Source: Allocoleopsis franciscana PCC 7113
GTDB lineage: Bacteria; Cyanobacteriota; Cyanobacteriia; Cyanobacteriales; Coleofasciculaceae
DNA length: 64,000 nucleotides
Direction: 5' to 3'
NCBI RefSeq assembly: GCF_000317515.1
Contig: NC_019738.1
Span: 1,525,501-1,589,500, forward strand
In this document: positions 1 through 64,000 of the stretch, in pieces
Layout of the letters: every line of letters starts with the position of its first letter
Position numbering within the stretch: the first letter of the stretch is position 1
Notes under the pieces: model-generated
Told to the model about the DNA's origin: nothing
What the model saw: the letters and a program-made list of their open reading frames with translations, nothing else
Databases searched by the model: none
Made by a program: the position numbers and the translations under genes

Positions 1-2
1 TA

Positions 3-1748
3 CCCGATGCCTATGGTCGCGGTCGGATTATTGGCGACTATCGGCGAGTGGCACTGTATGGCGTAGACCGCTTGATTGCAGATAAGAAAGCGCAACTCGA
101 ATCCCTGGAACTCGATGTAATCGACGAATCGGTGATTCAGCTACGGGAAGAAATCTGTGAGCAAATTCGCGCTTTGGGTGAACTCAAAGCTATGGCAGCC
201 GATTACGGCTTTGATATTAGCCAACCCGCAGCCACAGCGAAAGAAGCGGTTCAGTGGACGTACTTTGCTTACCTGGGTGCTGTTAAAGAACAGAACGGTG
301 CGGCAATGTCCTTGGGACGGGTTTCTACGTTCTTGGATATTTATATTGAACGCGACCTGAAAAATGGCACGCTAACCGAAGCCGAAGCACAGGAAATCAT
401 CGACCATTTCGTGATGAAATTGCGGATGGTGCGCTTCCTACGGACACCCGATTACAACGAACTGTTCTCTGGTGACCCAACCTGGGTCACGGAATGCATT
501 GGCGGTATGGGTTTAGATGGACGACCTCTGGTTACCAAAAACAATTTCCGCTTCTTGCACACCCTATCTAACCTGGGTCCTGCACCCGAACCCAACTTAA
601 CCGTCCTGTGGTCGGAGCAATTACCGATAAACTTTAAGCGTTACTGCGCTAAGGTTTCCGCCGAAACCTGCTCAATTCAGTACGAAAACGACGATTTGAT
701 GCGTCCTGAGTATGGCGATGACTACGGGATCGCCTGCTGTGTTTCAGCCATGCGAATTGGTAAGCAGATGCAGTTCTTCGGTGCGCGTGCCAACTTAGCC
801 AAGGCGCTACTGTATGCCATCAATGGCGGGAAGGATGAAAAAGCAGGGGATCAGGTTGCTCCTGAGTTTGAGCCGATTACCTCAGAATACTTGGATTATG
901 ACGAGGTAATGGCGAAGTTCGATGTGTTGATGGATTGGCTGGCTAAGTTGTACATCAACACCCTGAATGTCATCCATTACATGCACGATAAATACTGTTA
1001 TGAACGCCTGGAAATGGCGTTACATGACCGCGATATCTTGCGAACAATGGCATGTGGTGTGGCAGGGTTGTCGGTAGTGGCAGATGCTTTATCAGCCATA
1101 AAGTATGCCAAGGTAAAGGTTATTCGCAACGAAAGCGGTTTGGCAGTGGATTACCAAATCGAAGGCGATTATCCCAAATATGGGAATAATGATGACCGGG
1201 TGGATAGCATTGCCGCGAAGCTGGTCGAAGATTTCATGAACAAGTTGCGTCAGAACAAGACGTATCGCAACGCAGTGCCAACCCAGTCAATTCTTACCAT
1301 TACCTCGAACGTGGTGTATGGCAAGAAAACCGGCAACACGCCAGATGGACGTAAGGCAGGAGAACCGTTTGCACCGGGGGCAAACCCAATGCATGGACGG
1401 GATACCAAAGGTGCGATCGCAGCCTTAGAATCCGTCGCCAAACTTCCTTACGAACACGCCCAAGATGGCATTTCCTACACCTTCTCCATCGTGCCCCAAG
1501 CATTAGGTAAGACGGATGAGAACCGATTCAACAACCTGGTAGGAATGCTAGATGGTTACTTCCACAATGGAGGACATCACATCAACATCAACGTCCTGAA
1601 TCGTGAAACCTTGTTGGATGCGATCGATCATCCCGAAAAATATCCGCAGCTAACAATTCGGGTATCCGGTTATGCCGTGAACTTTATTAAGTTAACCCGC
1701 GAACAACAGTTAGATGTAATTCAACGAACCTTCCACGATCGCATTTAG
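3..1748 (+). CDS. pflB: Pyruvate formate-lyase (formate C-acetyltransferase), 5' end outside window
   Basis: This cytosolic glycyl-radical enzyme converts pyruvate and CoA to acetyl-CoA and formate during anaerobic fermentation. The frame is open from base 3, and codons before the first in-window GTG (base 48) still match the family, so the gene enters from the left. About 581 residues are visible; the family is about 760, so roughly 175 N-terminal residues are missing. The catalytic cysteine pair lies in ACCVSAM at bases 735-740. The radical glycine lies in RVSGYAV at bases 1668-1670. Their spacing of 311 residues is close to the 316 of the E. coli enzyme. The activase gene pflA follows after a 116-base repeat-filled gap, and adhE lies further downstream, so the block forms a mixed-acid/ethanol module. 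Identification is very secure. Confidence 0.97.
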
Positions 1749-1751
1749 ATT

Positions 1752-1850
1752 TCAACGCAGAGAACGCAGAGGGAAGCGCAGAGGTTCGCAAAGAACTCTC
1801 TCCATCCTCTGCGTCCCTTTGCGAAAACCTTAGCGTTCCTTTGCGTTAAA
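1752..1850. repeat. Imperfect palindrome built of CGCAGAG/CGCAAAG motifs
   Basis: The gap between pflB and pflA is almost entirely an imperfect inverted repeat. The left arm carries AACGCAGAG, CGCAGAGG and CGCAAAG. The right arm, read on the other strand, carries AACGCAAAGG, CGCAAAGG and CGCAGAGG. It could fold into a long hairpin in the pfl transcript. A second block of the same motif type lies near 14550. It looks like a dispersed cyanobacterial small repeat rather than a coding segment. Confidence 0.6.
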
Positions 1851-1864
1851 AAAACTCTCCTATC

Positions 1865-2596
1865 ATGACTATAGTTGGGCGTATTCACTCCCTTGAAAGC
1901 TGCGGTACCGTTGATGGCCCCGGTATTCGGTTTGTCATCTTCACCCAAGGCTGTCCCCTGCGCTGTCTTTACTGCCACAACCCCGATGCTCGTTGTAGTG
2001 CACAGGGCAAAGAAACTACGGTTGATCAACTGATAGAAGAAATTCAGAAATATCGCTCCTATATGCAATTTTCGGGTGGAGGGGTAACCGTCACGGGTGG
2101 TGAACCGTTGATGCAACCGGAGTTTGTTACAGAATTATTTCGACGCTGCAAGGAACTGGGGATTCATACAGCGCTTGATACATCGGGTTATGTTAACTTG
2201 AATACCGCCAAACCCGTACTGGATTACGTGGATTTGGTTCTGCTGGACATCAAATCCTTCGATCCCAAAATTTATGTAAAAGTTACGAACGTTTCCCTTG
2301 AACCCACCCTCAAATTTGCTAAGTATTTAAGTGAGATCAAAAAACCTGCATGGATTCGATTTGTCTTAGTGCCCAATCTCACAGACCCAGTACACAATAT
2401 TGAGGGGTTAGCCGAATTTATCGCCACATTGGACAATGTAGAAAAAGTAGAAGTTTTGCCCTTTCACCAAATGGGCGCTTACAAATGGGAGCAATTGGGT
2501 TATGACTATCAACTCAAAGACACTCAGCCACCCACGCCAGAACTGGTTCAACAAGCGATCAATATCTTCCGAGGACACGATCTCATCGTGCAGTAA
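1865..2596 (+). CDS. pflA: Pyruvate formate-lyase-activating enzyme (radical SAM)
   Basis: The activase installs the glycyl radical on PflB using S-adenosylmethionine and a [4Fe-4S] cluster. The 243-residue length is normal for the family. The cluster motif CxxxCxxC is present as Cys30, Cys34 and Cys37, within GCPLRCLYCHNPD. The SAM-binding segment GGGVTVTGGEPL follows at about residues 72-83. The ATG start at 1865 gives the usual short N-terminus ahead of the SCGTVDGPG motif. The gene sits directly after its substrate gene pflB on the same strand, supporting co-expression, although the intervening hairpin-forming repeat could tune the downstream level. Confidence 0.96.
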   Translation: MTIVGRIHSLESCGTVDGPGIRFVIFTQGCPLRCLYCHNPDARCSAQGKETTVDQLIEEIQKYRSYMQFSGGGVTVTGGEPLMQPEFVTELFRRCKELGIHTALDTSGYVNLNTAKPVLDYVDLVLLDIKSFDPKIYVKVTNVSLEPTLKFAKYLSEIKKPAWIRFVLVPNLTDPVHNIEGLAEFIATLDNVEKVEVLPFHQMGAYKWEQLGYDYQLKDTQPPTPELVQQAINIFRGHDLIVQ

Positions 2597-3254
2597 ATCC
2601 TTTTGAAGCGTCATTCCCATTAGTTTCGTGGGAGTAAGAATCAAAGCCTCTCTCCTTGTAGGAGACCGGAGCTTTAGTGAGGAGTTTGGAGAGAGGTCAT
2701 ACTGTATCTCATCCAATCGAGAAGGGCTATAAATCAGCAATCAGTGGCAAAATCGCTTTGCTTTGTAATCTAGGATACTAGCCATCAAAAGACAAAATAA
2801 ATGTTAAGCCTATGGCTAGAGGAATAACAGCCAAATGCAGGACATGAAGACATTGTAGAGATACTCAAAAGCATCTTAACCAAGATAGAATTGATATAGA
2901 GGGTCACTCAGGGAGAAGTATCTTAAAAGTATTGACGGCTCCTCACTATCCCGAACTATTCTTTTATACCTACATCGGTATCGCCAAAAAGGTTGATGTT
3001 AAAGAAACCGAGCGCATTAATTATCAGGATTCCGTAGAAAGATCCACCAACTCAATCAGACGAAGCCACTCAAGGAATTCAATCAAGTAGAAATTTATCC
3101 TTAATAGTGCAGAAAAGTTGTTCAAGAACTTGTCCAGTTTTTGGGGTGAGTTGTGACAAACTCCTCCAGAACGCTCGCCTAACGCAGAAAAATCAAGAGA
3201 AGAGCGAGACGTTCTTGAATTCAAGCCTAACGACAAAGATTCTGGCAGAGACTT
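2597..3254. other. Long intergenic region between pflA and adhE
   Basis: No convincing gene is seen. Bases 2647-2696 hold CCTCTCTCC paired with GGAGAGAGG, with a small CTCC/GGAG hairpin inside; this may end the pfl transcript. Bases about 2900-3090 contain an interrupted frame with protein-like composition and no usable start, perhaps a gene relic. The promoter of adhE should lie in the last 150 bases, but no clear -35/-10 pair was recognised. Confidence 0.5.
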
Positions 3255-5954
3255 ATGCAAACTCAAATAAGCGTCACCAACATCCAAGAACTAGAAGACC
3301 TGATTCAACGGGTAAAAGTGGCTCAAGAGAAATATGCCACTTACACCCAAGAACAGGTAGACCAAATCTTCAAGAAAGCGGCGCTAGCAGCAAACGCAGC
3401 AAGAATCCCGCTGGCTAAGCTGGCTGCTACCGAAACGGGTATGGGAATTATCGAAGATAAGGTGATTAAGAACCACTTTGCTTCGGAAATTATTTACAAC
3501 AAGTACAAGCAAGAAAAAACCTGCGGTGTTATCGAAGAAGACCAATCCTTTGGGTTCCAAAAAATTGCTGAACCCGTAGGGATTCTGGCTGGAATTGTCC
3601 CCACAACGAACCCAACTTCCACAGCCATTTTTAAAGCCCTGCTGGCTCTCAAAACTCGGAATGGAATTATCTTCTCTCCTCACCCCAGAGCAAAGCAATC
3701 CACCAGTGAAGCGGCGAAAATTGTTTTAAAAGCAGCAGTGGAAGCCGGCGCACCGGAAGACATTATCGGTTGGATTGATGAACCAACGGTGCCATTATCT
3801 CAAGCGCTGATGCAGCATCATGACATCAAGCTGATTCTCGCTACCGGTGGCCCTGCAATGGTCAAAGCCGCCTATTCTTCAGGTCACCCTTCTTTGGGAG
3901 TCGGTGCCGGGAATACTCCAGCGGTTATTGATGAAACGGCTCATATTAAAATGGCAGTCTCATCAATTTTGCTGAGTAAAACCTTTGATAATGGCATGAT
4001 TTGTGCCAGCGAACAATCGGTGATTGTTGTCGATGAGGTTTATGATACCGTCAGGGAAGAATTTATTGAGCGCGGTGCTTACTTGCTAACACCAGAAGAG
4101 AGGGAAAAGCTGGGGCGTAAGATTATTGTCGATGGGCGTTTGAATGCTGAAATTGTAGGCCAACCCGTAGAAAGGTTAGCGGAATTAGCAGAGATTTCCA
4201 TACCCGCCAATACCAGAGTCCTGATTGGTGAAGTTGAAGACATCAACACCAACGAACCCTTCGCTTACGAGAAATTGTCTCCCATCCTGGCAATGTATCG
4301 TGCACCTAACTTTCAGGAAGCGGTAGATAAAGCAAAGAAGTTGGTTGAGTTTGGGGGGATGGGTCATACCGCCGTACTCTACACCGCACCCTCCAACAAA
4401 GAACACATCAACTATTATGAATCCCAGGTAGAAACGGCACGAGTCCTGATTAATACGCCCGCATCTCAAGGGGCGATTGGTGACCTTTATAACTTCCGGC
4501 TTGACCCCTCTTTAACGTTAGGTTGTGGGACTTGGGGTGGCAACTCAATTAGTGGTAATGTTGGCCCGCAACACCTGCTGAATGTTAAGACGGTATCGGA
4601 ACGGCGGGAGAATATGCTCTGGTTTCGGATTCCGCCGAAGGTGTACTTTAAGTATGGCTGTTTGCCCACCGCCTTACGCGAGTTAGTTGGGAAGAAACGG
4701 GCATTTATCATTACGGATAAACCCTTATATGAGTTGGGAGTCACCCGTCCGGTTGAAGAGATTTTGGATGATATCGGGCTGAAATACGATACCTTCTATG
4801 ATGTTGAACCTGACCCATCCTTAGGAACAGTTAAGAAGGGATTGAGTTTGATGAATACCTTCAATCCTGATGTGATTATCTCAATTGGTGGCGGTTCACC
4901 AATGGATGCCGCGAAGGTGATGTGGCTGATGTACGAGCATCCAGAGATAGAATTTGAAGGGTTGGCGATGCGGTTTATGGATATCCGCAAGCGGGTTTAT
5001 GAACTGCCGGCGCTGGGTGAGAAAGCGATGATGGTGGCAATTCCGACGACATCGGGAACGGGTTCGGAAGTGACGCCGTTTGCTGTGGTTACCGATGAAC
5101 GCACGGGGATTAAGTACCCACTCGCTGATTATGCCCTAACTCCAAATATGGCGATCATAGACCCGGAGTTGGTGATGAATATGCCGAAGAAACTCACGGC
5201 TTACGGGGGTATTGATGCCTTAACTCACGCGCTGGAAGCTTATGTTTCGGTGTTTGCTTCAGAGTTTACCAACGGACAAGCATTAGAGGCCATTCGGTTA
5301 CTATTTAAGTATCTGCCGAGTGCTTACCAAAACGGGGCAAAAGACCCGAAGGCACGGGAGAAGGTACATTACGGTGCAACGATGGCGGGGATGGCATTTG
5401 CTAATGCTTTCCTGGGTGTTTGTCACTCAATGGCGCACAAATTGGGTTCTACTTTCCATGTCCCCCACGGTTTAGCGAATGCGCTGATGATTTCCCATGT
5501 CATCCGCTACAACGCGACGGATATACCATTTAAGCAAGCGATTTTCCCACAATATAAGTATCCGAATGCCAAATGGCGCTATGCTCGGATTGCCGATTAC
5601 CTGAATTTAGGGGGTAATACGGAAGAAGAGAAGGTGGAGAAACTCGTGGATGCGATCGAAGAACTCAAGCGTCAGTTAGATATTCCGCTGACGATTAAGG
5701 AAGTTCTTTCAGACGATGATAAAGCCTTCTACGAAGGAGTGGAAGAGATGGCAGACCAAGCATTCGATGACCAATGCACTGGCGCGAATCCACGCTATCC
5801 ACTGATTCGGGATTTGAAGGAATTGTACACCTTAGCTTACCGGGGTTGTCCAATCGGGGCAGGACTGTATCATCCCGAAGTTAATCCATCCAATGCTACT
5901 GTTGTCACGGCTACTGGTGGTGATGTTGAGGAATCGATAGCGGCAACAGTTTAG
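3255..5954 (+). CDS. adhE: Bifunctional acetaldehyde-CoA / alcohol dehydrogenase
   Basis: AdhE reduces acetyl-CoA to acetaldehyde and then to ethanol, reoxidising two NADH, and so pairs with pyruvate formate-lyase in fermentation. The 899-residue length matches the family. Residues about 1-440 form the CoA-acylating aldehyde dehydrogenase, with catalytic Cys250 in GMICASEQ. Residues about 455-870 form the iron-dependent alcohol dehydrogenase, with the nucleotide motif GGGSPMDAAK. The four expected iron ligands are visible: Asp654, His658, His724 and His738, one position off the E. coli numbering. The start at ATG 3255 gives the usual N-terminus. Two hairpins follow the stop codon. The family is scattered in cyanobacteria, and here it is linked to pfl. 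Confidence 0.97.
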   Translation: MQTQISVTNIQELEDLIQRVKVAQEKYATYTQEQVDQIFKKAALAANAARIPLAKLAATETGMGIIEDKVIKNHFASEIIYNKYKQEKTCGVIEEDQSFGFQKIAEPVGILAGIVPTTNPTSTAIFKALLALKTRNGIIFSPHPRAKQSTSEAAKIVLKAAVEAGAPEDIIGWIDEPTVPLSQALMQHHDIKLILATGGPAMVKAAYSSGHPSLGVGAGNTPAVIDETAHIKMAVSSILLSKTFDNGMICASEQSVIVVDEVYDTVREEFIERGAYLLTPEEREKLGRKIIVDGRLNAEIVGQPVERLAELAEISIPANTRVLIGEVEDINTNEPFAYEKLSPILAMYRAPNFQEAVDKAKKLVEFGGMGHTAVLYTAPSNKEHINYYESQVETARVLINTPASQGAIGDLYNFRLDPSLTLGCGTWGGNSISGNVGPQHLLNVKTVSERRENMLWFRIPPKVYFKYGCLPTALRELVGKKRAFIITDKPLYELGVTRPVEEILDDIGLKYDTFYDVEPDPSLGTVKKGLSLMNTFNPDVIISIGGGSPMDAAKVMWLMYEHPEIEFEGLAMRFMDIRKRVYELPALGEKAMMVAIPTTSGTGSEVTPFAVVTDERTGIKYPLADYALTPNMAIIDPELVMNMPKKLTAYGGIDALTHALEAYVSVFASEFTNGQALEAIRLLFKYLPSAYQNGAKDPKAREKVHYGATMAGMAFANAFLGVCHSMAHKLGSTFHVPHGLANALMISHVIRYNATDIPFKQAIFPQYKYPNAKWRYARIADYLNLGGNTEEEKVEKLVDAIEELKRQLDIPLTIKEVLSDDDKAFYEGVEEMADQAFDDQCTGANPRYPLIRDLKELYTLAYRGCPIGAGLYHPEVNPSNATVVTATGGDVEESIAATV

Positions 5955-6263
5955 GGATAAGTTTTGTTTTCGTGTTAGAGCAGGTATCATGCTCTAAAGA
6001 TGGGGCGGGCGATGAGTCCGCCCTTTATTTTTGGTTTAAGAGTCAGAGTTCGTTAGTAAAACCGTGTCTTTATATAAAGCTTTATTTTACTAATCTTAAT
6101 GTTTTTAACCATATCAGAATTGATAGCTAATCGCCACAATTGATACTTATTACAGTTGTGCCTAAGCTTCACGCATTCTTCATAATTAAATCTATAATTA
6201 TATTGAAAAGGGTTAATACGTATTAATACCTCCATCAAACTGGACTACTACAGAGGGTCGGGG
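5955..6263. other. Intergenic region downstream of adhE
   Basis: The first 80 bases hold two consecutive hairpins (5975-5997 and 6003-6032, described separately). The rest, to 6263, is AT-rich and should carry the promoter of the next gene. No further gene is seen. Confidence 0.5.
5975..6032 (+). terminator. Tandem hairpins ending with a rho-independent terminator after adhE
   Basis: A perfect 8-base stem, TTAGAGCA/TGCTCTAA (5975-5982 with 5990-5997), starts 20 bases after the adhE stop. A GC-rich stem GGGCGG/CCGCCC (6003-6008 with 6018-6023) follows, directly trailed by TTTATTTTT. The second hairpin has the full form of an intrinsic terminator for plus-strand transcripts. Confidence 0.85.
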
Positions 6264-6758
6264 ATGTATCTTATGTCTGTAGAACCGCATGTCTTACGTA
6301 AAGAACTTGGAGATTTTGGCAGTATTATCTTTCTGAAGTCAATTCTCACAGGAATCGAAGAAACAATCGGCGAAAGAACAGCTGCAATTGCGATGATTGC
6401 TGCCGGTCGAAAGCAAGGCAAGAATTCAATTGAAGAGCTTGGATTAGTAAATAAAGGTGTTGCCTTGTCTCTCGACGAAATTCGAGAAAAGGCTAATTCT
6501 ATTCTAGGCCAAGAAGGAAGCCGATTGTGCATTATTGACAAGATAGAGCAAGAAGGAAAAGCCTACAGAGTGTATGCAAAAGAAACGTTTTGTTCTTCTG
6601 GCGAACCCGATGATTCAACCCGAACGTGTACCTATACTTTAGGGGCAATTCAGGGCTTTTTAGAAGCATTCTTGGGCAAACGTTTACAGGGAAAACAAAT
6701 CGGTTCAGTCTTGCGGGGTAGTACTCATGATGTGATTGAGTACATCATCCTAGATTAA
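6264..6758 (+). CDS. V4R-like small sensory protein (tentative)
   Basis: The function is not firmly recognised. The 164-residue protein has no membrane segment. Its C-terminal third, with CTYTLGAIQGFLEAFLGK followed by a Gly-containing closing strand, has the layout of V4R (4-vinyl-reductase-like) small-molecule-binding domains, in which a Cys precedes a GFL..LLGK helix. That link comes from pattern memory only. A cluster of two cysteines (CSSGE..., RTCTYT) could bind a ligand or metal. The ATG at 6264 was kept; an in-frame ATG at 6273 is equally possible. It lies 173 bases upstream of a roadblock/LC7 gene on the same strand. V4R-like and roadblock proteins are both typical partners in signalling complexes, so the two may work together. 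Confidence 0.6.
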   Translation: MYLMSVEPHVLRKELGDFGSIIFLKSILTGIEETIGERTAAIAMIAAGRKQGKNSIEELGLVNKGVALSLDEIREKANSILGQEGSRLCIIDKIEQEGKAYRVYAKETFCSSGEPDDSTRTCTYTLGAIQGFLEAFLGKRLQGKQIGSVLRGSTHDVIEYIILD

Positions 6759-6931
6759 TCGCCTAGAGAACCTTTGCTTAATCCTTTGTTCATTTAAGTC
6801 ATCGCTGAGGAAAGAGCTGAATTTCGGGACTTATAAGATATAAGATCAGCTATTGGCTCACAGCTTTCTGCACCGAATAATATTACACATTCTTTCAGTC
6901 AAACTGTCTGAAATTTGACAGGAGTACAATA

Positions 6932-7303
6932 ATGGCAATCAATACGCAAAAACTGGGCAATGTTCTGCAAAATTTTGTTTCAATAACCTCTAATGTTCAA
7001 GGGGCAGCAATGGTTACCACAGACGGCTTACCCCTGGCTTCCTGTTTGCCCGGTAGTATGGATGAGGAAAGGGTTTCGGCGATGTCTGCCGCCATGTTGT
7101 CTTTGGGTGAACGTATTGGTCGAGAACTGGGTAGAGGTGAGATGGATCGCGTCTATATTCACGGTCAAGAAGGCTTTAGCATTTTGACAAGTTGTGGTGC
7201 GGATGCAGTCTTTCTTGTCCTAGCAGATAAGGAAGCAAAGCAAGGGGTTTTGATGTTAGAAATTAAGCGAGCTCTTACTGAGCTGATGCTGATTTTAAGT
7301 TAG
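6932..7303 (+). CDS. Roadblock/LC7 domain protein
   Basis: The 123-residue protein covers one roadblock/LC7 fold: N-terminal helix (KLGNVLQNFVS), the strand GAAMVTTDGLPLAS, a central helix ending in LGERIGRELG, and the strand RVYIHGQEGFSIL followed by VFLVLADKEAKQGVL. In bacteria, such proteins dimerise and modulate small Ras-like (MglA-type) GTPases or serve as scaffolds. No GTPase gene is adjacent here. The start ATG at 6932 is preceded by GACAGGAG, a good ribosome-binding site. The family assignment is secure; the partner is unknown. Confidence 0.85.
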   Translation: MAINTQKLGNVLQNFVSITSNVQGAAMVTTDGLPLASCLPGSMDEERVSAMSAAMLSLGERIGRELGRGEMDRVYIHGQEGFSILTSCGADAVFLVLADKEAKQGVLMLEIKRALTELMLILS

Positions 7304-7619
7304 CTGCCAGGGTTGTCATCCTGTTAGGAATCTTGTTCATTGTGGATTAGGACGACTTGTGTTCAAATAAAGATGGGTCTTTTTCCCGCAAGACGCTTCT
7401 TCTCAAGTAATAATATTTAGACAGTCAGGGCGATCGCATCTAATCCCTTCATCTTTCCTCAAGTGGGTAATGTGCAATCGCTGTTCTTTCCTGACTCGTA
7501 ATGTAGACACTCCCCGCCTGCTGTCTATCCTAGAATGTAAGGCATCTCTAGAACTTGTCCTTTATGGCCTAATTTTACCTGTCCAATAGCACAAATATTT
7601 GCTTAAACATGGCATCTAA
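7304..7619. other. Convergent intergenic region
   Basis: The 316-base gap separates the plus-strand roadblock gene from the minus-strand transporter gene. It contains a GGCGATCGC HIP1-type site near 7430. No gene or strong terminator hairpin was recognised. Confidence 0.4.
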
Positions 7620-8816
7620 TCAGTAAATCCAAAAATAAGCGATCGCTAATGTAATAGCTGTGATCGGTAAGCCAAATCGCAGATGCTGTTTAAAGGTTAA
7701 TTCATAGCCTAATTGTGCCGTCGCTTCCGCCACAATCAAGTTAGCCACTGAACCAAACAACGTCAGATTGCCTGCCAAGGTTGACCCCGCTGACAACAGC
7801 AACCAAGATGAAGTATCACTTCTCTCAATTAATGGATGCAACAAAAGTACGGCTGGCACATTCGAGATTAAATTCGATAGCACCGCTGTCACTCCTAAAA
7901 ATCCCAAAGAGGTGTTAGCCAGAGTGGTAAACGGCTGCAACAAGTTGAGCTTTTGAGTAGCATGAGTCAGGATAAATAAACCGGAAAACATCACCAAGAG
8001 ATTCCAGTCCACTCGCCGCAATATTTTTTGCGGTTTCACCCGACGGGTAATGAGTAATAACGCCGCCGCCGTCAACGAGGCTTCTCCCAGGGGAACACCG
8101 ACTGCAAACGCGCATAAAAGTCCTGTGGTTACCACCAAGGTTTTGGTAAACAACGGTTTAAAGATGCGGTAACGTATCTGAGGGGGATTAGACTCAGCGG
8201 TTGTAGAGCGCACCTCTGGATACAATAGCCACAATAACCCAATTTGCACGACTAACCCGGCTAGAGCAACAGGGGTGAGAGATTGAGCAAATTTGAGGTA
8301 GCCAATTTGGGAAAAAGAGCCAATTAAAATATTCTGGGGATTGCCGCTGAGAGTAGCAACAGACCCTATATTAGTCGCACCTGCGATCGCAAGTAAAAAA
8401 GGAATCGGATTCAACTTTAGTGCTTCGGTCAAACTCAAGGTTAACGGGGTAAAAACCAGCGCCAACGTATCGTTTAGAAAAAACGCGGAAAGAATACCAC
8501 TGCCAAAAGTCAAGACAATCAGCAAGCCAAAGGGACTGCTGGTGAGGCGAAGCAGAGACGACAGTGCCAGTTGAAAAAAGCCGGAATAGGAGAGGTTAGC
8601 ATTTACCACCATCATGCTGAGTAAGAACACAATGGTGTTGGGATCGATCGCTTCCCACGCCTCTTGTAAATTCAGCACTCCCAGTGTGATCAGAAAAGCT
8701 GACCCCACTAAGGCAATTGTCGCTCGATTCATGCGTAAACCGGGTAGTTGCCCCAATCCCAATCCTAAGTAAGTCACACCTAATAGGAAGTACCTTGCGA
8801 CTTGCAGAAAACTCAC
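7620..8816 (-). CDS. ArsB/NhaD-type ion transporter (SLC13-like permease)
   Basis: This is a 398-residue inner-membrane permease of the ion-transporter superfamily that includes ArsB arsenite permeases, NhaD antiporters and SLC13 carriers. It shows about ten hydrophobic segments. Family signatures are NDTLALVFTPL at about residue 114, the GATNIGSVATLSGNPQN loop at about 146, and the second-half counterparts ISNVPAVLLL and GSTLAGNLTLFGSVANL near 316 and 345. These duplicated GN/SNVPA loops form the substrate site in the family. The substrate cannot be told from sequence; arsenite, Na+/H+ or a dicarboxylate are all possible. The gene lies 81 bases or more downstream of the Zur-type regulator on the same strand. 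Confidence 0.85.
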   Translation of the reverse strand: MSFLQVARYFLLGVTYLGLGLGQLPGLRMNRATIALVGSAFLITLGVLNLQEAWEAIDPNTIVFLLSMMVVNANLSYSGFFQLALSSLLRLTSSPFGLLIVLTFGSGILSAFFLNDTLALVFTPLTLSLTEALKLNPIPFLLAIAGATNIGSVATLSGNPQNILIGSFSQIGYLKFAQSLTPVALAGLVVQIGLLWLLYPEVRSTTAESNPPQIRYRIFKPLFTKTLVVTTGLLCAFAVGVPLGEASLTAAALLLITRRVKPQKILRRVDWNLLVMFSGLFILTHATQKLNLLQPFTTLANTSLGFLGVTAVLSNLISNVPAVLLLHPLIERSDTSSWLLLSAGSTLAGNLTLFGSVANLIVAEATAQLGYELTFKQHLRFGLPITAITLAIAYFWIY

Positions 8817-8897
8817 AAATTTTGACCACCCTCGTAGATGTCCGCTATCCCTCCAATCTTGGCGAGTTTGCCTTTGTCCGGCGAACTCCTGAATTTC

Positions 8898-9317
8898 TTA
8901 GAGATGAGGAGTGGAATCAGCTTTTTCGCTATCATGAGCCGTAGAACAGCGATCGCATAGTCCAAAAAACTCCAACGTATGGTAGTAAATTCTGAATTGG
9001 TGAGAATCTTCCAACTGTGATTCGAGTTGATGAACGGGACATTCATTGAGCGTAATGGATGCCCCACAATTGAGGCAGGTGAGGTGGTGTTGGTCGCGCT
9101 GCACCGAACTATAGAGGGATTCGCCATTGGCAAGGGTTCGCACCTGTACGGCACCTCCGAGCTTCAACACTTCCAGAGAGCGGTAGACGGTTGCCAACCC
9201 CATACTTTGTTCGCGGTTGCGTAACTCGACATAAATATCCTGGGCAGAGACGGCACGGTTTAAACTTTTGAGCAAATTCAAAATTCGGTCTTGAGAGCGG
9301 GTACGCTGGACTTTCAT
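8898..9317 (-). CDS. zur: Fur-family metalloregulator, probably Zur (FurB)
   Basis: A winged-helix DNA-binding repressor of the Fur family. The recognition region MGLATVYRSLEVL and the metal-domain motifs HHLTCLNCG and GLCDRC, which form the structural zinc CxxC pairs, are intact. The segment YYHTLEFFGLC recalls cyanobacterial Zur (FurB) more than the FurA or PerR types, so the symbol is a reasoned guess. The ATG at 9317 (139 residues) was chosen, because the GTG 21 bases upstream adds seven residues without a better ribosome site. The gene is divergent from purS across about 100 bases and upstream of a permease. No clear Zur box was found in the gap. Confidence 0.75.
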   Translation of the reverse strand: MKVQRTRSQDRILNLLKSLNRAVSAQDIYVELRNREQSMGLATVYRSLEVLKLGGAVQVRTLANGESLYSSVQRDQHHLTCLNCGASITLNECPVHQLESQLEDSHQFRIYYHTLEFFGLCDRCSTAHDSEKADSTPHL

Positions 9318-9420
9318 GGGCTTGCTACTGAATTTCACTACAAATTTAATTTCTGGGGGAGTTTGGGAATTGGTACTGCAAACTTTAAAATGGGCTTTCT
9401 TATCGTTTGGGGAATGAAGA

Positions 9421-9702
9421 GTGATTCACAAATATCAAGCGCACATTTATGTTACCCTCCGACCTTCAGTATTAGATCCAGCCGGAGTGGCGGTGGAGTC
9501 GGGACTGAAGCAACTGGGTTACGACAACGTGGAGCAGGTACGAATTGGCAAGTATATTGATTTGATGATAAGCGCTGCCAATGAAGAAACAGCACGGCAG
9601 CAACTTGACAGCATCTGCGATCAACTTTTGGCCAATCCAGTGATTGAAAATTATCGGTTTGATTTGGTTGAGGTAGCGGCACTAATGGGGGCGTCGTCAT
9701 GA
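9421..9702 (+). CDS. purS: Phosphoribosylformylglycinamidine synthase subunit PurS
   Basis: PurS is the small bridging subunit of the three-part FGAM synthase (PurS-PurQ-PurL) in purine biosynthesis. The 93-residue chain shows the family strands: [18 protein letters not shown], the core [17 protein letters not shown], and the closing [17 protein letters not shown]. Translation starts at GTG 9421; the nearby ATG at 9414 is out of frame. The stop overlaps the purQ start in an ATGA arrangement (9699-9702), which points to translational coupling and equal subunit supply. PurL is not in the window, as is common in cyanobacteria. Confidence 0.93.
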
Positions 9703-10421
9703 AATTTGGGATTGTGGTCTTTCCGGGGTCAAACTGCGATCGTGATGTGGCTTATGTGACTCAGAGTTTACTCAATCAACCCACGCGGATGGTTTGGCAC
9801 CAGGAAACGGATATATCTGACTTAGATGTGGTGGTGCTACCCGGTGGTTTCAGTTATGGGGACTACCTGCGTTGTGGGGCGATTGCCCAATTTTCGCCGG
9901 TAATGGGGCAGGTGGTAGAACATGCTAAGCAGGGTAAGTTTGTTCTGGGTATCTGCAACGGTTTTCAGGTATTAACGGAAATGGGGCTACTGCCAGGGGC
10001 ACTGGTTCGCAATCGAGACTTACATTTTATTTGCGATCGCGTTCCTGTCAAAGTAGAACGAACCGATCTGCCCTGGACTTCGGCTTATCAAGCTCAAGAG
10101 GTCATTACCTTGCCTATTGCTCATGGGGAAGGTCGCTACTATGCCGATTCTGACACGCTCAAAGCATTGGAAGATAACGGACAAGTCTTGTTTCGTTACT
10201 CCACAACTACGGGTGAGACAGACGACAAGGGCAACCCCAATGGTTCCTTGAACAACATTGCCGGAATTTGCGATCGCACTGGCAGGGTTTTGGGAATGAT
10301 GCCGCACCCAGAACGGGAATCAGACTCCCTAATCGGGGGCACTGATGGCCTGAAATTGTTCCAGGGATTATTGGCAACCACCGTCAGTGAAAGCCTATCT
10401 CCCTTTAGTTTAGCCAAGTAA
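9699..10421 (+). CDS. purQ: Phosphoribosylformylglycinamidine synthase glutaminase subunit PurQ
   Basis: PurQ is the class I glutamine amidotransferase that supplies ammonia to PurL for FGAM synthesis. The 240-residue protein begins with [16 protein letters not shown], typical of PurQ. The catalytic nucleophile is Cys86 in GICNGFQ, and the His203/Glu205 pair is in MMPHPERE. The PurQ signature [12 protein letters not shown] lies at about 49-60. The start ATG overlaps the purS stop by four bases. The gene is complete and ends just before a MITE-like element. It is conserved and not unusual. Confidence 0.96.
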
Positions 10422-10434
10422 GCTGTCATACCCC

Positions 10435-10570
10435 CTAGTGCATGACGGCAAAAGTTTCTGACCACCTCTGTGCAAGCAGGGGAGCGGGGGAGCAGGGGAG
10501 CGGGGGAGCAGGGGAGCGGGGGAGCAGGGGAGATTATAGCTGGTCAGTTATTTCTGCCATGCTGCACTAG
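10435..10570. mobile_element. MITE-like element with terminal inverted repeats
   Basis: The 136-base element starts with CTAGTGCATGACGGCA and ends with TGCCATGCTGCACTAG. The outer 8 bases, CTAGTGCA/TGCACTAG, pair perfectly, and similarity continues for about 30 bases inward. It has no coding capacity. A 16-base tandem repeat fills its centre. A further copy of the right end (25 of 29 bases identical) lies at 32615-32643. The structure fits a non-autonomous mobile element; the matching transposase is not in this window. Confidence 0.65.
10476..10531. repeat. 16-base tandem repeat, 3.5 copies
   Basis: The unit GCAGGGGAGCGGGGGA is repeated without error three and a half times. The G-rich top strand could form G-quadruplex-like structure, and the array is likely length-variable between strains. 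It lies inside the MITE-like element downstream of purQ. Confidence 0.9.
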
Positions 10571-11075
10571 AAGGGTAGTAGCTTGTTGTCACCCTGTACG
10601 ATTTTACAAAAGCTAGGCCGGAGAGATTCCACTTTCCGGCTTGGTTCACCCTATATTTTGCAGTAAGCCTGAACTAACGTTCGGCGTCAAAGCTAAACCC
10701 CATTAGTGCGTCGAGGAGCGGCGAGGGGATTCTTAACCAGAGCAACTTTATACAAACTTCATTTTACGCCGACTTAAAAAGGGCAAGTCTATACACAATT
10801 TTACGCAGAGATAGAATATTATGATTAAAAAGCTACACTCAGAATATAGTCAATCACCTTAGATTAAGGATCGAGACTCCTTCTGAGGTGAGTAAAAAAT
10901 ACAAACTAGAGAAAAATCAAAAAACATTCTACACTTTTAGCTGGATACTGCCCAACAGAAATATCACCATTAGGCTAATTTGTCAACCGATTGTTAGGTC
11001 ATGCAGGAATGCATTGTTTCGGTAAGGGCTGATCGGGATAGACACGCCAATAAACGATGAGGAAGGAGACGGAGA
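10571..11075. other. Intergenic region after the MITE-like element
   Basis: No gene is seen. A hairpin GCCGGA/TCCGGC (10617-10622 with 10635-10640) lies 200 bases after purQ but lacks a T tract. The remainder is AT-rich and leads to the next small gene. Confidence 0.4.
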
Positions 11076-11336
11076 ATGCCAGTAACTGCAAACACGCCTG
11101 AAACCAGCTTGCAGATGAAACCATTGCGATATCGAGGCTGGTTAATTAGTACAAAGGTCGTTGATGGACAGTTATGGTTGCGATGGCAGCACCCTAGAGA
11201 AAGCTTCCCTCGTTATAGCTATCCTGTGACCGAAAGAGGACTCGCCGATACCATTCGCTTCGCTCGCTACCTAATTGACTTAGTCATCAAGATGGAAGAG
11301 GAATCATTAATGGATTCTGCCGGAAAAGCTAGCTAA
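11076..11336 (+). CDS. Small conserved protein of unknown function
   Basis: An 86-residue soluble protein with no recognised domain. The central part (YRGWLISTKVVDGQLWLRW, then YPVTERGLADTIRFARYLID) looks like a compact beta hairpin followed by a helix and has balanced composition. A good GGAAGGAGACGGAG ribosome site stands just before the ATG at 11076. It stands alone, with a large gap on each side. It is probably a cyanobacteria-specific orphan; no function is proposed. Confidence 0.7.
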   Translation: MPVTANTPETSLQMKPLRYRGWLISTKVVDGQLWLRWQHPRESFPRYSYPVTERGLADTIRFARYLIDLVIKMEEESLMDSAGKAS

Positions 11337-11662
11337 GGTTCACAGTTAAGGCATTTTTTATTGCTCCAGTCAGTAGATAAAGCTCACCCTTAACCTGATT
11401 TTTTGCACATGACAACGTTAGATCAACTTTAAAGTCTTAATGAAGTTTTCATTAGGTCTTGCCGAACAAATAGCGATCTCTATAGTACCCCTGCTAAGGT
11501 GTTGGAACATAGTCTCTTTTTGAGTGAGGAAAAGAGGCTTTTATAATCAGCACACTGAATAGAGAAATTCAGTGAAATTGCGTCTGCGAAGAGACGTTAA
11601 TTCTTTCAACTCAACAGAATTAACTGCACTTTCCTCATGTTATACATTCCAGGGGAATCAGT
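11337..11662. other. Intergenic region upstream of WD40 gene
   Basis: A small hairpin CGTCT/AGACG lies near 11582-11597. The AT-rich stretch presumably holds the promoter of the WD40 gene, whose start is preceded by CCAGGGGAATC. No gene is seen. Confidence 0.4.
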
Positions 11663-12598
11663 ATGCTTACTGTACAACAAAACACACAGATCGGTATTCT
11701 TAATGGTCATACGTTTCCAGTGACAGCGATTGCATTTAGTCCTGACGGAGAAACACTGATTAGTGCTGGAGATAACAGAATTCAACTGTGGAACCTGACC
11801 CGTGGCAAACTAATCCGAACGTTAAGAGGACACGCGGACAATTGGTCAGAATCAGCCGTAACCTCGCTGGCTGTTAGCCCTAATGGCAAGTTTATTGCCA
11901 GTGGTGGAACGGATAAAATCATTAAAATATGGCACTTGCAGCACTTTCTTCGCTCTGAGCGGGGTAAAACCCATACCTTAACCGGACACTCTCAAGGGAG
12001 TTTGTTAGCGCAAGGCGTGAGAGCGGTAGCGTTTAGTGCAGATGGAAAAATTCTTGCGAGTGGTGGCAGTGATAAAGTCATCAAGCTGTGGGACACGCGA
12101 ACATGGACAGAAATCTCTACGCTGAGTGGATATTCATACGGGATTGCGTCCCTTGCATTCAGTCCTGTTGAACCCTGCCTGATTAGTACCGCAGGCAATA
12201 CCATTAAACTTTGGAAACTGGATACGGATGAACAAATTACCTTGGCCGCCTCTTGTGCACCTCGGTCTGTTTGTTTCAATGCAGATGGTCAGACTTTTGC
12301 AACAGGTGGATTAAAAGGCGCATTCAGCTTATGGGCATTAAAAATTCAGGAAGAAGTAATTAAAGATACCCTACATTCCAAAGAAATTAAGGCGATTGCT
12401 TTTAGCTCTAATGGACAGTTTTTCGCAACGGGTGGTTATGATAATACTATCAAGCTATGGAATGCCTTAACGGGAGACTTAATTAACACCTTAACTGGGC
12501 ATTCTGATGCGGTTTATTCTCTAGCTTTTTGTCCTGATAGCTCAATTCTTGCCAGTGGAAGTGCGGATAAAACGATTCGATTATGGAAAGTTACGTAA
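11663..12598 (+). CDS. WD40 repeat protein, single seven-blade propeller
   Basis: The 311-residue protein consists almost only of WD40 repeats. Seven units can be counted, from LNGHTFPVTAIAFSPDGE at the N-terminus to LTGHSDAVYSLAFCPD with IRLWKVT at the end, enough for one closed beta-propeller. There is no effector domain, signal peptide or membrane segment, so it is likely a cytosolic interaction scaffold. The fifth unit lacks the GH dipeptide and is the most diverged. It converges on the dynamin-like gene at 12650. The binding partner is unknown. Confidence 0.9.
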   Translation: MLTVQQNTQIGILNGHTFPVTAIAFSPDGETLISAGDNRIQLWNLTRGKLIRTLRGHADNWSESAVTSLAVSPNGKFIASGGTDKIIKIWHLQHFLRSERGKTHTLTGHSQGSLLAQGVRAVAFSADGKILASGGSDKVIKLWDTRTWTEISTLSGYSYGIASLAFSPVEPCLISTAGNTIKLWKLDTDEQITLAASCAPRSVCFNADGQTFATGGLKGAFSLWALKIQEEVIKDTLHSKEIKAIAFSSNGQFFATGGYDNTIKLWNALTGDLINTLTGHSDAVYSLAFCPDSSILASGSADKTIRLWKVT

Positions 12599-12649
12599 GT
12601 ATAAAACTAATTTTATTGAGGAATGGGTGAATCTAAAGTCACCTCTTAG

Positions 12650-14338
12650 CTAGAGTGAGAATTTAGTACTAACTAGGTCTAATTCGTGAGTCAGATTATC
12701 CTGCAATGTCTGCAATAACTGCAATTGATAATGCTGTGTTGTTTGTTTGCTCGGCTCTTCCGTAATTTGCAGGTTAGTAATTTTTTCAGCTAGCTTTTGA
12801 TAGTCATCTAGGGTAGAGAACGCTTGATTGCTGAATCGTGTCAAATAGTCTTTAGCCGCCCGATTATAAGCTTCTTGGACTTCTTCTAAATAAGCATTTG
12901 ATGAGATAGGTTTCTGGGGTTCAGAATCTTGATTAAGCTTATTCAGGAGATAAGAAGCACCACCTGCTACTACGGCTCCAACGGGTCCACCTAAAATCCA
13001 ACCGACGCTCGATGTCAAAGCAATAGGAGGAACATCAGTTGATGATTTGGAAGGGGTTGATGGCCCAGGGGGTTCGGGGAGAATCACTTGTGGCTGGCTA
13101 GGAAATGGAATCGATAGTTCTCCAGGTTGAGGACAATCAAAAAACTCACAGGCTTGATGAACCCATTTCATAATTGACTGTTCATGTTCTGCGATCGCCT
13201 GCTTAAATCCTCCACCTTCCCAATGGTTAAAAGTACCTTGTTGGAGTGCTGAAACAATATTAGATTGATAGGCGTATAGGAGTTTTGGCAGGTACAGCCA
13301 ACTCATAAAATCAGAAACACTTTTAGAGAACCCTTTCTGAATGAGTTTCTGGGCTTTTTGTTTAATCTCAAATTTCTGATGGCGTTTATTTGCCGCCATT
13401 TCTAATTCGCTGCTAACGGTTTGCGCTTTGGTTTGCAAGGCTTGCTGAATTTGGGTGGCGATCGCCTGTACACGGGGAAGCCGAATATCTTGATTTTCAT
13501 GCTTCACTGCCACAATTGATTGTAAGGCAGATTCAAACATTGCGAGTCCCGTGGTTTGCGCCGCTGATGCATCGCCTTTGAGTCTGGCTCTTAAGGCTGG
13601 CAAGGCATCTACGCGATATAAATTACTGATATTATTCGGTAACTCTGAGCGAAAACTTTCAGCCACAAACAGCAAGCGATTATAGACTTGCTTTTGGTCT
13701 TCAGGTTCTAGCAAATTCAGGAAATTGGCAACAAAAACAACCGTTTTGATGCCGCGATCCAGGAGCCAATCTCTTAGGTTCTCACGCTCATATAATGTCA
13801 TAAGTTTTCGAGCATCAAGTACCTGAATCACCAAATCTGCCGTTAGCAGTTGATCGCGTACTAAATCATCCTGTGCTTCTCTGTCATTCGTTCCCGGTAA
13901 ATCCAGCAATTCCACATTCCTTTGCAGGAAAGAATGGGGACAGTAAACATGAACAGAGGTTACATCGCCGCGCATCCGTCTTTGGTCATCTAGGATGGCA
14001 TATTGCTTCAGAACTTCAGTGCCACTCTCACTAATTTTTGTACCATCTTTAAAGGTAATTCGAGTGTGTAACTCGTTCCCATATCGGACATGAATCGCCG
14101 CGCCTGTTGTGGGAATCAAATCGATGGGTAAGGTACGATTTCCCAGAATGGCATTCAGTAGGGTGGACTTGCCGTAATTAAATGGGCCAAAGACAGCAAT
14201 CCGAAAAATTGGGTCTTCGATATAGTCGCAAATGGATATTGCATCCCGGTAAAGTTGTGAAGTTTTATCGAGTTCAAGGACTCCAAGCGCCGATCTAAGG
14301 TTAGTTACCAGATTTTGATAAACGTTCTGTTCTTGCAT
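12650..14338 (-). CDS. Dynamin-like GTPase
   Basis: A 562-residue dynamin-superfamily GTPase likely to act at membranes. The P-loop GPFNYGKST lies at about residues 50-58, followed by the switch region with a conserved Thr (LIPTTGAAIHV) and the DxxG motif in LDLPGTND. The C-terminal half is helical, with a short Gly/Ala-rich hydrophobic patch (VGWILGGPVGAVVAGGASYLL, about residue 460) that could be the membrane paddle. The ATG at 14338 was preferred over one 69 bases upstream because AGGAATAG precedes it. It lies downstream of two full-size BDLP genes on the same strand but is clearly a different subfamily. The role is unknown. Confidence 0.85.
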   Translation of the reverse strand: MQEQNVYQNLVTNLRSALGVLELDKTSQLYRDAISICDYIEDPIFRIAVFGPFNYGKSTLLNAILGNRTLPIDLIPTTGAAIHVRYGNELHTRITFKDGTKISESGTEVLKQYAILDDQRRMRGDVTSVHVYCPHSFLQRNVELLDLPGTNDREAQDDLVRDQLLTADLVIQVLDARKLMTLYERENLRDWLLDRGIKTVVFVANFLNLLEPEDQKQVYNRLLFVAESFRSELPNNISNLYRVDALPALRARLKGDASAAQTTGLAMFESALQSIVAVKHENQDIRLPRVQAIATQIQQALQTKAQTVSSELEMAANKRHQKFEIKQKAQKLIQKGFSKSVSDFMSWLYLPKLLYAYQSNIVSALQQGTFNHWEGGGFKQAIAEHEQSIMKWVHQACEFFDCPQPGELSIPFPSQPQVILPEPPGPSTPSKSSTDVPPIALTSSVGWILGGPVGAVVAGGASYLLNKLNQDSEPQKPISSNAYLEEVQEAYNRAAKDYLTRFSNQAFSTLDDYQKLAEKITNLQITEEPSKQTTQHYQLQLLQTLQDNLTHELDLVSTKFSL

Positions 14339-14432
14339 ACGACTATTCCTATATTTTCCAAGATATGAATTCTCGAATTCATGAAATAGATAAATAAAAA
14401 ATAACAATTAATTTAATGGGTTTTTTCTATTA

Positions 14433-14454
14433 GCCCGGAAATGCATTTCCGGGC
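14433..14454. repeat. Perfect 22-base palindrome
   Basis: GCCCGGAAATG is followed immediately by its exact reverse complement CATTTCCGGGC. It lies 95 bases upstream of the dynamin-like gene start at 14338. It may be a regulator site or part of a dispersed repeat. No T tract follows on either strand, so it is not an obvious terminator. Confidence 0.8.
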
Positions 14455-14515
14455 AGACTGTGTATTTTACTGAAAAGGGTGCAAGATGTCAGTCAACTTA
14501 CGATAATCGCCTCAT

Positions 14516-14620
14516 ATCATTTCCATTTGTATCGAAATTATTCAAAGACCTCAGCGTCCCCCTCTGCGCTCTGGAGCGTAAAAAAATATGATTCCAATGC
14601 AAACGGATTCGATATCACTC
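14516..14620. repeat. Imperfect inverted-repeat element with CGCAGAG-type core
   Basis: The left arm (TCATTTCCATTTGTATCGAAAT) matches the reverse complement of the right arm (ATTCCAATGCAAACGGATTCGA) at about two-thirds of positions. The centre carries TCTGCGCTCTGGAGCGT, similar to the repeat between pflB and pflA. It overlaps the last codons of the neighbouring gene. It is probably a decayed small mobile repeat. Confidence 0.4.
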
Positions 14621-15163
14621 CCGATGAGACTGAGTACTAGAACCAACAGCCATCAGATGATTCCGAACTAAATATTCAAACTGATAAAGGTAGGCGGCGG
14701 TAATCACTCGATACAGTGTAGGTAGTGTGAATAAATCTCTCAATTCATCCCACCAACCCAGCAAATGATAGAGAGAGTTAAACGAGGATGAGAAGATAAT
14801 CTCAATCATGCTACTCACCGCTAGTGCTAAAGCGATCGCCATCCAACCATAGAACCCTTCCCACCAACTCATTAAGGTAGGGATTACCCCTTCAGATGTA
14901 CTCATTCCTGGCGATCGGCTAGCGGGAGCATACCGATCTAAAAATATATGAAGCAAATGGTGGGCAACAGCAATTACTAAAATCGGCGACAGTAAAGCTA
15001 AGAAATACAACACGATTCTCAACTTCGGTGAAAGCTCCATCAGGGAGTAACTGTATTGAAAAATTATTCTGATGGCAACAGCAATTCCCCGGACGAGCAA
15101 AATTAGGAGAATTGCACTCATCCACGAATTAGGGTTAGGAATCCAAACCAGCCAATTTCTCAT
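14615..15163 (-). CDS. Membrane protein of unknown function in BDLP operon
   Basis: This 182-residue protein is not a recognised family. At least four hydrophobic segments are visible: ILLILLVRGIAVAIRII near residue 18, IVLYFLALLSPILVIAV near 50, the stretch GWMAIALALAVSSMIEIIF near 105, and a weaker one after it. There are no charged active-site motifs. It begins 43 bases after the end of the first BDLP gene on the same strand, so co-transcription is likely and it may localise or partner the dynamins. The 3' end overlaps a small inverted-repeat element, which may have supplied the final codons. Confidence 0.75.
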   Translation of the reverse strand: MRNWLVWIPNPNSWMSAILLILLVRGIAVAIRIIFQYSYSLMELSPKLRIVLYFLALLSPILVIAVAHHLLHIFLDRYAPASRSPGMSTSEGVIPTLMSWWEGFYGWMAIALALAVSSMIEIIFSSSFNSLYHLLGWWDELRDLFTLPTLYRVITAAYLYQFEYLVRNHLMAVGSSTQSHRE

Positions 15164-15206
15164 CTTTTAAACCTCACAGATTAGATAGTCGTTGAATTCT
15201 GTCAAG

Positions 15207-17288
15207 TCAGGCAACCACAGATAGAAAGTTCTGATACAGCGTCTCAATATTCTGTAATTCGGAGGAAACATCAGTTTCCAATTTATTCAGACGATCCAAT
15301 TCTGCCTCCTGATTAATTTCATAGGATTCCTTTTGCTTGAGCAGATTATCTAACTCCGCTTTCCGCGCCTGAATATCATCATCAATTCGCTTGGTGACTT
15401 CGCGCTCATAGGCATCAAAGCATTCTTTAACGGCATCATGAACCGGTAACCATTGCTCATTTGCCACTTGAGGTAGATATTTCACCAATTCTTTTTTAGC
15501 GGTTTTCACCAACTCTTGTCGGGCTTGATCGGCTTGCATAAAGCCAACCCCCATACCAATTAATGCCAGTCCAATTGGCCCTAAAAAAATACCTGTAACA
15601 GCAGAGAGAATACTACCAATGCCAATTACTGCTACATAGTTGAAGAGGATATTTTTCCAATCGAAACCGGCTCCTGCCATTGCCACACCCGCGATGTTAC
15701 CACGAGCTAGGGAAAACAAACCCATTGCCCACTTTGTCCATCCGGGTGAGTTATCCTCGTCTACTGAGGCGTTGGAATTAAGGTTGATCTTTTGTCCGGT
15801 GAGTTTTTCAGTAATCCGATCCGTCACTTGGTTGTAGGATGCACCATACTCTACCGCACTTCGAGATAATCCTAAGAAAGCAGCATTCATCTCTTGCTCT
15901 GCGGTAAGACTCCAAGCCGCAAACTTATCTGTAATGTACTGCTCAAAGGCTTTTTGCAGTGCAGCATTGAAGGCTTCCCGTTTACCTTTACTCAAAAAAT
16001 CCAGCAATTTTAGCTCAGGTTGATAGCGAATAAAATCAGTTTCAAAGGTGTTGCCCAGATTTAAAACATAGGCGCGGAAAGAATCAGCGATCGCTCTTGC
16101 TTGAGTATCTCTAGTGGAACGAATTTCAGCTTGGAATTGGTCGCGAATATCGATTAATTTGGTAAATTCAGGTTCAACTGAAAAAATCCGTTCTTTGAGT
16201 TGCTTGACATCCTTTTCCAGTAAAGGAACACGGCGTGCGATCGCTTCTTTGGCATGGCTGCAAGTTTGGCGTGCCAAGGTTCTCGCTTGCCGCAACTCGG
16301 AGATTGCCCGTTCCTGAGTCAAAAACGTGTTGAGTGCGCCCATGAACTCCGGAAATCCTGTTCCTGCTAAAGAAGCAGAAGCATCTTTCATCCGCTTTCT
16401 CAGCGCCTTAATCGCGGAAATTTCAAACACTCGCTCCTCATAAACATTATGACCATCCACCAAGCAGTAATCCGCTAAATTCGCTTTAAAAACTCGACGC
16501 AGTTTCTCTTCAGATTCTTGCAGTTCTTCCTCATCATCGGGGTCAATTAATGACTCACGCACCTGATCCCAAGCATTAATTAAAAAGAAAACCGTCAATC
16601 CTCGACCTTTGATGTAATTTTCCAGATAACGGCGTTCCCCAAGCGTACAAGGTTGTGATGCTCTGAGCACAAAGAGAATAGCATGGCAATTATTGATATA
16701 ACCCAAAGACAATTCGTTCCGAGATTCTGTATCATTGAGTCCCGGACTATCAACAATTTCCACGCCCTTTTCTAACAGAGGTAAGGGATACTCAACGACG
16801 GCATAGTCAACTCCTGGAAAAGCTTGCTTTTTTTCTTGTTCGAGTTGCTTGGCTTCAGCCGGATCGATCGTGTACTTATACTTAAATTCTTTAAAATCTA
16901 GCTGTTCCGGGCTTCTTCCGTCATTGAAATAAACCGTCACTTTTTTTTCAGAGCCATAGCGTAAAACTGTTAATAGTGCGGTACAGGGATTGACATCACT
17001 GGGTAATAAATTCTCTCCAATTAAAGCATTGAGGAAAGTACTTTTCCCTCGTTTCATATCTCCTAAAACCAGTAGCCGAAATACACCACTCCGGAGATTT
17101 TTACTCGCCACCTTAAGGTCGTCAATTTCTACCTCTAACCCCAGTCCTCCCGAAGTTTGTTTTCCTTCTGTTTCAGATTGGTTGAGCGTTTCGGCAATTT
17201 TAGCCAGAGAATTCGACACTTCATAACGGACTTGAGTCACTCGATTCAAATCGTTGATGAAACTGTCAGCTTCAATTTTATAACTCAT
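15207..17288 (-). CDS. Bacterial dynamin-like protein (BDLP type)
   Basis: This large GTPase is a strong match, from memory, to Nostoc punctiforme BDLP1, which is also 693 residues long; BDLP1 self-assembles on lipid and tubulates membranes. GTPase motifs are clear: P-loop GDMKRGKST at about 77-85, switch I around SDVNPCTALLTVLRYG, and DxxG in VDSPGLNDTE. A long helical neck follows. The hydrophobic paddle comes near residues 535-590 (GNIAGVAMAGAGFDW, then VIGIGSILSAVTGIFLGPIGLALIG in part). The C-terminus is coiled coil. It is the second of a tandem pair 72 bases downstream of a close paralogue, and the two probably form hetero-oligomers. Confidence 0.95.
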   Translation of the reverse strand: MSYKIEADSFINDLNRVTQVRYEVSNSLAKIAETLNQSETEGKQTSGGLGLEVEIDDLKVASKNLRSGVFRLLVLGDMKRGKSTFLNALIGENLLPSDVNPCTALLTVLRYGSEKKVTVYFNDGRSPEQLDFKEFKYKYTIDPAEAKQLEQEKKQAFPGVDYAVVEYPLPLLEKGVEIVDSPGLNDTESRNELSLGYINNCHAILFVLRASQPCTLGERRYLENYIKGRGLTVFFLINAWDQVRESLIDPDDEEELQESEEKLRRVFKANLADYCLVDGHNVYEERVFEISAIKALRKRMKDASASLAGTGFPEFMGALNTFLTQERAISELRQARTLARQTCSHAKEAIARRVPLLEKDVKQLKERIFSVEPEFTKLIDIRDQFQAEIRSTRDTQARAIADSFRAYVLNLGNTFETDFIRYQPELKLLDFLSKGKREAFNAALQKAFEQYITDKFAAWSLTAEQEMNAAFLGLSRSAVEYGASYNQVTDRITEKLTGQKINLNSNASVDEDNSPGWTKWAMGLFSLARGNIAGVAMAGAGFDWKNILFNYVAVIGIGSILSAVTGIFLGPIGLALIGMGVGFMQADQARQELVKTAKKELVKYLPQVANEQWLPVHDAVKECFDAYEREVTKRIDDDIQARKAELDNLLKQKESYEINQEAELDRLNKLETDVSSELQNIETLYQNFLSVVA

Positions 17289-17359
17289 TGAACTTCCTTG
17301 ATGAAAAACTAGAGGTCTAGACTTAGGGGGTTTCTGCCCACCTGACTAGAAGTAAAACT

Positions 17360-19444
17360 TTAAGCAGGTGAAGTTAATAAACACTCATAAATAAACTCAA
17401 TACTCCGACATTGGGTTAATACATCAGAATCCAAACTCTTCAGACGCTTTAATTCAGCATCCTGATTAAATTCTTGAGAACCCTGTTGCTTGAGTAAATT
17501 ATCTAGCTCTGCTTTCCGAGCTTTAATATCATTGTTTACCCGCTTGGTCACTTCACGTTCATAGGCATCAAAACAGTCTTTGACGGCTTGATTAATCGGT
17601 GTCCATTGCTCCTGGGCAATTTGAGGTAGATATTTCACAAACTCTTTCTTGGTGGCTTTAATCAATTCTTGACGAGCTTGATCAGCTTGCACGGCACCAA
17701 TTCCCAACCCTAGCAGGGCAATGCCAAGTGGTCCTGTAATACCAATCAATGGAATCGAAAAAACCGTTAAAAAACCCCAGATCCCAATCACACCCAGAGC
17801 ATTGACGAGGATACTTTTCCAATCAAAACCCGCTCCTGCCAGTGCTATGCCAGCAACGTTACCTGTTGTTAACATTAAAAACCCCATCGCCCAACTTGCC
17901 CAAGCTGGAGAATTCTCTTCTTCACTCCCTGTCGGGGTATATATCTTTTGCCCAATTAATTTTTCACTCATCTTCTCAGTCACCTGACTATAGGAAGCCC
18001 CATAGTTGGCTGCACTTTTGGCGAGTTGGGAAAAGGCGTCGTTCATCTCTTGCTCGATCGTCAGTTCCCAAGCCGAAATTTTGTTATTAATGTATTGCTC
18101 AAATGCCTGTTTGAAGGATACACTAAACTCTTCTCGTTTCCCTTTTTGCAGAGCATCCACAAAGGTAAGCGTTGGCTGATATTGAACAAAATCAGTTTCA
18201 AACGTGTTCCCTAAGTTCAAAACATAGTTACGAAATGAATCGGCGATCGCTGTTGCTTTCCGATCACGCATTTCTCGAATTTCGTCCTGAAATTGCTCGC
18301 GGATATCGGCAAGTTGGTTAAATTCAGGTTCAAGCGAGCTAATTTTGGCTTGTAACTCCTTGACATCTTGACTGAGCAAAGGCAGACGACGTTCAACAGC
18401 TTCATGAACACGAGTGTGAGTTTGTCGTGCTAGAGTTCTCGCTTGTCTCAATTCAGCAATCGCTCGCTCCTTGGTTAAAAAAGTGTTGAGAGCCGCCATA
18501 AACTTGGGAAAGCCCGTTTTTTCTAGCGGATCGATAGGGTTTTTTAACCTTAGACGCAGCGCATTCAAGGAGGAGAGTTCAAAGACTCGCTCCTCGTAAA
18601 CATTTCTGCTCTCAACTTGACAATAGTCTGATAGATTAGTTTGAAAAACTTGACGGACTTTATTCTCTGCTTCTTGGACGGCTTCTAGATTATCGGGATC
18701 GAGCATTTCTTTGCGAATTTCATCCCAAGCATTGATTAAAAAGAAAACCGTTAATCCTCGATTTTTAATGTAATTATCTAGATAGCGACGCTCTCCCAGT
18801 GTTAAGGATTGAGACGCTCTGAGAATGAACAGAATAGCGTGGCAGTTATGGATATAACCCAGAGAGAGTTCATTGCGTGCTTCGGTATCATTTAATCCCG
18901 GACTATCCACAATTTCAATACCCTTTTCCAGTAAGGGTAAGGGATATTCAACGACAGCATAGTCAACCTCAGGAAAGGCTTGTTTTTTCTCTTGTTCTAA
19001 TCGCTTAGCTTCATCCGGGTCGATCGTATATTGCTGCTTAAATTCGTGAAATCCCAGTTGTTCGGGACTTTTGCCGTTTTTAAAGTAAATCGTTACTTTT
19101 TTCAGGGGGCCATAACGTAAAACCGTCAGCACTGCTGTACAAGGATTTACATCACTCGGTAACAAGTTTTCACCAATTAAGGCATTGACAAACGTACTTT
19201 TTCCTCGTTTCATATCGCCTAAAACGAGTAATCGAAATACACCTTGGCGTAAATTTTTACTGGCAATATTGAGGTCTTCTATTTCTTCCTCTAAACCCAA
19301 TTCACCAGAGATACTTTTCCCTTCAGATTCGGCTTGCTCTAGAGTGGCAACCATCTGATTTAGGCAATTAGCCACTTCTGAGCGAACTTTGGCAACTCGC
19401 CCCAAATCATTGATCAAACTGTCCGTTTCAACTATATAGCTCAT
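17360..19444 (-). CDS. Bacterial dynamin-like protein, tandem paralogue
   Basis: This 694-residue protein is alignable with its downstream neighbour over the full length and shares the BDLP layout: P-loop GDMKRGKST, DxxG in VDSPGLNDTE, long helical stalk, hydrophobic paddle near 535-590 (GNVAGIALAGAGFDW and a long Gly/Ile/Leu-rich stretch), and final coiled coil. Divergence is highest in the paddle and the last 40 residues, which could set different lipid or partner preferences. It starts the presumed operon: paralogue, then BDLP, then a small membrane protein. The ATG at 19444 is preceded on its strand by AGGTCACAACC, a weak ribosome site. Confidence 0.95.
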   Translation of the reverse strand: MSYIVETDSLINDLGRVAKVRSEVANCLNQMVATLEQAESEGKSISGELGLEEEIEDLNIASKNLRQGVFRLLVLGDMKRGKSTFVNALIGENLLPSDVNPCTAVLTVLRYGPLKKVTIYFKNGKSPEQLGFHEFKQQYTIDPDEAKRLEQEKKQAFPEVDYAVVEYPLPLLEKGIEIVDSPGLNDTEARNELSLGYIHNCHAILFILRASQSLTLGERRYLDNYIKNRGLTVFFLINAWDEIRKEMLDPDNLEAVQEAENKVRQVFQTNLSDYCQVESRNVYEERVFELSSLNALRLRLKNPIDPLEKTGFPKFMAALNTFLTKERAIAELRQARTLARQTHTRVHEAVERRLPLLSQDVKELQAKISSLEPEFNQLADIREQFQDEIREMRDRKATAIADSFRNYVLNLGNTFETDFVQYQPTLTFVDALQKGKREEFSVSFKQAFEQYINNKISAWELTIEQEMNDAFSQLAKSAANYGASYSQVTEKMSEKLIGQKIYTPTGSEEENSPAWASWAMGFLMLTTGNVAGIALAGAGFDWKSILVNALGVIGIWGFLTVFSIPLIGITGPLGIALLGLGIGAVQADQARQELIKATKKEFVKYLPQIAQEQWTPINQAVKDCFDAYEREVTKRVNNDIKARKAELDNLLKQQGSQEFNQDAELKRLKSLDSDVLTQCRSIEFIYECLLTSPA

Positions 19445-20084
19445 GGTTGTGACCTGATAACCTCCGATTGTTGGACAAGGTAGAGCCAGGAATTGGGATG
19501 AGTCTGCCGTTGAGAAGCTTCTGTGAATACAAGAGCGGGAATTATTAGAGTCCCAACTCCCAGAGATCGCGTAGTGTCTTGGTAGGATAATCTTTGGCAG
19601 GAATCGCTATCCTACTAAATTTCCCATAACCTTAACCTTGAAGCCTCTCTCCTGCCTAGCTCTAAGTTATGAAAATTTAATTTAATTGAGCCTGAATTGA
19701 TATATGAGGTAAGCGTCTATAGAGATAGAACGCTCACATCCGTCTGTTTGTCGGCGGTACTTATTGTGTTATCAGTCTTTTATCGGGACTTTACGCCAAA
19801 AATTGATTAATTTTTGACAAAATGAGATTCTATCAGGGGCTAAGGGAGAATTTTAATCATTAGGATACCAGTCGCCCAAAAATTAAGCAGGGTGCTTTCG
19901 GAAGCACCCTGCTCGTAGAGTTACTAGAGAAGTTAATTTTTTTAATAATTTAAGAATCTTTTTGCCTAACCCTAGATAGCCATACCTAGGGTGCCAATCA
20001 GGTCTGGGGAATGCCTAACACACCCTAAACGTCTACATAATAGGTTATTTCGTCTTTTGCTCGCCAAGACCACCTCCTGTGAGG
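19445..20084. other. Divergent-free intergenic region upstream of the BDLP operon
   Basis: The 640-base gap separates the BDLP operon from the FHA gene, both on the minus strand. It contains a strong minus-strand terminator at 19874-19913 for the FHA gene, and the promoter of the BDLP operon should lie in 19450-19800. No gene is seen. Confidence 0.5.
19874..19913 (-). terminator. Strong rho-independent terminator, minus strand
   Basis: A perfect 12-base stem AGCAGGGTGCTT/AAGCACCCTGCT with a four-base loop occupies 19886-19913. On the minus strand it is followed by TTAATTTTT. It lies about 170 bases after the FHA gene at 20085 and should end that transcript before the BDLP operon. Confidence 0.85.
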
Positions 20085-20510
20085 TTAGTTCCCCTCCTCT
20101 GAATGCGTGCTTTTGGAGTTGACGAACGTTTCTTTGGAGATATCTATCCCTTTGATCTTGGACGATGAGCGCTGCCCTAAAGCCGCTTTGAGCTTTGACT
20201 TAGAACTTTCGCCTTCAAGATGAATCTGAATTTTCGGTCCTGAGCTAGCTAGACGAATGATCATCCCATCTACGACTGGCATTTGGGTAATGCGCTTGCC
20301 ATCGATATAGGTTCCATTCGCACCTAAACTGACAATTTCCCAACTTAAACCATTGCGCCGTATCTCTACGTGATGCCGAGAAACCACAGCACTGTACAAA
20401 ATGACTTCATTATCTGTCGAGCGCCCAATCCGAATTACAGATTCGGGTTCAAAGGTCCAACTTTGAACAGGCACGGACTGGAGAGGATGCAGCAGGGTCA
20501 GAGTAATCAC
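20085..20510 (-). CDS. FHA domain protein
   Basis: A cytosolic phosphothreonine-binding protein of about 141 residues, almost all FHA domain. Signature residues are present: IGRSTDNEV (Gly-Arg-Ser of the first loop), VVSRHHVEI (Ser-Arg-His), and NGTYIDG (Asn-Gly-Thr). The C-terminal 40 residues are a Ser/Lys-rich tail. The GTG at 20510 was preferred because MITLTLLHPLQ is a natural beginning; a TTG six codons upstream is possible. The region upstream is an IS200/IS605-like end, so the promoter may have been altered. FHA readers partner Ser/Thr kinases; one is encoded at 48262, but no link is shown. Confidence 0.85.
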   Translation of the reverse strand: MITLTLLHPLQSVPVQSWTFEPESVIRIGRSTDNEVILYSAVVSRHHVEIRRNGLSWEIVSLGANGTYIDGKRITQMPVVDGMIIRLASSGPKIQIHLEGESSKSKLKAALGQRSSSKIKGIDISKETFVNSKSTHSEEGN

Positions 20511-20528
20511 CGATATTACATCTTTCAA

Positions 20529-21048
20529 AGACTTTCGCCTTGCGGCCTCTTGACTCTTTAGACTCCCCCCGCCTTGCTAGGAGCGGGAGTTTCCTTGGAG
20601 AATCAACTGACGCCTTTGCTTAAGTAAGTTCCAGGGAATCCAAACTCATAAAGTTATGAATTCACTCCACTTATTTTCGCTAACGACTATTGAGCGTTCA
20701 ACACTTCGGTCTTTCGACTGCTTTAGCAAAGAAAACGAGAGGCAAAGTGTTAACGTCATAGTCTTCATAATTGAATTATCTAATAAGTCAAGGGAGGCTG
20801 CTAGCTCAATATAAATTATTACTACCCATCGCTAGTTACCTCTTTGGCCTGTACAGTTAGCCTGCACATTATGGAAGTCGCCCATCCGACTCCTAAAAAT
20901 TGGCAACTCGCGGGAGTGCCATCTTGACTAAACTATCACTCTAAGGCTACCACTTAAAAATCCGGTCTGCAATTTGCTTTGACCCCTCACCCCTTATTCT
21001 TAGGTGAGCTGGTTTAGAGCAATTCACAGACCCTGAGAGAGCTAACCA
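20529..21048. other. Intergenic region with IS200/IS605-like end
   Basis: Bases 20562-20590 form a bulged hairpin (ACTCCCgc...gcGGGGGGAGT on the minus strand) preceded on that strand by GGATTCCCTGG and TTTGCT..AGC segments. This layout resembles the right ends of TnpB-bearing IS200/IS605-type elements in cyanobacteria. No transposase frame is seen. The rest, to 21048, carries no recognised gene. Confidence 0.4.
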
Positions 21049-21894
21049 TCAAGTGCTTTGGAACAAAAATGTCACTTGGTCACCTTTCCCCAAACTAATG
21101 CGATCGCCTGAGCGCAATCGATGTCGATTTCCCGGAAGAAGGGGAGTATGGTTGATATAAGTGCCGTTAGAGCTTCCCACATCCTCAATGTAGTAAATGT
21201 CGCCCTCGACCCGGATATCGGCATGAACCCGAGAAACAATCTCAGAGTTAGGAAGACCAGAAACGTCAATATCCGGTGGAATCTGGTCATTGGGCTTACC
21301 CACATGAACCACGGAGAGATTAGGCGGCAACTCAAACTTCACATTCGTTTGGACGTGCAGCAAATTTGCCGATTGGATCTGTAATTGAGTTCTGGCAGCG
21401 CCAGGAGTAGAAATCGGGGGTGGGGTTGTGCTACTGGGTGTTTTGGCTGACGTTTCCGATTGACCCACAACAGGAAACGGGGGTAGAGTTCCTGGATCAG
21501 GAGAACTCTCGTTTTCGACCTCCGCGCTACTTGGTTGACTGACAACGGTAGCAGGAAGTGGGGTGACTGGATTAGAAATAGGTGGATTCGTATAACTCGG
21601 TTCCACCTCAGGCTGTTGAGAACTGATAGACACAGGTTCTGGTGCAACAAGGGGTTCCGGGGGCACCAAGTTCGGTATATCAGGAATTGAGTTAGGAGCA
21701 GATGTCATGGCTGCCTCTATCGGGTCACCTGCATTCAGCAGATTAAACCCACACTGACCGCAGAAGCTAGCATCTGTCTGAACAGTAGAACCACAGTTCG
21801 GACAAGTCGTAGTTGCGGGTAACGGGGTATAGCAAGCTTCACATTGGGTTGCTCCATCTGGATTTTGGTGATTGCAGTTAGGGCAGACAATCAT
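21049..21894 (-). CDS. Zinc-ribbon and FHA domain protein
   Basis: A 281-residue cytosolic protein with three parts. Residues about 1-55 hold two zinc ribbons, CPNCN...CEAC and CPNCG...CGQCG. Residues about 60-190 are a Pro/Ser/Thr-rich linker. The C-terminal FHA domain has IVSRVHADIRV and SSNGTYIN. It is likely a phosphothreonine reader, perhaps phosphorylated in the linker. The ATG at 21894 was chosen because AAGGAGGT stands seven bases before it. The longer frame to 21936 would begin inside the IS-like end and adds 14 unlikely residues. It sits downstream of pgl with a decayed transposon between them. Confidence 0.88.
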   Translation of the reverse strand: MIVCPNCNHQNPDGATQCEACYTPLPATTTCPNCGSTVQTDASFCGQCGFNLLNAGDPIEAAMTSAPNSIPDIPNLVPPEPLVAPEPVSISSQQPEVEPSYTNPPISNPVTPLPATVVSQPSSAEVENESSPDPGTLPPFPVVGQSETSAKTPSSTTPPPISTPGAARTQLQIQSANLLHVQTNVKFELPPNLSVVHVGKPNDQIPPDIDVSGLPNSEIVSRVHADIRVEGDIYYIEDVGSSNGTYINHTPLLPGNRHRLRSGDRISLGKGDQVTFLFQST

Positions 21895-21935
21895 AGAACC
21901 TCCTTGCCGCCAGTATTGATCCTCCCTATTTGACA

Positions 21936-22109
21936 TGCTCCCGCCGCTAAACGCTTTTAGCGAGGGATTCCCAACCTCAGTTTCCCTTAGTCGGTTCTCA
22001 GTTCATCCAGTCCAGATTCATTGACACTACTCTCGCAGTCGCCAGCCAGAGGTGGAGTTCTGAGCGTTCGAGCTTTTGGCTCCAGTTCCCTAATGCCTTT
22101 AGGTACTGT
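21936..22109 (-). mobile_element. IS200/IS605-type right end with TnpB C-terminal relic
   Basis: On the minus strand, a 39-codon frame at 22106-21987 (ends ...SGLDELRTD stop) has the look of cyanobacterial TnpB tails, and an upstream in-frame stop shows it is only a relic. It is followed by GGGAATCCCT and a perfect hairpin CGCTAAA/TTTAGCG (21945-21962), then GCGGGAGCATGTCAA. That succession of tail, GAATCCC, hairpin and GGGAG-TGTCAA is typical of the 3' end of TnpB guide (omega) RNAs. The remaining upstream part to 22476 shows no open frame. The assignment is from pattern memory. Confidence 0.5.
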
Positions 22110-22476
22110 TTATCTTAGCGAAGCGACGCTAACGCGCCACTAATGCTTTTTTTGATGTTGGTACTCCGTTGGTTCCCCTAGCGAGGATAACGCTGGTTCT
22201 CGACACATATAGGTCTCTATGCAAGTCTTCTCGGATGCGAGAGACGCTACATTTTGTATGATGTCGCCCTACGCTTTAGGAGACGGGGTATTGCAACCTG
22301 TCTGATAATAGCAAATCCCTGAGTACCCTTCATTGAGCTAATGTCCCACTAAACTAGGTCTAACCACTTTAGAGAGCGAACATCATCCAACCTAACGGGT
22401 CTGTCAAGAGCCTGGTGACGGAATCCGGAAGCACAATAGGCAGTAATAGTTTATAAACTATTAACTGAAAAAAATC
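22110..22476. other. Intergenic region, probable decayed transposon body
   Basis: No open gene is seen. The sequence between the TnpB-like relic and pgl has several short repeats such as GCGTCTCTCGCATCCGAGAAGAC (minus strand). It is likely degraded insertion-sequence DNA. Confidence 0.35.
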
Positions 22477-23199
22477 CTATTTTTTCAATTTTTGACCTGC
22501 TGCCTCATCTAAAAGCCACCACAGTTCTCCTTGGGGTTTGATCAGCCGCGCTGGGTAGGTCATGGCATCGGCCTCATCGGCAAATATCTGAGCTAGAGCA
22601 GGTTGTTTACTGGCACCTGCCACTAAAAAAATCACGCAATGAGCATGGTTGATCAGGGGTGCGGTAAAGGTGATGCGAGGCTGACCATCTTTGTTCCCGA
22701 CCGTAACGAGACGGTCTGTCATTTGCAGCGCATCGGTATGAGGAAACAGGGAAGCCGTATGGGCGTCGTCGCCGATGCCTAACAAAATGATATCCAAATG
22801 GGGAAACTCCCCTACAGCTACCTTGAAGAACTCACGCAGATAGTCATCGTGCTTCTGAGCGTCAGCGGCTGGACTCTCGCCATCTGTGGACATGGGATGA
22901 ATGTTAGCCGCAGGGATATCGACTTTGTCTAACCAGGCATGACGTGCCATTCGTTGATTGCTATCGGGGTGGTCAGCAGGTACATAGCGTTCATCACCCC
23001 AGAAGACATGGATTTTATCCCAGGGGAGGTCAAGGCTAGCGATCGCTTCATATAAAGGCTTCGGTGTGCCACCCCCAGCAAGGGCGATCGTACACTGACC
23101 CCGTTCGGAGATGGCAGCTTGCATTTGGGAGAGGACAACTTCGAGCGATCGCGCAATGAGTGCCTCTTTGTCGGGTAAAACTTCAACCGTCTTGTTCAT
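22477..23199 (-). CDS. pgl: 6-phosphogluconolactonase
   Basis: Pgl hydrolyses 6-phosphogluconolactone to 6-phosphogluconate in the oxidative pentose phosphate pathway, the main route of dark NADPH production in cyanobacteria. The 240-residue protein has the family motifs: GGGTPKPLYEAI at about 42-53, FWGDERYVPADHPDSN at about 67-82, and LGIGDDAHTASLFPH at about 140-154. The start ATG at 23199 yields the usual N-terminus. It stands alone, without zwf or opcA beside it. Identification is secure. Confidence 0.95.
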   Translation of the reverse strand: MNKTVEVLPDKEALIARSLEVVLSQMQAAISERGQCTIALAGGGTPKPLYEAIASLDLPWDKIHVFWGDERYVPADHPDSNQRMARHAWLDKVDIPAANIHPMSTDGESPAADAQKHDDYLREFFKVAVGEFPHLDIILLGIGDDAHTASLFPHTDALQMTDRLVTVGNKDGQPRITFTAPLINHAHCVIFLVAGASKQPALAQIFADEADAMTYPARLIKPQGELWWLLDEAAGQKLKK

Positions 23200-23559
23200 A
23201 AACTCCTACGTTTGTGACTTTGTCGTTCTCAATAGGGGTTCTGGCGTTAATTTTGCCTCGCAATACGCTACAGTAGACTACCACTATGAGGCTAATGCGA
23301 AAATGACACTACCACAAAGCCGACGAGAAATCGGTAAATTGAAGGTGTTATTTTGTTCTGGAGAAGTTCACGCGAGGGCTTGGAGTCTCCCCACAAGCTT
23401 CTCCAATTCCATGCGTTAACATGAGCAAGTCCCTATCGTTGAGCCATCCTTGCTGCTTCTGGATCGGATCTTCCTGCGTAGGTGAAAAGGGGTAGGTTTA
23501 GGACAGCTTGCGAGAGTAAATTTGTAAATGGCTTACACAGTTCTTAAGAGACATAACCG
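23200..23559. other. Divergent intergenic region between pgl and the HpsJ-like gene
   Basis: This 360-base gap must hold the promoters of both flanking, divergent genes. A short frame near 23303-23416 (starting MTLPQSRREIG) has no good ribosome site and was not called. No repeat or terminator is evident. Confidence 0.4.
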
Positions 23560-24333
23560 ATGAAAAGTAGTCCTGTCTATTCCCCCTTCACAGCTCTAGC
23601 CCTCAAGGTTGTCGGACTGATTATGATTGTGTCTTCCTTGGTGGATTACATCTTTCTAGCCATTCCTTTGAATGCGGGACAGAGGGCTTGGCAGCTAGCC
23701 TATGTAGGTCAATTGGTGGACCGGGGGATCTTGCCGATGGTCGGGATCGCCTTTTTGCTACTAGGTTATTGGTTGGAAAGCAGCATGGGTGCACCTGCGT
23801 CAGAAGGAAGATCGCTGGTACAAGACTTAAGATTTTGGGCGCTTTTGCTTTCCAGCCTATTGGGACTCATTTTTCTTTTGGTGTTGCCACTGCACATCAA
23901 CAATGTAGTTCAGCAAAGCGATGCTGAACTCAAGCAGCTCAATGATCGAGTCACTCTCGCTCAATCTCAAATTGAAGGCCGAGCACAGCAAATTGGTGCC
24001 CTTGTTAAAGATCCCAAAGGACTGGCACAGCTCAAACAACAGCTTACAGAGTTAAACCAAGCGCTTGAGAGTGGTCGAGTTCCAGCCGAACAGCAGCCTC
24101 AGGCAAAGGCTTACCAACAACTCTTACAGACTATTACGCAAAATCCGACGAAAGCGATTAGTCAAGAAGTTGATGCCGCGAAAGCCAAAATCATTAAAGA
24201 AAAGCAAGATTTAGAAAATCAGACCAAGACTGGAGCGATGAAGTCTGCTTTAAGGACGGGTTTGAGCAGTTTGCTATTGGCGATCGGCTACATCACCATA
24301 GGTTGGTCAGGATTACGAAACGCAGGCAGGTAG
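23560..24333 (+). CDS. HpsJ-like membrane protein with coiled coil
   Basis: The 257-residue protein has three N-terminal membrane segments (residues about 10-32, 48-68 and 88-112), a long charged helical region (about 115-225, with Gln/Leu heptads that suggest a coiled coil), and a final membrane segment (about 232-252). This layout matches the HpsJ family, first named in the hormogonium polysaccharide locus of Nostoc punctiforme; many cyanobacteria hold stand-alone copies. No polysaccharide or exosortase gene lies near it, so its role here is uncertain. A possible terminator follows at 24527. Confidence 0.65.
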   Translation: MKSSPVYSPFTALALKVVGLIMIVSSLVDYIFLAIPLNAGQRAWQLAYVGQLVDRGILPMVGIAFLLLGYWLESSMGAPASEGRSLVQDLRFWALLLSSLLGLIFLLVLPLHINNVVQQSDAELKQLNDRVTLAQSQIEGRAQQIGALVKDPKGLAQLKQQLTELNQALESGRVPAEQQPQAKAYQQLLQTITQNPTKAISQEVDAAKAKIIKEKQDLENQTKTGAMKSALRTGLSSLLLAIGYITIGWSGLRNAGR

Positions 24334-25108
24334 AAACGGCTGCCTCATCGGTGTTCCTACTACGGCAAAATGCTGTAAAACCCAGTGGATGGGAGACAGC
24401 AGATTAAAACTTACTAAGCTCTTAGAGCGATCAATCATTTCCCCTCTTTTCTTGGCTGGAAAGGAGTCCTCAAATCTATCCAAAGATATCAGCCCAAATC
24501 TATAGAAACCCAAATGAGGCAGAAGACCAGAGAATCCGAGAAATAGCTCAGCTCTGGTTTTTAAGGATTTATTGGAGTGGTGGGTATTTTACCCTAATCA
24601 ATCCTATGGAACGTTGGGCAGTCCCTGTTTGGCGTGGAATAGTCTCTTTTCCTGTGGATTGTCTCTGCCTAACGCTAGATGCTCTCTCTGTTAAAATGTT
24701 TTCAGTGATACCACTTATTTGGAAAAATTTTCAGGCTTGCGTTCGGTGTCCAATTTGTGGCGCTTACCCCCTAGATCACGTATTCGGCCTCTGAAATCAG
24801 AACGAAACGTGGAGGGTTCGGAATCTCAACACAAATGTCGATACTTGCAACAATTCTTTACAAGCCTTACAAATAGGAATGGAACCCTCTGCTACGAACA
24901 CTGCTTCACTGGGAGCAGCTAAGCGTGGTTTGGCAGGAACAGACCCTCATAAAAAGCGGGTTTATCTGCTAAGTTCGCGTACTGTGCAGTCCATATAGGG
25001 CTTGCTGTTCGTTTCGTTAAGGTTTCCAATGTTGTGTTCCACTCAAACCAGTGATTGAGGCGGTAACGACAAAAATTAAAGAGCCATTGTCAGGAGAGTC
25101 GGTGATCT
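24334..25108. other. Long intergenic region between HpsJ-like and DUF502 genes
   Basis: No secure gene in 775 bases. A candidate terminator lies at 24527-24562. A 39-codon frame at 24879-24998 (begins MEPSATNTASLG) has AGGA close to its ATG but no recognisable product. Another frame at 24606-24794 ends in a CVRCPICG knuckle, again without support. The stretch may hold a non-coding RNA or a gene relic. Confidence 0.35.
24527..24562 (+). terminator. Possible terminator after the HpsJ-like gene
   Basis: CCAGAG pairs with CTCTGG (24527-24532 with 24552-24557), enclosing a small GAG/CTC hairpin, and is followed directly by TTTTT. The stem is short and lies about 190 bases past the stop. Confidence 0.4.
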
Positions 25109-25837
25109 GTGATCCAACGCTTAAAGCAGGACTTGAAGAATGACCTGATTGCAGGTCTTCTGGTCGTAATTCCTCTGGCTACGACCATCTGGCTGACCAT
25201 CACGATCGCCAGTTGGGTGATTGAGTTTCTCACTCGTATTCCCAAGCAAATCAACCCCTATGATAACCTCCACCCTATATTGGTCAATCTGCTAAATTTG
25301 CTGGTGGGATTGACCGTGCCCCTGCTGTGTATTTTGCTGATTGGCTTAATGGCACGTAATATTGCAGGGCGGTGGTTGCTGGATTTGGGGGAGCGGGTTT
25401 TACAGGCGATTCCCTTAGCCGGGGCGGTCTATAAAACATTGAAACAGTTGTTGGAAACGCTTTTAAAAGATACGAATGGAAAGTTCCGGCGTGTCATTTT
25501 AGTTGAGTATCCCCGACAAGGAATGTGGGCACTGGCTTTTGTGACGGGCGTGATGAGCAGTGAGATTCAATCTCAGATGGCTCGTCCCATGTTGAGTATT
25601 TTTATCCCCACAACCCCTAATCCCACAACTGGATGGTATGCCATTGTTCCAGAAGACGAAGTAATTAATCTTTCCATGTCCATTGAAGATGCCTTCAAGG
25701 TCGTCATTTCCGGTGGAATTGTCAGTCCCTCCCCATCCTCGTTAGCCATTTCTCCTAAAGCAACTTATGCCCAAAAACCACTAGAGCAACCCTTGCCTGA
25801 GTTAAGGCGGCAGGCATTACCCACAGAAGAGATTTAA
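25109..25837 (+). CDS. DUF502 family membrane protein
   Basis: A 242-residue inner-membrane protein of the DUF502 family. Two hydrophobic segments are near the N-terminus (LIAGLLVVIPLATTIWLTI, about 13-31, and the stretch VNLLNLLVGLTVPLLCILLIGLM, about 59-81). The family signature follows in IPLAGAVYKTLKQLLETL and VILVEYPRQGMWALAFVTG. A soluble C-terminal domain carries TPNPTTGWYAIVP. The function of the family is unknown. The GTG at 25109 is preceded by AGGAGAG at a good distance. It is followed, after 139 bases, by nusB, a frequent cyanobacterial neighbour. Confidence 0.88.
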   Translation: MIQRLKQDLKNDLIAGLLVVIPLATTIWLTITIASWVIEFLTRIPKQINPYDNLHPILVNLLNLLVGLTVPLLCILLIGLMARNIAGRWLLDLGERVLQAIPLAGAVYKTLKQLLETLLKDTNGKFRRVILVEYPRQGMWALAFVTGVMSSEIQSQMARPMLSIFIPTTPNPTTGWYAIVPEDEVINLSMSIEDAFKVVISGGIVSPSPSSLAISPKATYAQKPLEQPLPELRRQALPTEEI

Positions 25838-25976
25838 TTTCCATTCAAGAGCCTGTAATGGTCAGAATTAACGCGGTGAACTACGATAGCGACGACGCCA
25901 AAGAAATTACTTCTAAATCCCTATCTCAAATCTGTGTATAAATCTCTATAACCTTACCCTACCCCCGACGCTAACC

Positions 25977-26615
25977 ATGCTTCAACCCCGCCGAATAGCC
26001 CGCGAACTGGCTCTGTTGAGCCTCTCACAAATGCCGAGTACGCCAGATAAACTCGATGCTCAGCAGATGAATAATCTCGTCTTAGCCGCCGTCCGCACCC
26101 TGACCGGAGAAATTCAAGAAGCATTAGAAACCGCAGCGGCTGAACTCCAAAGAGGGAGCGATCGCCTCCTGACGAGTGAAACTCGTGCTAGCGATGTGCT
26201 TAGTGCTAAAGCCATGGTGGCGGATGCCATTGATCTAGCCCAGAAAGCCATCAACCGATTGGGAACAGCGGTTGAAATTCCAGAAGTGGTTCAGCTCACG
26301 AATCAGCATGAAGTCCGCACTTACGCCTTAGAAATCCTCAAAACGATCAATCGTAGACAAACCGAGATTGATCAAAGCTTGACCCAAGCCCTGCAAGATT
26401 GGCAACTGAACCGTCTGGCACATATTGACCGAGACATCTTGCGGATTGCTGTGGCAGAAATGACATTCTTGGGTATCCCCGATCGCGTCGCCATCAACGA
26501 AGCTGTGGAACTGGCTAAGCGCTACAGCGATGATGAAGGACACCGATTTATCAACGGTGTGTTGCGCCGCGTCACTGACCGTCTGAAAATAGAAGCCCGC
26601 CTGCACCTGCAATAG
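25977..26615 (+). CDS. nusB: Transcription antitermination factor NusB
   Basis: NusB binds boxA RNA with NusE (S10) and prevents early termination, chiefly in rRNA operons. The 212-residue protein is longer than the roughly 140 residues of E. coli NusB, because of an N-terminal cyanobacterial insert (about residues 40-115) between the first helix [14 protein letters not shown] and the core. The C-terminal signature is intact: [21 protein letters not shown] in part, [16 protein letters not shown] and FINGVLRRV. The start ATG at 25977 follows an AT-rich leader. ftsY lies 139 bases downstream. Confidence 0.93.
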
Positions 26616-26754
26616 AAAAGTCTATTTTAGACGTGCAATTTCATCTATCTTGAGAGTCGTTAGACTTGACGGTAGAGAGCGTCAAATAGTTGGATAAGGT
26701 GGAGGGGCAATTCCCCTGGGGTTGCCTGGGTTCGAGCTGTGTGAGAAAAGTCAA

Positions 26755-28611
26755 ATGGTTTTTAATTGGTTCCGCCGACAGTTTGGCAATAGCGACGGGT
26801 CTTCAGAGGAGACTTCTACCGAAACTCCCCAGGTTGAACAGGAACAAGAGGTCACTGAGGAGCAAGAATCAGGAGTTGCCGATGATGACCTCCTGAATTG
26901 GGCGAAAACGGCTTACAAAAACATTCAAAAGCAGCAAGAGGAGGCAACAGAACCTCAGGAGGAACCCTCTACCCCAGAAATGGCTGAGGCGATTCCTGAA
27001 GAAGAGTCTGCTTCCGAACAACCGACTGTCGCGGAATCTGAGGTAGAAATTACGACAGAAGCCGCAGAACCGACAACGGGTAAATTGGCTGACCAAACAG
27101 TAGAGGAAACGGCACCGACCGCTGAAACCTTATCCGAAGCCTCACCCGATGCGGTATCGGTTGAATCTCAAGAAGAGATAGCGGAATCAGAACCAGAAGC
27201 TGAAGCCGTAGAATCCCCAGTTGTGGCGGAAGCCTCAGAGGCAGAAGAGGCAGAAATACCCGTCACCACCGAATCGGTAACGGTTGAGTCAGCCCCACCT
27301 TCCACGGAAGAACCCACAACAGTGGCATCCACTGAGCAAAAAACATCGGCAGTACCCCCGATTACCGAAGACCCAACTTCCGTAGAATCTGAAACCCTAT
27401 CCCCAGTTGCCGCAGAAACGGAGTCAGCCCCCACTACCCCTGTACCCATTTGGGCACGCTCCAGTGCAGAACGGCAGGCACGACTGGAACGCCTGAAGGA
27501 AACGGCGATTGAACTGCCAGAACCTGAACCGATCAGGGTACCGGTTCAGCCGGTTGAACCAGCCACCACTACAAGGGTTAAGGGAGAGGTCATTTCGGGT
27601 CTGGCCTTTGATGAAGGGTTCATGTGGTCAGCCCAAGTACTGGCAGCACAGGGGCGTCGTCCAGAAGATGTTTCCGTCGAAGAAATTAGTTGGCTCAATC
27701 GACTGCGTCAAGGACTGGATAAAACCCGCCGCAGCTTAATTAACCAGCTCAAGGCGATTGTTGGTCAAGGGCCGTTGAATCAAGACGCCGTGATGGAGAT
27801 TGAGGCACTGCTGTTGCAGGCTGATGTCGGTGTCGAAGCAACGGACTATATCATCAATACCCTGCAACAAAAATTGCGGGAGGAAGTCTTGCCACCGGAG
27901 CAAGCGCTCGCCTATCTTAAGCAAATTATCCGTGATTTGCTTGACCGACCTCTCCAGGAATCTTATAGCCCGACTTTTGTCCCGGAAAAAGACACCCTGA
28001 ATATTTGGTTGATGACTGGGGTGAATGGTGCGGGTAAGACTACAACCATCGGAAAACTCGCTCACCTCGCCCAGAAATCGGGCTATCGCTGTTTAATTGG
28101 GGCTGCTGATACCTTCCGGGCGGCAGCGGTGGAACAGGTGAAGATTTGGGGAGAACGCAGTGGCACGGAGGTGATTGCGAATCCGGGGAAAAATACCGAC
28201 CCGGCGGCGGTGGTGTTTGATGCCATTACAGCAGCACAAGCCCGAAATACAGAATTACTCCTAATAGACACCGCAGGGCGTCTGCAAAACAAGAAAAACC
28301 TGATGGAGGAACTCGCGAAAATTCGGCGGATTATTGATAAAAAAGCCCCTGACACTCAGGTTGAATCTCTCTTGGTTCTAGATGCCACCCTTGGTCAAAA
28401 TGGTCTGCGTCAGGCGGAAGTCTTTTCACAAGCGGCAAAACTCAGTGGTGTGGTTTTAACCAAACTGGATGGCACGGCGAAAGGAGGCGTTGCCTTAGCT
28501 GTGGTGCAGCAATTGGGTTTGCCGATTCGATTTATTGGTGCGGGTGAAGGGATTGAAGACTTGCGTCCTTTCTCTAGTTACGAGTTTGTTGAAGCTTTAC
28601 TCAGTGGTTAG
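26755..28611 (+). CDS. ftsY: Signal recognition particle receptor FtsY
   Basis: FtsY is the SRP receptor GTPase that docks ribosome-nascent chain complexes at the membrane. The protein is 618 residues from ATG 26755, which gives the natural start [11 protein letters not shown]; an upstream TTG frame was rejected. Residues about 15-270 are a very acidic, Glu/Pro/Thr/Val-rich region with degenerate repeats, poorly conserved and likely disordered. The NG domain follows: P-loop [15 protein letters not shown] at about 421, then [35 protein letters not shown] and the closing [12 protein letters not shown]. All GTPase motifs are intact. It lies downstream of nusB on the same strand. Confidence 0.96.
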
Positions 28612-28735
28612 TCGGTTCAGATTTCCCCTCGACTTCGCTAGTACAGAAATTATTGATTGACCCACTCAGCCTTTGCCAGTCATCGAATCTGGCAATTTCC
28701 GTTAAATTGAAAGAAGTCACGGCGAAGGAAGATAG

Positions 28736-29425
28736 ATGTCAGCACAACTGTTACTGGTAGATGATGAGCCAGGAGTACGGGTATCGGTCAAAGAATACCT
28801 ACAAGAAGTTGGGGGTTTTGATGTACAGGTTGCCAGTAATGCCGATGAAGCATGGCAGATGTTGCAACGCAAAACACCAGACCTTGTGATTTCTGACGTC
28901 ATGATGCCCAAAGTTGATGGGTATCAGTTTCTGAAACAGTTACGTGATGACCCCCGGTTTAAAACTCTGCCAGTGGTCTTTCTCACCGCCAGAGGGATGA
29001 CTTCAGACCGAATTCAGGGTTATCACGCGGGGGTTGATGCCTATTTGCCGAAGCCGTTTGACCCGGATGAATTAGTCGCGATTGTTGAGAACTTATTGGG
29101 ACGCCGCACTGCTAATGCTGGAGAGGCATCAACCAGTACCGAACTAGAGCAAATTGCTCAGGAAATTGCGACAATTCGAGCCATGTTAGACCAAAGACCG
29201 GGCATTGCTCAAACCCCTCCCCCCATTCGCATTGATTTTACGCCGCGAGAGCAGAGTGTTTTAGATTTGGTGGCAGAAGGATTGATGAATAAAGAAATCG
29301 CCCGACGCTTAGAGACTAGTGTCCGCAATGTTGAGAAGTATGTCAGCCGCTTATTTAGCAAAACGGGAACCAACAGTCGCACGGAGTTGGTTCGTTACGC
29401 TTTGGAACATGGCTTAACCAAGTGA
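28736..29425 (+). CDS. NarL/LuxR-type response regulator (Ycf29-like)
   Basis: A 229-residue two-component response regulator. The receiver domain (about 1-120) has the acidic pair in LLLVDDEPG, the phospho-acceptor Asp in VISDVMMPKVDGYQFL at about residue 57, the switch Thr in FLTARG, and the Lys in LPKPFDPDEL. A linker with Gln/Glu-rich helix follows, then a LuxR-type HTH (about 160-229: FTPREQSVLDLVAEGLMNKEIA and SVRNVEKYVSRL). The receiver wording, MTSDRIQGYHAGVDAYLPKPF, recalls the plastid/cyanobacterial Ycf29 (TctD-like) group. No histidine kinase is adjacent, so it is an orphan. Targets are unknown. Confidence 0.9.
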   Translation: MSAQLLLVDDEPGVRVSVKEYLQEVGGFDVQVASNADEAWQMLQRKTPDLVISDVMMPKVDGYQFLKQLRDDPRFKTLPVVFLTARGMTSDRIQGYHAGVDAYLPKPFDPDELVAIVENLLGRRTANAGEASTSTELEQIAQEIATIRAMLDQRPGIAQTPPPIRIDFTPREQSVLDLVAEGLMNKEIARRLETSVRNVEKYVSRLFSKTGTNSRTELVRYALEHGLTK

Positions 29426-29518
29426 ATCGTTACATGGTTTCTTTTCTTCACAATTTGGGGTAATACAACCCCTCATAATATGTATTTAATTTGCATCTTG
29501 TAAAGAAAGATGTACTTT

Positions 29519-29567
29519 TCTAAGGTAATTCAGGGAAATCCTGATATTGTTCATTTATTACCTTAGA
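29519..29567 (+). promoter_or_regulatory. Structured leader ahead of the small membrane peptide
   Basis: A perfect 11-base inverted repeat, TCTAAGGTAAT (29519-29529) and ATTACCTTAGA (29557-29567), encloses a nested CAGG/CCTG hairpin. It ends 16 bases before the ATG at 29584, so in the transcript it would form a long stem-loop just upstream of the ribosome site. It could act as an RNA regulatory element or as a terminator-like block for the upstream transcript. Confidence 0.6.
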
Positions 29568-29583
29568 AAAAAGATAATAAAGA

Positions 29584-29703
29584 ATGAAAGTTTCACAAAA
29601 TAACAAACATTTAGGTGAATCAATTGCTCTGGGTGCTGTCTTAGTGGCAACGAGTGTTGGCATCTTTGTTGTGATGATGATGCAAAGCGGTGTCTTGCCC
29701 TAA
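29584..29703 (+). CDS. Small single-span membrane peptide, 39 residues
   Basis: The reading frame encodes a short polar N-terminus (MKVSQNNKHLGES), one hydrophobic span (IALGAVLVATSVGIFVVMMM) and the end QSGVLP. The size and shape recall the small one-span subunits of photosynthetic or NDH complexes, but it matches none that I know (PsbX, PsbY, PetM, PsaM and Psb30 were considered). An inverted repeat immediately upstream and a strong terminator 23 bases downstream frame it as an independent transcription unit. The gene is too short for most gene finders. The function is not assigned. Confidence 0.6.
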   Translation: MKVSQNNKHLGESIALGAVLVATSVGIFVVMMMQSGVLP

Positions 29704-29725
29704 AAAATTTAAGTAAATCAGTAAT

Positions 29726-29762
29726 TCATCCCGCAGTTAGTAGTTGTGGGATGAATTTTTTT
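29726..29762 (+). terminator. Rho-independent terminator after the small membrane peptide
   Basis: TCATCCCGCA pairs with TGTGGGATGA (ten pairs, one of them G-U) around a nine-base loop, followed by ATTTTTTT. It has all features of an intrinsic plus-strand terminator. Confidence 0.85.
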
Positions 29763-29844
29763 CAAGGTTGGGGCTATGGCAGCACCATTCAACCTAATAT
29801 TTCTGTATAAATGTTAACAGCGATCGCACTTAGGCTGAGAAGCC

Positions 29845-30432
29845 TCAATCCTCACCTTCTGCAAAATTAATCCTTTCGTAAAGTTCGCTAAAAGCAATTT
29901 TAAAATCGACCGATTGGAGAGAGAATACCGAATCTTCTGCTTCAAACTCAGTAAACAGCCATTGCCCCTCAGCCGTTTTCACATACTGCATCAGATGATA
30001 TTGAGATTGGTCGATTAAAATATATTCCCTCAACTCAGGAATTGACCGATAATACAAAAATTTATCGCCTTGGTCGTAATTTTTAGTAGACTTCGATAAC
30101 ACCTCAGCAATCAGCAATGGATTCATCACAGTCGTAGTATTCGTTCCTGTATAGGTAGGTTGGCCCTGGATTACCATCACATCTGGATAAGTGTACTGAC
30201 GATAACGAGGTATCCATAACCGTACATCACCAATATAGATATCGTATTTTTGCCCTTTTAAACCAAACTTCAAGTTAGCAGCAAAATTCAGAGCAATTTT
30301 GTTGTGATTCGTTGTCCCTCCTGTCATAGGAACGATATCTCCATCTTGGTATTCACTTTTGAATTCAGCCGCTTCCTCAAGTTCTAAATATTCTTCTGGA
30401 GAGTAGGAGCGTTTCTGTGTTTGTAGTTGCAT
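29845..30432 (-). CDS. Uma2 family (DUF820) predicted nuclease
   Basis: A 195-residue protein of the Uma2 family, which has a PD-(D/E)XK nuclease fold and is greatly expanded in cyanobacteria. Typical features are the N-terminal YSPEEYLELEEAAEFKSEY, the phrase DGDIVPMTGGTTNHNKI at about 31-47, the DVRLWIP segment with YPDVMVI at about 85-105, and the active-site strand LLIAEVLSKSTKNYD at about 106-120. The C-terminal YILIDQSQYHL strand is also standard. Its cellular role is unsettled; such genes are often mobile. It is divergent from the STAND gene across 46 bases. Confidence 0.9.
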   Translation of the reverse strand: MQLQTQKRSYSPEEYLELEEAAEFKSEYQDGDIVPMTGGTTNHNKIALNFAANLKFGLKGQKYDIYIGDVRLWIPRYRQYTYPDVMVIQGQPTYTGTNTTTVMNPLLIAEVLSKSTKNYDQGDKFLYYRSIPELREYILIDQSQYHLMQYVKTAEGQWLFTEFEAEDSVFSLQSVDFKIAFSELYERINFAEGED

Positions 30433-30478
30433 AAATAATTAAATTGATAGCCTAGATAAAGACGCAAGGATTGGGCGC

Positions 30479-32254
30479 ATGAGCCAGAATAGCCAAAACA
30501 TATCGCCATCAGCCGTTAGTAGCCCCGCATTACCCTACTTTTACGATACTATTCCCCAAAGTGGAATCAGCCAATTTGTCGGGCGCGACAAGGAACTCGA
30601 AACCCTACACCAACTATTACAGGAACACGACCAAGTTGCAGTCACGGGTATCAGTGGCATCGGCAAAACCGAATTAGCCATTCACTACGCCAAGGCTAAT
30701 TTAAACCATTACACAGGCGGTATCTGCTGGTTATTTGCCCGTTCCGATTTAGGAGTGCAGATTGTAGAATTTTCGCTGTTGCATTTCCCAAATTTCACCA
30801 TCCCCGATAAACTAACTCCCACTACTCAAGTTCAGTATTGCTGGCAGTACTGGCAATCTCTACTTGTCTCTCCTTCCCAACAGGGGAATGGGGAGGTTCT
30901 CATCATTATTGATAATCTCACTGACTATTCCCAGATACAGTCCTACCTACCACTATCCTCATCTGGTTTTAAGGTACTAATTACCACAAGGCTGCAACTC
31001 AAACAGCCAGTACAGATGCTATCTTTAGACGTTCTATCACCACCCGCCGCCTGGGAATTATTAGCATCGCACATCGGCAAATATCGGGTGAAAGATACCA
31101 GGGGCAAGCCTTTTGGAATTGACTCTAAACGAAAACCAAGCAAACACAAGGTTAAGGCGAATCGAACTTCCGCATTTGTCCCCCCTCTTAAAGGAGAGGG
31201 ACAGGGGGAGAGGTTAACGGTAGCCCAACAGCTATGTGAATTGCTGGGTTATTTACCGTTAGGGATAGAGTTAGTAGGGCGGTATCTAGAACAAGAGCGG
31301 AATTTATCTTTAGAAAAGATGCGATCGCGCCTTGAACGTGCCTCCAAGAACCAATTACACTTGCAGCAACAGCACCTTAATCACGAGTCTATCATCCAGC
31401 CTGAAGCTAACACCGATAATAATTTAACAGCTCAATTGAGTATAACGGCAGCCTTTGAATTAAGTTGGAAACGTTTAGCTCAAGAGGCGCAAGAATTAGG
31501 CTGTTTGCTTAGTATATTTGCCTCAGCTCCTATTTCTTGGACACAAGTAGAAAGTGTATACGGTCAGCTATACCTACCAGGGGCTTTATTAGGACAATTA
31601 CTGAATATCTCACCCGATAATTCACAAGCCAATATTGAAAATCTGATAACAACGCTGCTAGCCAACCTCAAAGTATTTAGAAGTCAATTAATACAGCTAA
31701 ATCTATTGCAACATAGGGGAGAAGAAACGTATCAACTGCATCCACTGATTCGTGAGTTGTTTCAAGAAAAACTGGAAAGCTTAGAGCAATCCAGGAACTT
31801 AAAAGAAACATTTTGTCAAGTAATGATTGCTGTAGCCAAGCAAATTCCTGACTCACCCAGCCGCGATTTAATTGGGGCTGTGACTTCTGCCGTCCCCCAC
31901 ATAACAGAAGCCGCTACAACACTACAAGAATTTTTGAGCCATGAGGATTTAATCCAATCCCTAGAAGGCTTGGCCTGGTTTTATCAAAGCCAAGGGTTCT
32001 ATGACTTAGCCACCCCTTGGTGGGAGCAATGCGTCTGGCTCACGCAAAACTACCTTGGCTCAGATCATCCTGATTTGGTTACCAATTTACACAATTTGGC
32101 ATGGAGTTACTATGCTCAGGAGCGCTACACCGAAGCCGAACCCTTATCTGTGCAAGCCTTGGACATTTGTGAGCAAAAGTTAGGGGCAGAGCATCCCCTC
32201 ACAGTGGCAACCCGTAAAAACCTGGAAACTCTGTACCTGGTTCTCAAAAAATGA
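30479..32254 (+). CDS. STAND (NB-ARC) NTPase with C-terminal TPR
   Basis: A 591-residue signal-transduction ATPase. Residues 30-330 form an NB-ARC/NTPase module: FVGRDKELE, Walker A GISGIGKTEL at 57-66, Walker B in VLIIIDNLT, the VLITTR sensor strand, and GYLPLGIELVGRYL (GLPL motif). A winged-helix-like region follows, and the C-terminus has TPR-like units (HEDLIQSLEGLAWFYQSQG, DLVTNLHNLAWSYYAQ). Such proteins sense ligands and oligomerise, often in defence or regulated cell death. No N-terminal effector domain is present. An in-frame insertion between the NTPase and GLPL parts is described separately. The start ATG at 30479 lies 46 bases from the divergent Uma2 gene. Confidence 0.88.
   Translation: MSQNSQNISPSAVSSPALPYFYDTIPQSGISQFVGRDKELETLHQLLQEHDQVAVTGISGIGKTELAIHYAKANLNHYTGGICWLFARSDLGVQIVEFSLLHFPNFTIPDKLTPTTQVQYCWQYWQSLLVSPSQQGNGEVLIIIDNLTDYSQIQSYLPLSSSGFKVLITTRLQLKQPVQMLSLDVLSPPAAWELLASHIGKYRVKDTRGKPFGIDSKRKPSKHKVKANRTSAFVPPLKGEGQGERLTVAQQLCELLGYLPLGIELVGRYLEQERNLSLEKMRSRLERASKNQLHLQQQHLNHESIIQPEANTDNNLTAQLSITAAFELSWKRLAQEAQELGCLLSIFASAPISWTQVESVYGQLYLPGALLGQLLNISPDNSQANIENLITTLLANLKVFRSQLIQLNLLQHRGEETYQLHPLIRELFQEKLESLEQSRNLKETFCQVMIAVAKQIPDSPSRDLIGAVTSAVPHITEAATTLQEFLSHEDLIQSLEGLAWFYQSQGFYDLATPWWEQCVWLTQNYLGSDHPDLVTNLHNLAWSYYAQERYTEAEPLSVQALDICEQKLGAEHPLTVATRKNLETLYLVLKK
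31150..31215. repeat. Dispersed repeat inserted in frame in the STAND gene
   Basis: The core CCCCCCTCTTAAAGGAGAGGGACAGG is an imperfect palindrome of the CCCTCTCC/GGAGAGGG type, which usually sits between genes in cyanobacteria. Here it is translated as part of residues about 204-245, a low-complexity Lys-rich segment that homologous NB-ARC modules would not need. The frame is kept. Confidence 0.5.
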
Positions 32255-32650
32255 CTTCTAGAAGAGCGGTAATCAGCCGCGCTGGCGGCTAGTCCTGATG
32301 GGGTGATAAGCCGCCGAAAGTATTGAGGATTTTAAGCCTGTCTCCATTTAGCGATCGCATTGAGGGAGATTATCCTTCCTGATTAAGGGGGTAGTCAACC
32401 CCAATTTGCTCTGAGGTAGCCAATTTTCTGCATAAGCTCCCCAGCCTCAGAGATATAGGTTGGGAGAGAGTCAAGTGACTCAACCTATCTACCGACTCAT
32501 GACAGTGCGTAAAATGCGTAAATTCTTCCTACTCTCCCGATAATAATGACTTTTAAAGCGATGCCTTTATAACTTTGAGGCAATTTTAAATAAGTTTTTT
32601 AACCTTTTTGGACTGGTGGGTTATTTCTGCCGCGCTGCACTAGCTCCTGA
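32255..32650. other. Intergenic region with palindromes
   Basis: No gene is seen. It holds an interrupted palindrome at 32456-32487 (TAGGTTG...GAGTCAAGTGACTC...CAACCTA) and a single end of the MITE-like element at 32615-32643. A GCGATCGC site lies near 32350. Confidence 0.5.
32615..32643. repeat. Solo end of the MITE-like element
   Basis: This 29-base segment, ending GCTGCACTAG, matches the right end of the element at 10435-10570 in 25 positions. No matching left end was found nearby, so it is probably a remnant. It lies eight bases past the stop codon of the neighbouring minus-strand gene. Confidence 0.55.
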
Positions 32651-33115
32651 TTACTGAGTAATGTGGCTACTGAGTACTTGTTTGAGATTCTGCATCCGCA
32701 TTTTAATCATTGCCTCTAAACTCCAGCGAATTACTGTACTATCGAGCAAAGGATTCAGCTCAAACTTGACAGCATCCACAATGCGGGTTGATTCAGCCGT
32801 AATCGCCATGAACTGATGGGTATGTTCCCAGACACGGAAAGGGCCAGTGACCTGTTCGTCTTTAAAACAGACCGGTGGGTCCCAATGGGTGATTTGAACT
32901 CGCCAGTCCAGTCCTAAACCGAAAAGTTCCAACCTCAGGGGCAAGTGAGTACCTAAACCACAAACAATATTAGATTCTTTGAGCCGAACTGAGAGGAGAG
33001 GTGGAGCGATGCGTTCTAGAAGCTGTACATCCTCGTGCGCTTCCCAAACCGCTGCCACCGGAAGGGGGACAGTTTCGGCGATCTCAATTCGTTCCAAAAG
33101 ATCTGTTTCCCACAA
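32651..33115 (-). CDS. SRPBCC (START-like) family protein
   Basis: A 154-residue soluble protein with the order of a SRPBCC / polyketide-cyclase-like lipid-binding fold. An N-terminal strand IEIAETVPLPVAAVWEA leads to helix QLLERIAPP. Central strands include LFGLGLDWRVQITHWDPP and FKDEQVTGPFRVWEHTHQF, and a long C-terminal helix ends the chain (TVIRWSLEAMIKMRMQNLKQVL). Such folds bind hydrophobic ligands in a deep pocket; the ligand here is unknown. The start ATG at 33115 gives a short, normal N-terminus. It diverges from dapB across 209 bases. Confidence 0.8.
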   Translation of the reverse strand: MWETDLLERIEIAETVPLPVAAVWEAHEDVQLLERIAPPLLSVRLKESNIVCGLGTHLPLRLELFGLGLDWRVQITHWDPPVCFKDEQVTGPFRVWEHTHQFMAITAESTRIVDAVKFELNPLLDSTVIRWSLEAMIKMRMQNLKQVLSSHITQ

Positions 33116-33324
33116 ACATTTTTACGCCTATATGTAAATGTACTGCAATTGCCTCTCAATTTCACAGTTGACGATGCTTGTAGTGACCAGTCATCCTAGC
33201 CTTTATCTCAAGTAGCGATTTAATCCCAATACCCAATTCCCATGAGCCTCAGAGCGATTTGCTTCGCTGGCTGCCCACTATAGTCTAAAATTCGCTTGAT
33301 TGTTCCTAAGGATATCCTTAAATT

Positions 33325-34152
33325 ATGTCGAATCAATCTCCTATCCCAGTCGTTGTCAACGGAGCTTGTGGCAAAATGGGCCGCGAGGTCATTAAGGCGG
33401 TTGCTCAAGCCGAGGATATGACCTTAATCGGTGCAATCGAGCGCAACCCCCAATACATCGGTCAAGATATTGGTGAAGTGATCGGATGCGGCCCTCTGGA
33501 AATTCCGGTACTCAACGATCTACAAGCGAATTTAGTGCTGGCTACCCAGGAAAAAGTACAGGGTGTCATGGTTGATTTTACTCACCCTGATAGCGTTTAT
33601 GAGAATGTTCGGTCTGCGCTCGCCTACGGAGTTCGCCCCGTCGTTGGCACTACCGGTTTGTCTCCAGAACAAATTCAAGACCTTGCTGATTTTGCGGAAA
33701 AAGCCAGCACTGGCTGCTTACTGATTCCCAATTTCTCCATTGGCATGGTCTTACTTCAACAAGCTGCTGTTCAAGCCTCCAAATACTTCGACCACGTCGA
33801 AATTATCGAACTCCATCACAACCAAAAAGCCGATGCCCCTAGCGGTACCGCTATTCAAACTGCCCAACTACTAGCCGAATTAGGAAAAACATTTAATCCA
33901 GCTATTGTTAAAGAAACGGAAAAATTAACGGGTGCTAGAGGAAGTGTAGCCGAAGAAAATATTCGGATTCACAGTATCCGCCTTCCCGGATTACTGGCTC
34001 ACCAAGAAGTAATTTTTGGTGCACCCGGTCAAATCTACACCCTGCGTCACGATACCTCAGACCGCTCTTGTTACATGCCCGGAGTGCTTCTCGCCATTCG
34101 CAAAGTCACCCAACTTAAATCCCTTGTCTACGGATTAGAAAAAATCCTCTAA
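33325..34152 (+). CDS. dapB: 4-hydroxy-tetrahydrodipicolinate reductase
   Basis: DapB reduces hydroxy-tetrahydrodipicolinate with NAD(P)H in the diaminopimelate/lysine pathway, which feeds peptidoglycan synthesis. The 275-residue protein has the dinucleotide motif [12 protein letters not shown] at about 10-21, the segment [17 protein letters not shown], and the catalytic and substrate motif [15 protein letters not shown] at about residues 160-174. ATG 33325 gives the expected short N-terminus. A conserved membrane protein gene follows nine bases after the stop, so co-transcription is likely. Confidence 0.96.
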
Positions 34153-34161
34153 ACGCTAACT

Positions 34162-34857
34162 ATGCTAGTTCCCATCACCCGCCAGAAGTTTGAACAAATC
34201 ATTCCCGTCCTTGCGACAGGCCCCCAGTATGGTTACTTTTGGGGCAAGTTTCCAGATTTCTTAAAACGACTCTTAATTTCTTTAATTTCCGTCGTTGGGG
34301 TTTCGCTTTTAAGAGTGTTTTTTGGCAGTAGTTTCGATGGCTTAATCTTGTTACTCTGTATCATTGCTGGGCTTTATTGGCTGTGGGGGCCCATTTATTG
34401 GGCAACGATGCGTAATATGGAGATTCGCCGCTACCCATACAGTGGCTTCTGGCGCGGTGAAGTGGTGGATGTATATGTGACAGAGGATTTGATTGGTAAA
34501 GAAGAAACGGTGAATAATAGCGGTGAGTTAGTCATCGTTGAAAACCGGGAACGACGCCTCAATGTGGAAGTGGAGGACGAAAACGGATTCGGGACACGAG
34601 TACAAGTTCCTCTGCGGCGCATCCACAAAGGAATTGCTGCCGGTCAAGTTGCGGAGATGTTGGTATTGTCCTATCAACCTGACTTGAGGAATATTGTTAA
34701 GACCACGGATATTTATATCCCTAGTCTGAACCGTTTTGTGAGTGATTATCCTTACCTACAACCCGATGTGTTTGCCCAAGTCAGTCAGAAATTGAGCCAA
34801 TTTGAAGAGGAGGAAGAACCAGTGAAACGTGGAAAAAATAAGCGTCGCAGGCGTTAA
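34162..34857 (+). CDS. Conserved membrane-anchored protein of unknown function
   Basis: A 231-residue protein. Two adjacent hydrophobic segments lie at about 35-53 (RLLISLISVVGVSLLRVFF) and 56-80 (LILLLCIIAGLYWLWGPIYW). The remainder is a soluble beta-rich domain (GFWRGEVVDVYVTEDLIG, RRLNVEVEDENGFGTRVQVP, IYIPSLNRFVSDYPYL) ending with a strongly basic tail (KRGKNKRRRR) after an acidic run. Such proteins have been labelled phosphate transporter permease in databases, but nothing here shows transport. The start ATG lies nine bases after the dapB stop. The function is unknown. Confidence 0.8.
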   Translation: MLVPITRQKFEQIIPVLATGPQYGYFWGKFPDFLKRLLISLISVVGVSLLRVFFGSSFDGLILLLCIIAGLYWLWGPIYWATMRNMEIRRYPYSGFWRGEVVDVYVTEDLIGKEETVNNSGELVIVENRERRLNVEVEDENGFGTRVQVPLRRIHKGIAAGQVAEMLVLSYQPDLRNIVKTTDIYIPSLNRFVSDYPYLQPDVFAQVSQKLSQFEEEEEPVKRGKNKRRRR

Positions 34858-34988
34858 AAAAATAAGGGTAACGGCACGATATGATCGTACCCCTACAGAT
34901 GCGATCGCCTAAATCCGCGCAATCTCAGAATGCGATCGCATCACTCATTCAACCGATGTGATTACACCAGTTTAATCCTGAATTTTTT

Positions 34989-35900
34989 CTATTTACTCGG
35001 TTGAGTTGGCGCTCGACCCGCATTTGGATCAAACGAAGGAAAGGGCGCTGTACCTCCTTGATAAACAGGCAAAATGCCATTCCACTTGTCAATCATTTTC
35101 TGTTGCAACTCTAGCTCTCGCAAGCGAATGGTTAAAGGAGAAACAGTCACAGCCTGAATACGAGCCACTTCAGCATCACCACGCGCTTCAGCAATTTTTC
35201 GTTTCGCTTCAGCTTCAGCAACTTCTAGCTGAGCTTTAGCGGCGACTGCCTGCTGTTCTGCTTGAAACCGAGCCGTAATTTGGGTTTCGATAGACTTATC
35301 AAACCGGGGCTTACTAACAAAGCCAACCGTGTCGAAAGTAACTCCAACAGGAGTAAATTTATCGTTCAAACAGGTTTGAACACCTTTAAGTAATTGTGCC
35401 TGTTTATTTCCGACAATTTCCTCCGGTTTTAATCCCGTAGCCCACTGATTAAAACAATTTCGAGTTTCGCTGCGTACTAGGGTGGCTTTGAATTGATCTG
35501 GATCTTTCAGGTACTTTCCGTAGAAGTCTTTGATTTTGTCAGTGTTAAAAAAGTACGAAAGTGAGACATCAGCATTGACACTGGTTCCACCGACCCCGAA
35601 CGTAATACTCTCATTCGTCGCAGAACCTTCCTCTGTCGAAGCCGTTAAAATATAGTACTGAACGTGGTTGGGAAAAACGATAATTTCTTCCGTGTAACCG
35701 TTATACCAGACGCGACCCGTATTGATAGTTGCATTTTGGATTCCCCGGTTTTTACCGTAAAGCTCGACCTTAAGACCCACATATCCAGGGGGTATCAACT
35801 TAGAGCTAGTGCCTGGAATAACGCCACAACCCGATGTCAGAATCCCGATTGCCGCAGCAATTCCTGCTACGCTGAGAAAGCGGCGTTTAAAAATTTTCAT
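34989..35900 (-). CDS. SPFH/Band 7 (prohibitin-like) lipoprotein
   Basis: A 303-residue membrane protein. The N-terminus has a signal sequence with lipobox LTSGCG (Cys at about residue 25), so it is probably lipid-anchored. An SPFH/prohibitin domain follows (about 40-215), with GYVGLKVELYGKNRG, the strand NADVSLSYFF and VGVTFDTVGFVSKPRF. The next segment is an Ala/Glu-rich helix (QAVAAKAQLEVAEAEAKRKI and on, about 220-250), typical of flotillin/prohibitin coiled coils. Proteins of this kind form large rings that organise membrane microdomains or control proteases. A small membrane protein is encoded six bases upstream on the same strand. Confidence 0.88.
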   Translation of the reverse strand: MKIFKRRFLSVAGIAAAIGILTSGCGVIPGTSSKLIPPGYVGLKVELYGKNRGIQNATINTGRVWYNGYTEEIIVFPNHVQYYILTASTEEGSATNESITFGVGGTSVNADVSLSYFFNTDKIKDFYGKYLKDPDQFKATLVRSETRNCFNQWATGLKPEEIVGNKQAQLLKGVQTCLNDKFTPVGVTFDTVGFVSKPRFDKSIETQITARFQAEQQAVAAKAQLEVAEAEAKRKIAEARGDAEVARIQAVTVSPLTIRLRELELQQKMIDKWNGILPVYQGGTAPFPSFDPNAGRAPTQPSK

Positions 35901-35906
35901 GGTTGC

Positions 35907-36185
35907 CTACTTTTTGGAATCTAAAAGTTTTATTAGGGAAGTTTCATCATCAAGAAAAGCATCTCTTAGCTGTTTCTGTCGGAGTCTTGCTTGATAGACT
36001 TTAGAACCCACATAGCCTAGAGAGGCTCCTGGTAAAATTAGCAATCCTACTAGGTAACAGAACACGCCCCACCAAACCTTGATATTGCTCGGAGAACTCA
36101 CTAAAATAGCGGCATTTCCTAACAGCCAAAAACAGAAGATGAGTTCGATAACTCCGACTACTATCCATCTGCTGATAGTTTTCAT
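35907..36185 (-). CDS. Small membrane protein linked to the SPFH gene
   Basis: A 92-residue protein with two hydrophobic segments (WIVVGVIELIFCFWLLGNAA, about 7-26, and VFCYLVGLLILPGASLGYVG, about 40-59), followed by a charged C-terminal helix. The family is not recognised. It ends six bases before the SPFH gene on the same strand, so the two are almost surely co-transcribed and may assemble together in the membrane. The ATG at 36185 is the natural start. Confidence 0.75.
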   Translation of the reverse strand: MKTISRWIVVGVIELIFCFWLLGNAAILVSSPSNIKVWWGVFCYLVGLLILPGASLGYVGSKVYQARLRQKQLRDAFLDDETSLIKLLDSKK

Positions 36186-36628
36186 GGCGTTTCAATCTTG
36201 TGCCATTGCGTAATCATACTGTTTCTTGTGGTATTGGCACTTTATCAGGTTCACAAATTTCTCCTTTACGTCTCTTCCTAAAGGAGGATTGGAGGCTCGA
36301 CTTAAACTAGCGCCTTACACAGAATTGGTATAAGTTAAACCTCAAATTCAAAAACCCAAATTCCGCATATCTTTCAGATAATTTTGTAAAGTTTGTTGTT
36401 GCTCTGTTCCCAAGGCTAATTATCAAGCGTTTGAAGACAAAACTCAGTCGGATAGAGAACAGAGTCATATCAGCAGGTTTCATAGAAGGCGATCGCCTAA
36501 AGAAAATCCTTCATTAGCGATTGAGCCAAATACTTGCATAATCTTATATCTCTGAATTCACCAGGACTTATGCAGAAATTTTGCCTAGAGTTTCACTCAA
36601 AGCAAGCTGATCGCTAACAATCTGAAGA
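36186..36628. other. Intergenic region
   Basis: No gene is seen. A GGCGATCGCC HIP1 site lies near 36488, and a CTTCCTAAAGGAGGATTGGAGG segment near 36270 is of the dispersed CTCTCC/GGAGAG type. The promoter of the small membrane protein gene should lie at its left end. Confidence 0.4.
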
Positions 36629-37261
36629 TTACTGACTCAACCACGCGATCGCACTTCTAATCCACTCTTCCGCATTCCTGCTTTTCGCCACAAGGGTATC
36701 CTGGCTAATTGCCTCTAGCGCTTGACCAATTTCGCTGTTTTCATAACCCAAAGCCAGTAGGGTCATCTCCACATCCTCTAGAATGGCTGAGGATGGCCCA
36801 GTTGCAGAAGCAGGTGTAGCGACTCCCGCTAGCTGACGCCATTCGGCAAGCTTGGTTTTCAGTTCTAAAGCAATGCGTTCAGCCGTTTTGTTTCCTACAC
36901 CGGGAGTTTTGGCTAAGGCGCGGATATTGCCTGTCACGATCGCTTGCACTAAATTAGGTAGTCCCAGAGTATCAATCAGTGCGATCCCAAGTTGTGCCCC
37001 AATTCCACTCACACTAATCAACTGACGAAACAAATCTCGTTCCGCTGCCGAGGCAAACCCATACAGGATTTGTTGGTCTTCCCGAATTTGCAAATGGGTA
37101 AAAACTTGCACCATCCCTTCTGACCCCGCTAGCAGTTCCTGTGACAGACGCTTGGGAATTTGCAATTCATAGCCGATTTGGTTCACGTCCAAAATCAGCG
37201 TGACGCGATTGCCACTGCTTTTCTGAATCGTTGCGACAGTCCCCTTGAGATAGCTGATCAT
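36629..37261 (-). CDS. ruvA: Holliday junction branch migration complex subunit RuvA
   Basis: RuvA binds four-way DNA junctions and loads the RuvB helicase during recombination repair. The 210-residue protein shows the N-terminal OB fold (MISYLKGTVATIQ, GYELQIPKRLSQEL), the acidic-pin region, two helix-hairpin-helix motifs (ISVSGIGAQLGIALID and LAKTPGVGNKTAERIALELK), and the small C-terminal domain III (EDVEMTLLALGYENSEI) that contacts RuvB. RuvB is not adjacent, which is usual in cyanobacteria. Identification is secure. Confidence 0.96.
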   Translation of the reverse strand: MISYLKGTVATIQKSSGNRVTLILDVNQIGYELQIPKRLSQELLAGSEGMVQVFTHLQIREDQQILYGFASAAERDLFRQLISVSGIGAQLGIALIDTLGLPNLVQAIVTGNIRALAKTPGVGNKTAERIALELKTKLAEWRQLAGVATPASATGPSSAILEDVEMTLLALGYENSEIGQALEAISQDTLVAKSRNAEEWIRSAIAWLSQ

Positions 37262-37268
37262 GAGTCAC

Positions 37269-37380
37269 AGGGTTGAAGGTTTGAAGATGGTACGCCTTAA
37301 CAGAAGCGTTGGTTTAGCCTGTCTGTAAGGCGTAGCGTCGGTTGAACACTCTAACCTGTAACCTGCAAACCTTCAACCCT
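37269..37380. repeat. Perfect 15-base inverted repeat with 82-base spacer
   Basis: AGGGTTGAAGGTTTG at 37269-37283 is exactly complementary to CAAACCTTCAACCCT at 37366-37380. It fills most of the gap between ruvA and the sucrose-phosphate phosphatase gene. The spacer is rich in CGTAGCG and CCTGTAACCTGC-type motifs. It may be a small mobile repeat or a long hairpin in the phosphatase transcript. Confidence 0.75.
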
Positions 37381-37407
37381 AACCCACCTTCAGCCTACAA
37401 CTCTTAT

Positions 37408-38163
37408 TTAAGTTTTCAAGAATCCGAAGTGGTGCAAGCCTTCGAGAATACCACCCGCACAGCACCCCTGAGCCATATAGCGATAATCGGCTGGGTTTTT
37501 GTGGTACCACTGGCGCAGTTCCGGTCGTGCGTTGCCGACAATAATTCCCCTTTCTTCACCAACGCTAAATAAGGCGATGTCATTTCCTGAGTCGCCACAT
37601 ACGACCGTTTGTGTGCTATCGAATCCCCACTTTTGCTTCAGAAACTGTACAGCTAACCCTTTGTCAGCATGGCGGGGCAGAAGGTCGAGGTCTTTACTGC
37701 CGCTATAGATCAACTTAACATCAAGACCTCGCTCAGCCAGCAGCGATTCCAGTTGAGGCAGTACTTCCACAGCAGCTTCTTCCGTTAGATAATAGCTGAC
37801 TTTAAACGGACGCTGTTCTGAGTCGGGTTGGGGAACCAAGTCAGAATAATGGGCGGCTGTTGCCACGATTAGGTCTCGATTCCAACCTTGAGCCAGTTTG
37901 TCTGACCAGGCTGGATCGGGGGTATCTTGACCATCATGATCATAAATTTCCGTACCCACTGCGGCGATCAGAGCATCTGGATCTAACAGTTGCTTCTCAC
38001 GCTTCAGGTCGTGGTAAATACTGCGCGATCGCCCTGTTGCATAGACGATCTTTGTGCCATATTCTTGGCGATGCTGACTAAGTTGCTTTTTGAGTTCTTT
38101 AAGGGCGTTATCATCGCCCACTAAGGTATTGTCCAAATCGGTTATAAATAAAAATGCGGTCAC
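37408..38163 (-). CDS. Sucrose-phosphate phosphatase (HAD superfamily)
   Basis: The enzyme dephosphorylates sucrose-6-phosphate in the last step of sucrose synthesis, a compatible-solute pathway in cyanobacteria. HAD motifs are clear: motif I DLDNTLVG with the nucleophile Asp near residue 9, ATGRS (motif II), the substrate-binding KVSYYL, LLPRHADKG (motif III Lys), and CGDSGNDIALF (motif IV). The wording closely follows the structurally known Synechocystis enzyme. The GTG at 38163 was chosen because AGAGGTTACC precedes it; a frame to 38181 would add six residues. The length of 251 residues is normal. Sucrose-phosphate synthase is not in the window. Confidence 0.92.
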   Translation of the reverse strand: MTAFLFITDLDNTLVGDDNALKELKKQLSQHRQEYGTKIVYATGRSRSIYHDLKREKQLLDPDALIAAVGTEIYDHDGQDTPDPAWSDKLAQGWNRDLIVATAAHYSDLVPQPDSEQRPFKVSYYLTEEAAVEVLPQLESLLAERGLDVKLIYSGSKDLDLLPRHADKGLAVQFLKQKWGFDSTQTVVCGDSGNDIALFSVGEERGIIVGNARPELRQWYHKNPADYRYMAQGCCAGGILEGLHHFGFLKT

Positions 38164-38459
38164 GGTAACCTCTATTATCACGACTGCGGACTCGCTACAG
38201 CCTTATTGTCCTATAGTTCAGGGTGCCTAGCTGACGCCCCCTAAGTGAACTCTCACAGAGAAGGGGTATAACTGAGTGCCCAATCCCAAGTCGGAGATCA
38301 TTCTTAGTTTTTCGTTTAAACCTTATATCTCTGATAGAAAAATAGAAGAGCTGTTTAATAAAAGGTAAGCATCCCTTATTCTGAAATCTACCCAGGGAAA
38401 TAGTTAAGAAGCCTTTAAGTTTAAAGATTTAATAAGTAGTCAGGGTCAGGAGAGGGTAC

Positions 38460-41252
38460 ATGAGTGACGCTTTCATTTCTTACTCACGTCGAGACAAGGA
38501 CTTTGTCAAAAATCTCCATGAAGCGTTTGTCAAATTGAATCGTAACGTTTGGGTCGATTGGGAAAATATTCCCCTGACAGCAGATTGGCGCAAAGAGATT
38601 TCTGAGGGGATTGTAGCCGCTGATAATTTTATCTTCGTGATCAGTCCCGATTCGATCGCCTCCCAGGAATGTGGCGTAGAGATTGAACAGGCGATTTTTC
38701 ACAACAAACGACTGGTACCCATCCTGTATCGGAATGTTGACCCCAAAGATACCCATCCATCCCTAGCCGCCATCAACTGGACGTTCTTTCGGGACAGTGA
38801 TGATTTTGACCGCGCCTTTCAAGAACTGCTCACAGCAATCGATACTGACTTAGAGCATGTAAAAATACACACTCGCTTGCAACAGCGATCGCTGGAATGG
38901 GATAAGAAAAAACGCGATCTCAGCTTCTTGTTACGCGGGAACGACTTAAAAGAAGCTCAACAATGGGTCGCCAAAAGTACTGGAAAACACCCGGAACCAA
39001 CCTCCCTGCAAACCCAATACATTGTCGCCAGTGGTCAGTCCCAGTTCAAGCGCCAAGGTGTAACTTTAGGCGCTGTAGTCTTCGGTTTGATTTTCACCGC
39101 TGTGTTGGCAGTGTTCGCAGAAGCCAGCCGTCGTGATGCTGTTGCTCAACAAAACTTCGCTAGAAAACAGGAAATCATTGCCTTAACGGCTCTATCTCAA
39201 GCCAGTCTGCTGACAGAAGATCAGCTTCGCGCCTTGCTAGAAAGCGTGAAAGCTGCTAAACAAGCACGATTGGTAAAAGATCTGCCAGAGAAAGTGCGCC
39301 AACAAACTCAAGAAGTACTCAGAGATGCAGTTTATGGTGTGCAAGAGCGTAACCGTCTCGCAGAGCATACGGATACCGTCAATAGCGTCAGTTTTTCCCC
39401 TGATCGCCAGCTCATTGCTTCTGCCAGTGATGACGGAACGGTCAAACTTTGGCGGAACGATGGCAAGTTGCTGTACAGCCTTAATCATCAGGCGAGTGTT
39501 CGGAGTGTAACATTCTCCCCCGACAGTCAATGGATTGCCTCCGCCAGTGCGGATAAAACTGTCAAAATCTGGAAGAGAGATGGAAGCCTACTCAGAACGC
39601 TTCAGCATAATGATCGGCTTCGGAGTGTTGCCTTTAGTCCAGATGGTAAGCTGATTGCCGCTGCTGGTGCGGATGGAACAATCAAACTCTGGAGTTTAGA
39701 GGGTAAACTCCTCAATACGTTAAAAGGCCATACCAATGAAGTCAACAGCGTGGCGTTTAGCCCCGATGGCAAGCTGATTACCAGTGCTGGCAGTGATCGC
39801 ACGGCGAGGCTGTGGACGAGAGAGGGACAACCCCTGAAAACCTTAATGGGACATCGCGATCGCGTCTGGGAAGTTAGTTTTTCCCCCGATGGTCAAACCC
39901 TGGCTTCCGCTAGTGGTGACAGTGATGTCAAGCTCTGGAGTGTGGACGGAACTCTGATCAAAACCCTTGAGTCCCATACCAATTGGGTCAGTAGTGTAAC
40001 TTTCTCCCCCGATGGCAAGAAAATTGCCACGGCTAGTGATGATGACTCAGTGAAACTGTGGAGCAGTAGTGGCACCTTACTCCAAACTTTCCGAGGTCAT
40101 AGCGGCGGTGTCAAGAACGTGCGATTTTCTCCCGATGGTGAAACCATGGCTACCGCCAGTGCCGATACAACGATTAAACTGCGTAGTCTCAGGGGAGCCG
40201 TGATCGAAATTCTTCAAGGACATCGCTATAGTATCAAAGGCGTGAGGTTCTCTCCCGATAGCACCCTGATTGGTACGGCTAGTGATGACAAGACGGTAAA
40301 ACTTTGGAACAGTCAGGGAACGTTTCTCGCTGATCTGAAGTATGGCGCTGGCATGAGGAATGTCAGTTTTAGTCCAGATGGTCAGACGATGGTCACGCCC
40401 AGTTACGATAACACCGTGCAAGTTTGGAGCGTTCAAGGTGTTCTTAAAGGTACGATGACTGAACCGCTCCGCACTTTTAAGGGGCATACTTCGACCGTTA
40501 GGAACATTAGTCTTTCCCCTGATGGCAAGCTCCTTGCCTCAGCCAGTGCAGATGGAACCATCAAACTTTGGCGGTTTGACGATGGGAAATTGCTCCGCTC
40601 CTGGGAGGCTCATCGTCCTGAGGTAACCGATGTGATGTTTTCACCCCAGAGCGATCGCCTTGTCTCGGTAGGGGGTGACGCTTTGGTAAAAATTTGGACG
40701 TTGGAGGGTAAATTACTTCAAACTCTCCAAGGACATAAGGCTTGGATTAATGCGGTCATACTCAGTTCTGATGGGCAGATGATTGCCACTGCCAGTGGCG
40801 ACAAAACGGTCATCCTCTGGAAGCGAGATAAAAATGGCGAGTTTCAAACTACGCCTTATCGAGTCTTAACAGGTCATCAAGATTGGGTTTGGGATGTGGC
40901 TTTCAGTTCAGATAGCCAGCTAATTGCCTCTGCGGGTAAAGATGATGCGGTGAAGTTGTGGAATCGGAAGGGCGACTTACTGATCACGCTGCGTGGGCAT
41001 CAGAATTGGGTTCGGGCCGTGGACTTCAGCTCCGATGGGAAGAAGCTAGCTTCAGGCAGTGCTGACAAAACAGCCATTCTTTGGACGCTTGAGAGACTCC
41101 AAGGACTGGAAGCTCAAGGTCAAGATTTAGACGAAGGGAAGCTGCTGGAACAAGGTTGCCAATTGTTGCGTGACTATTTGGCTAGTAGTTCTAAGCTAGA
41201 AAAAAGCGATCGCCATCTCTGCGATGGTTTGACTCAGCACACGGCTTTGTAG
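38460..41252 (+). CDS. TIR-transmembrane-WD40 protein
   Basis: A 930-residue multidomain protein. Residues 1-130 form a TIR domain (DAFISYSRRDKDFV, NVWVDWENIP, ISPDSIASQECGVEIEQ); Glu74 matches the catalytic Glu of NAD-cleaving TIRs by motif position. A helical linker leads to one membrane segment (about 201-220, LGAVVFGLIFTAVLAVF). Fourteen WD40 units then run from about 300 to 880, enough for two seven-blade propellers; a short helical tail with YL..SS...DRHLCDG ends the chain. The protein could sense a ligand by its propellers and act by NAD depletion, or only scaffold. It lies directly upstream of the SLATT/SLOG genes on the same strand. Confidence 0.92.
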   Translation: MSDAFISYSRRDKDFVKNLHEAFVKLNRNVWVDWENIPLTADWRKEISEGIVAADNFIFVISPDSIASQECGVEIEQAIFHNKRLVPILYRNVDPKDTHPSLAAINWTFFRDSDDFDRAFQELLTAIDTDLEHVKIHTRLQQRSLEWDKKKRDLSFLLRGNDLKEAQQWVAKSTGKHPEPTSLQTQYIVASGQSQFKRQGVTLGAVVFGLIFTAVLAVFAEASRRDAVAQQNFARKQEIIALTALSQASLLTEDQLRALLESVKAAKQARLVKDLPEKVRQQTQEVLRDAVYGVQERNRLAEHTDTVNSVSFSPDRQLIASASDDGTVKLWRNDGKLLYSLNHQASVRSVTFSPDSQWIASASADKTVKIWKRDGSLLRTLQHNDRLRSVAFSPDGKLIAAAGADGTIKLWSLEGKLLNTLKGHTNEVNSVAFSPDGKLITSAGSDRTARLWTREGQPLKTLMGHRDRVWEVSFSPDGQTLASASGDSDVKLWSVDGTLIKTLESHTNWVSSVTFSPDGKKIATASDDDSVKLWSSSGTLLQTFRGHSGGVKNVRFSPDGETMATASADTTIKLRSLRGAVIEILQGHRYSIKGVRFSPDSTLIGTASDDKTVKLWNSQGTFLADLKYGAGMRNVSFSPDGQTMVTPSYDNTVQVWSVQGVLKGTMTEPLRTFKGHTSTVRNISLSPDGKLLASASADGTIKLWRFDDGKLLRSWEAHRPEVTDVMFSPQSDRLVSVGGDALVKIWTLEGKLLQTLQGHKAWINAVILSSDGQMIATASGDKTVILWKRDKNGEFQTTPYRVLTGHQDWVWDVAFSSDSQLIASAGKDDAVKLWNRKGDLLITLRGHQNWVRAVDFSSDGKKLASGSADKTAILWTLERLQGLEAQGQDLDEGKLLEQGCQLLRDYLASSSKLEKSDRHLCDGLTQHTAL

Positions 41253-41688
41253 CGTTCTCCTTTCTTACACTCAGTGTTCATCGTAAAAAACTTGGAGCAA
41301 GACTAAAATCGATTGAGGGTAAGGGTTTGCACCCACAAGAAGCCTGTATTTTTCCCCCAAATCGAAAAAAGACAGATTACCCTAGGCAATAGAGCCATAA
41401 TTACGTCTTCAGGGGGATGTATGAATGATAAATTTAAGTTAATGGATGCGTCGAGTTCAGTCCCGATGGCAATACCCTTGTCACTGCCACTCAAGTCGAT
41501 CTCTGTGCATTCGTAGGCGCACTGAAGTGACGTGGCTTCCTGCTGATTCCATCGTGAGTAAAGCCGTCTTGAGCGCTCACAATGATGACTGGCTTGCTGT
41601 TCTAGTGTAGTGGGATGCTCTACTCGTCTTTGAAATTCAGACCCAATAGCGATTGGGGACAGCAGATCATTTACTAAAGGAACATACC
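41253..41688. other. Intergenic region with WD40 fossil
   Basis: No intact gene is seen. Bases 41448-41528 carry a short WD40 remnant (called separately). The promoter of the downstream SLATT/SLOG gene should lie in the last 150 bases. AAAGGA precedes its start. Confidence 0.5.
41448..41528 (+). pseudogene. Fossil WD40 repeat
   Basis: One frame reads EFSPDGNTLVTATQ and then diverges before a stop at 41528. This is the hallmark of a single WD40 blade with no start and no partner blades. It is probably left over from a deleted or recombined copy of the large upstream WD40 gene. Confidence 0.6.
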
Positions 41689-44600
41689 ATGATGCAAAAC
41701 CAAATAGAGAGCCTGGATAAAGCTCAATCTTTAGCCTTAGAAACAGCTTGGCAGCGTTACGCTCAACTGGAAACAAATGCCGAGGCCGCCTATAAGCAAT
41801 ATTTAAGGCTGCGTGGTTGGGTCATGGCTCTGGCGGTAGTTGCCACGCTCCTAGCTATCCTCACGTCTCGGTCTGATAGCAGTCTGATGGTATCACCTCT
41901 AGGCCAGGTGCTAAGAGCCTCCTTGATATTAGTCCCCCTAATCGGCTCGGTGATGTTAGTCTTTGCCAACAGACTACAGCAGGGACAATACTGGCGAGTT
42001 TTTAGAACAGGTGCTCAGGAAATTAGAAAAGAGATTTACCTTTACCGGACTCTCCTGCAAGGGCAACCCCAGCGTCATCAGTGGCTTTTGGAACGAGTTA
42101 GTCAGATTCAGCGCCAAGTAGTGGAGACGATTGGCAGTAATTGGATTATCAAACCTTACACAGGTGAAATTCTGCCGGATTATCCCGGTAATGAGCCAAA
42201 CAGCGTTTTGGTTTTGACTGATTTAGGGCCAGACGACTACTTGCGCGATCGCGTAGAAGCCCCCCTTAAGTCCTATTCTCAAGAATTAGAGAACATACAC
42301 CAAACCCGTACTCGTCTACAAACGGGCATTTTGGCGTTTGGGGCATTGAGTGCCTTTCTCCCAGCCCTCAGTGGCAGTCTGAACATTTGGGTCGCCTTTA
42401 CGACTTCACTGGGAACAGCGTTAATCATTTGGCTGGAAGTGAGCCGGCTGGACTTGGTGGTCAAAAACTATAACCAGCTCATTCTAGAACTTAATATTAT
42501 TCGCGACCATTGGCAAAGTTTAAGGCCACCGGAACAAACGGGGGCTGAATTTTTTAAATTAGTCATTGCCACCGAAAAAGTTCTCTGGAGCCAGCATAAT
42601 CAAGACATTAACCAAATGCGTGAGGCGGTGATTGAGTTACGCACTCAACCGAACGATATGGTGACTCAAGTGATGAGTCAGCCTGTTTTGAGTAAGATTG
42701 AGCAAACTCTGTTACCCGAAAAATCGACTCAACTCGAAATTTTACCCGCTAAAACAGAGATTATTCCCGAAGAAACTGTAGAAATTGAAGTTGTTAAACC
42801 TGAAAAACAAGAGCCAAAGAAACAAAATAAAAAAGACTTACCTCATGCCTTTGTGGTGATGCCGTTTGGTCGGAAAAAAGGCCCGGATGGACGTTGGATT
42901 GATTTCAATAGTATTTATCAGCAGTTAATTAAGCCAGCTCTGGAAGAGGCAGGATTTGAGTCCTTTCGAGCCGATGAAGAAAGCGTGAGTGGCGATATCT
43001 TAACCGATATGTTTCAGGAGCTTTTGCTGGCAGATTTAGTCCTGACTGACCTCAGTATTGATAATGCCAATGTTTATTATGAATTGGGTGTTCGCCATGC
43101 CTTGCGGAAGCGGGGGTTAGTGCATATTCAGTGTGGTCGGGCTTACATGCCTTACGACATTTTCAACGTCCGCACGATTCCTTACCAATGCGATGAAAAT
43201 GGTTGCCCTGACCCCAAACACTTGGAGAAAGATAAACAGGCGATCGTTAAAATGGCTCGTGCCACCTGGGAGTCAGACGAAAACCGAATTCACAGCCCGA
43301 TTTTTCAATTACTCGCAGGTCTGGAAGAACCCGATCGCAGAGCATTACGAACCCCCTTGGCAACGGGCTATTGGCAGGAGTACAAGGAATGGCAGGAGTT
43401 AGTCCTAATTGCTCAGCGACAAAAGCGGATTGGGGATGTGTTGTTGTTAACAGAAGAAGTCCGCAATCCTCTGATTAAAGAAGAAGCGATCGCAGACGCA
43501 GGTAAAGCCTTAAAGAACTTGGGGAATCATGCCCTCGCTCTCCAAGAATATCGACAAGGGCTGAAGATTAACTCTAAAAATTCCGAATTCCGGCTGGAAG
43601 AAGCGTTTCATCTGAGCCGATTGAAGCAATCCGAAGAAGCGATCGTGAAATTGGAGGGGTTGCTCCAGGATGAACCGAACAATATCAAGGCGCTGTTTTA
43701 TTTAGCTGGCATTTACACAGAAATGTGGCGGGATGAATGGCTCAAGATCAAAAATGAGCAAGAGCGCTTAGAAGAGGCTTACGAAGCGGCTCACTTACTC
43801 AGAAAAGCGATTAAAACTTACCTCAAAGGCTATCGCTTAAATCAAGATCATTACCATTCGGGAATCAGTGCCCTAATTTTTTCCTGCGTTTTAGAACACC
43901 TGGTGGAGCAGGTTGGCGAGGATAGCGATTTAGAAGATGAAGCCATTCGGCAACAGTTGCCCTCACTCAAAGGAGCCGTTCAATTTACCTTGGACAGTGT
44001 GGCTCAACGGGAATCCAATGATTTTTGGGTCTTTGTCTGTTTAGCTGATTTCGCCGTCTGCACGGCTGAGGACCCGAAACAGGTGATGAAAGCTTACAAA
44101 AAAGCCTTTACCCTAGCGGGGAAAAACAAATTTGCCTTGAAATCGACCCTCGATCAACTGAAATTATTGGAGGCACTCTCGTTCCGCCCAGATTATGTTC
44201 AGTCTGGCATCGCTGTAATTCAAGCAGAACTTGAGCGATTTGAAGACCAAGAGGAAGCGGTTGCAGACACAACCAGCAATGAACCAGCATCGGTGTTCTT
44301 GTTCTCTGGTCACATGATTGATAGTCCCAATCGTGCACAACCTCGTTTCCCGGCGGACATGGAACGCGAGGCTCGTCAAAAAATTGAGGATGTATTGGAT
44401 AAGTTACATGCCTGTTCAGGCTCGATGGCAATAGCACCAGGAGCGGCTTGTGGCGGAGATATTTTGTTTATCGAAGCCTGCTTGGAGCGCAATATCAAAG
44501 TTGAAGTGTTTCTCACATTTTCTCAGGCCGAGTTTATTCAAGATTCAGTCAGCTTTGCAGGTGATAATTGGGTTGCCCGTTTCTATGCCATTCAGAAGCA

Positions 44601-44919
44601 TCCTAATGTAACCATCCACCTCCAACCCGAACGTCTGGGCAGTGTGCCTGAAGGAGATAGTCCCTATGAGCGCAACAATCGCTGGGCGCTCTACTCCACG
44701 TTAATGTACGGCATCGAGCGAGTGCGGCTCGTTGTCTTGTGGAATGGCAAAGGCGGTGATGCGCCAGGTGGCACTGGGGATATGGTTCAACAAGTACGTC
44801 AACTGGGAGGAATTGTCGAACATATCGATACGACGAAGTTTGATTACTGGAAGATGAATGAAAAAGTCGTAGAGTTTCCCAAAACAATAGAAATGGCGGG
44901 TCAAGTTCAAGAGAGTTAG
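41689..44919 (+). CDS. SLATT-SLATT / deoxyribosyltransferase-like / TPR / SLOG giant protein
   Basis: A 1076-residue protein with an unusual domain chain. Residues about 20-145 and 170-300 look like two SLATT (DUF4231-type) units, each with two membrane spans (near 45-62, 80-98, 208-228, 232-255). After a charged Pro/Glu/Lys linker, residues 382-500 form a nucleoside 2-deoxyribosyltransferase-like fold (HAFVVMPFG, then ADLVLTDLSIDNANVYYELG). Helical TPR-like repeats of the DUF4071 / TRAF-binding kind follow to about 850. Residues about 867-1065 form a SLOG-like Rossmann domain (FLFSGHMID, APGAACGGDILFIEACLE). ATG 41689 was chosen because AAAGGA precedes it; a TTG frame begins 36 bases earlier. 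Membrane pore plus nucleotide sensors fits a conflict-system effector. Confidence 0.85.
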   Translation: MMQNQIESLDKAQSLALETAWQRYAQLETNAEAAYKQYLRLRGWVMALAVVATLLAILTSRSDSSLMVSPLGQVLRASLILVPLIGSVMLVFANRLQQGQYWRVFRTGAQEIRKEIYLYRTLLQGQPQRHQWLLERVSQIQRQVVETIGSNWIIKPYTGEILPDYPGNEPNSVLVLTDLGPDDYLRDRVEAPLKSYSQELENIHQTRTRLQTGILAFGALSAFLPALSGSLNIWVAFTTSLGTALIIWLEVSRLDLVVKNYNQLILELNIIRDHWQSLRPPEQTGAEFFKLVIATEKVLWSQHNQDINQMREAVIELRTQPNDMVTQVMSQPVLSKIEQTLLPEKSTQLEILPAKTEIIPEETVEIEVVKPEKQEPKKQNKKDLPHAFVVMPFGRKKGPDGRWIDFNSIYQQLIKPALEEAGFESFRADEESVSGDILTDMFQELLLADLVLTDLSIDNANVYYELGVRHALRKRGLVHIQCGRAYMPYDIFNVRTIPYQCDENGCPDPKHLEKDKQAIVKMARATWESDENRIHSPIFQLLAGLEEPDRRALRTPLATGYWQEYKEWQELVLIAQRQKRIGDVLLLTEEVRNPLIKEEAIADAGKALKNLGNHALALQEYRQGLKINSKNSEFRLEEAFHLSRLKQSEEAIVKLEGLLQDEPNNIKALFYLAGIYTEMWRDEWLKIKNEQERLEEAYEAAHLLRKAIKTYLKGYRLNQDHYHSGISALIFSCVLEHLVEQVGEDSDLEDEAIRQQLPSLKGAVQFTLDSVAQRESNDFWVFVCLADFAVCTAEDPKQVMKAYKKAFTLAGKNKFALKSTLDQLKLLEALSFRPDYVQSGIAVIQAELERFEDQEEAVADTTSNEPASVFLFSGHMIDSPNRAQPRFPADMEREARQKIEDVLDKLHACSGSMAIAPGAACGGDILFIEACLERNIKVEVFLTFSQAEFIQDSVSFAGDNWVARFYAIQKHPNVTIHLQPERLGSVPEGDSPYERNNRWALYSTLMYGIERVRLVVLWNGKGGDAPGGTGDMVQQVRQLGGIVEHIDTTKFDYWKMNEKVVEFPKTIEMAGQVQES

Positions 44920-45091
44920 CGATCGCATTAGGGAAGTGTCAGTTCCCCTAAGGTAGCGGGACGCGTTAGCCATTACCTCCAACAGAGGTTCGCGTCCCTT
45001 GTGTTTTGAGAGAAATGCTCATACTTCCCTAATGTCTAAGCTTTCTTAATTAATTAATCCTAAAAAGCGTCTTTCCTCGCCAGTTAAACTT

Positions 45092-45874
45092 GTGTCTACA
45101 CCTCTCATCTTTAATTACCATTCCATGGAAAGACCGTGTAATTTGACATTCCCTAATCAACTCTGTGCCAAAGCCATTCAGGTTCATAACGTCGTTGAAT
45201 TGTCTGAAGCCTTGCTTACAATCGGTCTTCACAGGACTCGTCCGACGTTAGTGTTGGTGGGTGGCGCGAGTGGGATTGGCGAAGCTGACAAAGCCCGCTT
45301 ACAACAGCTATTTACTGACAAGATTGCCCCACTGGCTCAAGAATTAGGAGTGACTGTTGTGGATGGTGGCACTGACGCTGGGATTATGCGGTTTATGGGT
45401 CAAGCTCGGACTCAGAGCGGTGGAACTTTCCCTCTGATAGGCGTGGCGGCGCTCGGCACAGTAATTGTCCCGAATGTTCCTGCTCCTAGTTCGGATGCAG
45501 CCCCCTTGGAGCCAAACCACACACACTTCATCCTGGTTCCTGGCACAAATTGGGGTGATGAATCGCCTTGGTTAGCCTACATTGCCACTGTCTTATCTCA
45601 AGGATTTCCCTCCGCCACGATTGTGGTCAACGGCGGTGAAATCACCTTTCAAGATGTATCCTACAGTGTGCAAGCAAACCGACCCGTCGTCACTTTGGAT
45701 GGTACAGGACGAACAGCGGATAAATTAGCGGCTGCGCTGCGCGGAGAACAAACCGATCCAAGAGCCAGTCAACTAGCGGCTTCAGGGAAAATGCAAGCGA
45801 TCGCCTTACTCGAACATCCCGATCGTGTCACGGCAGTGATTAAAGAGATTCTATCTAGATTACTACATATTTAA
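45092..45874 (+). CDS. SLOG domain protein of TRPM/LSDAT type
   Basis: A 260-residue soluble protein whose whole length fits the LSDAT (SLOG in TRPM, prokaryotic form) domain, a Rossmann-like fold thought to bind nucleotide-derived ligands. Signature loops are LVLVGGASGIGEADKARL, VTVVDGGTDAGIMRFMG, and ILVPGTNWGDESPWLAYIA, all Gly-rich and pocket-forming. GTG 45092 was used; an ATG at 45125 (MERPCNLTF) is an equally good start, since neither has a clear ribosome site. The gene lies 172 bases after the giant SLATT/SLOG gene and 108 bases before a SLATT gene, all on one strand. It most likely senses the signal that opens the SLATT pore; this is inference. Confidence 0.85.
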   Translation: MSTPLIFNYHSMERPCNLTFPNQLCAKAIQVHNVVELSEALLTIGLHRTRPTLVLVGGASGIGEADKARLQQLFTDKIAPLAQELGVTVVDGGTDAGIMRFMGQARTQSGGTFPLIGVAALGTVIVPNVPAPSSDAAPLEPNHTHFILVPGTNWGDESPWLAYIATVLSQGFPSATIVVNGGEITFQDVSYSVQANRPVVTLDGTGRTADKLAAALRGEQTDPRASQLAASGKMQAIALLEHPDRVTAVIKEILSRLLHI

Positions 45875-45982
45875 TGACCACCGACTCAGAGCTAGAAATA
45901 TAAAAACGGACACGGACGTAGCTTGAGTCAAAAGTTTCCATATTTAAGTAGCTAACTAACTACTCAAACCGGGGAGCACACC

Positions 45983-46822
45983 ATGGCAAAAAAGAACACG
46001 TATAATGACTATCTCAAGCAAGAAATGAGTGAGCTGATTGAAGAAATCGAGCTACCTTCTTTGCAGAAACGGTTTATGAAAAGCCGTTGGCTGGATCAAG
46101 TTTTGTGGTTGGAAGGTCGAGCGACTAAATCTCGTAGTCGCCACAATAGCCTGCGACTGATTACGATTATCGGAGGTGTTCTTGTTCCGGCTGTCGTCAG
46201 CGCCAACAGTGGGAATATTTCACAGCAAAACTTAAAACACTTGTTGGGATGGACAGCGTTTGGCTTAAGTCAAGCGGTTGCTATCAGCGCTGCTGTAGAA
46301 GAATTCTTTCATTTTGGTGAGAACTACCGGCGCTATCGTAACACGGCTGAGAACATGAAGATTCAGGGCTGGCAATTCTTTCAGTTAACGGGTCCTTATA
46401 AAGATGCCAAAAATCACAGTGAAGCTTATCCAACGTTTGCGAGTAACGTAGAGAATATCATCCAACAAGATGTAGAGGGGTATATTAGTCAGGCGGTGGA
46501 GTCGGATACCGAAATCAAAGCGGCTACGCAAGCTGTCATGGCTCAAAACATAGCACTGGCTAATATACGGCTAAGTGAGCATTTGCAACCACCACCCTCT
46601 GCCACGAATACTGAATTGTCGCCTCATTCAACAGCCCAAACCCATCAGCCCTCGCCTCCAGTGGTTTTGCTTAAGGAGGATAAGGTAGAGTTGGTGACTT
46701 CTGACTCAATCCCCCATACTCAGTTAGAGTCAAACAACAACCTGGACAATAAAGATTCAAGCATCCCTTCGCTGTCCCCTCCGCTCGTTGCGAATTCGTC
46801 TCCAGGAGTTGAGCCTAAATAA
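45983..46822 (+). CDS. SLATT (DUF4231) membrane protein
   Basis: A 279-residue protein. Residues about 5-165 form a SLATT unit: helix LQKRFMKSRWLDQVLWLEGRA, two membrane segments (LRLITIIGGVLVPAVVSA, about 53-70, and LLGWTAFGLSQAVAISAAVEE, about 86-106), then FGENYRRYRNTAENMKIQGWQFFQL, the typical post-membrane helix. The last 100 residues are a Pro/Ser/Thr-rich, probably disordered tail. SLATT proteins are predicted pore-forming effectors activated by SLOG or nucleotidyltransferase partners; the SLOG gene lies 108 bases upstream. GGGGAG precedes ATG 45983. It is probably the effector of the pair. Confidence 0.86.
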   Translation: MAKKNTYNDYLKQEMSELIEEIELPSLQKRFMKSRWLDQVLWLEGRATKSRSRHNSLRLITIIGGVLVPAVVSANSGNISQQNLKHLLGWTAFGLSQAVAISAAVEEFFHFGENYRRYRNTAENMKIQGWQFFQLTGPYKDAKNHSEAYPTFASNVENIIQQDVEGYISQAVESDTEIKAATQAVMAQNIALANIRLSEHLQPPPSATNTELSPHSTAQTHQPSPPVVLLKEDKVELVTSDSIPHTQLESNNNLDNKDSSIPSLSPPLVANSSPGVEPK

Positions 46823-46897
46823 AATTAGTATGAATCTCTTAATTTCACCCAATCCAAGAAACTCTTAAACAGAGTGAACCTGATGGGAAAACAATGT

Positions 46898-48160
46898 TTA
46901 AAGTTGTTTGAATAGAACGTCTACGGCTTTATTGAATTGAGGGTCTTTTCCCTGAGCGTACTCTAGCGGAAAAGGAACCTCAATATCTGGGATAACACCC
47001 TTTCCTTCCAGACGTTCTCCATCAACCCAAACATTGACTACAGCTAGATATAGGAGATTACCATCTTCTAACAGAAAGGGGCTGCCACCCACAACAGCCC
47101 CTGCTGTTTTTGTCCCAATTAATTTTCCAATCCCGTATTTTTTAAATCCATTAGCCAAAATTTCTTTGCCACTTCTTGAGCCGTTATTAACAACCATAAC
47201 AACGGGTTTTCTCCATTGCAGATCGATTGTTCTTTTTACTCCATCACGGCTCATTTGAGTCAATATCGGAACTTGTTTATTGAAAATATTCAGATAATTT
47301 GGTTCGGCTCCACCCCAGCCATCTCGAAGATCGAGTATCAAACCATCTGCATCTTTAAGTTTGCCAAAGCCAATTTCTTCAATGAGTTGTTGCTGATACT
47401 GATCGCCAGCATACGACCAGATATGGATATAGCCAATTTTTTTATTATCGCGTTCGATAATTTTAGTACTTTCCCGCATCGCTTCTAAAAAAAGCCTATT
47501 CGGGTTAAGTTTTTTGGGAATTACAGTTAAATCCTTGCGGCTTTTGGGGTCAGGACTCTGTTGAATCGATACCTTCACTTCTTGTTCTGCTTTATTAGCG
47601 AAAGATTGAATCGGCTGATACGGTTTGCCATCAACGGCTATCACTTCATCTCCTACTTTCAACCCAGATTGGGCAGCAGGCGTACCGTCAATAACTCCTG
47701 AAATGAAAATTTTTCCGTTAATGTCTTTAGTAAAAATTCCGATTCCTGTATAGTCTAATTTTCCATTTGAAAAAATTCTTTCAAGTTCTTTTCTAAATGA
47801 ACCTCTGTTAAAAATCCCCAATAATTGATAATAGGCTGGCTCTTGTTTAGTATAGAAATGAGTATGAGAAGTCTTGAGTTCGGAGAGCATTTGATTAATT
47901 ACCACCGAGGCTTCCTCTAAAGACTGAACTGGCTTAAGCTGATTTTCATACTCTTGTCGCTTCGCCTTCCAATTCACTCCATTAAAGTTGGGGTCAAAAA
48001 AATGGTCATTCACCTCTTGCCAAACTTCGTTCAAGGTCGCTTGATAGGGTGAACCTTGGGCTGAGGAAACTTTAAGGAATATAGGCCAAACGATAATGAA
48101 AACAATCAAACTGATTATAGTTATAAATTTTAAAATTTTGGAGCCTAGAAAGTTAATCAT
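46898..48160 (-). CDS. S41 family serine protease (CtpA-like) with PDZ
   Basis: A 420-residue exported peptidase. An N-terminal signal/anchor (FITIISLIVFIIVWPIFL, about 12-29) leads to a helical segment, a PDZ domain (about 125-205, GIGIFTKDINGK and GLKVGDEVIAVDGKPYQ), and the S41 protease domain (KIGYIHIWSYAGDQYQ, DGLILDLRDGWGG, VMVVNNGSRSGKEILANG). The nucleophile should be the Ser in SRSGKE; the Lys partner follows in the KKYGIGKLIGTKTAG segment. Cyanobacterial CtpA processes the D1 protein; this more diverged member may have another substrate. It converges on the SLATT gene. It is upstream of nothing obvious on its strand. Confidence 0.88.
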   Translation of the reverse strand: MINFLGSKILKFITIISLIVFIIVWPIFLKVSSAQGSPYQATLNEVWQEVNDHFFDPNFNGVNWKAKRQEYENQLKPVQSLEEASVVINQMLSELKTSHTHFYTKQEPAYYQLLGIFNRGSFRKELERIFSNGKLDYTGIGIFTKDINGKIFISGVIDGTPAAQSGLKVGDEVIAVDGKPYQPIQSFANKAEQEVKVSIQQSPDPKSRKDLTVIPKKLNPNRLFLEAMRESTKIIERDNKKIGYIHIWSYAGDQYQQQLIEEIGFGKLKDADGLILDLRDGWGGAEPNYLNIFNKQVPILTQMSRDGVKRTIDLQWRKPVVMVVNNGSRSGKEILANGFKKYGIGKLIGTKTAGAVVGGSPFLLEDGNLLYLAVVNVWVDGERLEGKGVIPDIEVPFPLEYAQGKDPQFNKAVDVLFKQL

Positions 48161-48261
48161 TAGTCATTGAGAAATAGAAAATAGTAGTAGAACAATGAAT
48201 GATTAACAATGACTAATGACCCAATAGCAAAATCATCTTTCAACTTGCCAATTGGCATCAG

Positions 48262-50166
48262 TTAATGCAGGTCGGCTTCCCAGACAGCCACGTAAATGCG
48301 ACCGGGTTCATTCCGTTCAATGACACCTTTAAGGCTATTATTTCGACCGCTCACGAACCTATAACGATTCGATTTCTGCTGATATACCGCTTCAAGCCCT
48401 TGCTTGATGTCCGCAGAGGCGTTGCCATTGAGCAACTGATTTAATGTCCTTGACATCGTTTTCATATCAACAGAGTCGGAAAAAGATACCTCTGTTTGGC
48501 GAACCCGCCCGGAACTAGGGTCATACAGATATCCTAAGCTAGCTTGACCGGGTACAAAATCTTCATAAAGTAGCGCACGGGTATTCCACATACCCTTGCT
48601 TGCTTTTGAGGGCTGGCCTAATTCTTCTTTGATATAACTTTGCTGTGTTCCTGCGGGAAATGCTGGAATCCTTCTAGACGGCTCAGAATTTTGGTTTGTG
48701 TTTCCTGCTTCAGGTAAGGGAACGGGAATGGATTGGGGTGGGAACGAACTCTGTGACGGTGAAAGTTCTGGAGACGGTATGCTTTTTGAGGCACGTCCTT
48801 GGGGCGATCGCTCAGACGAGGAGGAGTTAGGGAGTACTGGTGAGGGCGTGATTTCCCCAGCTTGTGAACCTGAGACTGGCGTGCTTCCCTGTCGTGGCTG
48901 GGTCGTCGTTCGTTCTGAGGTCGGATTAGAATCGCTAGGTTGTGAACGTGAGCGCGAAGAGGTAGAGGATGAGGGTTGCTGGGTCGTAGGTTGTTCTGAA
49001 GTCGGATCGGAATTGGTAGACTGTGAGCGTGAAGAGGTAGAGGATGAGGGTTGCTGGGTGGTGGTTCGTTCTGAGCTTGGATCAGACGAGGACGAGACTG
49101 TACTGGCGGGTTCAGCCCCTCGCCTTAAGCCCAACGCCAGTCCTACCACAGCAAGAAACAAACTTCCTGCCACCAAAGCGCCGATAATCAGGGGCTTGCG
49201 TCCCTTTCCTGAAAGGGCGGGACTTGAGCCGACGGGAACTGTGTGTCCGGGGGAAGGGTTGGCAATAGGGGGAGTTGAGCGGTTTGGCGTTGCTGGTAAA
49301 CCACCTGGAGCAACCGCTAATGTTGCCATTTCGGAAACACCGTCACCTGATTGTAAGGCGTTGAGCATTTCTCTAGCTGTGGCAAAGCGATCGCTAGCAT
49401 TGAACCGAATGGCGCGATCAATGACCATTGCCAGATTAGGATTGATATTCGGAGCCGTTCGTCGCCACAAAAACTCGCCTGTGCGGTCATCGGTTCCCAA
49501 TTCTTGAGGCAGTTTTCCCGTGAGTAAAAAAACCGCCACTAAGCCCAAACTATACAAATCGCTGGTATACGTCGGGCGTCCCCCAGCTTGCTCCGCAGGC
49601 ATAAACCCAGGCGTCCCAATTACCATAGAGTGAGCCTGATTACCGGGTAGGTTCACCTGGGTATTCATCGCTTCTTTAACAGCGCCAAAATCAATCAGCA
49701 CAGGCAATCTATCCCGTTGTCGGATAATCACGTTATCCGGCTTGATGTCTCGGTGAATCATGCGCTGGCTATGGACATAATCCAGCACCGGCAACAGACT
49801 GACCAATATCTGTTTAACCTCATTCTCAGAAAGCACTCCACCCTTTTCCACCTTTTGCGTCAGGGTGTCGCCTTCAATGTATTCCTGTACCAGGTAAAAC
49901 TGTCCAGCTTCTGAGAAGTAAGCAAACAACCGGGGAATCTGGTTGTTTCCATCCCCCAGTGCCTCTAAAACTGCCGCTTCCCGCCCAAACCGCTCTTGTA
50001 CTATCTTGTAAGCCTGAGGGTCGTGTGTCACTGGCTTTAGCTGCTTGATCACGCAGCGCCGTCCCGAAGGCATATAGGTATCTTCGGCAAGAAACGTGTT
50101 ACCGAACCCACCAGCACCCAGCGTCCGGAGTATGCGATAGCGATTATTGAGCAGCGTTGGCGTCAT
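48262..50166 (-). CDS. Eukaryotic-type serine/threonine protein kinase
   Basis: A 634-residue membrane kinase. Residues about 10-270 form a complete kinase domain: LGAGGFGNTF loop, Lys41 in CVIKQLKP, HRDIKPDNV catalytic loop, LIDFGAVKEA (DFG), GTPGFMPAEQAGG (APE variant), and DLYSLG. A Pro-rich stretch and one membrane segment (about 330-352, PLIIGALVAGSLFLAVVGLAL) follow. An external Ser/Thr-rich linker of about 90 residues with three degenerate repeats of the type SERTTTQQPSSSTSSRS comes next. The C-terminal domain of about 120 residues (LGQPSKASKGMWNTRALLYED and on) resembles domains seen in other cyanobacterial kinases. The signal sensed is unknown. Confidence 0.92.
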   Translation of the reverse strand: MTPTLLNNRYRILRTLGAGGFGNTFLAEDTYMPSGRRCVIKQLKPVTHDPQAYKIVQERFGREAAVLEALGDGNNQIPRLFAYFSEAGQFYLVQEYIEGDTLTQKVEKGGVLSENEVKQILVSLLPVLDYVHSQRMIHRDIKPDNVIIRQRDRLPVLIDFGAVKEAMNTQVNLPGNQAHSMVIGTPGFMPAEQAGGRPTYTSDLYSLGLVAVFLLTGKLPQELGTDDRTGEFLWRRTAPNINPNLAMVIDRAIRFNASDRFATAREMLNALQSGDGVSEMATLAVAPGGLPATPNRSTPPIANPSPGHTVPVGSSPALSGKGRKPLIIGALVAGSLFLAVVGLALGLRRGAEPASTVSSSSDPSSERTTTQQPSSSTSSRSQSTNSDPTSEQPTTQQPSSSTSSRSRSQPSDSNPTSERTTTQPRQGSTPVSGSQAGEITPSPVLPNSSSSERSPQGRASKSIPSPELSPSQSSFPPQSIPVPLPEAGNTNQNSEPSRRIPAFPAGTQQSYIKEELGQPSKASKGMWNTRALLYEDFVPGQASLGYLYDPSSGRVRQTEVSFSDSVDMKTMSRTLNQLLNGNASADIKQGLEAVYQQKSNRYRFVSGRNNSLKGVIERNEPGRIYVAVWEADLH

Positions 50167-50279
50167 GAGCGGTTTAGGAAAGTCTAGATATTATAAAAAT
50201 GGATGTCTATCAACATCTAGATGTTTCCTGAATTCTACTCGTATATAGCTTTTAGGAATCCCCCCAAGGAGATAAGCTT

Positions 50280-50819
50280 CTATTTCAGGTCAAGTAAACC
50301 ATTTTCTTTCAGCTTTGGATTAAATCTAATTTCGGTTTGCACACCACGATATTTGAGAGTTTCTAAAATTTTCGCTTCAACTCGCCGTGCTACTTGTTTT
50401 AAGACCTTAACTTGGGTCAACCCATCCCCTTTTTCATAGCTTTCTTTCTCTTGATCCGTCATCGTTAATTTGGCATCAATGGGCTGAGTCCATGCCGCTT
50501 CATCTGTTCCATTGCCAATCGGCATCGTACCATTTTCTTGAATCCAAGCTTCTCGAATGTTTTCTAATTGGGTACGATTAGGACGGTCAATGGTTTGTAC
50601 TTTAATCCAATAACAGGATTCAGGCTGACGAACTAAATGTTGTTTGAGGCTGAGATAAATGTCACGGGAATAGTTTATGAATTGCAGCGTTTTATCGCTA
50701 TCAAAAATTGCGTATACGCCGATTTTTCCTTGCAATTGTTCCGGCAAATTGCCAGTTTCTTCCAGATAAGGAATATAGTCGAGTTCAGCCAGAGAGGAAA
50801 TTTGAGTTTCAGACACCAT
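50280..50819 (-). CDS. GIY-YIG nuclease-like protein
   Basis: A 179-residue soluble protein. Residues about 30-95 follow the GIY-YIG pattern in a weakened form: GKIGVYAIFD in the place of GIY, QFINYSRDIYLSLKQHL in the place of YIG with helix, and the Glu of LENIREAWIQENGTMP later. A second half (about 105-179) is helix-rich and charged. Such UvrC-like domain proteins occur widely in cyanobacteria without known function. The classical active-site residues are only partly present, so activity is doubtful. It lies 58 bases downstream of another unknown gene on the same strand. Confidence 0.65.
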   Translation of the reverse strand: MVSETQISSLAELDYIPYLEETGNLPEQLQGKIGVYAIFDSDKTLQFINYSRDIYLSLKQHLVRQPESCYWIKVQTIDRPNRTQLENIREAWIQENGTMPIGNGTDEAAWTQPIDAKLTMTDQEKESYEKGDGLTQVKVLKQVARRVEAKILETLKYRGVQTEIRFNPKLKENGLLDLK

Positions 50820-50877
50820 CAGGAATTCAAGATTTTAAATTTAAAATTATTCTTTACGTTCTTCTTGAGTCACACCT

Positions 50878-51204
50878 TTAGGCTATTTTTCGATAAATCG
50901 CGCATAGACGGCTGGGAGTCATAATTTTCGCTTTGAACATAAAGTTCGGTGGCACATTAATGATCAGGTAATCATCCGATGCATGGTACGGTTCAAACTC
51001 GGCTGGCATTCCTTTGGGTGTAGCTGTTGAGTAGGGAACGGGCTGAAAAAGTAATTCTGTAAATTCAACCTTTTGACATTGCCCTTGTGCGGCGATTTGG
51101 TTTAAGAAGGGTTCACTCGTCAATAAACTAAATAAGTTTTCTTTAGCTTCTGGAGCGAGAACAAAACGGCTATCGTAGTTGTTAAGAATTTTTAAGCGAG
51201 CCAT
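50878..51204 (-). CDS. Unknown small protein upstream of GIY-YIG-like gene
   Basis: A 108-residue soluble protein not recognised as any family. It starts MARLKILNNYDSRFVLAPEAKENLF and shows alternating strands such as KVEFTELLFQPVPYST, then DDYLIINVPPNFMFKAKIM near the end. The ATG at 51204 is preceded on its strand by TCTTAAAAGATGGC, without a strong ribosome site. Close spacing suggests co-transcription with the downstream GIY-YIG-like gene. Confidence 0.6.
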   Translation of the reverse strand: MARLKILNNYDSRFVLAPEAKENLFSLLTSEPFLNQIAAQGQCQKVEFTELLFQPVPYSTATPKGMPAEFEPYHASDDYLIINVPPNFMFKAKIMTPSRLCAIYRKIA

Positions 51205-51263
51205 CTTTTAAGATGATTGTTGAATAGGTTGCCATTTGGCTGATTATAATCCACAAGGTACCG

Positions 51264-53765
51264 CTAAAAACGAAATGTCGTGCGGAGGGTGCCGATTACG
51301 AGGTCAGCATTACCGGCGAGGGAACCAGGTGCTGTAATCCAGATAATTCCTGGCGTAATGAAAATATTATCCGTGACCTTCATTTGATAGAACGCTTCTA
51401 CATGCAGTGAAACATCGGGGTCTGGATTATCAAAGGTATTAATAAGCTGTCTGAGTCGGGGGGATGAATTCAGTAATGCGAGTCCAGCCGGAATTAAGGC
51501 GGGATTGTTAATGGATGCAGGATTGACCAGGTTTTGGTTAACTTCTATATCGCTATTTAACACCGTTGGTTCAACACCAACAATAATCCCGGCTAAGTTA
51601 CCTTGTTTACCGAGATCGGGGAATGCCAAAGTAATTGCCCCATTGATGGTATCAATACTGCCACGGGATAATAATCCATTGCCTGTCGATAGAGTGCTGG
51701 TATTGGTATAGCCGACCCAACCCCCTAAAACAAAGCGATCGCTGGCCTGCCAGGAGAACTGTAACCCGTAAGAATTGCTGATAATTGGGATATTCAGGTC
51801 AAATCCCAGGGGAAACCCTGCAAAATCGGGTCGTTGCAATAAATCCCCTAAGGTACCTGTAAAATTATCCGGCGGCAGGGGGGTTCCGGGAACCAGCGCT
51901 GTTAGGGATGTGCCTGGAGTGGTGAGACTGATGGGTACGGGGAGGACGAAGTCTTGGGGAATCGGGGTGGCATTGGGAAGGGAGGTTCCAGCGGGTATTG
52001 GCACTCCGGCGGGTATTGGGGTTCCAGGAGGAAATGTGATAAATCCTACCGTGATGGGAAAGGGCAGTCCATCGGGAAGTGGAAAGGGAAGCGCGAGGGA
52101 TGCCGTAAGCTGTGTTCCCGGTGGCAGTGTTGTATTTGCAGGAATGGTGCTTCCGGTTGGAACTTGTTGTCCGGCAAAAAAGGTGGTGGGAACAATTCCT
52201 GGTGCAGGTTGGGGAACGTCGCCAGTACTGATGGGTTGACCGGCGAGGGTACGAATTAAGGATTGAGGATTAGAAAGAGGGCTACCCGTGAGGGTTTCAC
52301 GGTTATAGGAGTTAATGTAAGTTAGACCAATCTGGAAGCGATCGCTGGGTTTATAAACCAGTTGTGCCATCGCCCCATAAGGCCCATTGAATAAACCCCC
52401 ACCGCTTGCTGGGTTACCCGCGTCACCCGCTAAATATCCTAGACTCAGTTCAAAGGTCTTACCCAGTTGTTGCCTGATGCCAATTCCAGACCCTTCCACC
52501 AAATAATAAATAGGATTGCGGGTGCCAAAGCGAGTCAAAGCCCCGAACCCACCATCGCCATCAAGGAAATTCACTGTACTGGCAAAATCATCGGCGGCAC
52601 CTCCATTCGCCATCAACACCACTTGTGTGCTGCTACTGATGGGGAAACTATAAAGCAGTGCATCAATTTCAACATTATTATTGGCATCTTCACCCGCAAA
52701 TGCCAAATTTCCCTCAAAAGTCTGGGTTCGGGGAGTAAACGTCTCAAGACCAACCGCTTGAAGCCTAGTTCTCAACAAATCTCGACCCGTGAAACTCGTC
52801 TCTAAATTCAGGCGAGCACGGCTGCCAAAAATCCACACGTTATCAGCGGATTCACCAAAAATATCGTCACCGCTTGCAATACCTGCTACGCCAAATATCG
52901 CTTCTCCATCCAGTTTTGTAGTCGTAGAAAACTGAGTGAGTTCCAGTTCATTTGTGCGTTCTTCTATGCCGTCCACCCGACCCCGCAGCGCCGCTAATTC
53001 TGGCGCAAATTCACCAATGATGCGTTGTAAGGTGACTAAATCTTCTCGTCGTACCGACTCTTCTCCACTACTGCTAATGAGTCGCTCAATTTGCTGTAAA
53101 CAAGCATTCAATCCCGCCGCAAATTCATAGCGGGTCAGTGACCGATTGCCGCGATAAGTACCATCAGGGTAACCTGCGATACAGCCGTAACGTTCAACCA
53201 GCGATCGCAGCGCTTCAAACGCCCAGTCACCCGGAGAAACATCTCGTAACTGAGAAACGTTAGTGACTTGATCTAGGGAGTCGGGATTGTTTTCATTGGT
53301 TTCGTTGGTATAAGACTCAATTTGTTCTAAAACATCGGCGTCTTTTGGAAGCAAAACTGAAGTGGGTGAACTCTCAACAACCATTTTGGGAGGCGTCGTT
53401 ATCAGCGATTTTAGCTGTTGTTCTGGCTTAACGACATCAGTGGTTTTCGGCACCTCAATGTCTACAACAACGGACTTATCTTCACTCATTATTATGGGTA
53501 TCATTTCCTCAATATCGGCAACGCTTGGTTCCTCCAGCGTAGTTGCTGAAATCGTTGCTAATACTGGCGTTGTGCTAACAACTAAGTTGTTGCCTGTAGG
53601 ATGTTTTCCTTCTGTCTTTACGTCTAAAATCGTTTCTTGAAGGGGTGAACGGTGTGCGATCGCAGCTTCTGAAGCAACGCCGCAGATTACACTATCCGAG
53701 ACAAATAAAGCGACTCCCAAAATTACCGGACTCGTTAGCCACGAATTCCACCAAGTTATAGACAT
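51264..53765 (-). CDS. Iron-uptake-type porin with SLH domain and large Pro/Thr-rich insert
   Basis: An 833-residue outer-membrane porin of the cyanobacterial SLH/OprB kind. A signal peptide (to about residue 35) and a low-complexity region lead to an SLH domain (DVSPGDWAFEALRSLVERYG, GTYRGNRSLTRYEFAAGLNACL, about 175-235). A coiled-coil (IGEFAPELAALRGRVDGIEERT) and an OprB-type beta-barrel follow, to the terminal aromatic residue in LRTTFRF. It differs from the paralogue at 54397 by an extra stretch of about 120 residues (bases 51855-52215) rich in Pro, Thr and Gly. The ATG at 53765 has GAGGATATGAG before it, the same leader as in the paralogue. Confidence 0.9.
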   Translation of the reverse strand: MSITWWNSWLTSPVILGVALFVSDSVICGVASEAAIAHRSPLQETILDVKTEGKHPTGNNLVVSTTPVLATISATTLEEPSVADIEEMIPIIMSEDKSVVVDIEVPKTTDVVKPEQQLKSLITTPPKMVVESSPTSVLLPKDADVLEQIESYTNETNENNPDSLDQVTNVSQLRDVSPGDWAFEALRSLVERYGCIAGYPDGTYRGNRSLTRYEFAAGLNACLQQIERLISSSGEESVRREDLVTLQRIIGEFAPELAALRGRVDGIEERTNELELTQFSTTTKLDGEAIFGVAGIASGDDIFGESADNVWIFGSRARLNLETSFTGRDLLRTRLQAVGLETFTPRTQTFEGNLAFAGEDANNNVEIDALLYSFPISSSTQVVLMANGGAADDFASTVNFLDGDGGFGALTRFGTRNPIYYLVEGSGIGIRQQLGKTFELSLGYLAGDAGNPASGGGLFNGPYGAMAQLVYKPSDRFQIGLTYINSYNRETLTGSPLSNPQSLIRTLAGQPISTGDVPQPAPGIVPTTFFAGQQVPTGSTIPANTTLPPGTQLTASLALPFPLPDGLPFPITVGFITFPPGTPIPAGVPIPAGTSLPNATPIPQDFVLPVPISLTTPGTSLTALVPGTPLPPDNFTGTLGDLLQRPDFAGFPLGFDLNIPIISNSYGLQFSWQASDRFVLGGWVGYTNTSTLSTGNGLLSRGSIDTINGAITLAFPDLGKQGNLAGIIVGVEPTVLNSDIEVNQNLVNPASINNPALIPAGLALLNSSPRLRQLINTFDNPDPDVSLHVEAFYQMKVTDNIFITPGIIWITAPGSLAGNADLVIGTLRTTFRF

Positions 53766-54396
53766 CTCATATCCTCACAAATCGATTGTTTTAATTTTGT
53801 GATCGCCAGAGATTTCATGAGTTACGAATTCAACCAAAGAGATAACTCTACTTTGTCAATTATTTAATGCCATAGATTACTAGCTTTCTCAGTTACGCCT
53901 ATAGCAAATTGATTGAAAGGAGGTTAATTGAACACGTCACCTTTCAGTTGAATTCCTTAAACTCTGAAGATTGTCTATCAACAGCCGAAGCTAATTTATG
54001 GTGGAGTTTTTCCGACTGTGGCTATCTCCTTGAACATTATCATTGCTGCAAACAAGAACAAGCTTGCACAAAGGCTATAGCGGCTTTCCTGAACCCAGTC
54101 TTTTTTACTTACTGTTGTTATTATCACAAGAGTCACAGGTTAAAGAGTGGATTTAGACAAGGAATACGTTTGTCAACTTAAAGCGTTTAATCAGAGCCGA
54201 TTCGGCTTTAATACTTAAGGCAAAAAGTAATTTTTTGGCAGAATATGATTTTTAAAAAGTAGACCATAGAGTTGGGACACAAGTCAACCGAATGGCTATA
54301 AACATTAACAAGAGACACGCCCTAATGCGTGTCTCTATATCCAGTTAACTCCCAACTGAGCTAACGATTGAGTATCATTGGCTACCCAAATAACAC
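53766..54396. other. Intergenic region between the two porin genes
   Basis: No secure gene in 631 bases. A terminator hairpin lies at 54311-54336. The promoter of the first porin should lie in 53766-53950. The segment AAGGAGG near 53917 precedes only a short frame on the plus strand. Confidence 0.45.
54311..54336 (-). terminator. Probable terminator of the upstream porin gene
   Basis: AGAGACACGC and GCGTGTCTCT pair perfectly over ten bases around CCTAAT, 60 bases past the stop of the minus-strand porin at 54397. On the minus strand it is followed by TTGTTAATGTTT, a weak T-rich tail. Confidence 0.65.
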
Positions 54397-56391
54397 TTAA
54401 AAATTAAACGTGGTTCGGATCGCACCAATCACAATATCGTTGTTGTTCGAGCTGTGATCGGGAGATGTGAGCCAAATTACTCCTGGTGTAATGGAAATGT
54501 TATCCGTTAGCTTGTACTCATAGAACGCTTCGATGTGCAGTGAAGTGTCTGAGTCTTTGCCGATCGCATCTCTGAGAGAACGGCTTGCCCCCGTTACTTT
54601 CGGCTCCATCCCGACAATGATGGCGGCAACACTGCCCTCTTTCCCCAAGTCTGGGAAAGCCAGGTGGGCGGCAAAGTTCCAGATACTCATATCTCCCCGT
54701 TCCAGTACCGATCCTGAGCCATCGGTAGCGATGAGTGGGGCTAGGGTACGAGTGGCTGTATAACCTGCCCAGCCACCGACGAGAAATTTAGGGCTGAATT
54801 GCCACGAGGCTTGTATCCCGTAGGAATTACTGGAAACGGGTAAATCTAATCCTGCAAAGGGTGCCAACCGCTCAGGTAGATTGGGGTTGTCTGCCAAGGC
54901 GGAACGCAGATTAGCCCGATTGCTTCCCGCTGTGAGGTCGGCGTTGTAAGAATGAATGTAAGTCAAGCCTAAAGTAAGCTGATTAATCGGCTTGAAGGTG
55001 ATTTGTGCTAGTGCTCCATAGGCACCATCAAACAAACCACTCCCTTCATCTGGTGTGCCAGCGTCACCCGCTAAATAGCCTAAGCTGAGTTCCAGGGCAT
55101 CGCTGAATTCATGTCTGATGCCGATGCCAGCCCCTCCCACTAAACCATAAATCGGGTTGCGGGTTCCAAAGTTAGATAGAGCACCCGTATCTCCGTCACC
55201 ATCGATAAACGGGTTAACTGTATTGGCAAAGTCATCCGGTGCACCTGCGTTGGCTTCAATCACAACGGTTGTCTTTTCTCCAATGGGAAAAGCATACAAC
55301 AGGGCATCAATGCCAATATCATTATTGCTACCACTGCCGAAGGTACCATCACCAAATCGCAAATCTCCCTCTGGTGTAAAGGTGGAAGTACCGGAGTAGG
55401 AATCCAGGTTTACCGCTTGGAGTCGAGTTCTGAGTACATCTTTACCCGTAAAGCTGGTGTCAAAGTTGAGACGAACGCGATCGCCAAAAGCTACCACGTT
55501 GGGGATGTTCCCTCCTAGGGCGTTTTCCCCTGTGGCGATACCAGTCAGGGCAAAGATGGCTTGAGCGTTGAGCTTAGTCGTGGTAGAAAACTGAGTCAGT
55601 TCTAGTTCTGTTGTGCGTGCTTCTAGCCCATCCACCCGACCCCTCAGGTTAGCCAGTTCTGACCCAAATTCCTGAATGAGTCGCTGTACTGTCGTTAAGT
55701 CCTCTTTCGTCGCGAAGTTTGTACCAGAACCCAACAAGCGCTCAATTTGCTGCAAACAGGCATTTAATCCTGCCGCAAATTCATAACGGCTCATCGCTCG
55801 ATTGCCACGATAGGTGCCATCGGGGTAACCTGCAATACAGCCATAGCGTTCGACGAGCGATCGCAATGCTTCAAACGCCCAGTCCCCTGGAGACACATCC
55901 CTTAACTGAGAAACATTTGTAACTTGCTCTAAGGGATCGGTGCTATCTTCGTAGCTGGGTTCTATTACACCCGCATCACTCCCATCAATTTCTTGAGGAG
56001 AATCTTGAATTAACTGAGAAACTTTATTAATTGATTCCAGTGAATTACTCTCACTGTTGTGGTTGTAGGGATTGATGGGTTCAACTACATTGACATCTCT
56101 ATCCTCCCCAGGCAACTCAGAGATGGACACCGCCGCTTCAGTCTCTACAGACGCTAAGTTCCCCGACTGGCTTTCCGGGTTCGCTGCAATCATCGGTTCG
56201 GTGGTGGCGATCGCAGGCTCATCGGTTGGCGGCTGGGTTGTCACCGTCTCTAGTGGCACTTCAGAGACATCAATCGCAACTTTGGCGGTAGCAGCACCAT
56301 CAGCCGCTAATGCACTCGATGACGCCAACAGCGCTCCCCCTAAAATGGCTGGACTGATCAGCCAAGATCGCCAAAAGACTCTCGAAGTCAT
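54397..56391 (-). CDS. Iron-uptake-type porin with SLH domain
   Basis: A 664-residue outer-membrane porin. The signal peptide is FWRSWLISPAILGGALLASS and is followed by an acidic low-complexity part. The SLH domain (DVSPGDWAFEALRSLVERYG, GTYRGNRAMSRYEFAAGLNA) shows near-identity with the paralogue at 51264. A coiled-coil and an OprB-type barrel ending IRTTFNF complete the protein. Such proteins link the outer membrane to peptidoglycan and allow ion uptake; the iron label is from database practice. ATG 56391 (MTSRVFWRS) was preferred over one 33 bases upstream, because GAGGATATAAAC stands before it. Confidence 0.92.
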   Translation of the reverse strand: MTSRVFWRSWLISPAILGGALLASSSALAADGAATAKVAIDVSEVPLETVTTQPPTDEPAIATTEPMIAANPESQSGNLASVETEAAVSISELPGEDRDVNVVEPINPYNHNSESNSLESINKVSQLIQDSPQEIDGSDAGVIEPSYEDSTDPLEQVTNVSQLRDVSPGDWAFEALRSLVERYGCIAGYPDGTYRGNRAMSRYEFAAGLNACLQQIERLLGSGTNFATKEDLTTVQRLIQEFGSELANLRGRVDGLEARTTELELTQFSTTTKLNAQAIFALTGIATGENALGGNIPNVVAFGDRVRLNFDTSFTGKDVLRTRLQAVNLDSYSGTSTFTPEGDLRFGDGTFGSGSNNDIGIDALLYAFPIGEKTTVVIEANAGAPDDFANTVNPFIDGDGDTGALSNFGTRNPIYGLVGGAGIGIRHEFSDALELSLGYLAGDAGTPDEGSGLFDGAYGALAQITFKPINQLTLGLTYIHSYNADLTAGSNRANLRSALADNPNLPERLAPFAGLDLPVSSNSYGIQASWQFSPKFLVGGWAGYTATRTLAPLIATDGSGSVLERGDMSIWNFAAHLAFPDLGKEGSVAAIIVGMEPKVTGASRSLRDAIGKDSDTSLHIEAFYEYKLTDNISITPGVIWLTSPDHSSNNNDIVIGAIRTTFNF

Positions 56392-56658
56392 GTTTATATC
56401 CTCACACCCATTAACAATGCTCAAGAAATTTAGATTATTTAACTATTAATGAGAAAAATAATCAATTTTTTTAATTCTTGGGATTTAAGGCGATTTTTGT
56501 CAAGAAATTAAATTCCTCGGCAAACCCAGCCCAGGACAGTCCTAGGAAACCTATTCTCCCAAGCGATAATGATAATACTTTTCAACCCATGAGTCAGTAG
56601 AGTATGTCCTGATGCGATCCATGAGTCTCCTGAAATACTGGGACTCAGCCCTCAACTT

Positions 56659-57078
56659 TTAACTGTCGCTGTCTGTCTCCTCCAAGTGTTCGGCAACCGA
56701 CTTATAGAGGTTGAGGACGTGATTATCTTGAAGATGATAGAAAACCTTACGACCCCGTTTGTGATAACGCACCAGACGCAAGGCGCGTAAAGCTCTTAGC
56801 TGATGAGAAACCGCTGATTCACTCATGTCGAGGATCGCGGCTAAGTCGCAAACACAAAGTTCTTGAATCGCTAAAACCGAAATAATTCGTAGACGGTTGG
56901 TATCGCCCAAGAGGCTGAAGAATTCTGCCATCCGCTGGGCTTTTTCGGTGCTGAGAATTTTTTGTTGCAACCGTTCAACATCATCCATCTCAACCGGGTG
57001 TGGCGAATGACAATTGAGATCTTTGATTTCCTGAACGGGACTGACTGTAGCCCCTTGAGCTGAAAGGTGGGCTGTCAT
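56659..57078 (-). CDS. smtB: ArsR/SmtB-family metal-sensing repressor
   Basis: A 139-residue winged-helix repressor of the SmtB/ZiaR type. The HTH is in LCVCDLAAILDMSESAVSHQLRALR. Two metal motifs are visible: the alpha3 ELCVCDLA cysteines, and the alpha5 zinc site Asp-x-His...His-x-x-Glu (DNHVLNLYKSVAEHLEE), which fits the DxHx(10)HxxE consensus. The extra N-terminal His/Cys segment (NCHSPHP) resembles ZiaR of Synechocystis. Zinc binding releases DNA. It lies on the same strand downstream of a metallothionein gene, which is the likely target; the symbol follows that context. ATG 57078 is the natural start. Confidence 0.9.
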   Translation of the reverse strand: MTAHLSAQGATVSPVQEIKDLNCHSPHPVEMDDVERLQQKILSTEKAQRMAEFFSLLGDTNRLRIISVLAIQELCVCDLAAILDMSESAVSHQLRALRALRLVRYHKRGRKVFYHLQDNHVLNLYKSVAEHLEETDSDS

Positions 57079-57308
57079 TTGGGTTGGGTTTCTACAAGGT
57101 ATCGCTGGGTAACTCCATCTTAACGAATGAGAATGATTAGCGTTTCCAATTTTCGTTCTCAGCCACAGTCAGGGAAGCCTGAAGTTGACCCTGCCGCGAG
57201 TTATTCTTACAGAACCCTGAAGGTTACGGTGCAAGGATTACAGAATCCCAAAGTGCGGTTGAGTGGCTTAACTTTCTCAATCGCACTCTAATTTCTTTTG
57301 AGTAAGAA
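57079..57308. other. Intergenic region between smtB and the metallothionein gene
   Basis: It contains a hairpin for the metallothionein transcript (57253-57286) and a Fur/Zur-box-like sequence (57128-57142, TGAGAATGATTAGCG). The promoter of smtB should be here, because the metallothionein gene is separated from it by a hairpin. Confidence 0.45.
57253..57286 (-). terminator. Possible terminator of the metallothionein gene
   Basis: GTGCGGTTGAG pairs with CTCAATCGCAC (one G-U pair) 23 bases past the metallothionein stop codon. The T tract on the minus strand is short (TTT), so efficiency is uncertain. Confidence 0.5.
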
Positions 57309-57473
57309 CTAACCGCAGGTACAACCTTGATGGCTACAGCCTTTCCCATCGGTGTGACCATTGGCACAAGATTCACTACAGTAGAATTTTCCATCCTTGT
57401 CTACGGCATCATCGGTAGAAATGACGCACAGGCAAGAATCACAGGCACATTTCATGGAAGTTACGGTGGTCAT
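57309..57473 (-). CDS. smtA: Bacterial metallothionein (SmtA/BmtA type)
   Basis: A 54-residue zinc-binding protein with nine cysteines and two histidines. The layout KCACDSCLC, then YCSESCANGH, then GCSHQGCTC matches SmtA of Synechococcus, which sequesters four zinc ions in one cluster. ATG 57473 is preceded by AAGGAAACC and gives the usual MTTVTSMKCAC start; longer frames upstream run through the promoter and operator and were rejected. An SmtB-type operator lies directly upstream. The repressor gene is downstream in the same direction, unlike the divergent order in Synechococcus. Confidence 0.94.
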   Translation of the reverse strand: MTTVTSMKCACDSCLCVISTDDAVDKDGKFYCSESCANGHTDGKGCSHQGCTCG

Positions 57474-57510
57474 GATGGTTTCCTTATGCATTCTGCTATT
57501 AATATAACGT

Positions 57511-57538
57511 ATGAACAGGTATTCAGGTATACTGAACA
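57511..57538 (-). promoter_or_regulatory. SmtB-type operator overlapping the metallothionein promoter
   Basis: The sequence ATGAACAGGTATTCAGGTATACTGAACA contains TGAACA..TATTCA, an imperfect inverted repeat very like the S2 operator of Synechococcus smt, and a second TATTCA...TGAACA arrangement. On the minus strand a TATATT -10 element follows it, about 35 bases before the start codon. Repression by the adjacent SmtB is expected. Confidence 0.65.
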
Positions 57539-57633
57539 AGTAATCCTTAACATTCCTTAAGATTTAATCCGGAATTAAACTGTTGCCAAGACTTGTTAAA
57601 TTTGCTACTTTAGTTAAGCGCCGAAAATAACAA

Positions 57634-57706
<73 letters not shown>

Positions 57707-57933
57707 TTCAATATTTCTCTGTAACCCCAATTGATGGGGTTTTTGATTTTTTTGCCCTCTTACCCTGATGTGACTACTGAGCGATCGCACTCACCGTAGG
57801 GTGTGTTAGGCGAAGCCGCAGATCACCGTTAAGTTTGGATTCGGTAGGTTACGCTGCCGCTAACCCACCCTACTACCTGGATGAACCAAGAATTAAGCAG
57901 ACGGTTTACACTGAAAAGGAATAACTTGCCAGA

Positions 57934-57981
57934 AAGCTGAAAATCCTAATGTCAGCCCCTTAAATCTGCCTCCTGGCATTC
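57934..57981 (+). pseudogene. Fossil 3' half of tRNA-Phe
   Basis: About 230 bases after the tRNA, the segment from AGCTGAAAATCCTAATGTC through AAATCTGCCTCCTGGCATTC matches the 3' half of the tRNA (CTGAAAATCCT and TCCTGGCATTC are exact). The T arm is decayed. It may be the trace of an integration at the tRNA or of a tandem duplication. Confidence 0.6.
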
Positions 57982-58000
57982 CCAAAAGAATTCCTCAAGC

Positions 58001-58387
58001 ATGGTAGTCGTTGTCGTCGTTATCAATGTTGTAATTTCACTACTATGCCTGTATGTGGCTTGGTACTTATGGAATTTGCGTCGAGCACTAGCGATCGCCA
58101 CAGCGGTAGTGACCATCTTTGAGCGTGATACCCATAACGCTTTACAGGGTGCCCCCCAAGCTATTTCTCAAGGACAGTTGGGTATACGCGGGTCTAGAGG
58201 AAGTTATCAGCAGCTAGAGATGCAGCTGCAACGAATTCAACAAATTTTGGGCTTCTTGGGTTTCGTACAAAGCCTTTTGCCAATAGTCGCACGCTCTTCG
58301 ACGAGATTTCGCCAACGCACCCGTGCTGACGTTTTGAAGTCAAAATCATCTAGACGGTCACGACGTCAACAGCGCTCTAAAAGATAA
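58001..58387 (+). CDS. Small membrane protein with basic tail
   Basis: A 128-residue protein of unknown family. One N-terminal membrane segment (VVVVVVINVVISLLCLYVAWYLW, about 2-24) is followed by an amphipathic helical middle (Gln-rich, LEMQLQRIQQILGFLGFVQSLLP) and a very basic tail (RSRRQQRSKR). This layout fits a peripheral anchor, but no function is clear. The ATG at 58001 lies 20 bases past the tRNA fossil. Confidence 0.65.
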   Translation: MVVVVVVINVVISLLCLYVAWYLWNLRRALAIATAVVTIFERDTHNALQGAPQAISQGQLGIRGSRGSYQQLEMQLQRIQQILGFLGFVQSLLPIVARSSTRFRQRTRADVLKSKSSRRSRRQQRSKR

Positions 58388-58658
58388 TGGTTCAGAGCCA
58401 TCTGTCAGGAGAGTAACTCAAATCCTGTTAAGGTATAGATTTATCTTAGGGCTACGAGCTGTAGACTAATAGCTGCGCTCCACTGACCCACTCAGGGAAC
58501 ATTGGCAGAGCCTTTCGCATCCTGAAAATGTTAAATGAGCAATTGCTGAATCGATCATCATCGGCAACAGGTTCAGGTCTAGCAGATGTCTCAGGCACTC
58601 GTTAGTCATCTCGCTGAGCAAATCTGCATAAAATTGGTGTAGGAAGAGAGACCCAAAA

Positions 58659-59012
58659 ATGTCAAAGAAAAGTGCTGGAGCATTTATTAGTGGTGTGCTG
58701 TTAGGCAGCGCGATTGGAACTGTGACAGGTTTACTGATTGCGCCCCGCACAGGTCGGGATACGCGTCAACTGTTGAAAAAATCCGCAGATGCTTTACCTG
58801 ATTTAGCCGAAGATTTATCCACCAGTGTGCAACTGCAAGCGGATCGTCTTTCCGAATCAGCCTTGCGGAACTGGGATGGGACACTAGCCCGACTCCGAGA
58901 AGCGATCGCCGCCGGTATTGAAGCTTCTCAACGAGAGACCCTAGACCTGAGACCGTCCAAAACTGACGTTGCGGCTGAATCACGCCCGTCAGTTCCTGAC
59001 CACCAACTGTAG
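58659..59012 (+). CDS. YtxH domain protein
   Basis: A 117-residue protein with the YtxH pattern: N-terminal Gly-rich membrane segment GAFISGVLLGSAIGTVTGLLIAP, followed directly by RTGRDTRQLLKKSADAL and an amphipathic helix. Members are stress-linked membrane-associated proteins of unknown action. AAAAATG precedes with no strong ribosome site. A DUF948-type gene follows 10 bases downstream, so the pair is an operon. Confidence 0.88.
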   Translation: MSKKSAGAFISGVLLGSAIGTVTGLLIAPRTGRDTRQLLKKSADALPDLAEDLSTSVQLQADRLSESALRNWDGTLARLREAIAAGIEASQRETLDLRPSKTDVAAESRPSVPDHQL

Positions 59013-59022
59013 GCAACGGCCG

Positions 59023-59628
59023 GTGATTGACCCTTTATTTTGGTTAGGATTATCCATCCTACTGGTAGCTGTCAGCTTAACGGCTGTTTTAATAGCAGCC
59101 ATTCCTGCCTTACAGGAGTTAGGACGGGCGGCTCGAAGTGTAGAAAAATTAGCAGATACTCTCCGGCGGGAATTACCGCCAACTCTGGAAGCCATTCGCC
59201 TCACGGGACTAGAAATCAGCGACTTGACCGATGATGTCAGCGAGGGCGTAAAAAGCGCCGGTCAAGTGGCGAAGCAAGTGGATCAAAGTCTCAGTGGCGT
59301 TAAAAACCAGGCGAAAAACGTGCAGGTTAATACGCGTGGTGTGGTTGCGGGAGTCAAAGCCGCTTGGAAAACTTGGAGACGTCCTAACCTCGGACGCCGA
59401 TCCGTTGATCGTCTTCCACCCTCTCAGAGAACCGCTTTAGATCTGCGGGAGCGTGATCGAAGTGCCCCCATGACTGATTCAGCCACAAGCGACAATCCTT
59501 ATCAAGAACATGAGGCTGATTACGAAGATAACGACTCTAACAGGCATGAGGCTTACTATCAGAACAGCCCAGGTGATTCGCGTTTGCCGAGGCAACATGA
59601 AGACGAAGGCTTAGAATTTCCAGAGTAA
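59023..59628 (+). CDS. DUF948-type membrane protein
   Basis: A 201-residue protein. An N-terminal membrane segment (FWLGLSILLVAVSLTAVLIAA) leads to a helical coiled-coil of the DUF948 type (ALQELGRAARSVEKLADTLRRELP, LTGLEISDLTDDVSEG, GQVAKQVDQSL), then an acidic disordered tail rich in Asp, Glu, Tyr and Arg. GTG 59023 was chosen, ten bases past the YtxH stop; a longer frame overlapping that gene is unlikely. The two probably act together in envelope stress. Confidence 0.82.
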   Translation: MIDPLFWLGLSILLVAVSLTAVLIAAIPALQELGRAARSVEKLADTLRRELPPTLEAIRLTGLEISDLTDDVSEGVKSAGQVAKQVDQSLSGVKNQAKNVQVNTRGVVAGVKAAWKTWRRPNLGRRSVDRLPPSQRTALDLRERDRSAPMTDSATSDNPYQEHEADYEDNDSNRHEAYYQNSPGDSRLPRQHEDEGLEFPE

Positions 59629-60126
59629 AGCCTCGATCTGGAGTAGTTTTTCCAGCCCCATGCCAGAGTCTGTTTCGCTCAATACAGAACATTCTCATAT
59701 TTCTTTTATATCCAGCGATACATACAGCAGTTTGCAACTTCATGAAGTACATTTTGACCCCCCTAGCCCCCCTTATTAAGGGGGGGAAATGTATCACACG
59801 AACTCGCAAAGTGCTGTAGGAGCATAACGCCACCGACTACAGAGGATAGAATTGGGCGTAACTTGTAGGGCTAGGAGCCTATGGGAGTCTACTATGGACG
59901 CCAGGACAACTTTCGATTGCTCCCAAGGGACGCTGCCTTTTGGGCGATCACAACGCCTGTGGAAACTCGTGCGGTAGGATGACTTAACTCAGTCGCTCAA
60001 GGCTTTGCGATCGCCCCTATTATTAGACTAAAGTAAACAAGTGTAAAGAAATTATGAGTTTGACCTAATCCGTCGTTTAAACCCTCCCTTTAGTGTCCAC
60101 ACTTGTTGAGTTTGATAAAATCCACA
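59629..60126. other. Intergenic region with a MITE-like hairpin
   Basis: No gene is seen. It holds a hairpin element at 59723-59818. The TTG-led extension of the following gene (from 60103) lies at its right end and was rejected as a start. Confidence 0.45.
59723..59818. repeat. Hairpin element with terminal inverted repeats
   Basis: The ends TACAGCAGTTTGC and GCAAAGTGCTGTA are inverted matches in 12 of 13 positions. The centre is a GC-rich palindrome, CCCCCCTTA T TAAGGGGGG, flanked by ACATTTT and AAATGTA. It has no coding capacity and looks like a small MITE-type repeat. Confidence 0.6.
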
Positions 60127-60930
60127 ATGCAGCACTTTTTTCCCAAGAGACTTCTGGTATCCCTAGCCGCGTTTTTCCTAGCCGTTTCAGTTTGGGCGAT
60201 CGCACCAGCCGCGCAGGCTTTCGATAACCCTGAGTTACTGCCCAATACTCAAACACCCATCATCGATCTAGCGAACTTTCTCCCCACGCTTCAGGAAGAG
60301 GAACTGGTCAAAGATCTGGAGAACTTCGAGACTGAAACGGGCTGGAAACTGAGAGTTTTAACTCAATACGACCGCACACCGGGTCGAGCGGTCAAAGATT
60401 TTTGGGGACTCAACGATAAAAGTGTTTTACTCATTGCTGACTCACGAGGCGGTAATATCCTGGGTTTCAACGTTGGGGATGACCTGTATCAATTCCTACC
60501 TCGCACCTTCTGGGTTGAGTTACAAACCCGATTCGGCAACCTCTACTATGTCCGCGAAAATGGTGAAAACCGAGCGATTGTTGACTCATTAGACACGATT
60601 AAAACTTGCCTACGTCAGGGGGGTTGCCAGGTCGTCCCCGGTCTTCCACGGGAACAGTGGATTTTGACGCTAATTACTTCAGTCTTGGGTGGACTGATTT
60701 GTGGATTTGCCGCCATGCCTCGTAAAGAGGGACAAATTTTTGCTTGGCAATGGGCGTTAATCTTCTCTCCCCTGTGGGGCATTCTGTTTATTGCCTTTGG
60801 AATTGGGCCTGTGGTGACGCGCACCTCAGAGTGGTTGCCACTCTTTCGCAACGTAATCGGCTTTGTCCTGGGTTTCCTTGTGGCTTATTTGTCACCGATC
60901 ATCGCTCAATCCTCTGCCTCGGAGACGTAA
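60127..60930 (+). CDS. TPM domain protein (Psb32-like)
   Basis: A 267-residue thylakoid or periplasmic membrane protein. Signal peptide LVSLAAFFLAVSVWAIAPAAQA, cut before FDNPELLP, is followed by a TPM domain (about 40-175: LANFLPTLQEEELVKDLENFE, LRVLTQYDRTPG, DSRGGNILGFNVGDD, YYVRENGENRAIVDSLD) and two or three C-terminal membrane segments (from about 185). This is the Psb32 layout, a protein tied to photosystem II repair. ATG 60127 was chosen in preference to a TTG 24 bases upstream. A terminator follows. Confidence 0.87.
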   Translation: MQHFFPKRLLVSLAAFFLAVSVWAIAPAAQAFDNPELLPNTQTPIIDLANFLPTLQEEELVKDLENFETETGWKLRVLTQYDRTPGRAVKDFWGLNDKSVLLIADSRGGNILGFNVGDDLYQFLPRTFWVELQTRFGNLYYVRENGENRAIVDSLDTIKTCLRQGGCQVVPGLPREQWILTLITSVLGGLICGFAAMPRKEGQIFAWQWALIFSPLWGILFIAFGIGPVVTRTSEWLPLFRNVIGFVLGFLVAYLSPIIAQSSASET

Positions 60931-61209
60931 ATATTAAGTAAATCACTAAAGTTAGTAGTGCGTCTTGTCTGCATCACAGGGGTCAGAGCAAGACGCCTTT
61001 TTTTGAGGCATAAAATAAAAACGGCAGAAAATGGCGAATGTGATTTGCTGCGGCTGTGTCCTGTAGTACAGTGAGAGCATCTCATCTTCTCTTCCAACCA
61101 GGAAGTTAGGGATGAGAGAGTTTCAGCTAGCGCTTGTACACACCACTTGGGAGTGAGCGCCACATCTATCGGGACTTCAAGTTGACAAATCACATTTGGA
61201 TTAAGAGAC
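60931..61209. other. Intergenic region upstream of cobH
   Basis: After the terminator (60960-61005), the stretch carries the promoter of cobH. No cobalamin riboswitch could be recognised. A GCGTTTCC-like segment and several short hairpins were noted without meaning. Confidence 0.4.
60960..61005 (+). terminator. Terminator of the Psb32-like gene
   Basis: GCGTCTTG pairs with CAAGACGC over eight bases (60960-60967 with 60989-60996), followed by CTTTTTTTGAGG. The loop is 21 bases. Confidence 0.8.
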
Positions 61210-61842
61210 ATGATGGAATGGCATGTGACAGATGCCCAAAGTCTGGCAATTATTGACCGCGAAATCGGCGATCATATCTTTACGGCGGCAGAATATGAGA
61301 TTGTGCGCCGAGTGATTTATGCCACGGCTGACTTTGAATATCTGTCTCTCATTCGGTTTTCTGAGCGAGCCTTACAGGCGGGTGCGGCGGCATTGGCGGC
61401 TCGGACTACGATAGTGGTCGATGTGCCAATGGTGCAGGTGGGGATTACTCCTCACATTCAAAATACTTTTGCCAACCCTGTGTATTGCAGTATGGAAGCG
61501 CTGACGCGTCCGCAAAAGGAGAAGACACAAGCGGCTTGGGGAATTCAAACCCTAGCCAGACGCTATCCAGAAGGAATTTTCGTGGTAGGTCAGGCTCAAA
61601 CGGCATTGACGGCGCTGATTGAATTAATCGAGGGGGAGGAAATAAAACCCGCGTTAGTGATTGGGACACCTTCGGGGTTTGTGGATGTGGATGTGGCGAA
61701 AGACCGTCTGAAAGATTCTTTGATTCCTCATATTCGGATTGAAGGACGTAAGGGAAGTTCGGTGGTTGCCGCTGCAATCGTTAACGGATTGGTAGACTTG
61801 GCTTGGCAAGCCTATGGACAGGATAATGGTGATCTAAGTTAA
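61210..61842 (+). CDS. cobH: Precorrin-8X methylmutase (CobH/CbiC)
   Basis: The enzyme moves a methyl group from C-11 to C-12 of precorrin-8X in cobalamin synthesis. The 210-residue protein follows the family from AEYEIVRRVIYATADFEY to PSGFVDVDVAKDRL and GRKGSSVVAAAIVNGL. The catalytic His of the proteobacterial enzyme (RMVHACG) is replaced by Tyr37 in RVIYATAD; this may be a cyanobacterial norm. Either ATG 61210 or 61213 may start translation. No other cob gene is near, as is usual in cyanobacteria. Confidence 0.9.
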   Translation: MMEWHVTDAQSLAIIDREIGDHIFTAAEYEIVRRVIYATADFEYLSLIRFSERALQAGAAALAARTTIVVDVPMVQVGITPHIQNTFANPVYCSMEALTRPQKEKTQAAWGIQTLARRYPEGIFVVGQAQTALTALIELIEGEEIKPALVIGTPSGFVDVDVAKDRLKDSLIPHIRIEGRKGSSVVAAAIVNGLVDLAWQAYGQDNGDLS

Positions 61843-62601
61843 GGGTGTGAAGCCGATGTGGCTTGGGCGATCGCTAGGCAGTTTCCAGTTTTGGGATTTT
61901 AAAATGAGGTTGGATGGTAAGGGGTTTGAGCCTCACAGAAGTGATTGCAACGATGAATTGACATTCTCCCAATAGGGGCATTTTTAATAATAATTGGTAA
62001 TGAATTGTCAAACAGACGCCTAGGCTTAGTTTTGTCTTATCTGATTTTGGTTGGAACAGCCCTAATATAAATGTTTAGCTGCGGCTGATTGCAGATATGT
62101 TTGTTAGGGGTAATCATCCTCACATAGATTAAGCTGTTAGGCACCTAAACTGGGTACGACTAAAACGCCAAACCCTTACGCCTGAATCTTGACAGCGAAT
62201 CCGAATAAGTGATTTAAATGCTGAACAGCTTACTGATAGATTACTCATAGAAAGTCCCGCTTCAGCACTTTAGCTATTAGAGTGTAATTTATTTCATAGC
62301 AGGCTAGAAGATAATACTTGAGGTTGCTGCTACTTCCGAGATAAATCACTGAGTTCTTAATTTTTACTCTTTCCTAATCAAGAATTATTAGCGTAATTTA
62401 ACCTTATTAGCCCTTTTAGGTATGGAGAATACCAACTGAAATCATATCTATTTTTTTCAGCAAGACAATAGGTAAAAGGACTTATTACCTCAGTCATGAG
62501 AAGGAGATAGTAACTCTTTCTTAAGAGAGAAGAGATGGCTGTTCCCACTTTCTAAACTATAGAAGAAATTTGCCAAAATTTTAATAAAAGGACTACAGAC
62601 T
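61843..62601. other. Long intergenic region upstream of the KGG stress gene
   Basis: No gene is seen in 759 bases. The stretch is AT-rich, with frequent stops in all frames. The promoter of the small stress gene should lie near 62450-62580, where AAGGAGATAG and TTAAGAGAGAAG occur, and RBS-like AAAAGGAC stands before the start at 62602. Confidence 0.4.
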
Positions 62602-62826
62602 ATGTCAGATAAAAGCAAACGTGGCTTTGCCTCTATGGATGAGGATAAACAAAGAGAGATTGCAAGCAAAGGTGGAAAGGCTGCTCACGAAAAGGGAACA
62701 GCCCATGAATTTACCTCAGAGGAAGCCAGAGAAGCAGGCCGCAAAGGTGGCGAAACTGTAAGCCAAGATCGCAAACACATGTCTGAAATTGGTCGCGAAG
62801 GTGGCAAACAAAGTCACAAAAAATAA
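62602..62826 (+). CDS. KGG (con-10 type) stress protein
   Basis: A 74-residue, highly hydrophilic protein made of three KGG units (EIASKGGKAAHEKG, EAGRKGGETVSQD, EIGREGGKQSHKK). The Gly/Lys/Glu composition and repeats are those of GsiB/con-10-type general stress proteins, intrinsically disordered and linked to desiccation and heat. AAAAGGAC precedes the ATG. A terminator follows 29 bases on. Its exact role is unknown. Confidence 0.92.
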   Translation: MSDKSKRGFASMDEDKQREIASKGGKAAHEKGTAHEFTSEEAREAGRKGGETVSQDRKHMSEIGREGGKQSHKK

Positions 62827-63169
62827 GAAAGATCGATAATAGTTTTCGTTAATCATAAAAGCCTTCTGTTTAGACAGGGGGCTTTTATAGATATTTTATA
62901 TTTAAAGGAAGCTAGTGATAAATTACAAAATACACAATTGTAGTTTTTTGTTTTTATGTAACTGTCACTACTAATCGGGTTCATTTAAATTGTTTTAATT
63001 GCTCATAAATTCTAAACTTTTAATGAGTTATCGTGGCAATAGGATAAAATCGAATTATTCCCAACTCAGATTATAAAATAGGAAAATCTAACTCTAGATG
63101 GATGCTATAGCTAGGAAATAAGTCTGACAATACAGCTCAGCTTGTTTAAAATTTCCCCTCATAAATCTA
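62827..63169. other. Intergenic region after the KGG gene
   Basis: It holds a terminator (62855-62888) and a long AT-rich leader for the GH13 gene. No other gene is seen. Confidence 0.4.
62855..62888 (+). terminator. Terminator of the KGG stress gene
   Basis: ATAAAAGCC..CTGT pairs with ACAG..GGCTTTTAT (nine plus four pairs, with a small internal loop). A T-rich stretch follows. A clear intrinsic terminator. Confidence 0.75.
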
Positions 63170-64000
63170 ATGGCTAGTTCAATCGAATTTTCCTTATTCG
63201 CTCCTTATAACAAAGGAGCATCTTTAGTCGGGTCTTTTTCCAACTGGGAAGAAATTCCCATGAAGAAAGATAAAGAGGGTTATTTCCGGATAATGGTTGA
63301 TCTTGAGGATGGAGTTTATCAGTATAAATTTCGTGTACAATCCAAATCATGGTTTTTTGAACCCGACCAATGGGTAGATGTCAATGACCCCTACGCTACC
63401 GATATTGATGACTCTACCCAAAATGCCAATGTGCGGATTAAAGATGGGGAACGAATTGTTGATACGTATGTTTGGAAACACGACGATAAGCCATTACCTG
63501 CCGATCATGAACTAGTCATCTACGAACTGCACGTTGGCGACTTCTCCGGTGGTGAGGATGACCCCTACGCCAGAGGTAAATACAAGCATGTTGTAGAAAA
63601 ATTAGATTACCTAGCCGACTTAGGAATTAACGCGATCGAGTTGATGCCAGTCAAAGAGTATCCTGGTGATCATAGCTGGGGTTATAACCCCCGATACTTC
63701 TTCGCTACAGAATCCAGCTATGGCACGAGTAACGAGTTGAAAAACCTGATTGATGAGTGTCATGCTCGTGGAATTCGTGTCATTATGGACGGGATTTATA
63801 ACCACTCAGAATCCGAAAGTCCTCTAACGCAGATTGACCACGATTATTGGTATCACCACTCTCCTCGTGACCCGGATAATAACTGGGGGCCAGAGTTTAA
63901 CTACGAATTCTACGACGAAAATCTAGAGACTTACCCAGCACGCAAGTTTATGGGTGACCAAGTAAATTTCTGGGTGAAAGAATATCATATCGACGGCATT
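63170..64000 (+). CDS. GH13 alpha-amylase-family glycosidase, 3' end outside window
   Basis: The frame is open from ATG 63170 to the right edge (277 codons), so only the first part is visible. Residues about 1-95 form a CBM48-like N-terminal domain (GASLVGSFSNWEEIPM, DGVYQYKFRV, VDVNDPYATDID), and the GH13 barrel then begins (VIYELHVGDFSGGEDDPYARG, LADLGINAIELMPV, GYNPRYFFATESSYG, VIMDGIYNHS, region I with Asn-His). This order fits glycogen-branching or debranching-like or maltooligosyltrehalose-type amylases. The catalytic Asp and Glu lie beyond the edge, so the exact enzyme is open. Glycogen or maltodextrin use is likely. Confidence 0.85.
   Translation, partial: MASSIEFSLFAPYNKGASLVGSFSNWEEIPMKKDKEGYFRIMVDLEDGVYQYKFRVQSKSWFFEPDQWVDVNDPYATDIDDSTQNANVRIKDGERIVDTYVWKHDDKPLPADHELVIYELHVGDFSGGEDDPYARGKYKHVVEKLDYLADLGINAIELMPVKEYPGDHSWGYNPRYFFATESSYGTSNELKNLIDECHARGIRVIMDGIYNHSESESPLTQIDHDYWYHHSPRDPDNNWGPEFNYEFYDENLETYPARKFMGDQVNFWVKEYHIDGI

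Follow-up and report, generated by a model that had tools for sequence, protein, structure and literature searches.

The locus examined here lies in a stretch of 64,000 nucleotides from the chromosome of Allocoleopsis franciscana PCC 7113 (hereafter the window), where a very short open reading frame (ORF) is set between an inverted repeat and a putative terminator. This arrangement raises the question of whether the reading frame is a genuine gene, what its product could do and whether the upstream repeat takes part in its expression. A sequence-only reading of this DNA had described a stand-alone gene for a small membrane peptide, preceded by a structured leader and followed by its own terminator.

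The ORF at 29584-29703 on the forward strand, stop codon included, encodes a 39-residue product, namely MKVSQNNKHLGESIALGAVLVATSVGIFVVMMMQSGVLP, with MKVSQNNKHLGES as its N-terminal start, and the one-span peptide described earlier is thus confirmed in the sequence. The AlphaFold2 model is a single helix from residue 3 to residue 35 (pLDDT 87.6). Since K2, K8 and H9 precede the helix core and no charged residue is found beyond it, the basic N-terminal segment should lie on the cytoplasmic or stromal side, and the helix of about 22 residues should end a few residues past the membrane. Ahead of the ATG, no clear Shine-Dalgarno sequence is present and only AAAGA directly precedes the start codon.

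Relatives of this peptide form a family of one-span peptides of 31-41 residues, encoded by stand-alone ORFs, in which KHLG[QE]S is followed by the membrane helix; the general pattern reads M[KRN].S...[H/N]LG[QE]S, then about 20 hydrophobic residues. They were found in 104 of the 291 genomes of the order with a single-sequence search (E<=1) and in 117 of the 291 with a 33-row profile (E<=0.05), the weakest matches of the order-wide search including some chance ones within long ORFs. Additional families of the class also contain relatives, and a phylum-wide scan gave no convincing one beyond the class. Essentially one small stand-alone ORF is present per genome, and the gene is missing from many genomes of the order, close ones included. 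Regarding selection, a codon comparison of relatives gave an omega below 1 in all 175 pairs (median 0.17), an example being the pair L023 and L027, with a pS of 0.55 for a pN of 0.014. The reading frame is thus under purifying selection, as found for a conserved small-protein gene. The sequence-only reading had let its case stand or fall with the conservation of both peptide and hairpin in relatives; on this point the outcome is favourable for the peptide and unfavourable for the hairpin.

No family of Pfam, NCBIfam or PHROG fits the peptide, and profile searches (A1 and A3) against PDB chains returned no match at E<=10. The same PDB search can detect peptides this small, since the 34-residue PsbM used as positive control retrieved 29 chains. 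A literature search on the peptide motif gave nothing relevant. For want of any Pfam, NCBIfam, PHROG or PDB relative, the family is uncharacterised and the gene undescribed, probably missed by annotation because of its size. A phage origin was rejected, as neither a PHROG match nor a relative on viral contigs was found.

Among known small proteins, PetL, PetG, PetN, PetM, PsbM, PsbT, PsbX, PsbY, PsaM, PsaI, PsaJ, NdhP and NdhQ resemble the peptide in size (29-45 residues), single helix and short tails, whereas the new family has no sequence tie to any solved chain, is patchy in distribution and is absent from the libraries. The known small subunits of the photosystems, cytochrome b6f and NDH-1 were rejected by the PDB profile search, which supports the earlier remark that the peptide fits none of the known photosystem or NDH subunits. 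Another candidate was SliP4, also named HliR1, a 37-residue protein of Synechocystis sp. PCC 6803 controlled by RpaB and linking NDH-1 to the photosystems (PMC5126843, PMC12850537). According to the published primer sequences, HliR1 starts with MSNLIAV; its gene is located upstream of sodB and no homologue was reported outside Synechocystis (PMC5126843). Both proteins are very short one-span membrane peptides with a promoter of their own. They differ in that HliR1 has this distinct start without KHLGQS and in that the window gene has a Uma2-like ORF downstream on the opposite strand, not sodB. Identity with SliP4/HliR1 was rejected on the grounds of primer sequences and location.

The upstream neighbour of the peptide gene is a LuxR/NarL-type response regulator (28736-29425, forward strand), which is probably of the Rre1/Ycf29 type. 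Across the 71 genomes with listed positions for both peptide and regulator, the peptide ORF lies on the same strand within 1 kb downstream of the regulator ortholog in 38, starting 150-840 nt away, and 1-12 kb from it in 9 more. Several matches with E values of about 0.01-0.02 stand exactly 189 nt from the regulator, and gene order supports many family matches even where the score is weak. The regulator itself was found in 272 of the 291 genomes of the order (E<=1e-80), i.e. nearly all. On the other side, a convergent PHP-domain gene follows the peptide gene in 25 of the 53 loci with enough downstream sequence. Of note, the motif GCDAYLPKPF of the regulator has a cysteine in many orthologs and a valine in the window. 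In five genomes (L085-L089) of the window's own family, which by named matches includes Coleofasciculus, Symploca and Moorena, no such peptide is encoded directly after the regulator, which suggests that the gene was repeatedly lost or moved.

After the stop codon, an intrinsic terminator of 16 pairs plus a T run (29723-29757, forward strand; z -4.5) bears out the strong terminator announced by the sequence-only reading, and terminators were found at a similar distance in 19 of 61 loci compared with 0.35 in shuffles. Among the 61 upstream regions left after dereplication, two conserved elements were uncovered by motif search. The one closer to the gene has the form TGnTAnnnT, an extended -10 element, and stands about 43 nt ahead of the start codon, with a posterior of at least 0.9 in 46 of the 61 loci; in the window, it corresponds to 29541-29552 on the forward strand (CTGATATTGTTC), with TGATATTGT at 29542-29550 and the -10 proper at 29545-29550. 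Scored with a matrix from which this genus had been left out, the site ranks 5th among all positions of the 64-kb window, both strands included. The other is a 30-bp element, TATTAAGAAAnnTTACGTTAnTTTAAGTTT, made of three 8-mers spaced by 2 bases (10-bp period) and located at about -105, within -112 to -102 in 45 of the 61 loci. The likelihood was 153 for the -10 motif (31-38 in shuffles) and 527 for the 30-bp element (92-105 in shuffles), values that are indicative since the shuffles preserved no more than single-base content and the loci share common ancestry. The predicted transcript would start near 29557, some 7 nt after the -10 element, giving a 5' leader of about 27 nt (29557-29583, forward strand); with a predicted fold of only -0.4 kcal/mol, the stretch 29557-29600 is unstructured. 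Given the terminators of relatives and the conserved promoter, the gene appears to be a monocistronic unit, and its stand-alone character, as proposed earlier, is supported jointly by conservation, purifying selection, synteny and its own promoter and terminator.

The triple repeat at -105 recalls the HLR1 element of RpaB, i.e. KTTACAWW-N2-KTTACAWW, from which RpaB activates transcription at -45 to -66 from the start site and represses it when placed over the start (PMC13421787). As in HLR1, the 8-mers of the family element recur every 10 bp, in the same register, upstream of the core promoter and at about the activating distance from the predicted start. Unlike HLR1, three repeats are present instead of two and the usual half-site is TTAAG rather than TTACA. 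The published consensus is matched at 13 or more of 16 positions in 22 of the 61 loci, when 11 were expected and the shuffle maximum was 18, which is a modest match. In the window, the corresponding site (29479-29508, forward strand) is a degenerate copy of the three 8-mers, scoring 6.2 bits and ranking 31 in the window. As the HLR1 match is modest and this copy degenerate, control by RpaB is a lead, not a finding. We infer control by an OmpR-type regulator. In searches with a 28-base upstream pattern, the sole matches in two relatives were at this gene and the own genome gave none, so that regulon-wide use of the pattern was rejected. The promoter footprint gives a direct handle on the regulator of the gene.

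The inverted repeat lies over this promoter. Its left arm (TTTTCTAAGGTAAT, 29516-29529, forward strand) covers the predicted -35 region and its right arm (ATTACCTTAGAAAA, 29559-29572, forward strand) the start of the predicted transcript, the perfect arms being 14 bp long, 29 bp apart and enclosing an inner 5-bp hairpin. When the 105-nt upstream stretch was shuffled 300 times, a 14-bp arm never arose and an 11-bp one arose 3 times; the repeat reported earlier is hence real and beyond chance, though its perfect arms measure 14 bp and not 11. As RNA, the hairpin would fold at -20.4 kcal/mol (z -4.1 to -4.9). No Rfam family was found at the site.

The sequence-only reading had suggested that this stem-loop, as part of the leader, may control translation, which would require the transcript to begin upstream of 29516. 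A hairpin so stable, exceeding chance in the window and retained for the most part in the second genome of the genus that was compared (L002), speaks for such a long leader, but the conserved extended -10 element sits in its loop, and the name of leader is probably wrong since the hairpin spans this promoter element. With the predicted start near 29557 inside the dyad, only the right, 3' arm would be transcribed. Covariance offers the idea nothing either: L002 keeps most of the arms, but its stem contains an A-C mismatch and its inner helix is disrupted, the broken pairs are not compensated by any change and the fold reaches a z of -2.3 only, while the best arms of the other loci among the 61 are just 5-9 bp long and, in a 7-sequence family alignment, 52% of cells pair against 48% in shuffles. 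Conservation of the hairpin is thus confined to the genus and, as the RNA would start inside the dyad, translational control is unlikely; we consider the long-leader scheme quite improbable. The dyad is instead a genus-level feature of promoter DNA, perhaps an operator. A regulator contacting both arms, in the -35 region and over the first transcribed bases, could repress or activate the gene in this genus, for which perfect 14-bp arms on either side of the -10 element and the occurrence of the dyad in both genomes of the genus can be adduced. Against it, the arms stand 29 bp apart, L002 carries the mismatch and the palindrome occurs once in the 7.97-Mb genome, so that no regulon shares the operator and a repeated element or shared operator was rejected; operator function is a possibility that we hold rather doubtful. 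Placing the hairpin over the promoter removes a false RNA-switch lead.

As for the product, the tight synteny with the response regulator across many families invites the idea that the peptide works in the stress pathway of this neighbour, as a membrane-stress or kinase-modulating peptide, rather than in a bioenergetic complex. In the large family f33 and in some others, the gene is found elsewhere with motif and sequence kept, and nearly all genomes have the regulator, the many without the peptide among them; this role is thus unlikely. Much further down the scale, a type-I-toxin-like peptide under antisense control would agree with a short hydrophobic product and a structured upstream region, but single copy number, vertical synteny, strong purifying selection, a conserved promoter and the lack of viral-contig relatives make it very improbable indeed.

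Our best guess, by analogy with cyanobacterial peptides of 30-45 residues such as PetL, NdhP and SliP4, is that the product may assist a membrane complex of photosynthesis or respiration as an accessory peptide. SliP4-type small regulators can tune electron-transport complexes (PMC12850537). Absence from many genomes of the order, close ones included, argues against a core photosynthesis subunit. In the proposed scheme, transcription would start from the conserved promoter with its extended -10 element; ahead of it, relatives carry the HLR1-like triple direct repeat with its 10-bp period, a type of site bound by OmpR/PhoB-type regulators. A redox- or light-responsive regulator such as RpaB would set the amount of peptide, and the peptide would most likely pack, as an accessory or regulatory subunit, against a complex of the thylakoid or plasma membrane. 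The inverted repeat of the window would surround the core promoter as a dyad specific to the genus, arisen by accident or serving as a local operator, and would not be an RNA switch. Taken as a whole, this explanation of a monocistronic one-span peptide gene has in our opinion an even chance of being right. Narrower and more tentative, and somewhat short of an even chance, is the proposal that the peptide is an unrecognised accessory subunit of a thylakoid complex under redox or light control, kept for the most part by cyanobacteria with large genomes and absent from all solved structures and family libraries. If it is a complex subunit, the peptide would be a new component of photosynthetic or respiratory membranes in such cyanobacteria. 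The family is under strong selection and has a very clear conserved promoter footprint.

Some further observations concern the surroundings of the gene. In family f33 (L043-L048, L127), where the gene is away from the regulator, the -105 repeat, reading CTAAGAAACTTTACGGTAATTTAAGTTTTAC, and the -10 element are kept, and often the terminator as well; in one f33 genome, the neighbours are a PAPS reductase and a Calx-beta gene, which give no functional clue. In the window, the site of the convergent PHP-domain gene of many relatives is occupied by a 195-aa ORF on the opposite strand (29845-30432, reverse strand), which resembles a Uma2-type protein and has no NCBIfam match. Beyond it, the forward strand encodes at 30479-32254 a 591-aa NTPase/TPR protein resembling, under the cut-off of that model, the TPR proteins of FxSxx-COOH systems.

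Follow-up and report, generated by a model that had tools for sequence, protein, structure and literature searches.

We suggest, with a probability of roughly 0.55, that four co-oriented genes of Allocoleopsis franciscana PCC 7113 form a nucleotide-signal-driven suicide cassette of the abortive-infection type, organized in two linked arms. The genes occupy positions 38460-46822 on the + strand of the window (the whole 64,000-nucleotide stretch of DNA that was analysed) and encode, according to an ORF check, a TIR-WD40 protein, a giant multidomain protein, an LSDAT protein and a stand-alone SLATT protein. As it appears to combine an alarm of enzyme type (TIR) with two nucleotide sensors, one of them related to that of the animal TRPM2 channel, and with predicted SLATT pores whose relatives elsewhere bear cell-wall hydrolases, the cassette probably serves self-destruction or defence. 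The initial annotation of this DNA had proposed a conflict system made of the last three genes. All three ORFs lie where it placed them, on the + strand, and profile and structure matches agree with its description of a SLATT-SLATT-DRHyd-TPR-S-SLOG protein of 1076 residues followed by a TRPM-type SLOG (LSDAT) protein and a stand-alone SLATT, a domain composition that we consider near certain.

The first gene (38460..41252, + strand) encodes a protein of 930 aa with an N-terminal TIR_2 domain (Pfam E 2e-25), which carries a CxxE catalytic-type motif (SQECGVE), and about 14 WD40 repeats. Its resemblance to ThsB models of Thoeris reaches only E 3e-7, and the NCBIfam Thoeris model scores far below its cut-off. 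We propose that this protein is both an infection sensor and an NAD+-cleaving signal maker. The gene lies directly upstream of the giant gene on the same strand and was absent from the three-gene set of the initial annotation. A version with three TIR domains is encoded at another locus (L016).

The giant protein (41689..44919, + strand; 1076 aa) starts at ATG 41689, with AAAGGAACATACC on its 5' side, and its domains were assigned by profiles, structure comparisons and homologues. The first SLATT unit (residues ~14-125; 41728..42063) matches DUF4231 weakly (E 0.0021) and has two hydrophobic segments by hydropathy (~38-60 and ~64-95); its homologues pass the Pfam cut-off, with E 7.9e-10 in L015 and E 5e-6 in the stand-alone double SLATT of L021. 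The second unit (residues 184-305; 42238..42603) matches SLATT_1 with E 5.5e-24 and, like the other SLATTs of the cassette, shows two hydrophobic segments. It is followed by a nucleoside-hydrolase/deoxyribosyltransferase-like DRHyd domain (residues 385-504; 42841..43200), for which profile comparison returned the DNPH1/Rcl nucleotide N-hydrolases first and ASK1 next (E 0.0016 to 0.16). Its candidate nucleophile, Glu465 in NVYYELG, is kept in nine of the 10 aligned DRHyd domains and replaced by Lys in the Poribacteria copy. The TPR/TPR-S region (residues ~556-860; 43354..44268; TPR-S E 1.9e-10 over 615-730) resembles the central region of ASK1, its best structural matches (8qgy, Z 18.9; 5ulm, Z 18.7) having been obtained with a predicted full-length model of mean pLDDT 62.8 which is poor outside the TPR part and was used for this comparison only. 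The succession of a DRHyd domain and an ASK1-type TPR region recalls the regulatory region of ASK1 (MAP3K5), whereas the giant lacks the kinase and has SLOG and membrane units instead. The C-terminal YpsA/DprA-like SLOG domain (residues ~868-1054; 44290..44850), with the motif GAACGGD, was modelled with a pLDDT of 79. Plain Foldseek results were noisy for this model, and the fold was assigned from a second alignment, in which it matched YpsA (Z 14.8), DprA (Z 11.7) and also LOG/MoCo carrier proteins, as well as the SLOG domain of ThsA with 3'cADPR (Z 6.3).

The third gene (LSDAT_prok, 45092..45874, + strand; Pfam E 6e-71) encodes a TRPM-type SLOG sensor and probably starts at ATG 45125 rather than at GTG 45092, since its homologues begin there. 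The best PDB relatives of this protein are TRPM2 channels (E 5e-18). In human TRPM2, Y295, R302 and R358 contact ADPR, with R302 located at the ribose (PMC6759353). Y295 and R358 map to W154 and R207 of the LSDAT protein, both invariant among 28 LSDATs, and the position of R302 is occupied by L161 and is hydrophobic in 27 of the 28; the ligand may therefore differ from ADPR. The LSDAT protein shares with the TRPM2 channel/chanzyme the LSDAT/MHR1-2 sensor and the GGT loop; the Arg that contacts the phosphate is also kept, and the stacking aromatic residue is W where TRPM2 has Y/F. In contrast, the ribose-contacting Arg is missing, and the membrane part of the cassette is a 2TM SLATT, which has no kinship with the TRP channel domain and is in most cases not on the same chain as the sensor. 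We found no relatives of LSDAT in phage records. The last gene (45983..46822, + strand) encodes this SLATT protein (Pfam DUF4231, E 1e-34; NCBIfam SLATT_1, 104.7 bits against a cut-off of 41), with two hydrophobic segments (~54-80 and ~87-105 by hydropathy) and a low-complexity C-terminal tail.

A possible, if doubtful, alternative is that the region is a minor defence cluster whose parts (the giant, LSDAT with SLATT, and TIR-WD40) work independently, as two or three modules kept together by happenstance. The intergenic gaps of 436 bp (TIR-WD40/giant) and 172 bp (giant/LSDAT), which make co-transcription uncertain, would fit this explanation; scans for promoters and terminators gave no more signal than shuffled sequence. 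So would the occurrence of the giant without linked LSDAT, SLATT or TIR genes at three loci (L014, L015 and L017), the lack of a giant beside most LSDAT-SLATT pairs, and the location of LSDAT 190 kb from the giant in one genome (G060) and on a different contig in another (G294). However, the four genes share their orientation between opposite-strand genes of housekeeping type at both ends, and their association recurs elsewhere. The giant/LSDAT/SLATT trio is present with its order kept in a second species, represented by a Coleofasciculus MAG (L013), and is hence not confined to this genome. The order TIR-giant-LSDAT is kept in L012, where an orthologue of TIR-WD40 (58%) lies upstream of the giant. 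Other cyanobacteria have partial sets of the trio genes, and the giant occurs alone in a Poribacteria MAG.

Linkage between TIR genes and LSDAT also lies far above chance expectation. The distribution is patchy, with the giant in 3 and LSDAT in 23 of 292 genomes. Nevertheless, 20 of the 21 genomes with a DUF4231-SLATT also encode LSDAT (Fisher 8.6e-27), and a TIR gene lies within 10 kb of LSDAT at 7 of 24 cyanobacterial loci versus 0.16 expected (P 4e-10), statistics that come from one phylum, the cyanobacteria, and are only approximately corrected for relatedness. SLATT adjoins LSDAT at 15 of these 24 loci. In G237, the one genome with SLATT that lacks LSDAT, the SLATT gene adjoins a DRHyd-TPR-S-SLOG gene, and TIR-WD40, DRHyd-TPR-S-SLOG and SLATT form one run, which again argues against happenstance. 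Single-protein LSDAT-SLATT-SLATT fusions exist in two phyla (Hymenobacter and Chlorohelix), LSDAT overlaps a stand-alone double SLATT gene in L021, and the modules of the giant are split in Rhizobium into neighbouring genes for SLOG, DRHyd-TPR-S and double SLATT. This fusion and splitting in other phyla suggests that the modules function together.

We therefore favour the two-arm suicide cassette, in a looser form than was first proposed. The sense-and-kill module of the initial annotation is supported in that SLOG domains would be its sensors and SLATTs would act on the membrane as effectors, alongside a possible enzyme of nucleotides. Its three genes are less likely to make up one obligate system: the arms are separable, because the giant stands alone at several loci and most LSDAT-SLATT pairs do without it. 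It is more likely that LSDAT and SLATT, together with TIR-WD40 as signal maker, form the core, and that the giant is a second, self-contained arm. Building on the domain content, the homology to TRPM2, ASK1 and YpsA, the gene linkage, the co-occurrence and the fusions, all backed by sequence and structure comparison, we can sketch how the arms may operate. In outline, an NAD-derived signal made by TIR, by DRHyd or by both would reach the SLOG sensors, which would open the SLATT effectors in the membrane and kill the cell. In the first, the WD40 propeller of TIR-WD40 would detect infection, presumably by a phage, and the TIR domain would cleave NAD+ to yield an ADP-ribose-type signal. This signal would be bound by LSDAT, which is related to MHR1/2, the domain by which TRPM2 senses ADP-ribose; LSDAT would then switch the stand-alone 2TM SLATT, so that the membrane would be permeabilized, possibly through a SLATT pore, and the cell would die. 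In the second, the giant would perform the same steps within one chain: DRHyd may produce or remove a nucleotide signal, TPR-S and SLOG would sense it, and the two fused SLATT units would act on the membrane.

Relatives of the SLATT proteins point to what such a step could lead to. Another SLATT of the A. franciscana PCC 7113 genome, encoded at about 2096769-2098052 of the contig, is fused to a GH24 phage lysozyme (E 4e-42), and elsewhere SLATTs are fused to GH19 endolysins (L013, L114, L078) or C39-like peptidases (L078, L113), or carry endolysin-like tails (L065, L078); the tail of a 502 aa protein of L078 has no PDB match. Separate hydrolase genes lie near SLATT in Rhizobium (muramidase) and Hymenobacter (GH108). 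Taken together, SLATT-linked peptidoglycan hydrolases, fused or adjoining, occur in L013, L065, L078, L112, L113, L114, L081 and L120; Pfam detected none among the four cassette genes. Since related SLATTs are fused to or adjoin phage-type cell-wall hydrolases, the SLATT step probably acts, by analogy, in a holin-like manner, which provides a testable prediction of SLATT function; the hydrolases of the relatives would lyse the cell after membrane failure. As in holin-endolysin cassettes, a small membrane protein is coupled to an endolysin in these relatives, which lie outside the window, but SLATT relatives are also coupled to nucleotide sensors, often in one chain.

These hydrolases also bear on the idea of a non-lethal, TRPM-like regulated ion conductance serving stress or calcium signalling, with neither suicide nor defence. 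The proximity of LSDAT to TRPM2, an ADPR-gated channel, and the large genomes and many signalling proteins of the cyanobacterial hosts would suit it. We nonetheless consider it unlikely, as SLATTs are repeatedly fused to or found beside at least four families of phage-type cell-wall hydrolases, which points to lysis, as the distribution is patchy, and as Pfam identified no TRP six-helix channel domain in any cassette protein, which also sets the cassette apart from the TRPM family. Very improbable is a toxin-antitoxin-like arrangement in which DRHyd and SLOG/LSDAT enzymes remove a signal and hold SLATT toxins in check: the catalytic-type Glu of DRHyd is conserved and LOG-clade SLOG domains cleave N-glycosidic bonds (PMC9503650), but LSDAT resembles a gating sensor without signs of catalysis, and the one-chain LSDAT-double SLATT proteins of two phyla are more easily understood as switches than as toxins with an antidote that can be detached. 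Returning to the suicide cassette, it is tempting to see in it, as a tentative and rather speculative extension, a bacterial counterpart of TRPM2 signalling, in which ADP-ribose-type signals made by TIR would gate LSDAT-SLATT, a coupled phage-type lysozyme would then destroy the wall, like a domesticated holin-endolysin pair under nucleotide control, and the ASK1-type DRHyd-TPR-S would provide a second input. One locus in any case joins prokaryotic relatives of two components of animal cell death, the ADP-ribose sensor of TRPM2 and the regulatory region of ASK1, with a TIR enzyme.

The cassette contains what is common to SLOG/SLATT conflict systems, a SLOG-type nucleotide sensor adjoining a 2TM SLATT predicted pore, and adds TIR-WD40 and the single-chain giant; its SLATT relatives, moreover, bear phage-type hydrolases. 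Priority for the LSDAT-SLATT pair is judged here from later citations. The suggestion that the composition might not match a described system must be narrowed, as the SLOG-SLATT logic was predicted earlier (Burroughs et al., 2015, as cited in PMC9503650 and PMC7159879), and applies to the variant with TIR-WD40 and the giant chain, of which we found no description in the available portions of the searched literature. Those of the SLATT/DUF4231/LSDAT literature likewise yielded no description of LSDAT-SLATT-TIR cassettes or SLATT-hydrolase fusions. SLATT is also the presumed membrane effector of the reverse transcriptase systems DRT9 and DRT10, and the SLATT gene of DRT10 is needed for phage defence (PMC12632851); the signal proposed there is cDNA, and SLOG and TIR are lacking. 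As SLATT proteins thus recur in defence systems with a mode of action still unproven, the LSDAT/SLATT family offers a direct test.

PADLOC recognized no complete defence system in the region. In its proposed function the cassette resembles Thoeris, which also combines a TIR signal maker (ThsB), a SLOG sensor (ThsA) and a killing effector, whereas here the sensor is a TRPM-type LSDAT and the effector a SLATT. The cassette has no ThsA-type effector (SIR2-SLOG, Macro-TM or known ThsA/ThcA), and profile searches of the giant, LSDAT and SLATT proteins detected neither SIR2 nor Macro domains, so it was not assigned to Thoeris. Nor was it assigned to CBASS, since profile searches of the cassette found no nucleotidyltransferase/cyclase making a cyclic nucleotide, as is characteristic of CBASS and Pycsar; TPR-S-SLOG-cyclase proteins do exist at two other loci (L023 and L024).

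Three consecutive genes on the plus strand, at 41689-44919, 45092-45874 and 45983-46822, agree in position with the initial annotation, which had read a SLATT/SLOG conflict system of three genes from sequence alone. Pfam and NCBIfam matched SLATT_1 and TPR-S in the first, giant protein, and confirmed the second as an LSDAT, or TRPM-type SLOG, protein (LSDAT_prok, E 6e-71) and the third as a stand-alone SLATT (DUF4231/SLATT, E 1e-34). That annotation had, however, overlooked a co-directional TIR-WD40 gene lying just upstream (38460-41252, +). The resulting cassette of four co-oriented genes is bordered by genes of the opposite strand, sucrose-phosphatase and ruvA on one side and an S41 protease on the other. 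An NB-ARC/AAA-type ATPase followed by TPR repeats (30479-32254), 6 kb upstream of the cassette, is a candidate STAND-like defence or signalling protein.

The SLATT, deoxyribosyltransferase-like, TPR-like and terminal SLOG domains first proposed for the giant were all borne out by Pfam/NCBIfam, profile searches or structure models. Its first SLATT is matched weakly in the window sequence, and the same position passes the Pfam cut-off in the Poribacteria homologue (L015) and in the stand-alone double SLATT of locus L021. A profile search of the PDB with the middle domain retrieves first DNPH1 nucleotide N-hydrolases and, after them, ASK1, in keeping with the DRHyd family. Glu465, the candidate nucleophile of this domain, is conserved in 9 of 10 aligned sequences; the giant of the Candidatus Poribacteria MAG (L015:5615-8839) has lost it, with YKLG instead of YELG, so that its DRHyd may have a sensing rather than an enzymatic role. 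The modelled TPR part best matches the central regulatory region of ASK1 (8qgy, Z 18.9; 5ulm, Z 18.7), the next unrelated TPR protein scoring Z 16.7. The C-terminal domain, modelled separately (pLDDT 79), is by its model a SLOG domain, because it matches YpsA (Z 14.8), DprA, ShosA, the MoCo carrier and LOG.

The giant is rare. Its DRHyd-TPR-S-SLOG core occurs in 3 of the 292 sampled cyanobacterial genomes and, beyond this sample, at three loci of cyanobacterial MAGs and in one MAG of Poribacteria. Giant, LSDAT and SLATT follow each other as in the window in a Coleofasciculus MAG (L013), and TIR-WD40, giant and LSDAT in L012; L016 (genome G237) combines a triple-TIR-WD40 protein, a DRHyd-TPR-S-SLOG protein without fused SLATTs and a separate SLATT. 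The giant stands alone in L014, L015 and L017, with an LSDAT elsewhere in the genomes of L014 and L017. The synteny search thus showed that the trio does exist outside the genome of the window but is not an obligate three-gene set.

The association of LSDAT with SLATT is much broader. LSDAT is present in 23/292 genomes, including 20 of the 21 with strong DUF4231 matches (Fisher 8.6e-27, n=292); in the remaining one, G237, the SLATT adjoins the DRHyd-TPR-S-SLOG protein. SLATT adjoins LSDAT in 15/24 loci. In 7/24 loci, which include the window and span six genera, a TIR domain related to that of the window is no more than 10 kb from LSDAT, against 0.16 expected under uniform placement uncorrected for kinship (P 4e-10); in 4 loci the distance is at most 5 kb (0.08 expected). 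Tandem N-terminal TIRs (two or three), common in these cyanobacteria, are carried by WD40 proteins adjoining SLATT or LSDAT at L016:234-4424, L070, L073 and the L078 region. At another LSDAT-SLATT locus (L077:1-3897, G133), the position of the TIR-WD40 protein is occupied by an nSTAND ATPase-WD40 protein, with a TIR fragment following at the contig end. In G060, a single SLATT gene lies between two different LSDAT genes on one strand (L066:4003-6317), about 190 kb from a giant. The genome of the window has a second LSDAT gene (L064, contig C1, about 5397190-5397924), with no recognisable SLATT adjoining.

The best PDB relatives of the LSDAT protein are TRPM2 channels (E 8e-10 with the single sequence, 5e-18 with a profile). 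In the MHR1/2 site of human TRPM2, Y295 stacks, R302 contacts the ribose and R358 the phosphates, and the beta5-alpha3 loop also takes part (PMC6759353); F268 and R275 are essential in the chanzyme (PMC11479946). The HMMER alignment places W154 at Y295/F268 and R207 at R358, both invariant, like the GGT loop, in 28 bacterial LSDATs. In contrast, R302/R275 corresponds to L161, and the arginine is not conserved. The ligand may plausibly be ADPR-like.

In other genomes, the same modules are found fused or split. Hymenobacter (Bacteroidota) and Chlorohelix (Chloroflexota) encode LSDAT-DUF4231-SLATT_1 proteins, in which the sensor is joined to the same double SLATT as the N-terminus of the giant; in L021, LSDAT overlaps the double SLATT gene. 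On a Rhizobium leguminosarum plasmid (L081:4446-12612, CP050566.1), the modules of the giant are encoded side by side as separate genes: SLOG (42% identity), DRHyd-TPR-S (37%) and double SLATT (Pfam). These arrangements give strong grounds for taking the modules to work together. The Rhizobium run continues with a muramidase that also has a peptidoglycan-binding domain, then a patatin and another DRHyd-TPR-S gene, and possibly holds several killing parts in one locus; a gene annotated as nucleotide-binding protein lies upstream on the opposite strand. Two further proteins combine TPR-S, a giant-like SLOG and an adenylate/guanylate cyclase domain (L023:7432-9645, L024:8009-10009). The former directly follows and overlaps LSDAT, which suggests a cyclic-nucleotide version of the system.

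SLATT, which in firmicute phages is linked to TIR, has been predicted to be a membrane effector regulated by ADPr derivatives (PMC9503650), and phage defence by DRT10 needs a SLATT gene (PMC12632851). In the best-supported reading of the cassette, a trigger, presumably a phage, would lead TIR and/or DRHyd to generate a nucleotide signal; SLOG-type sensors (LSDAT, YpsA-like SLOG) would perceive it and activate the SLATT membrane effector, a putative pore, causing membrane failure and probably death, with lysis following where a hydrolase is present. The cassette would work like Thoeris, but we do not assign it to that system because it contains no ThsA-type effector. The composition had been put forward as not known among described systems, which holds in part: as far as the searchable literature tells, the single-chain SLATT-SLATT-DRHyd-TPR-S-SLOG protein and the quantified TIR-WD40/LSDAT/SLATT linkage are new, whereas the underlying schemes, SLOG with SLATT and the TIR-SLOG signalling of Thoeris, belong to kinds already known.

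Relatives of the SLATT are coupled to cell-wall hydrolases, a pattern that is likewise new within that literature. GH19 endolysin domains are C-terminal on DUF4231-type SLATTs in L013, L114 and L078 (best PDB match PWe2 endolysin, E 1.6e-21), C39-like peptidases on SLATTs in L078 and L113, and endolysin-like tails in L065 and a second L078 protein (PHROG endolysin, E 1e-7 to 4e-7). A GH24 phage lysozyme, complete as a domain (E 4.2e-42), is C-terminal on a DUF4231 SLATT in L112. In Rhizobium and Hymenobacter, the hydrolase is encoded separately and adjoins the SLATT; the former matches Muramidase (E 1.4e-50) and the latter GH108 (E 6.9e-18). On the Hymenobacter plasmid (L120:608-8881, NZ_CP094670.1), the GH108 muramidase shares a single-strand run with an LSDAT-SLATT-SLATT fusion, a 1527-aa protein without Pfam match and a further protein that weakly matches a peptidoglycan-binding domain. 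Such fusion or adjacency looks like holin-endolysin coupling. The SLATT of the window bears just a low-complexity C-terminal tail. The placement of basic residues on either side of the two hydrophobic segments predicts that both SLATT termini face the cytosol, so a fused hydrolase would gain access to the wall only upon membrane failure. The SLATT-GH24 gene (L112:4770-6053) belongs to the window's own genome (C1, about 2096769-2098052), unlinked to the window.
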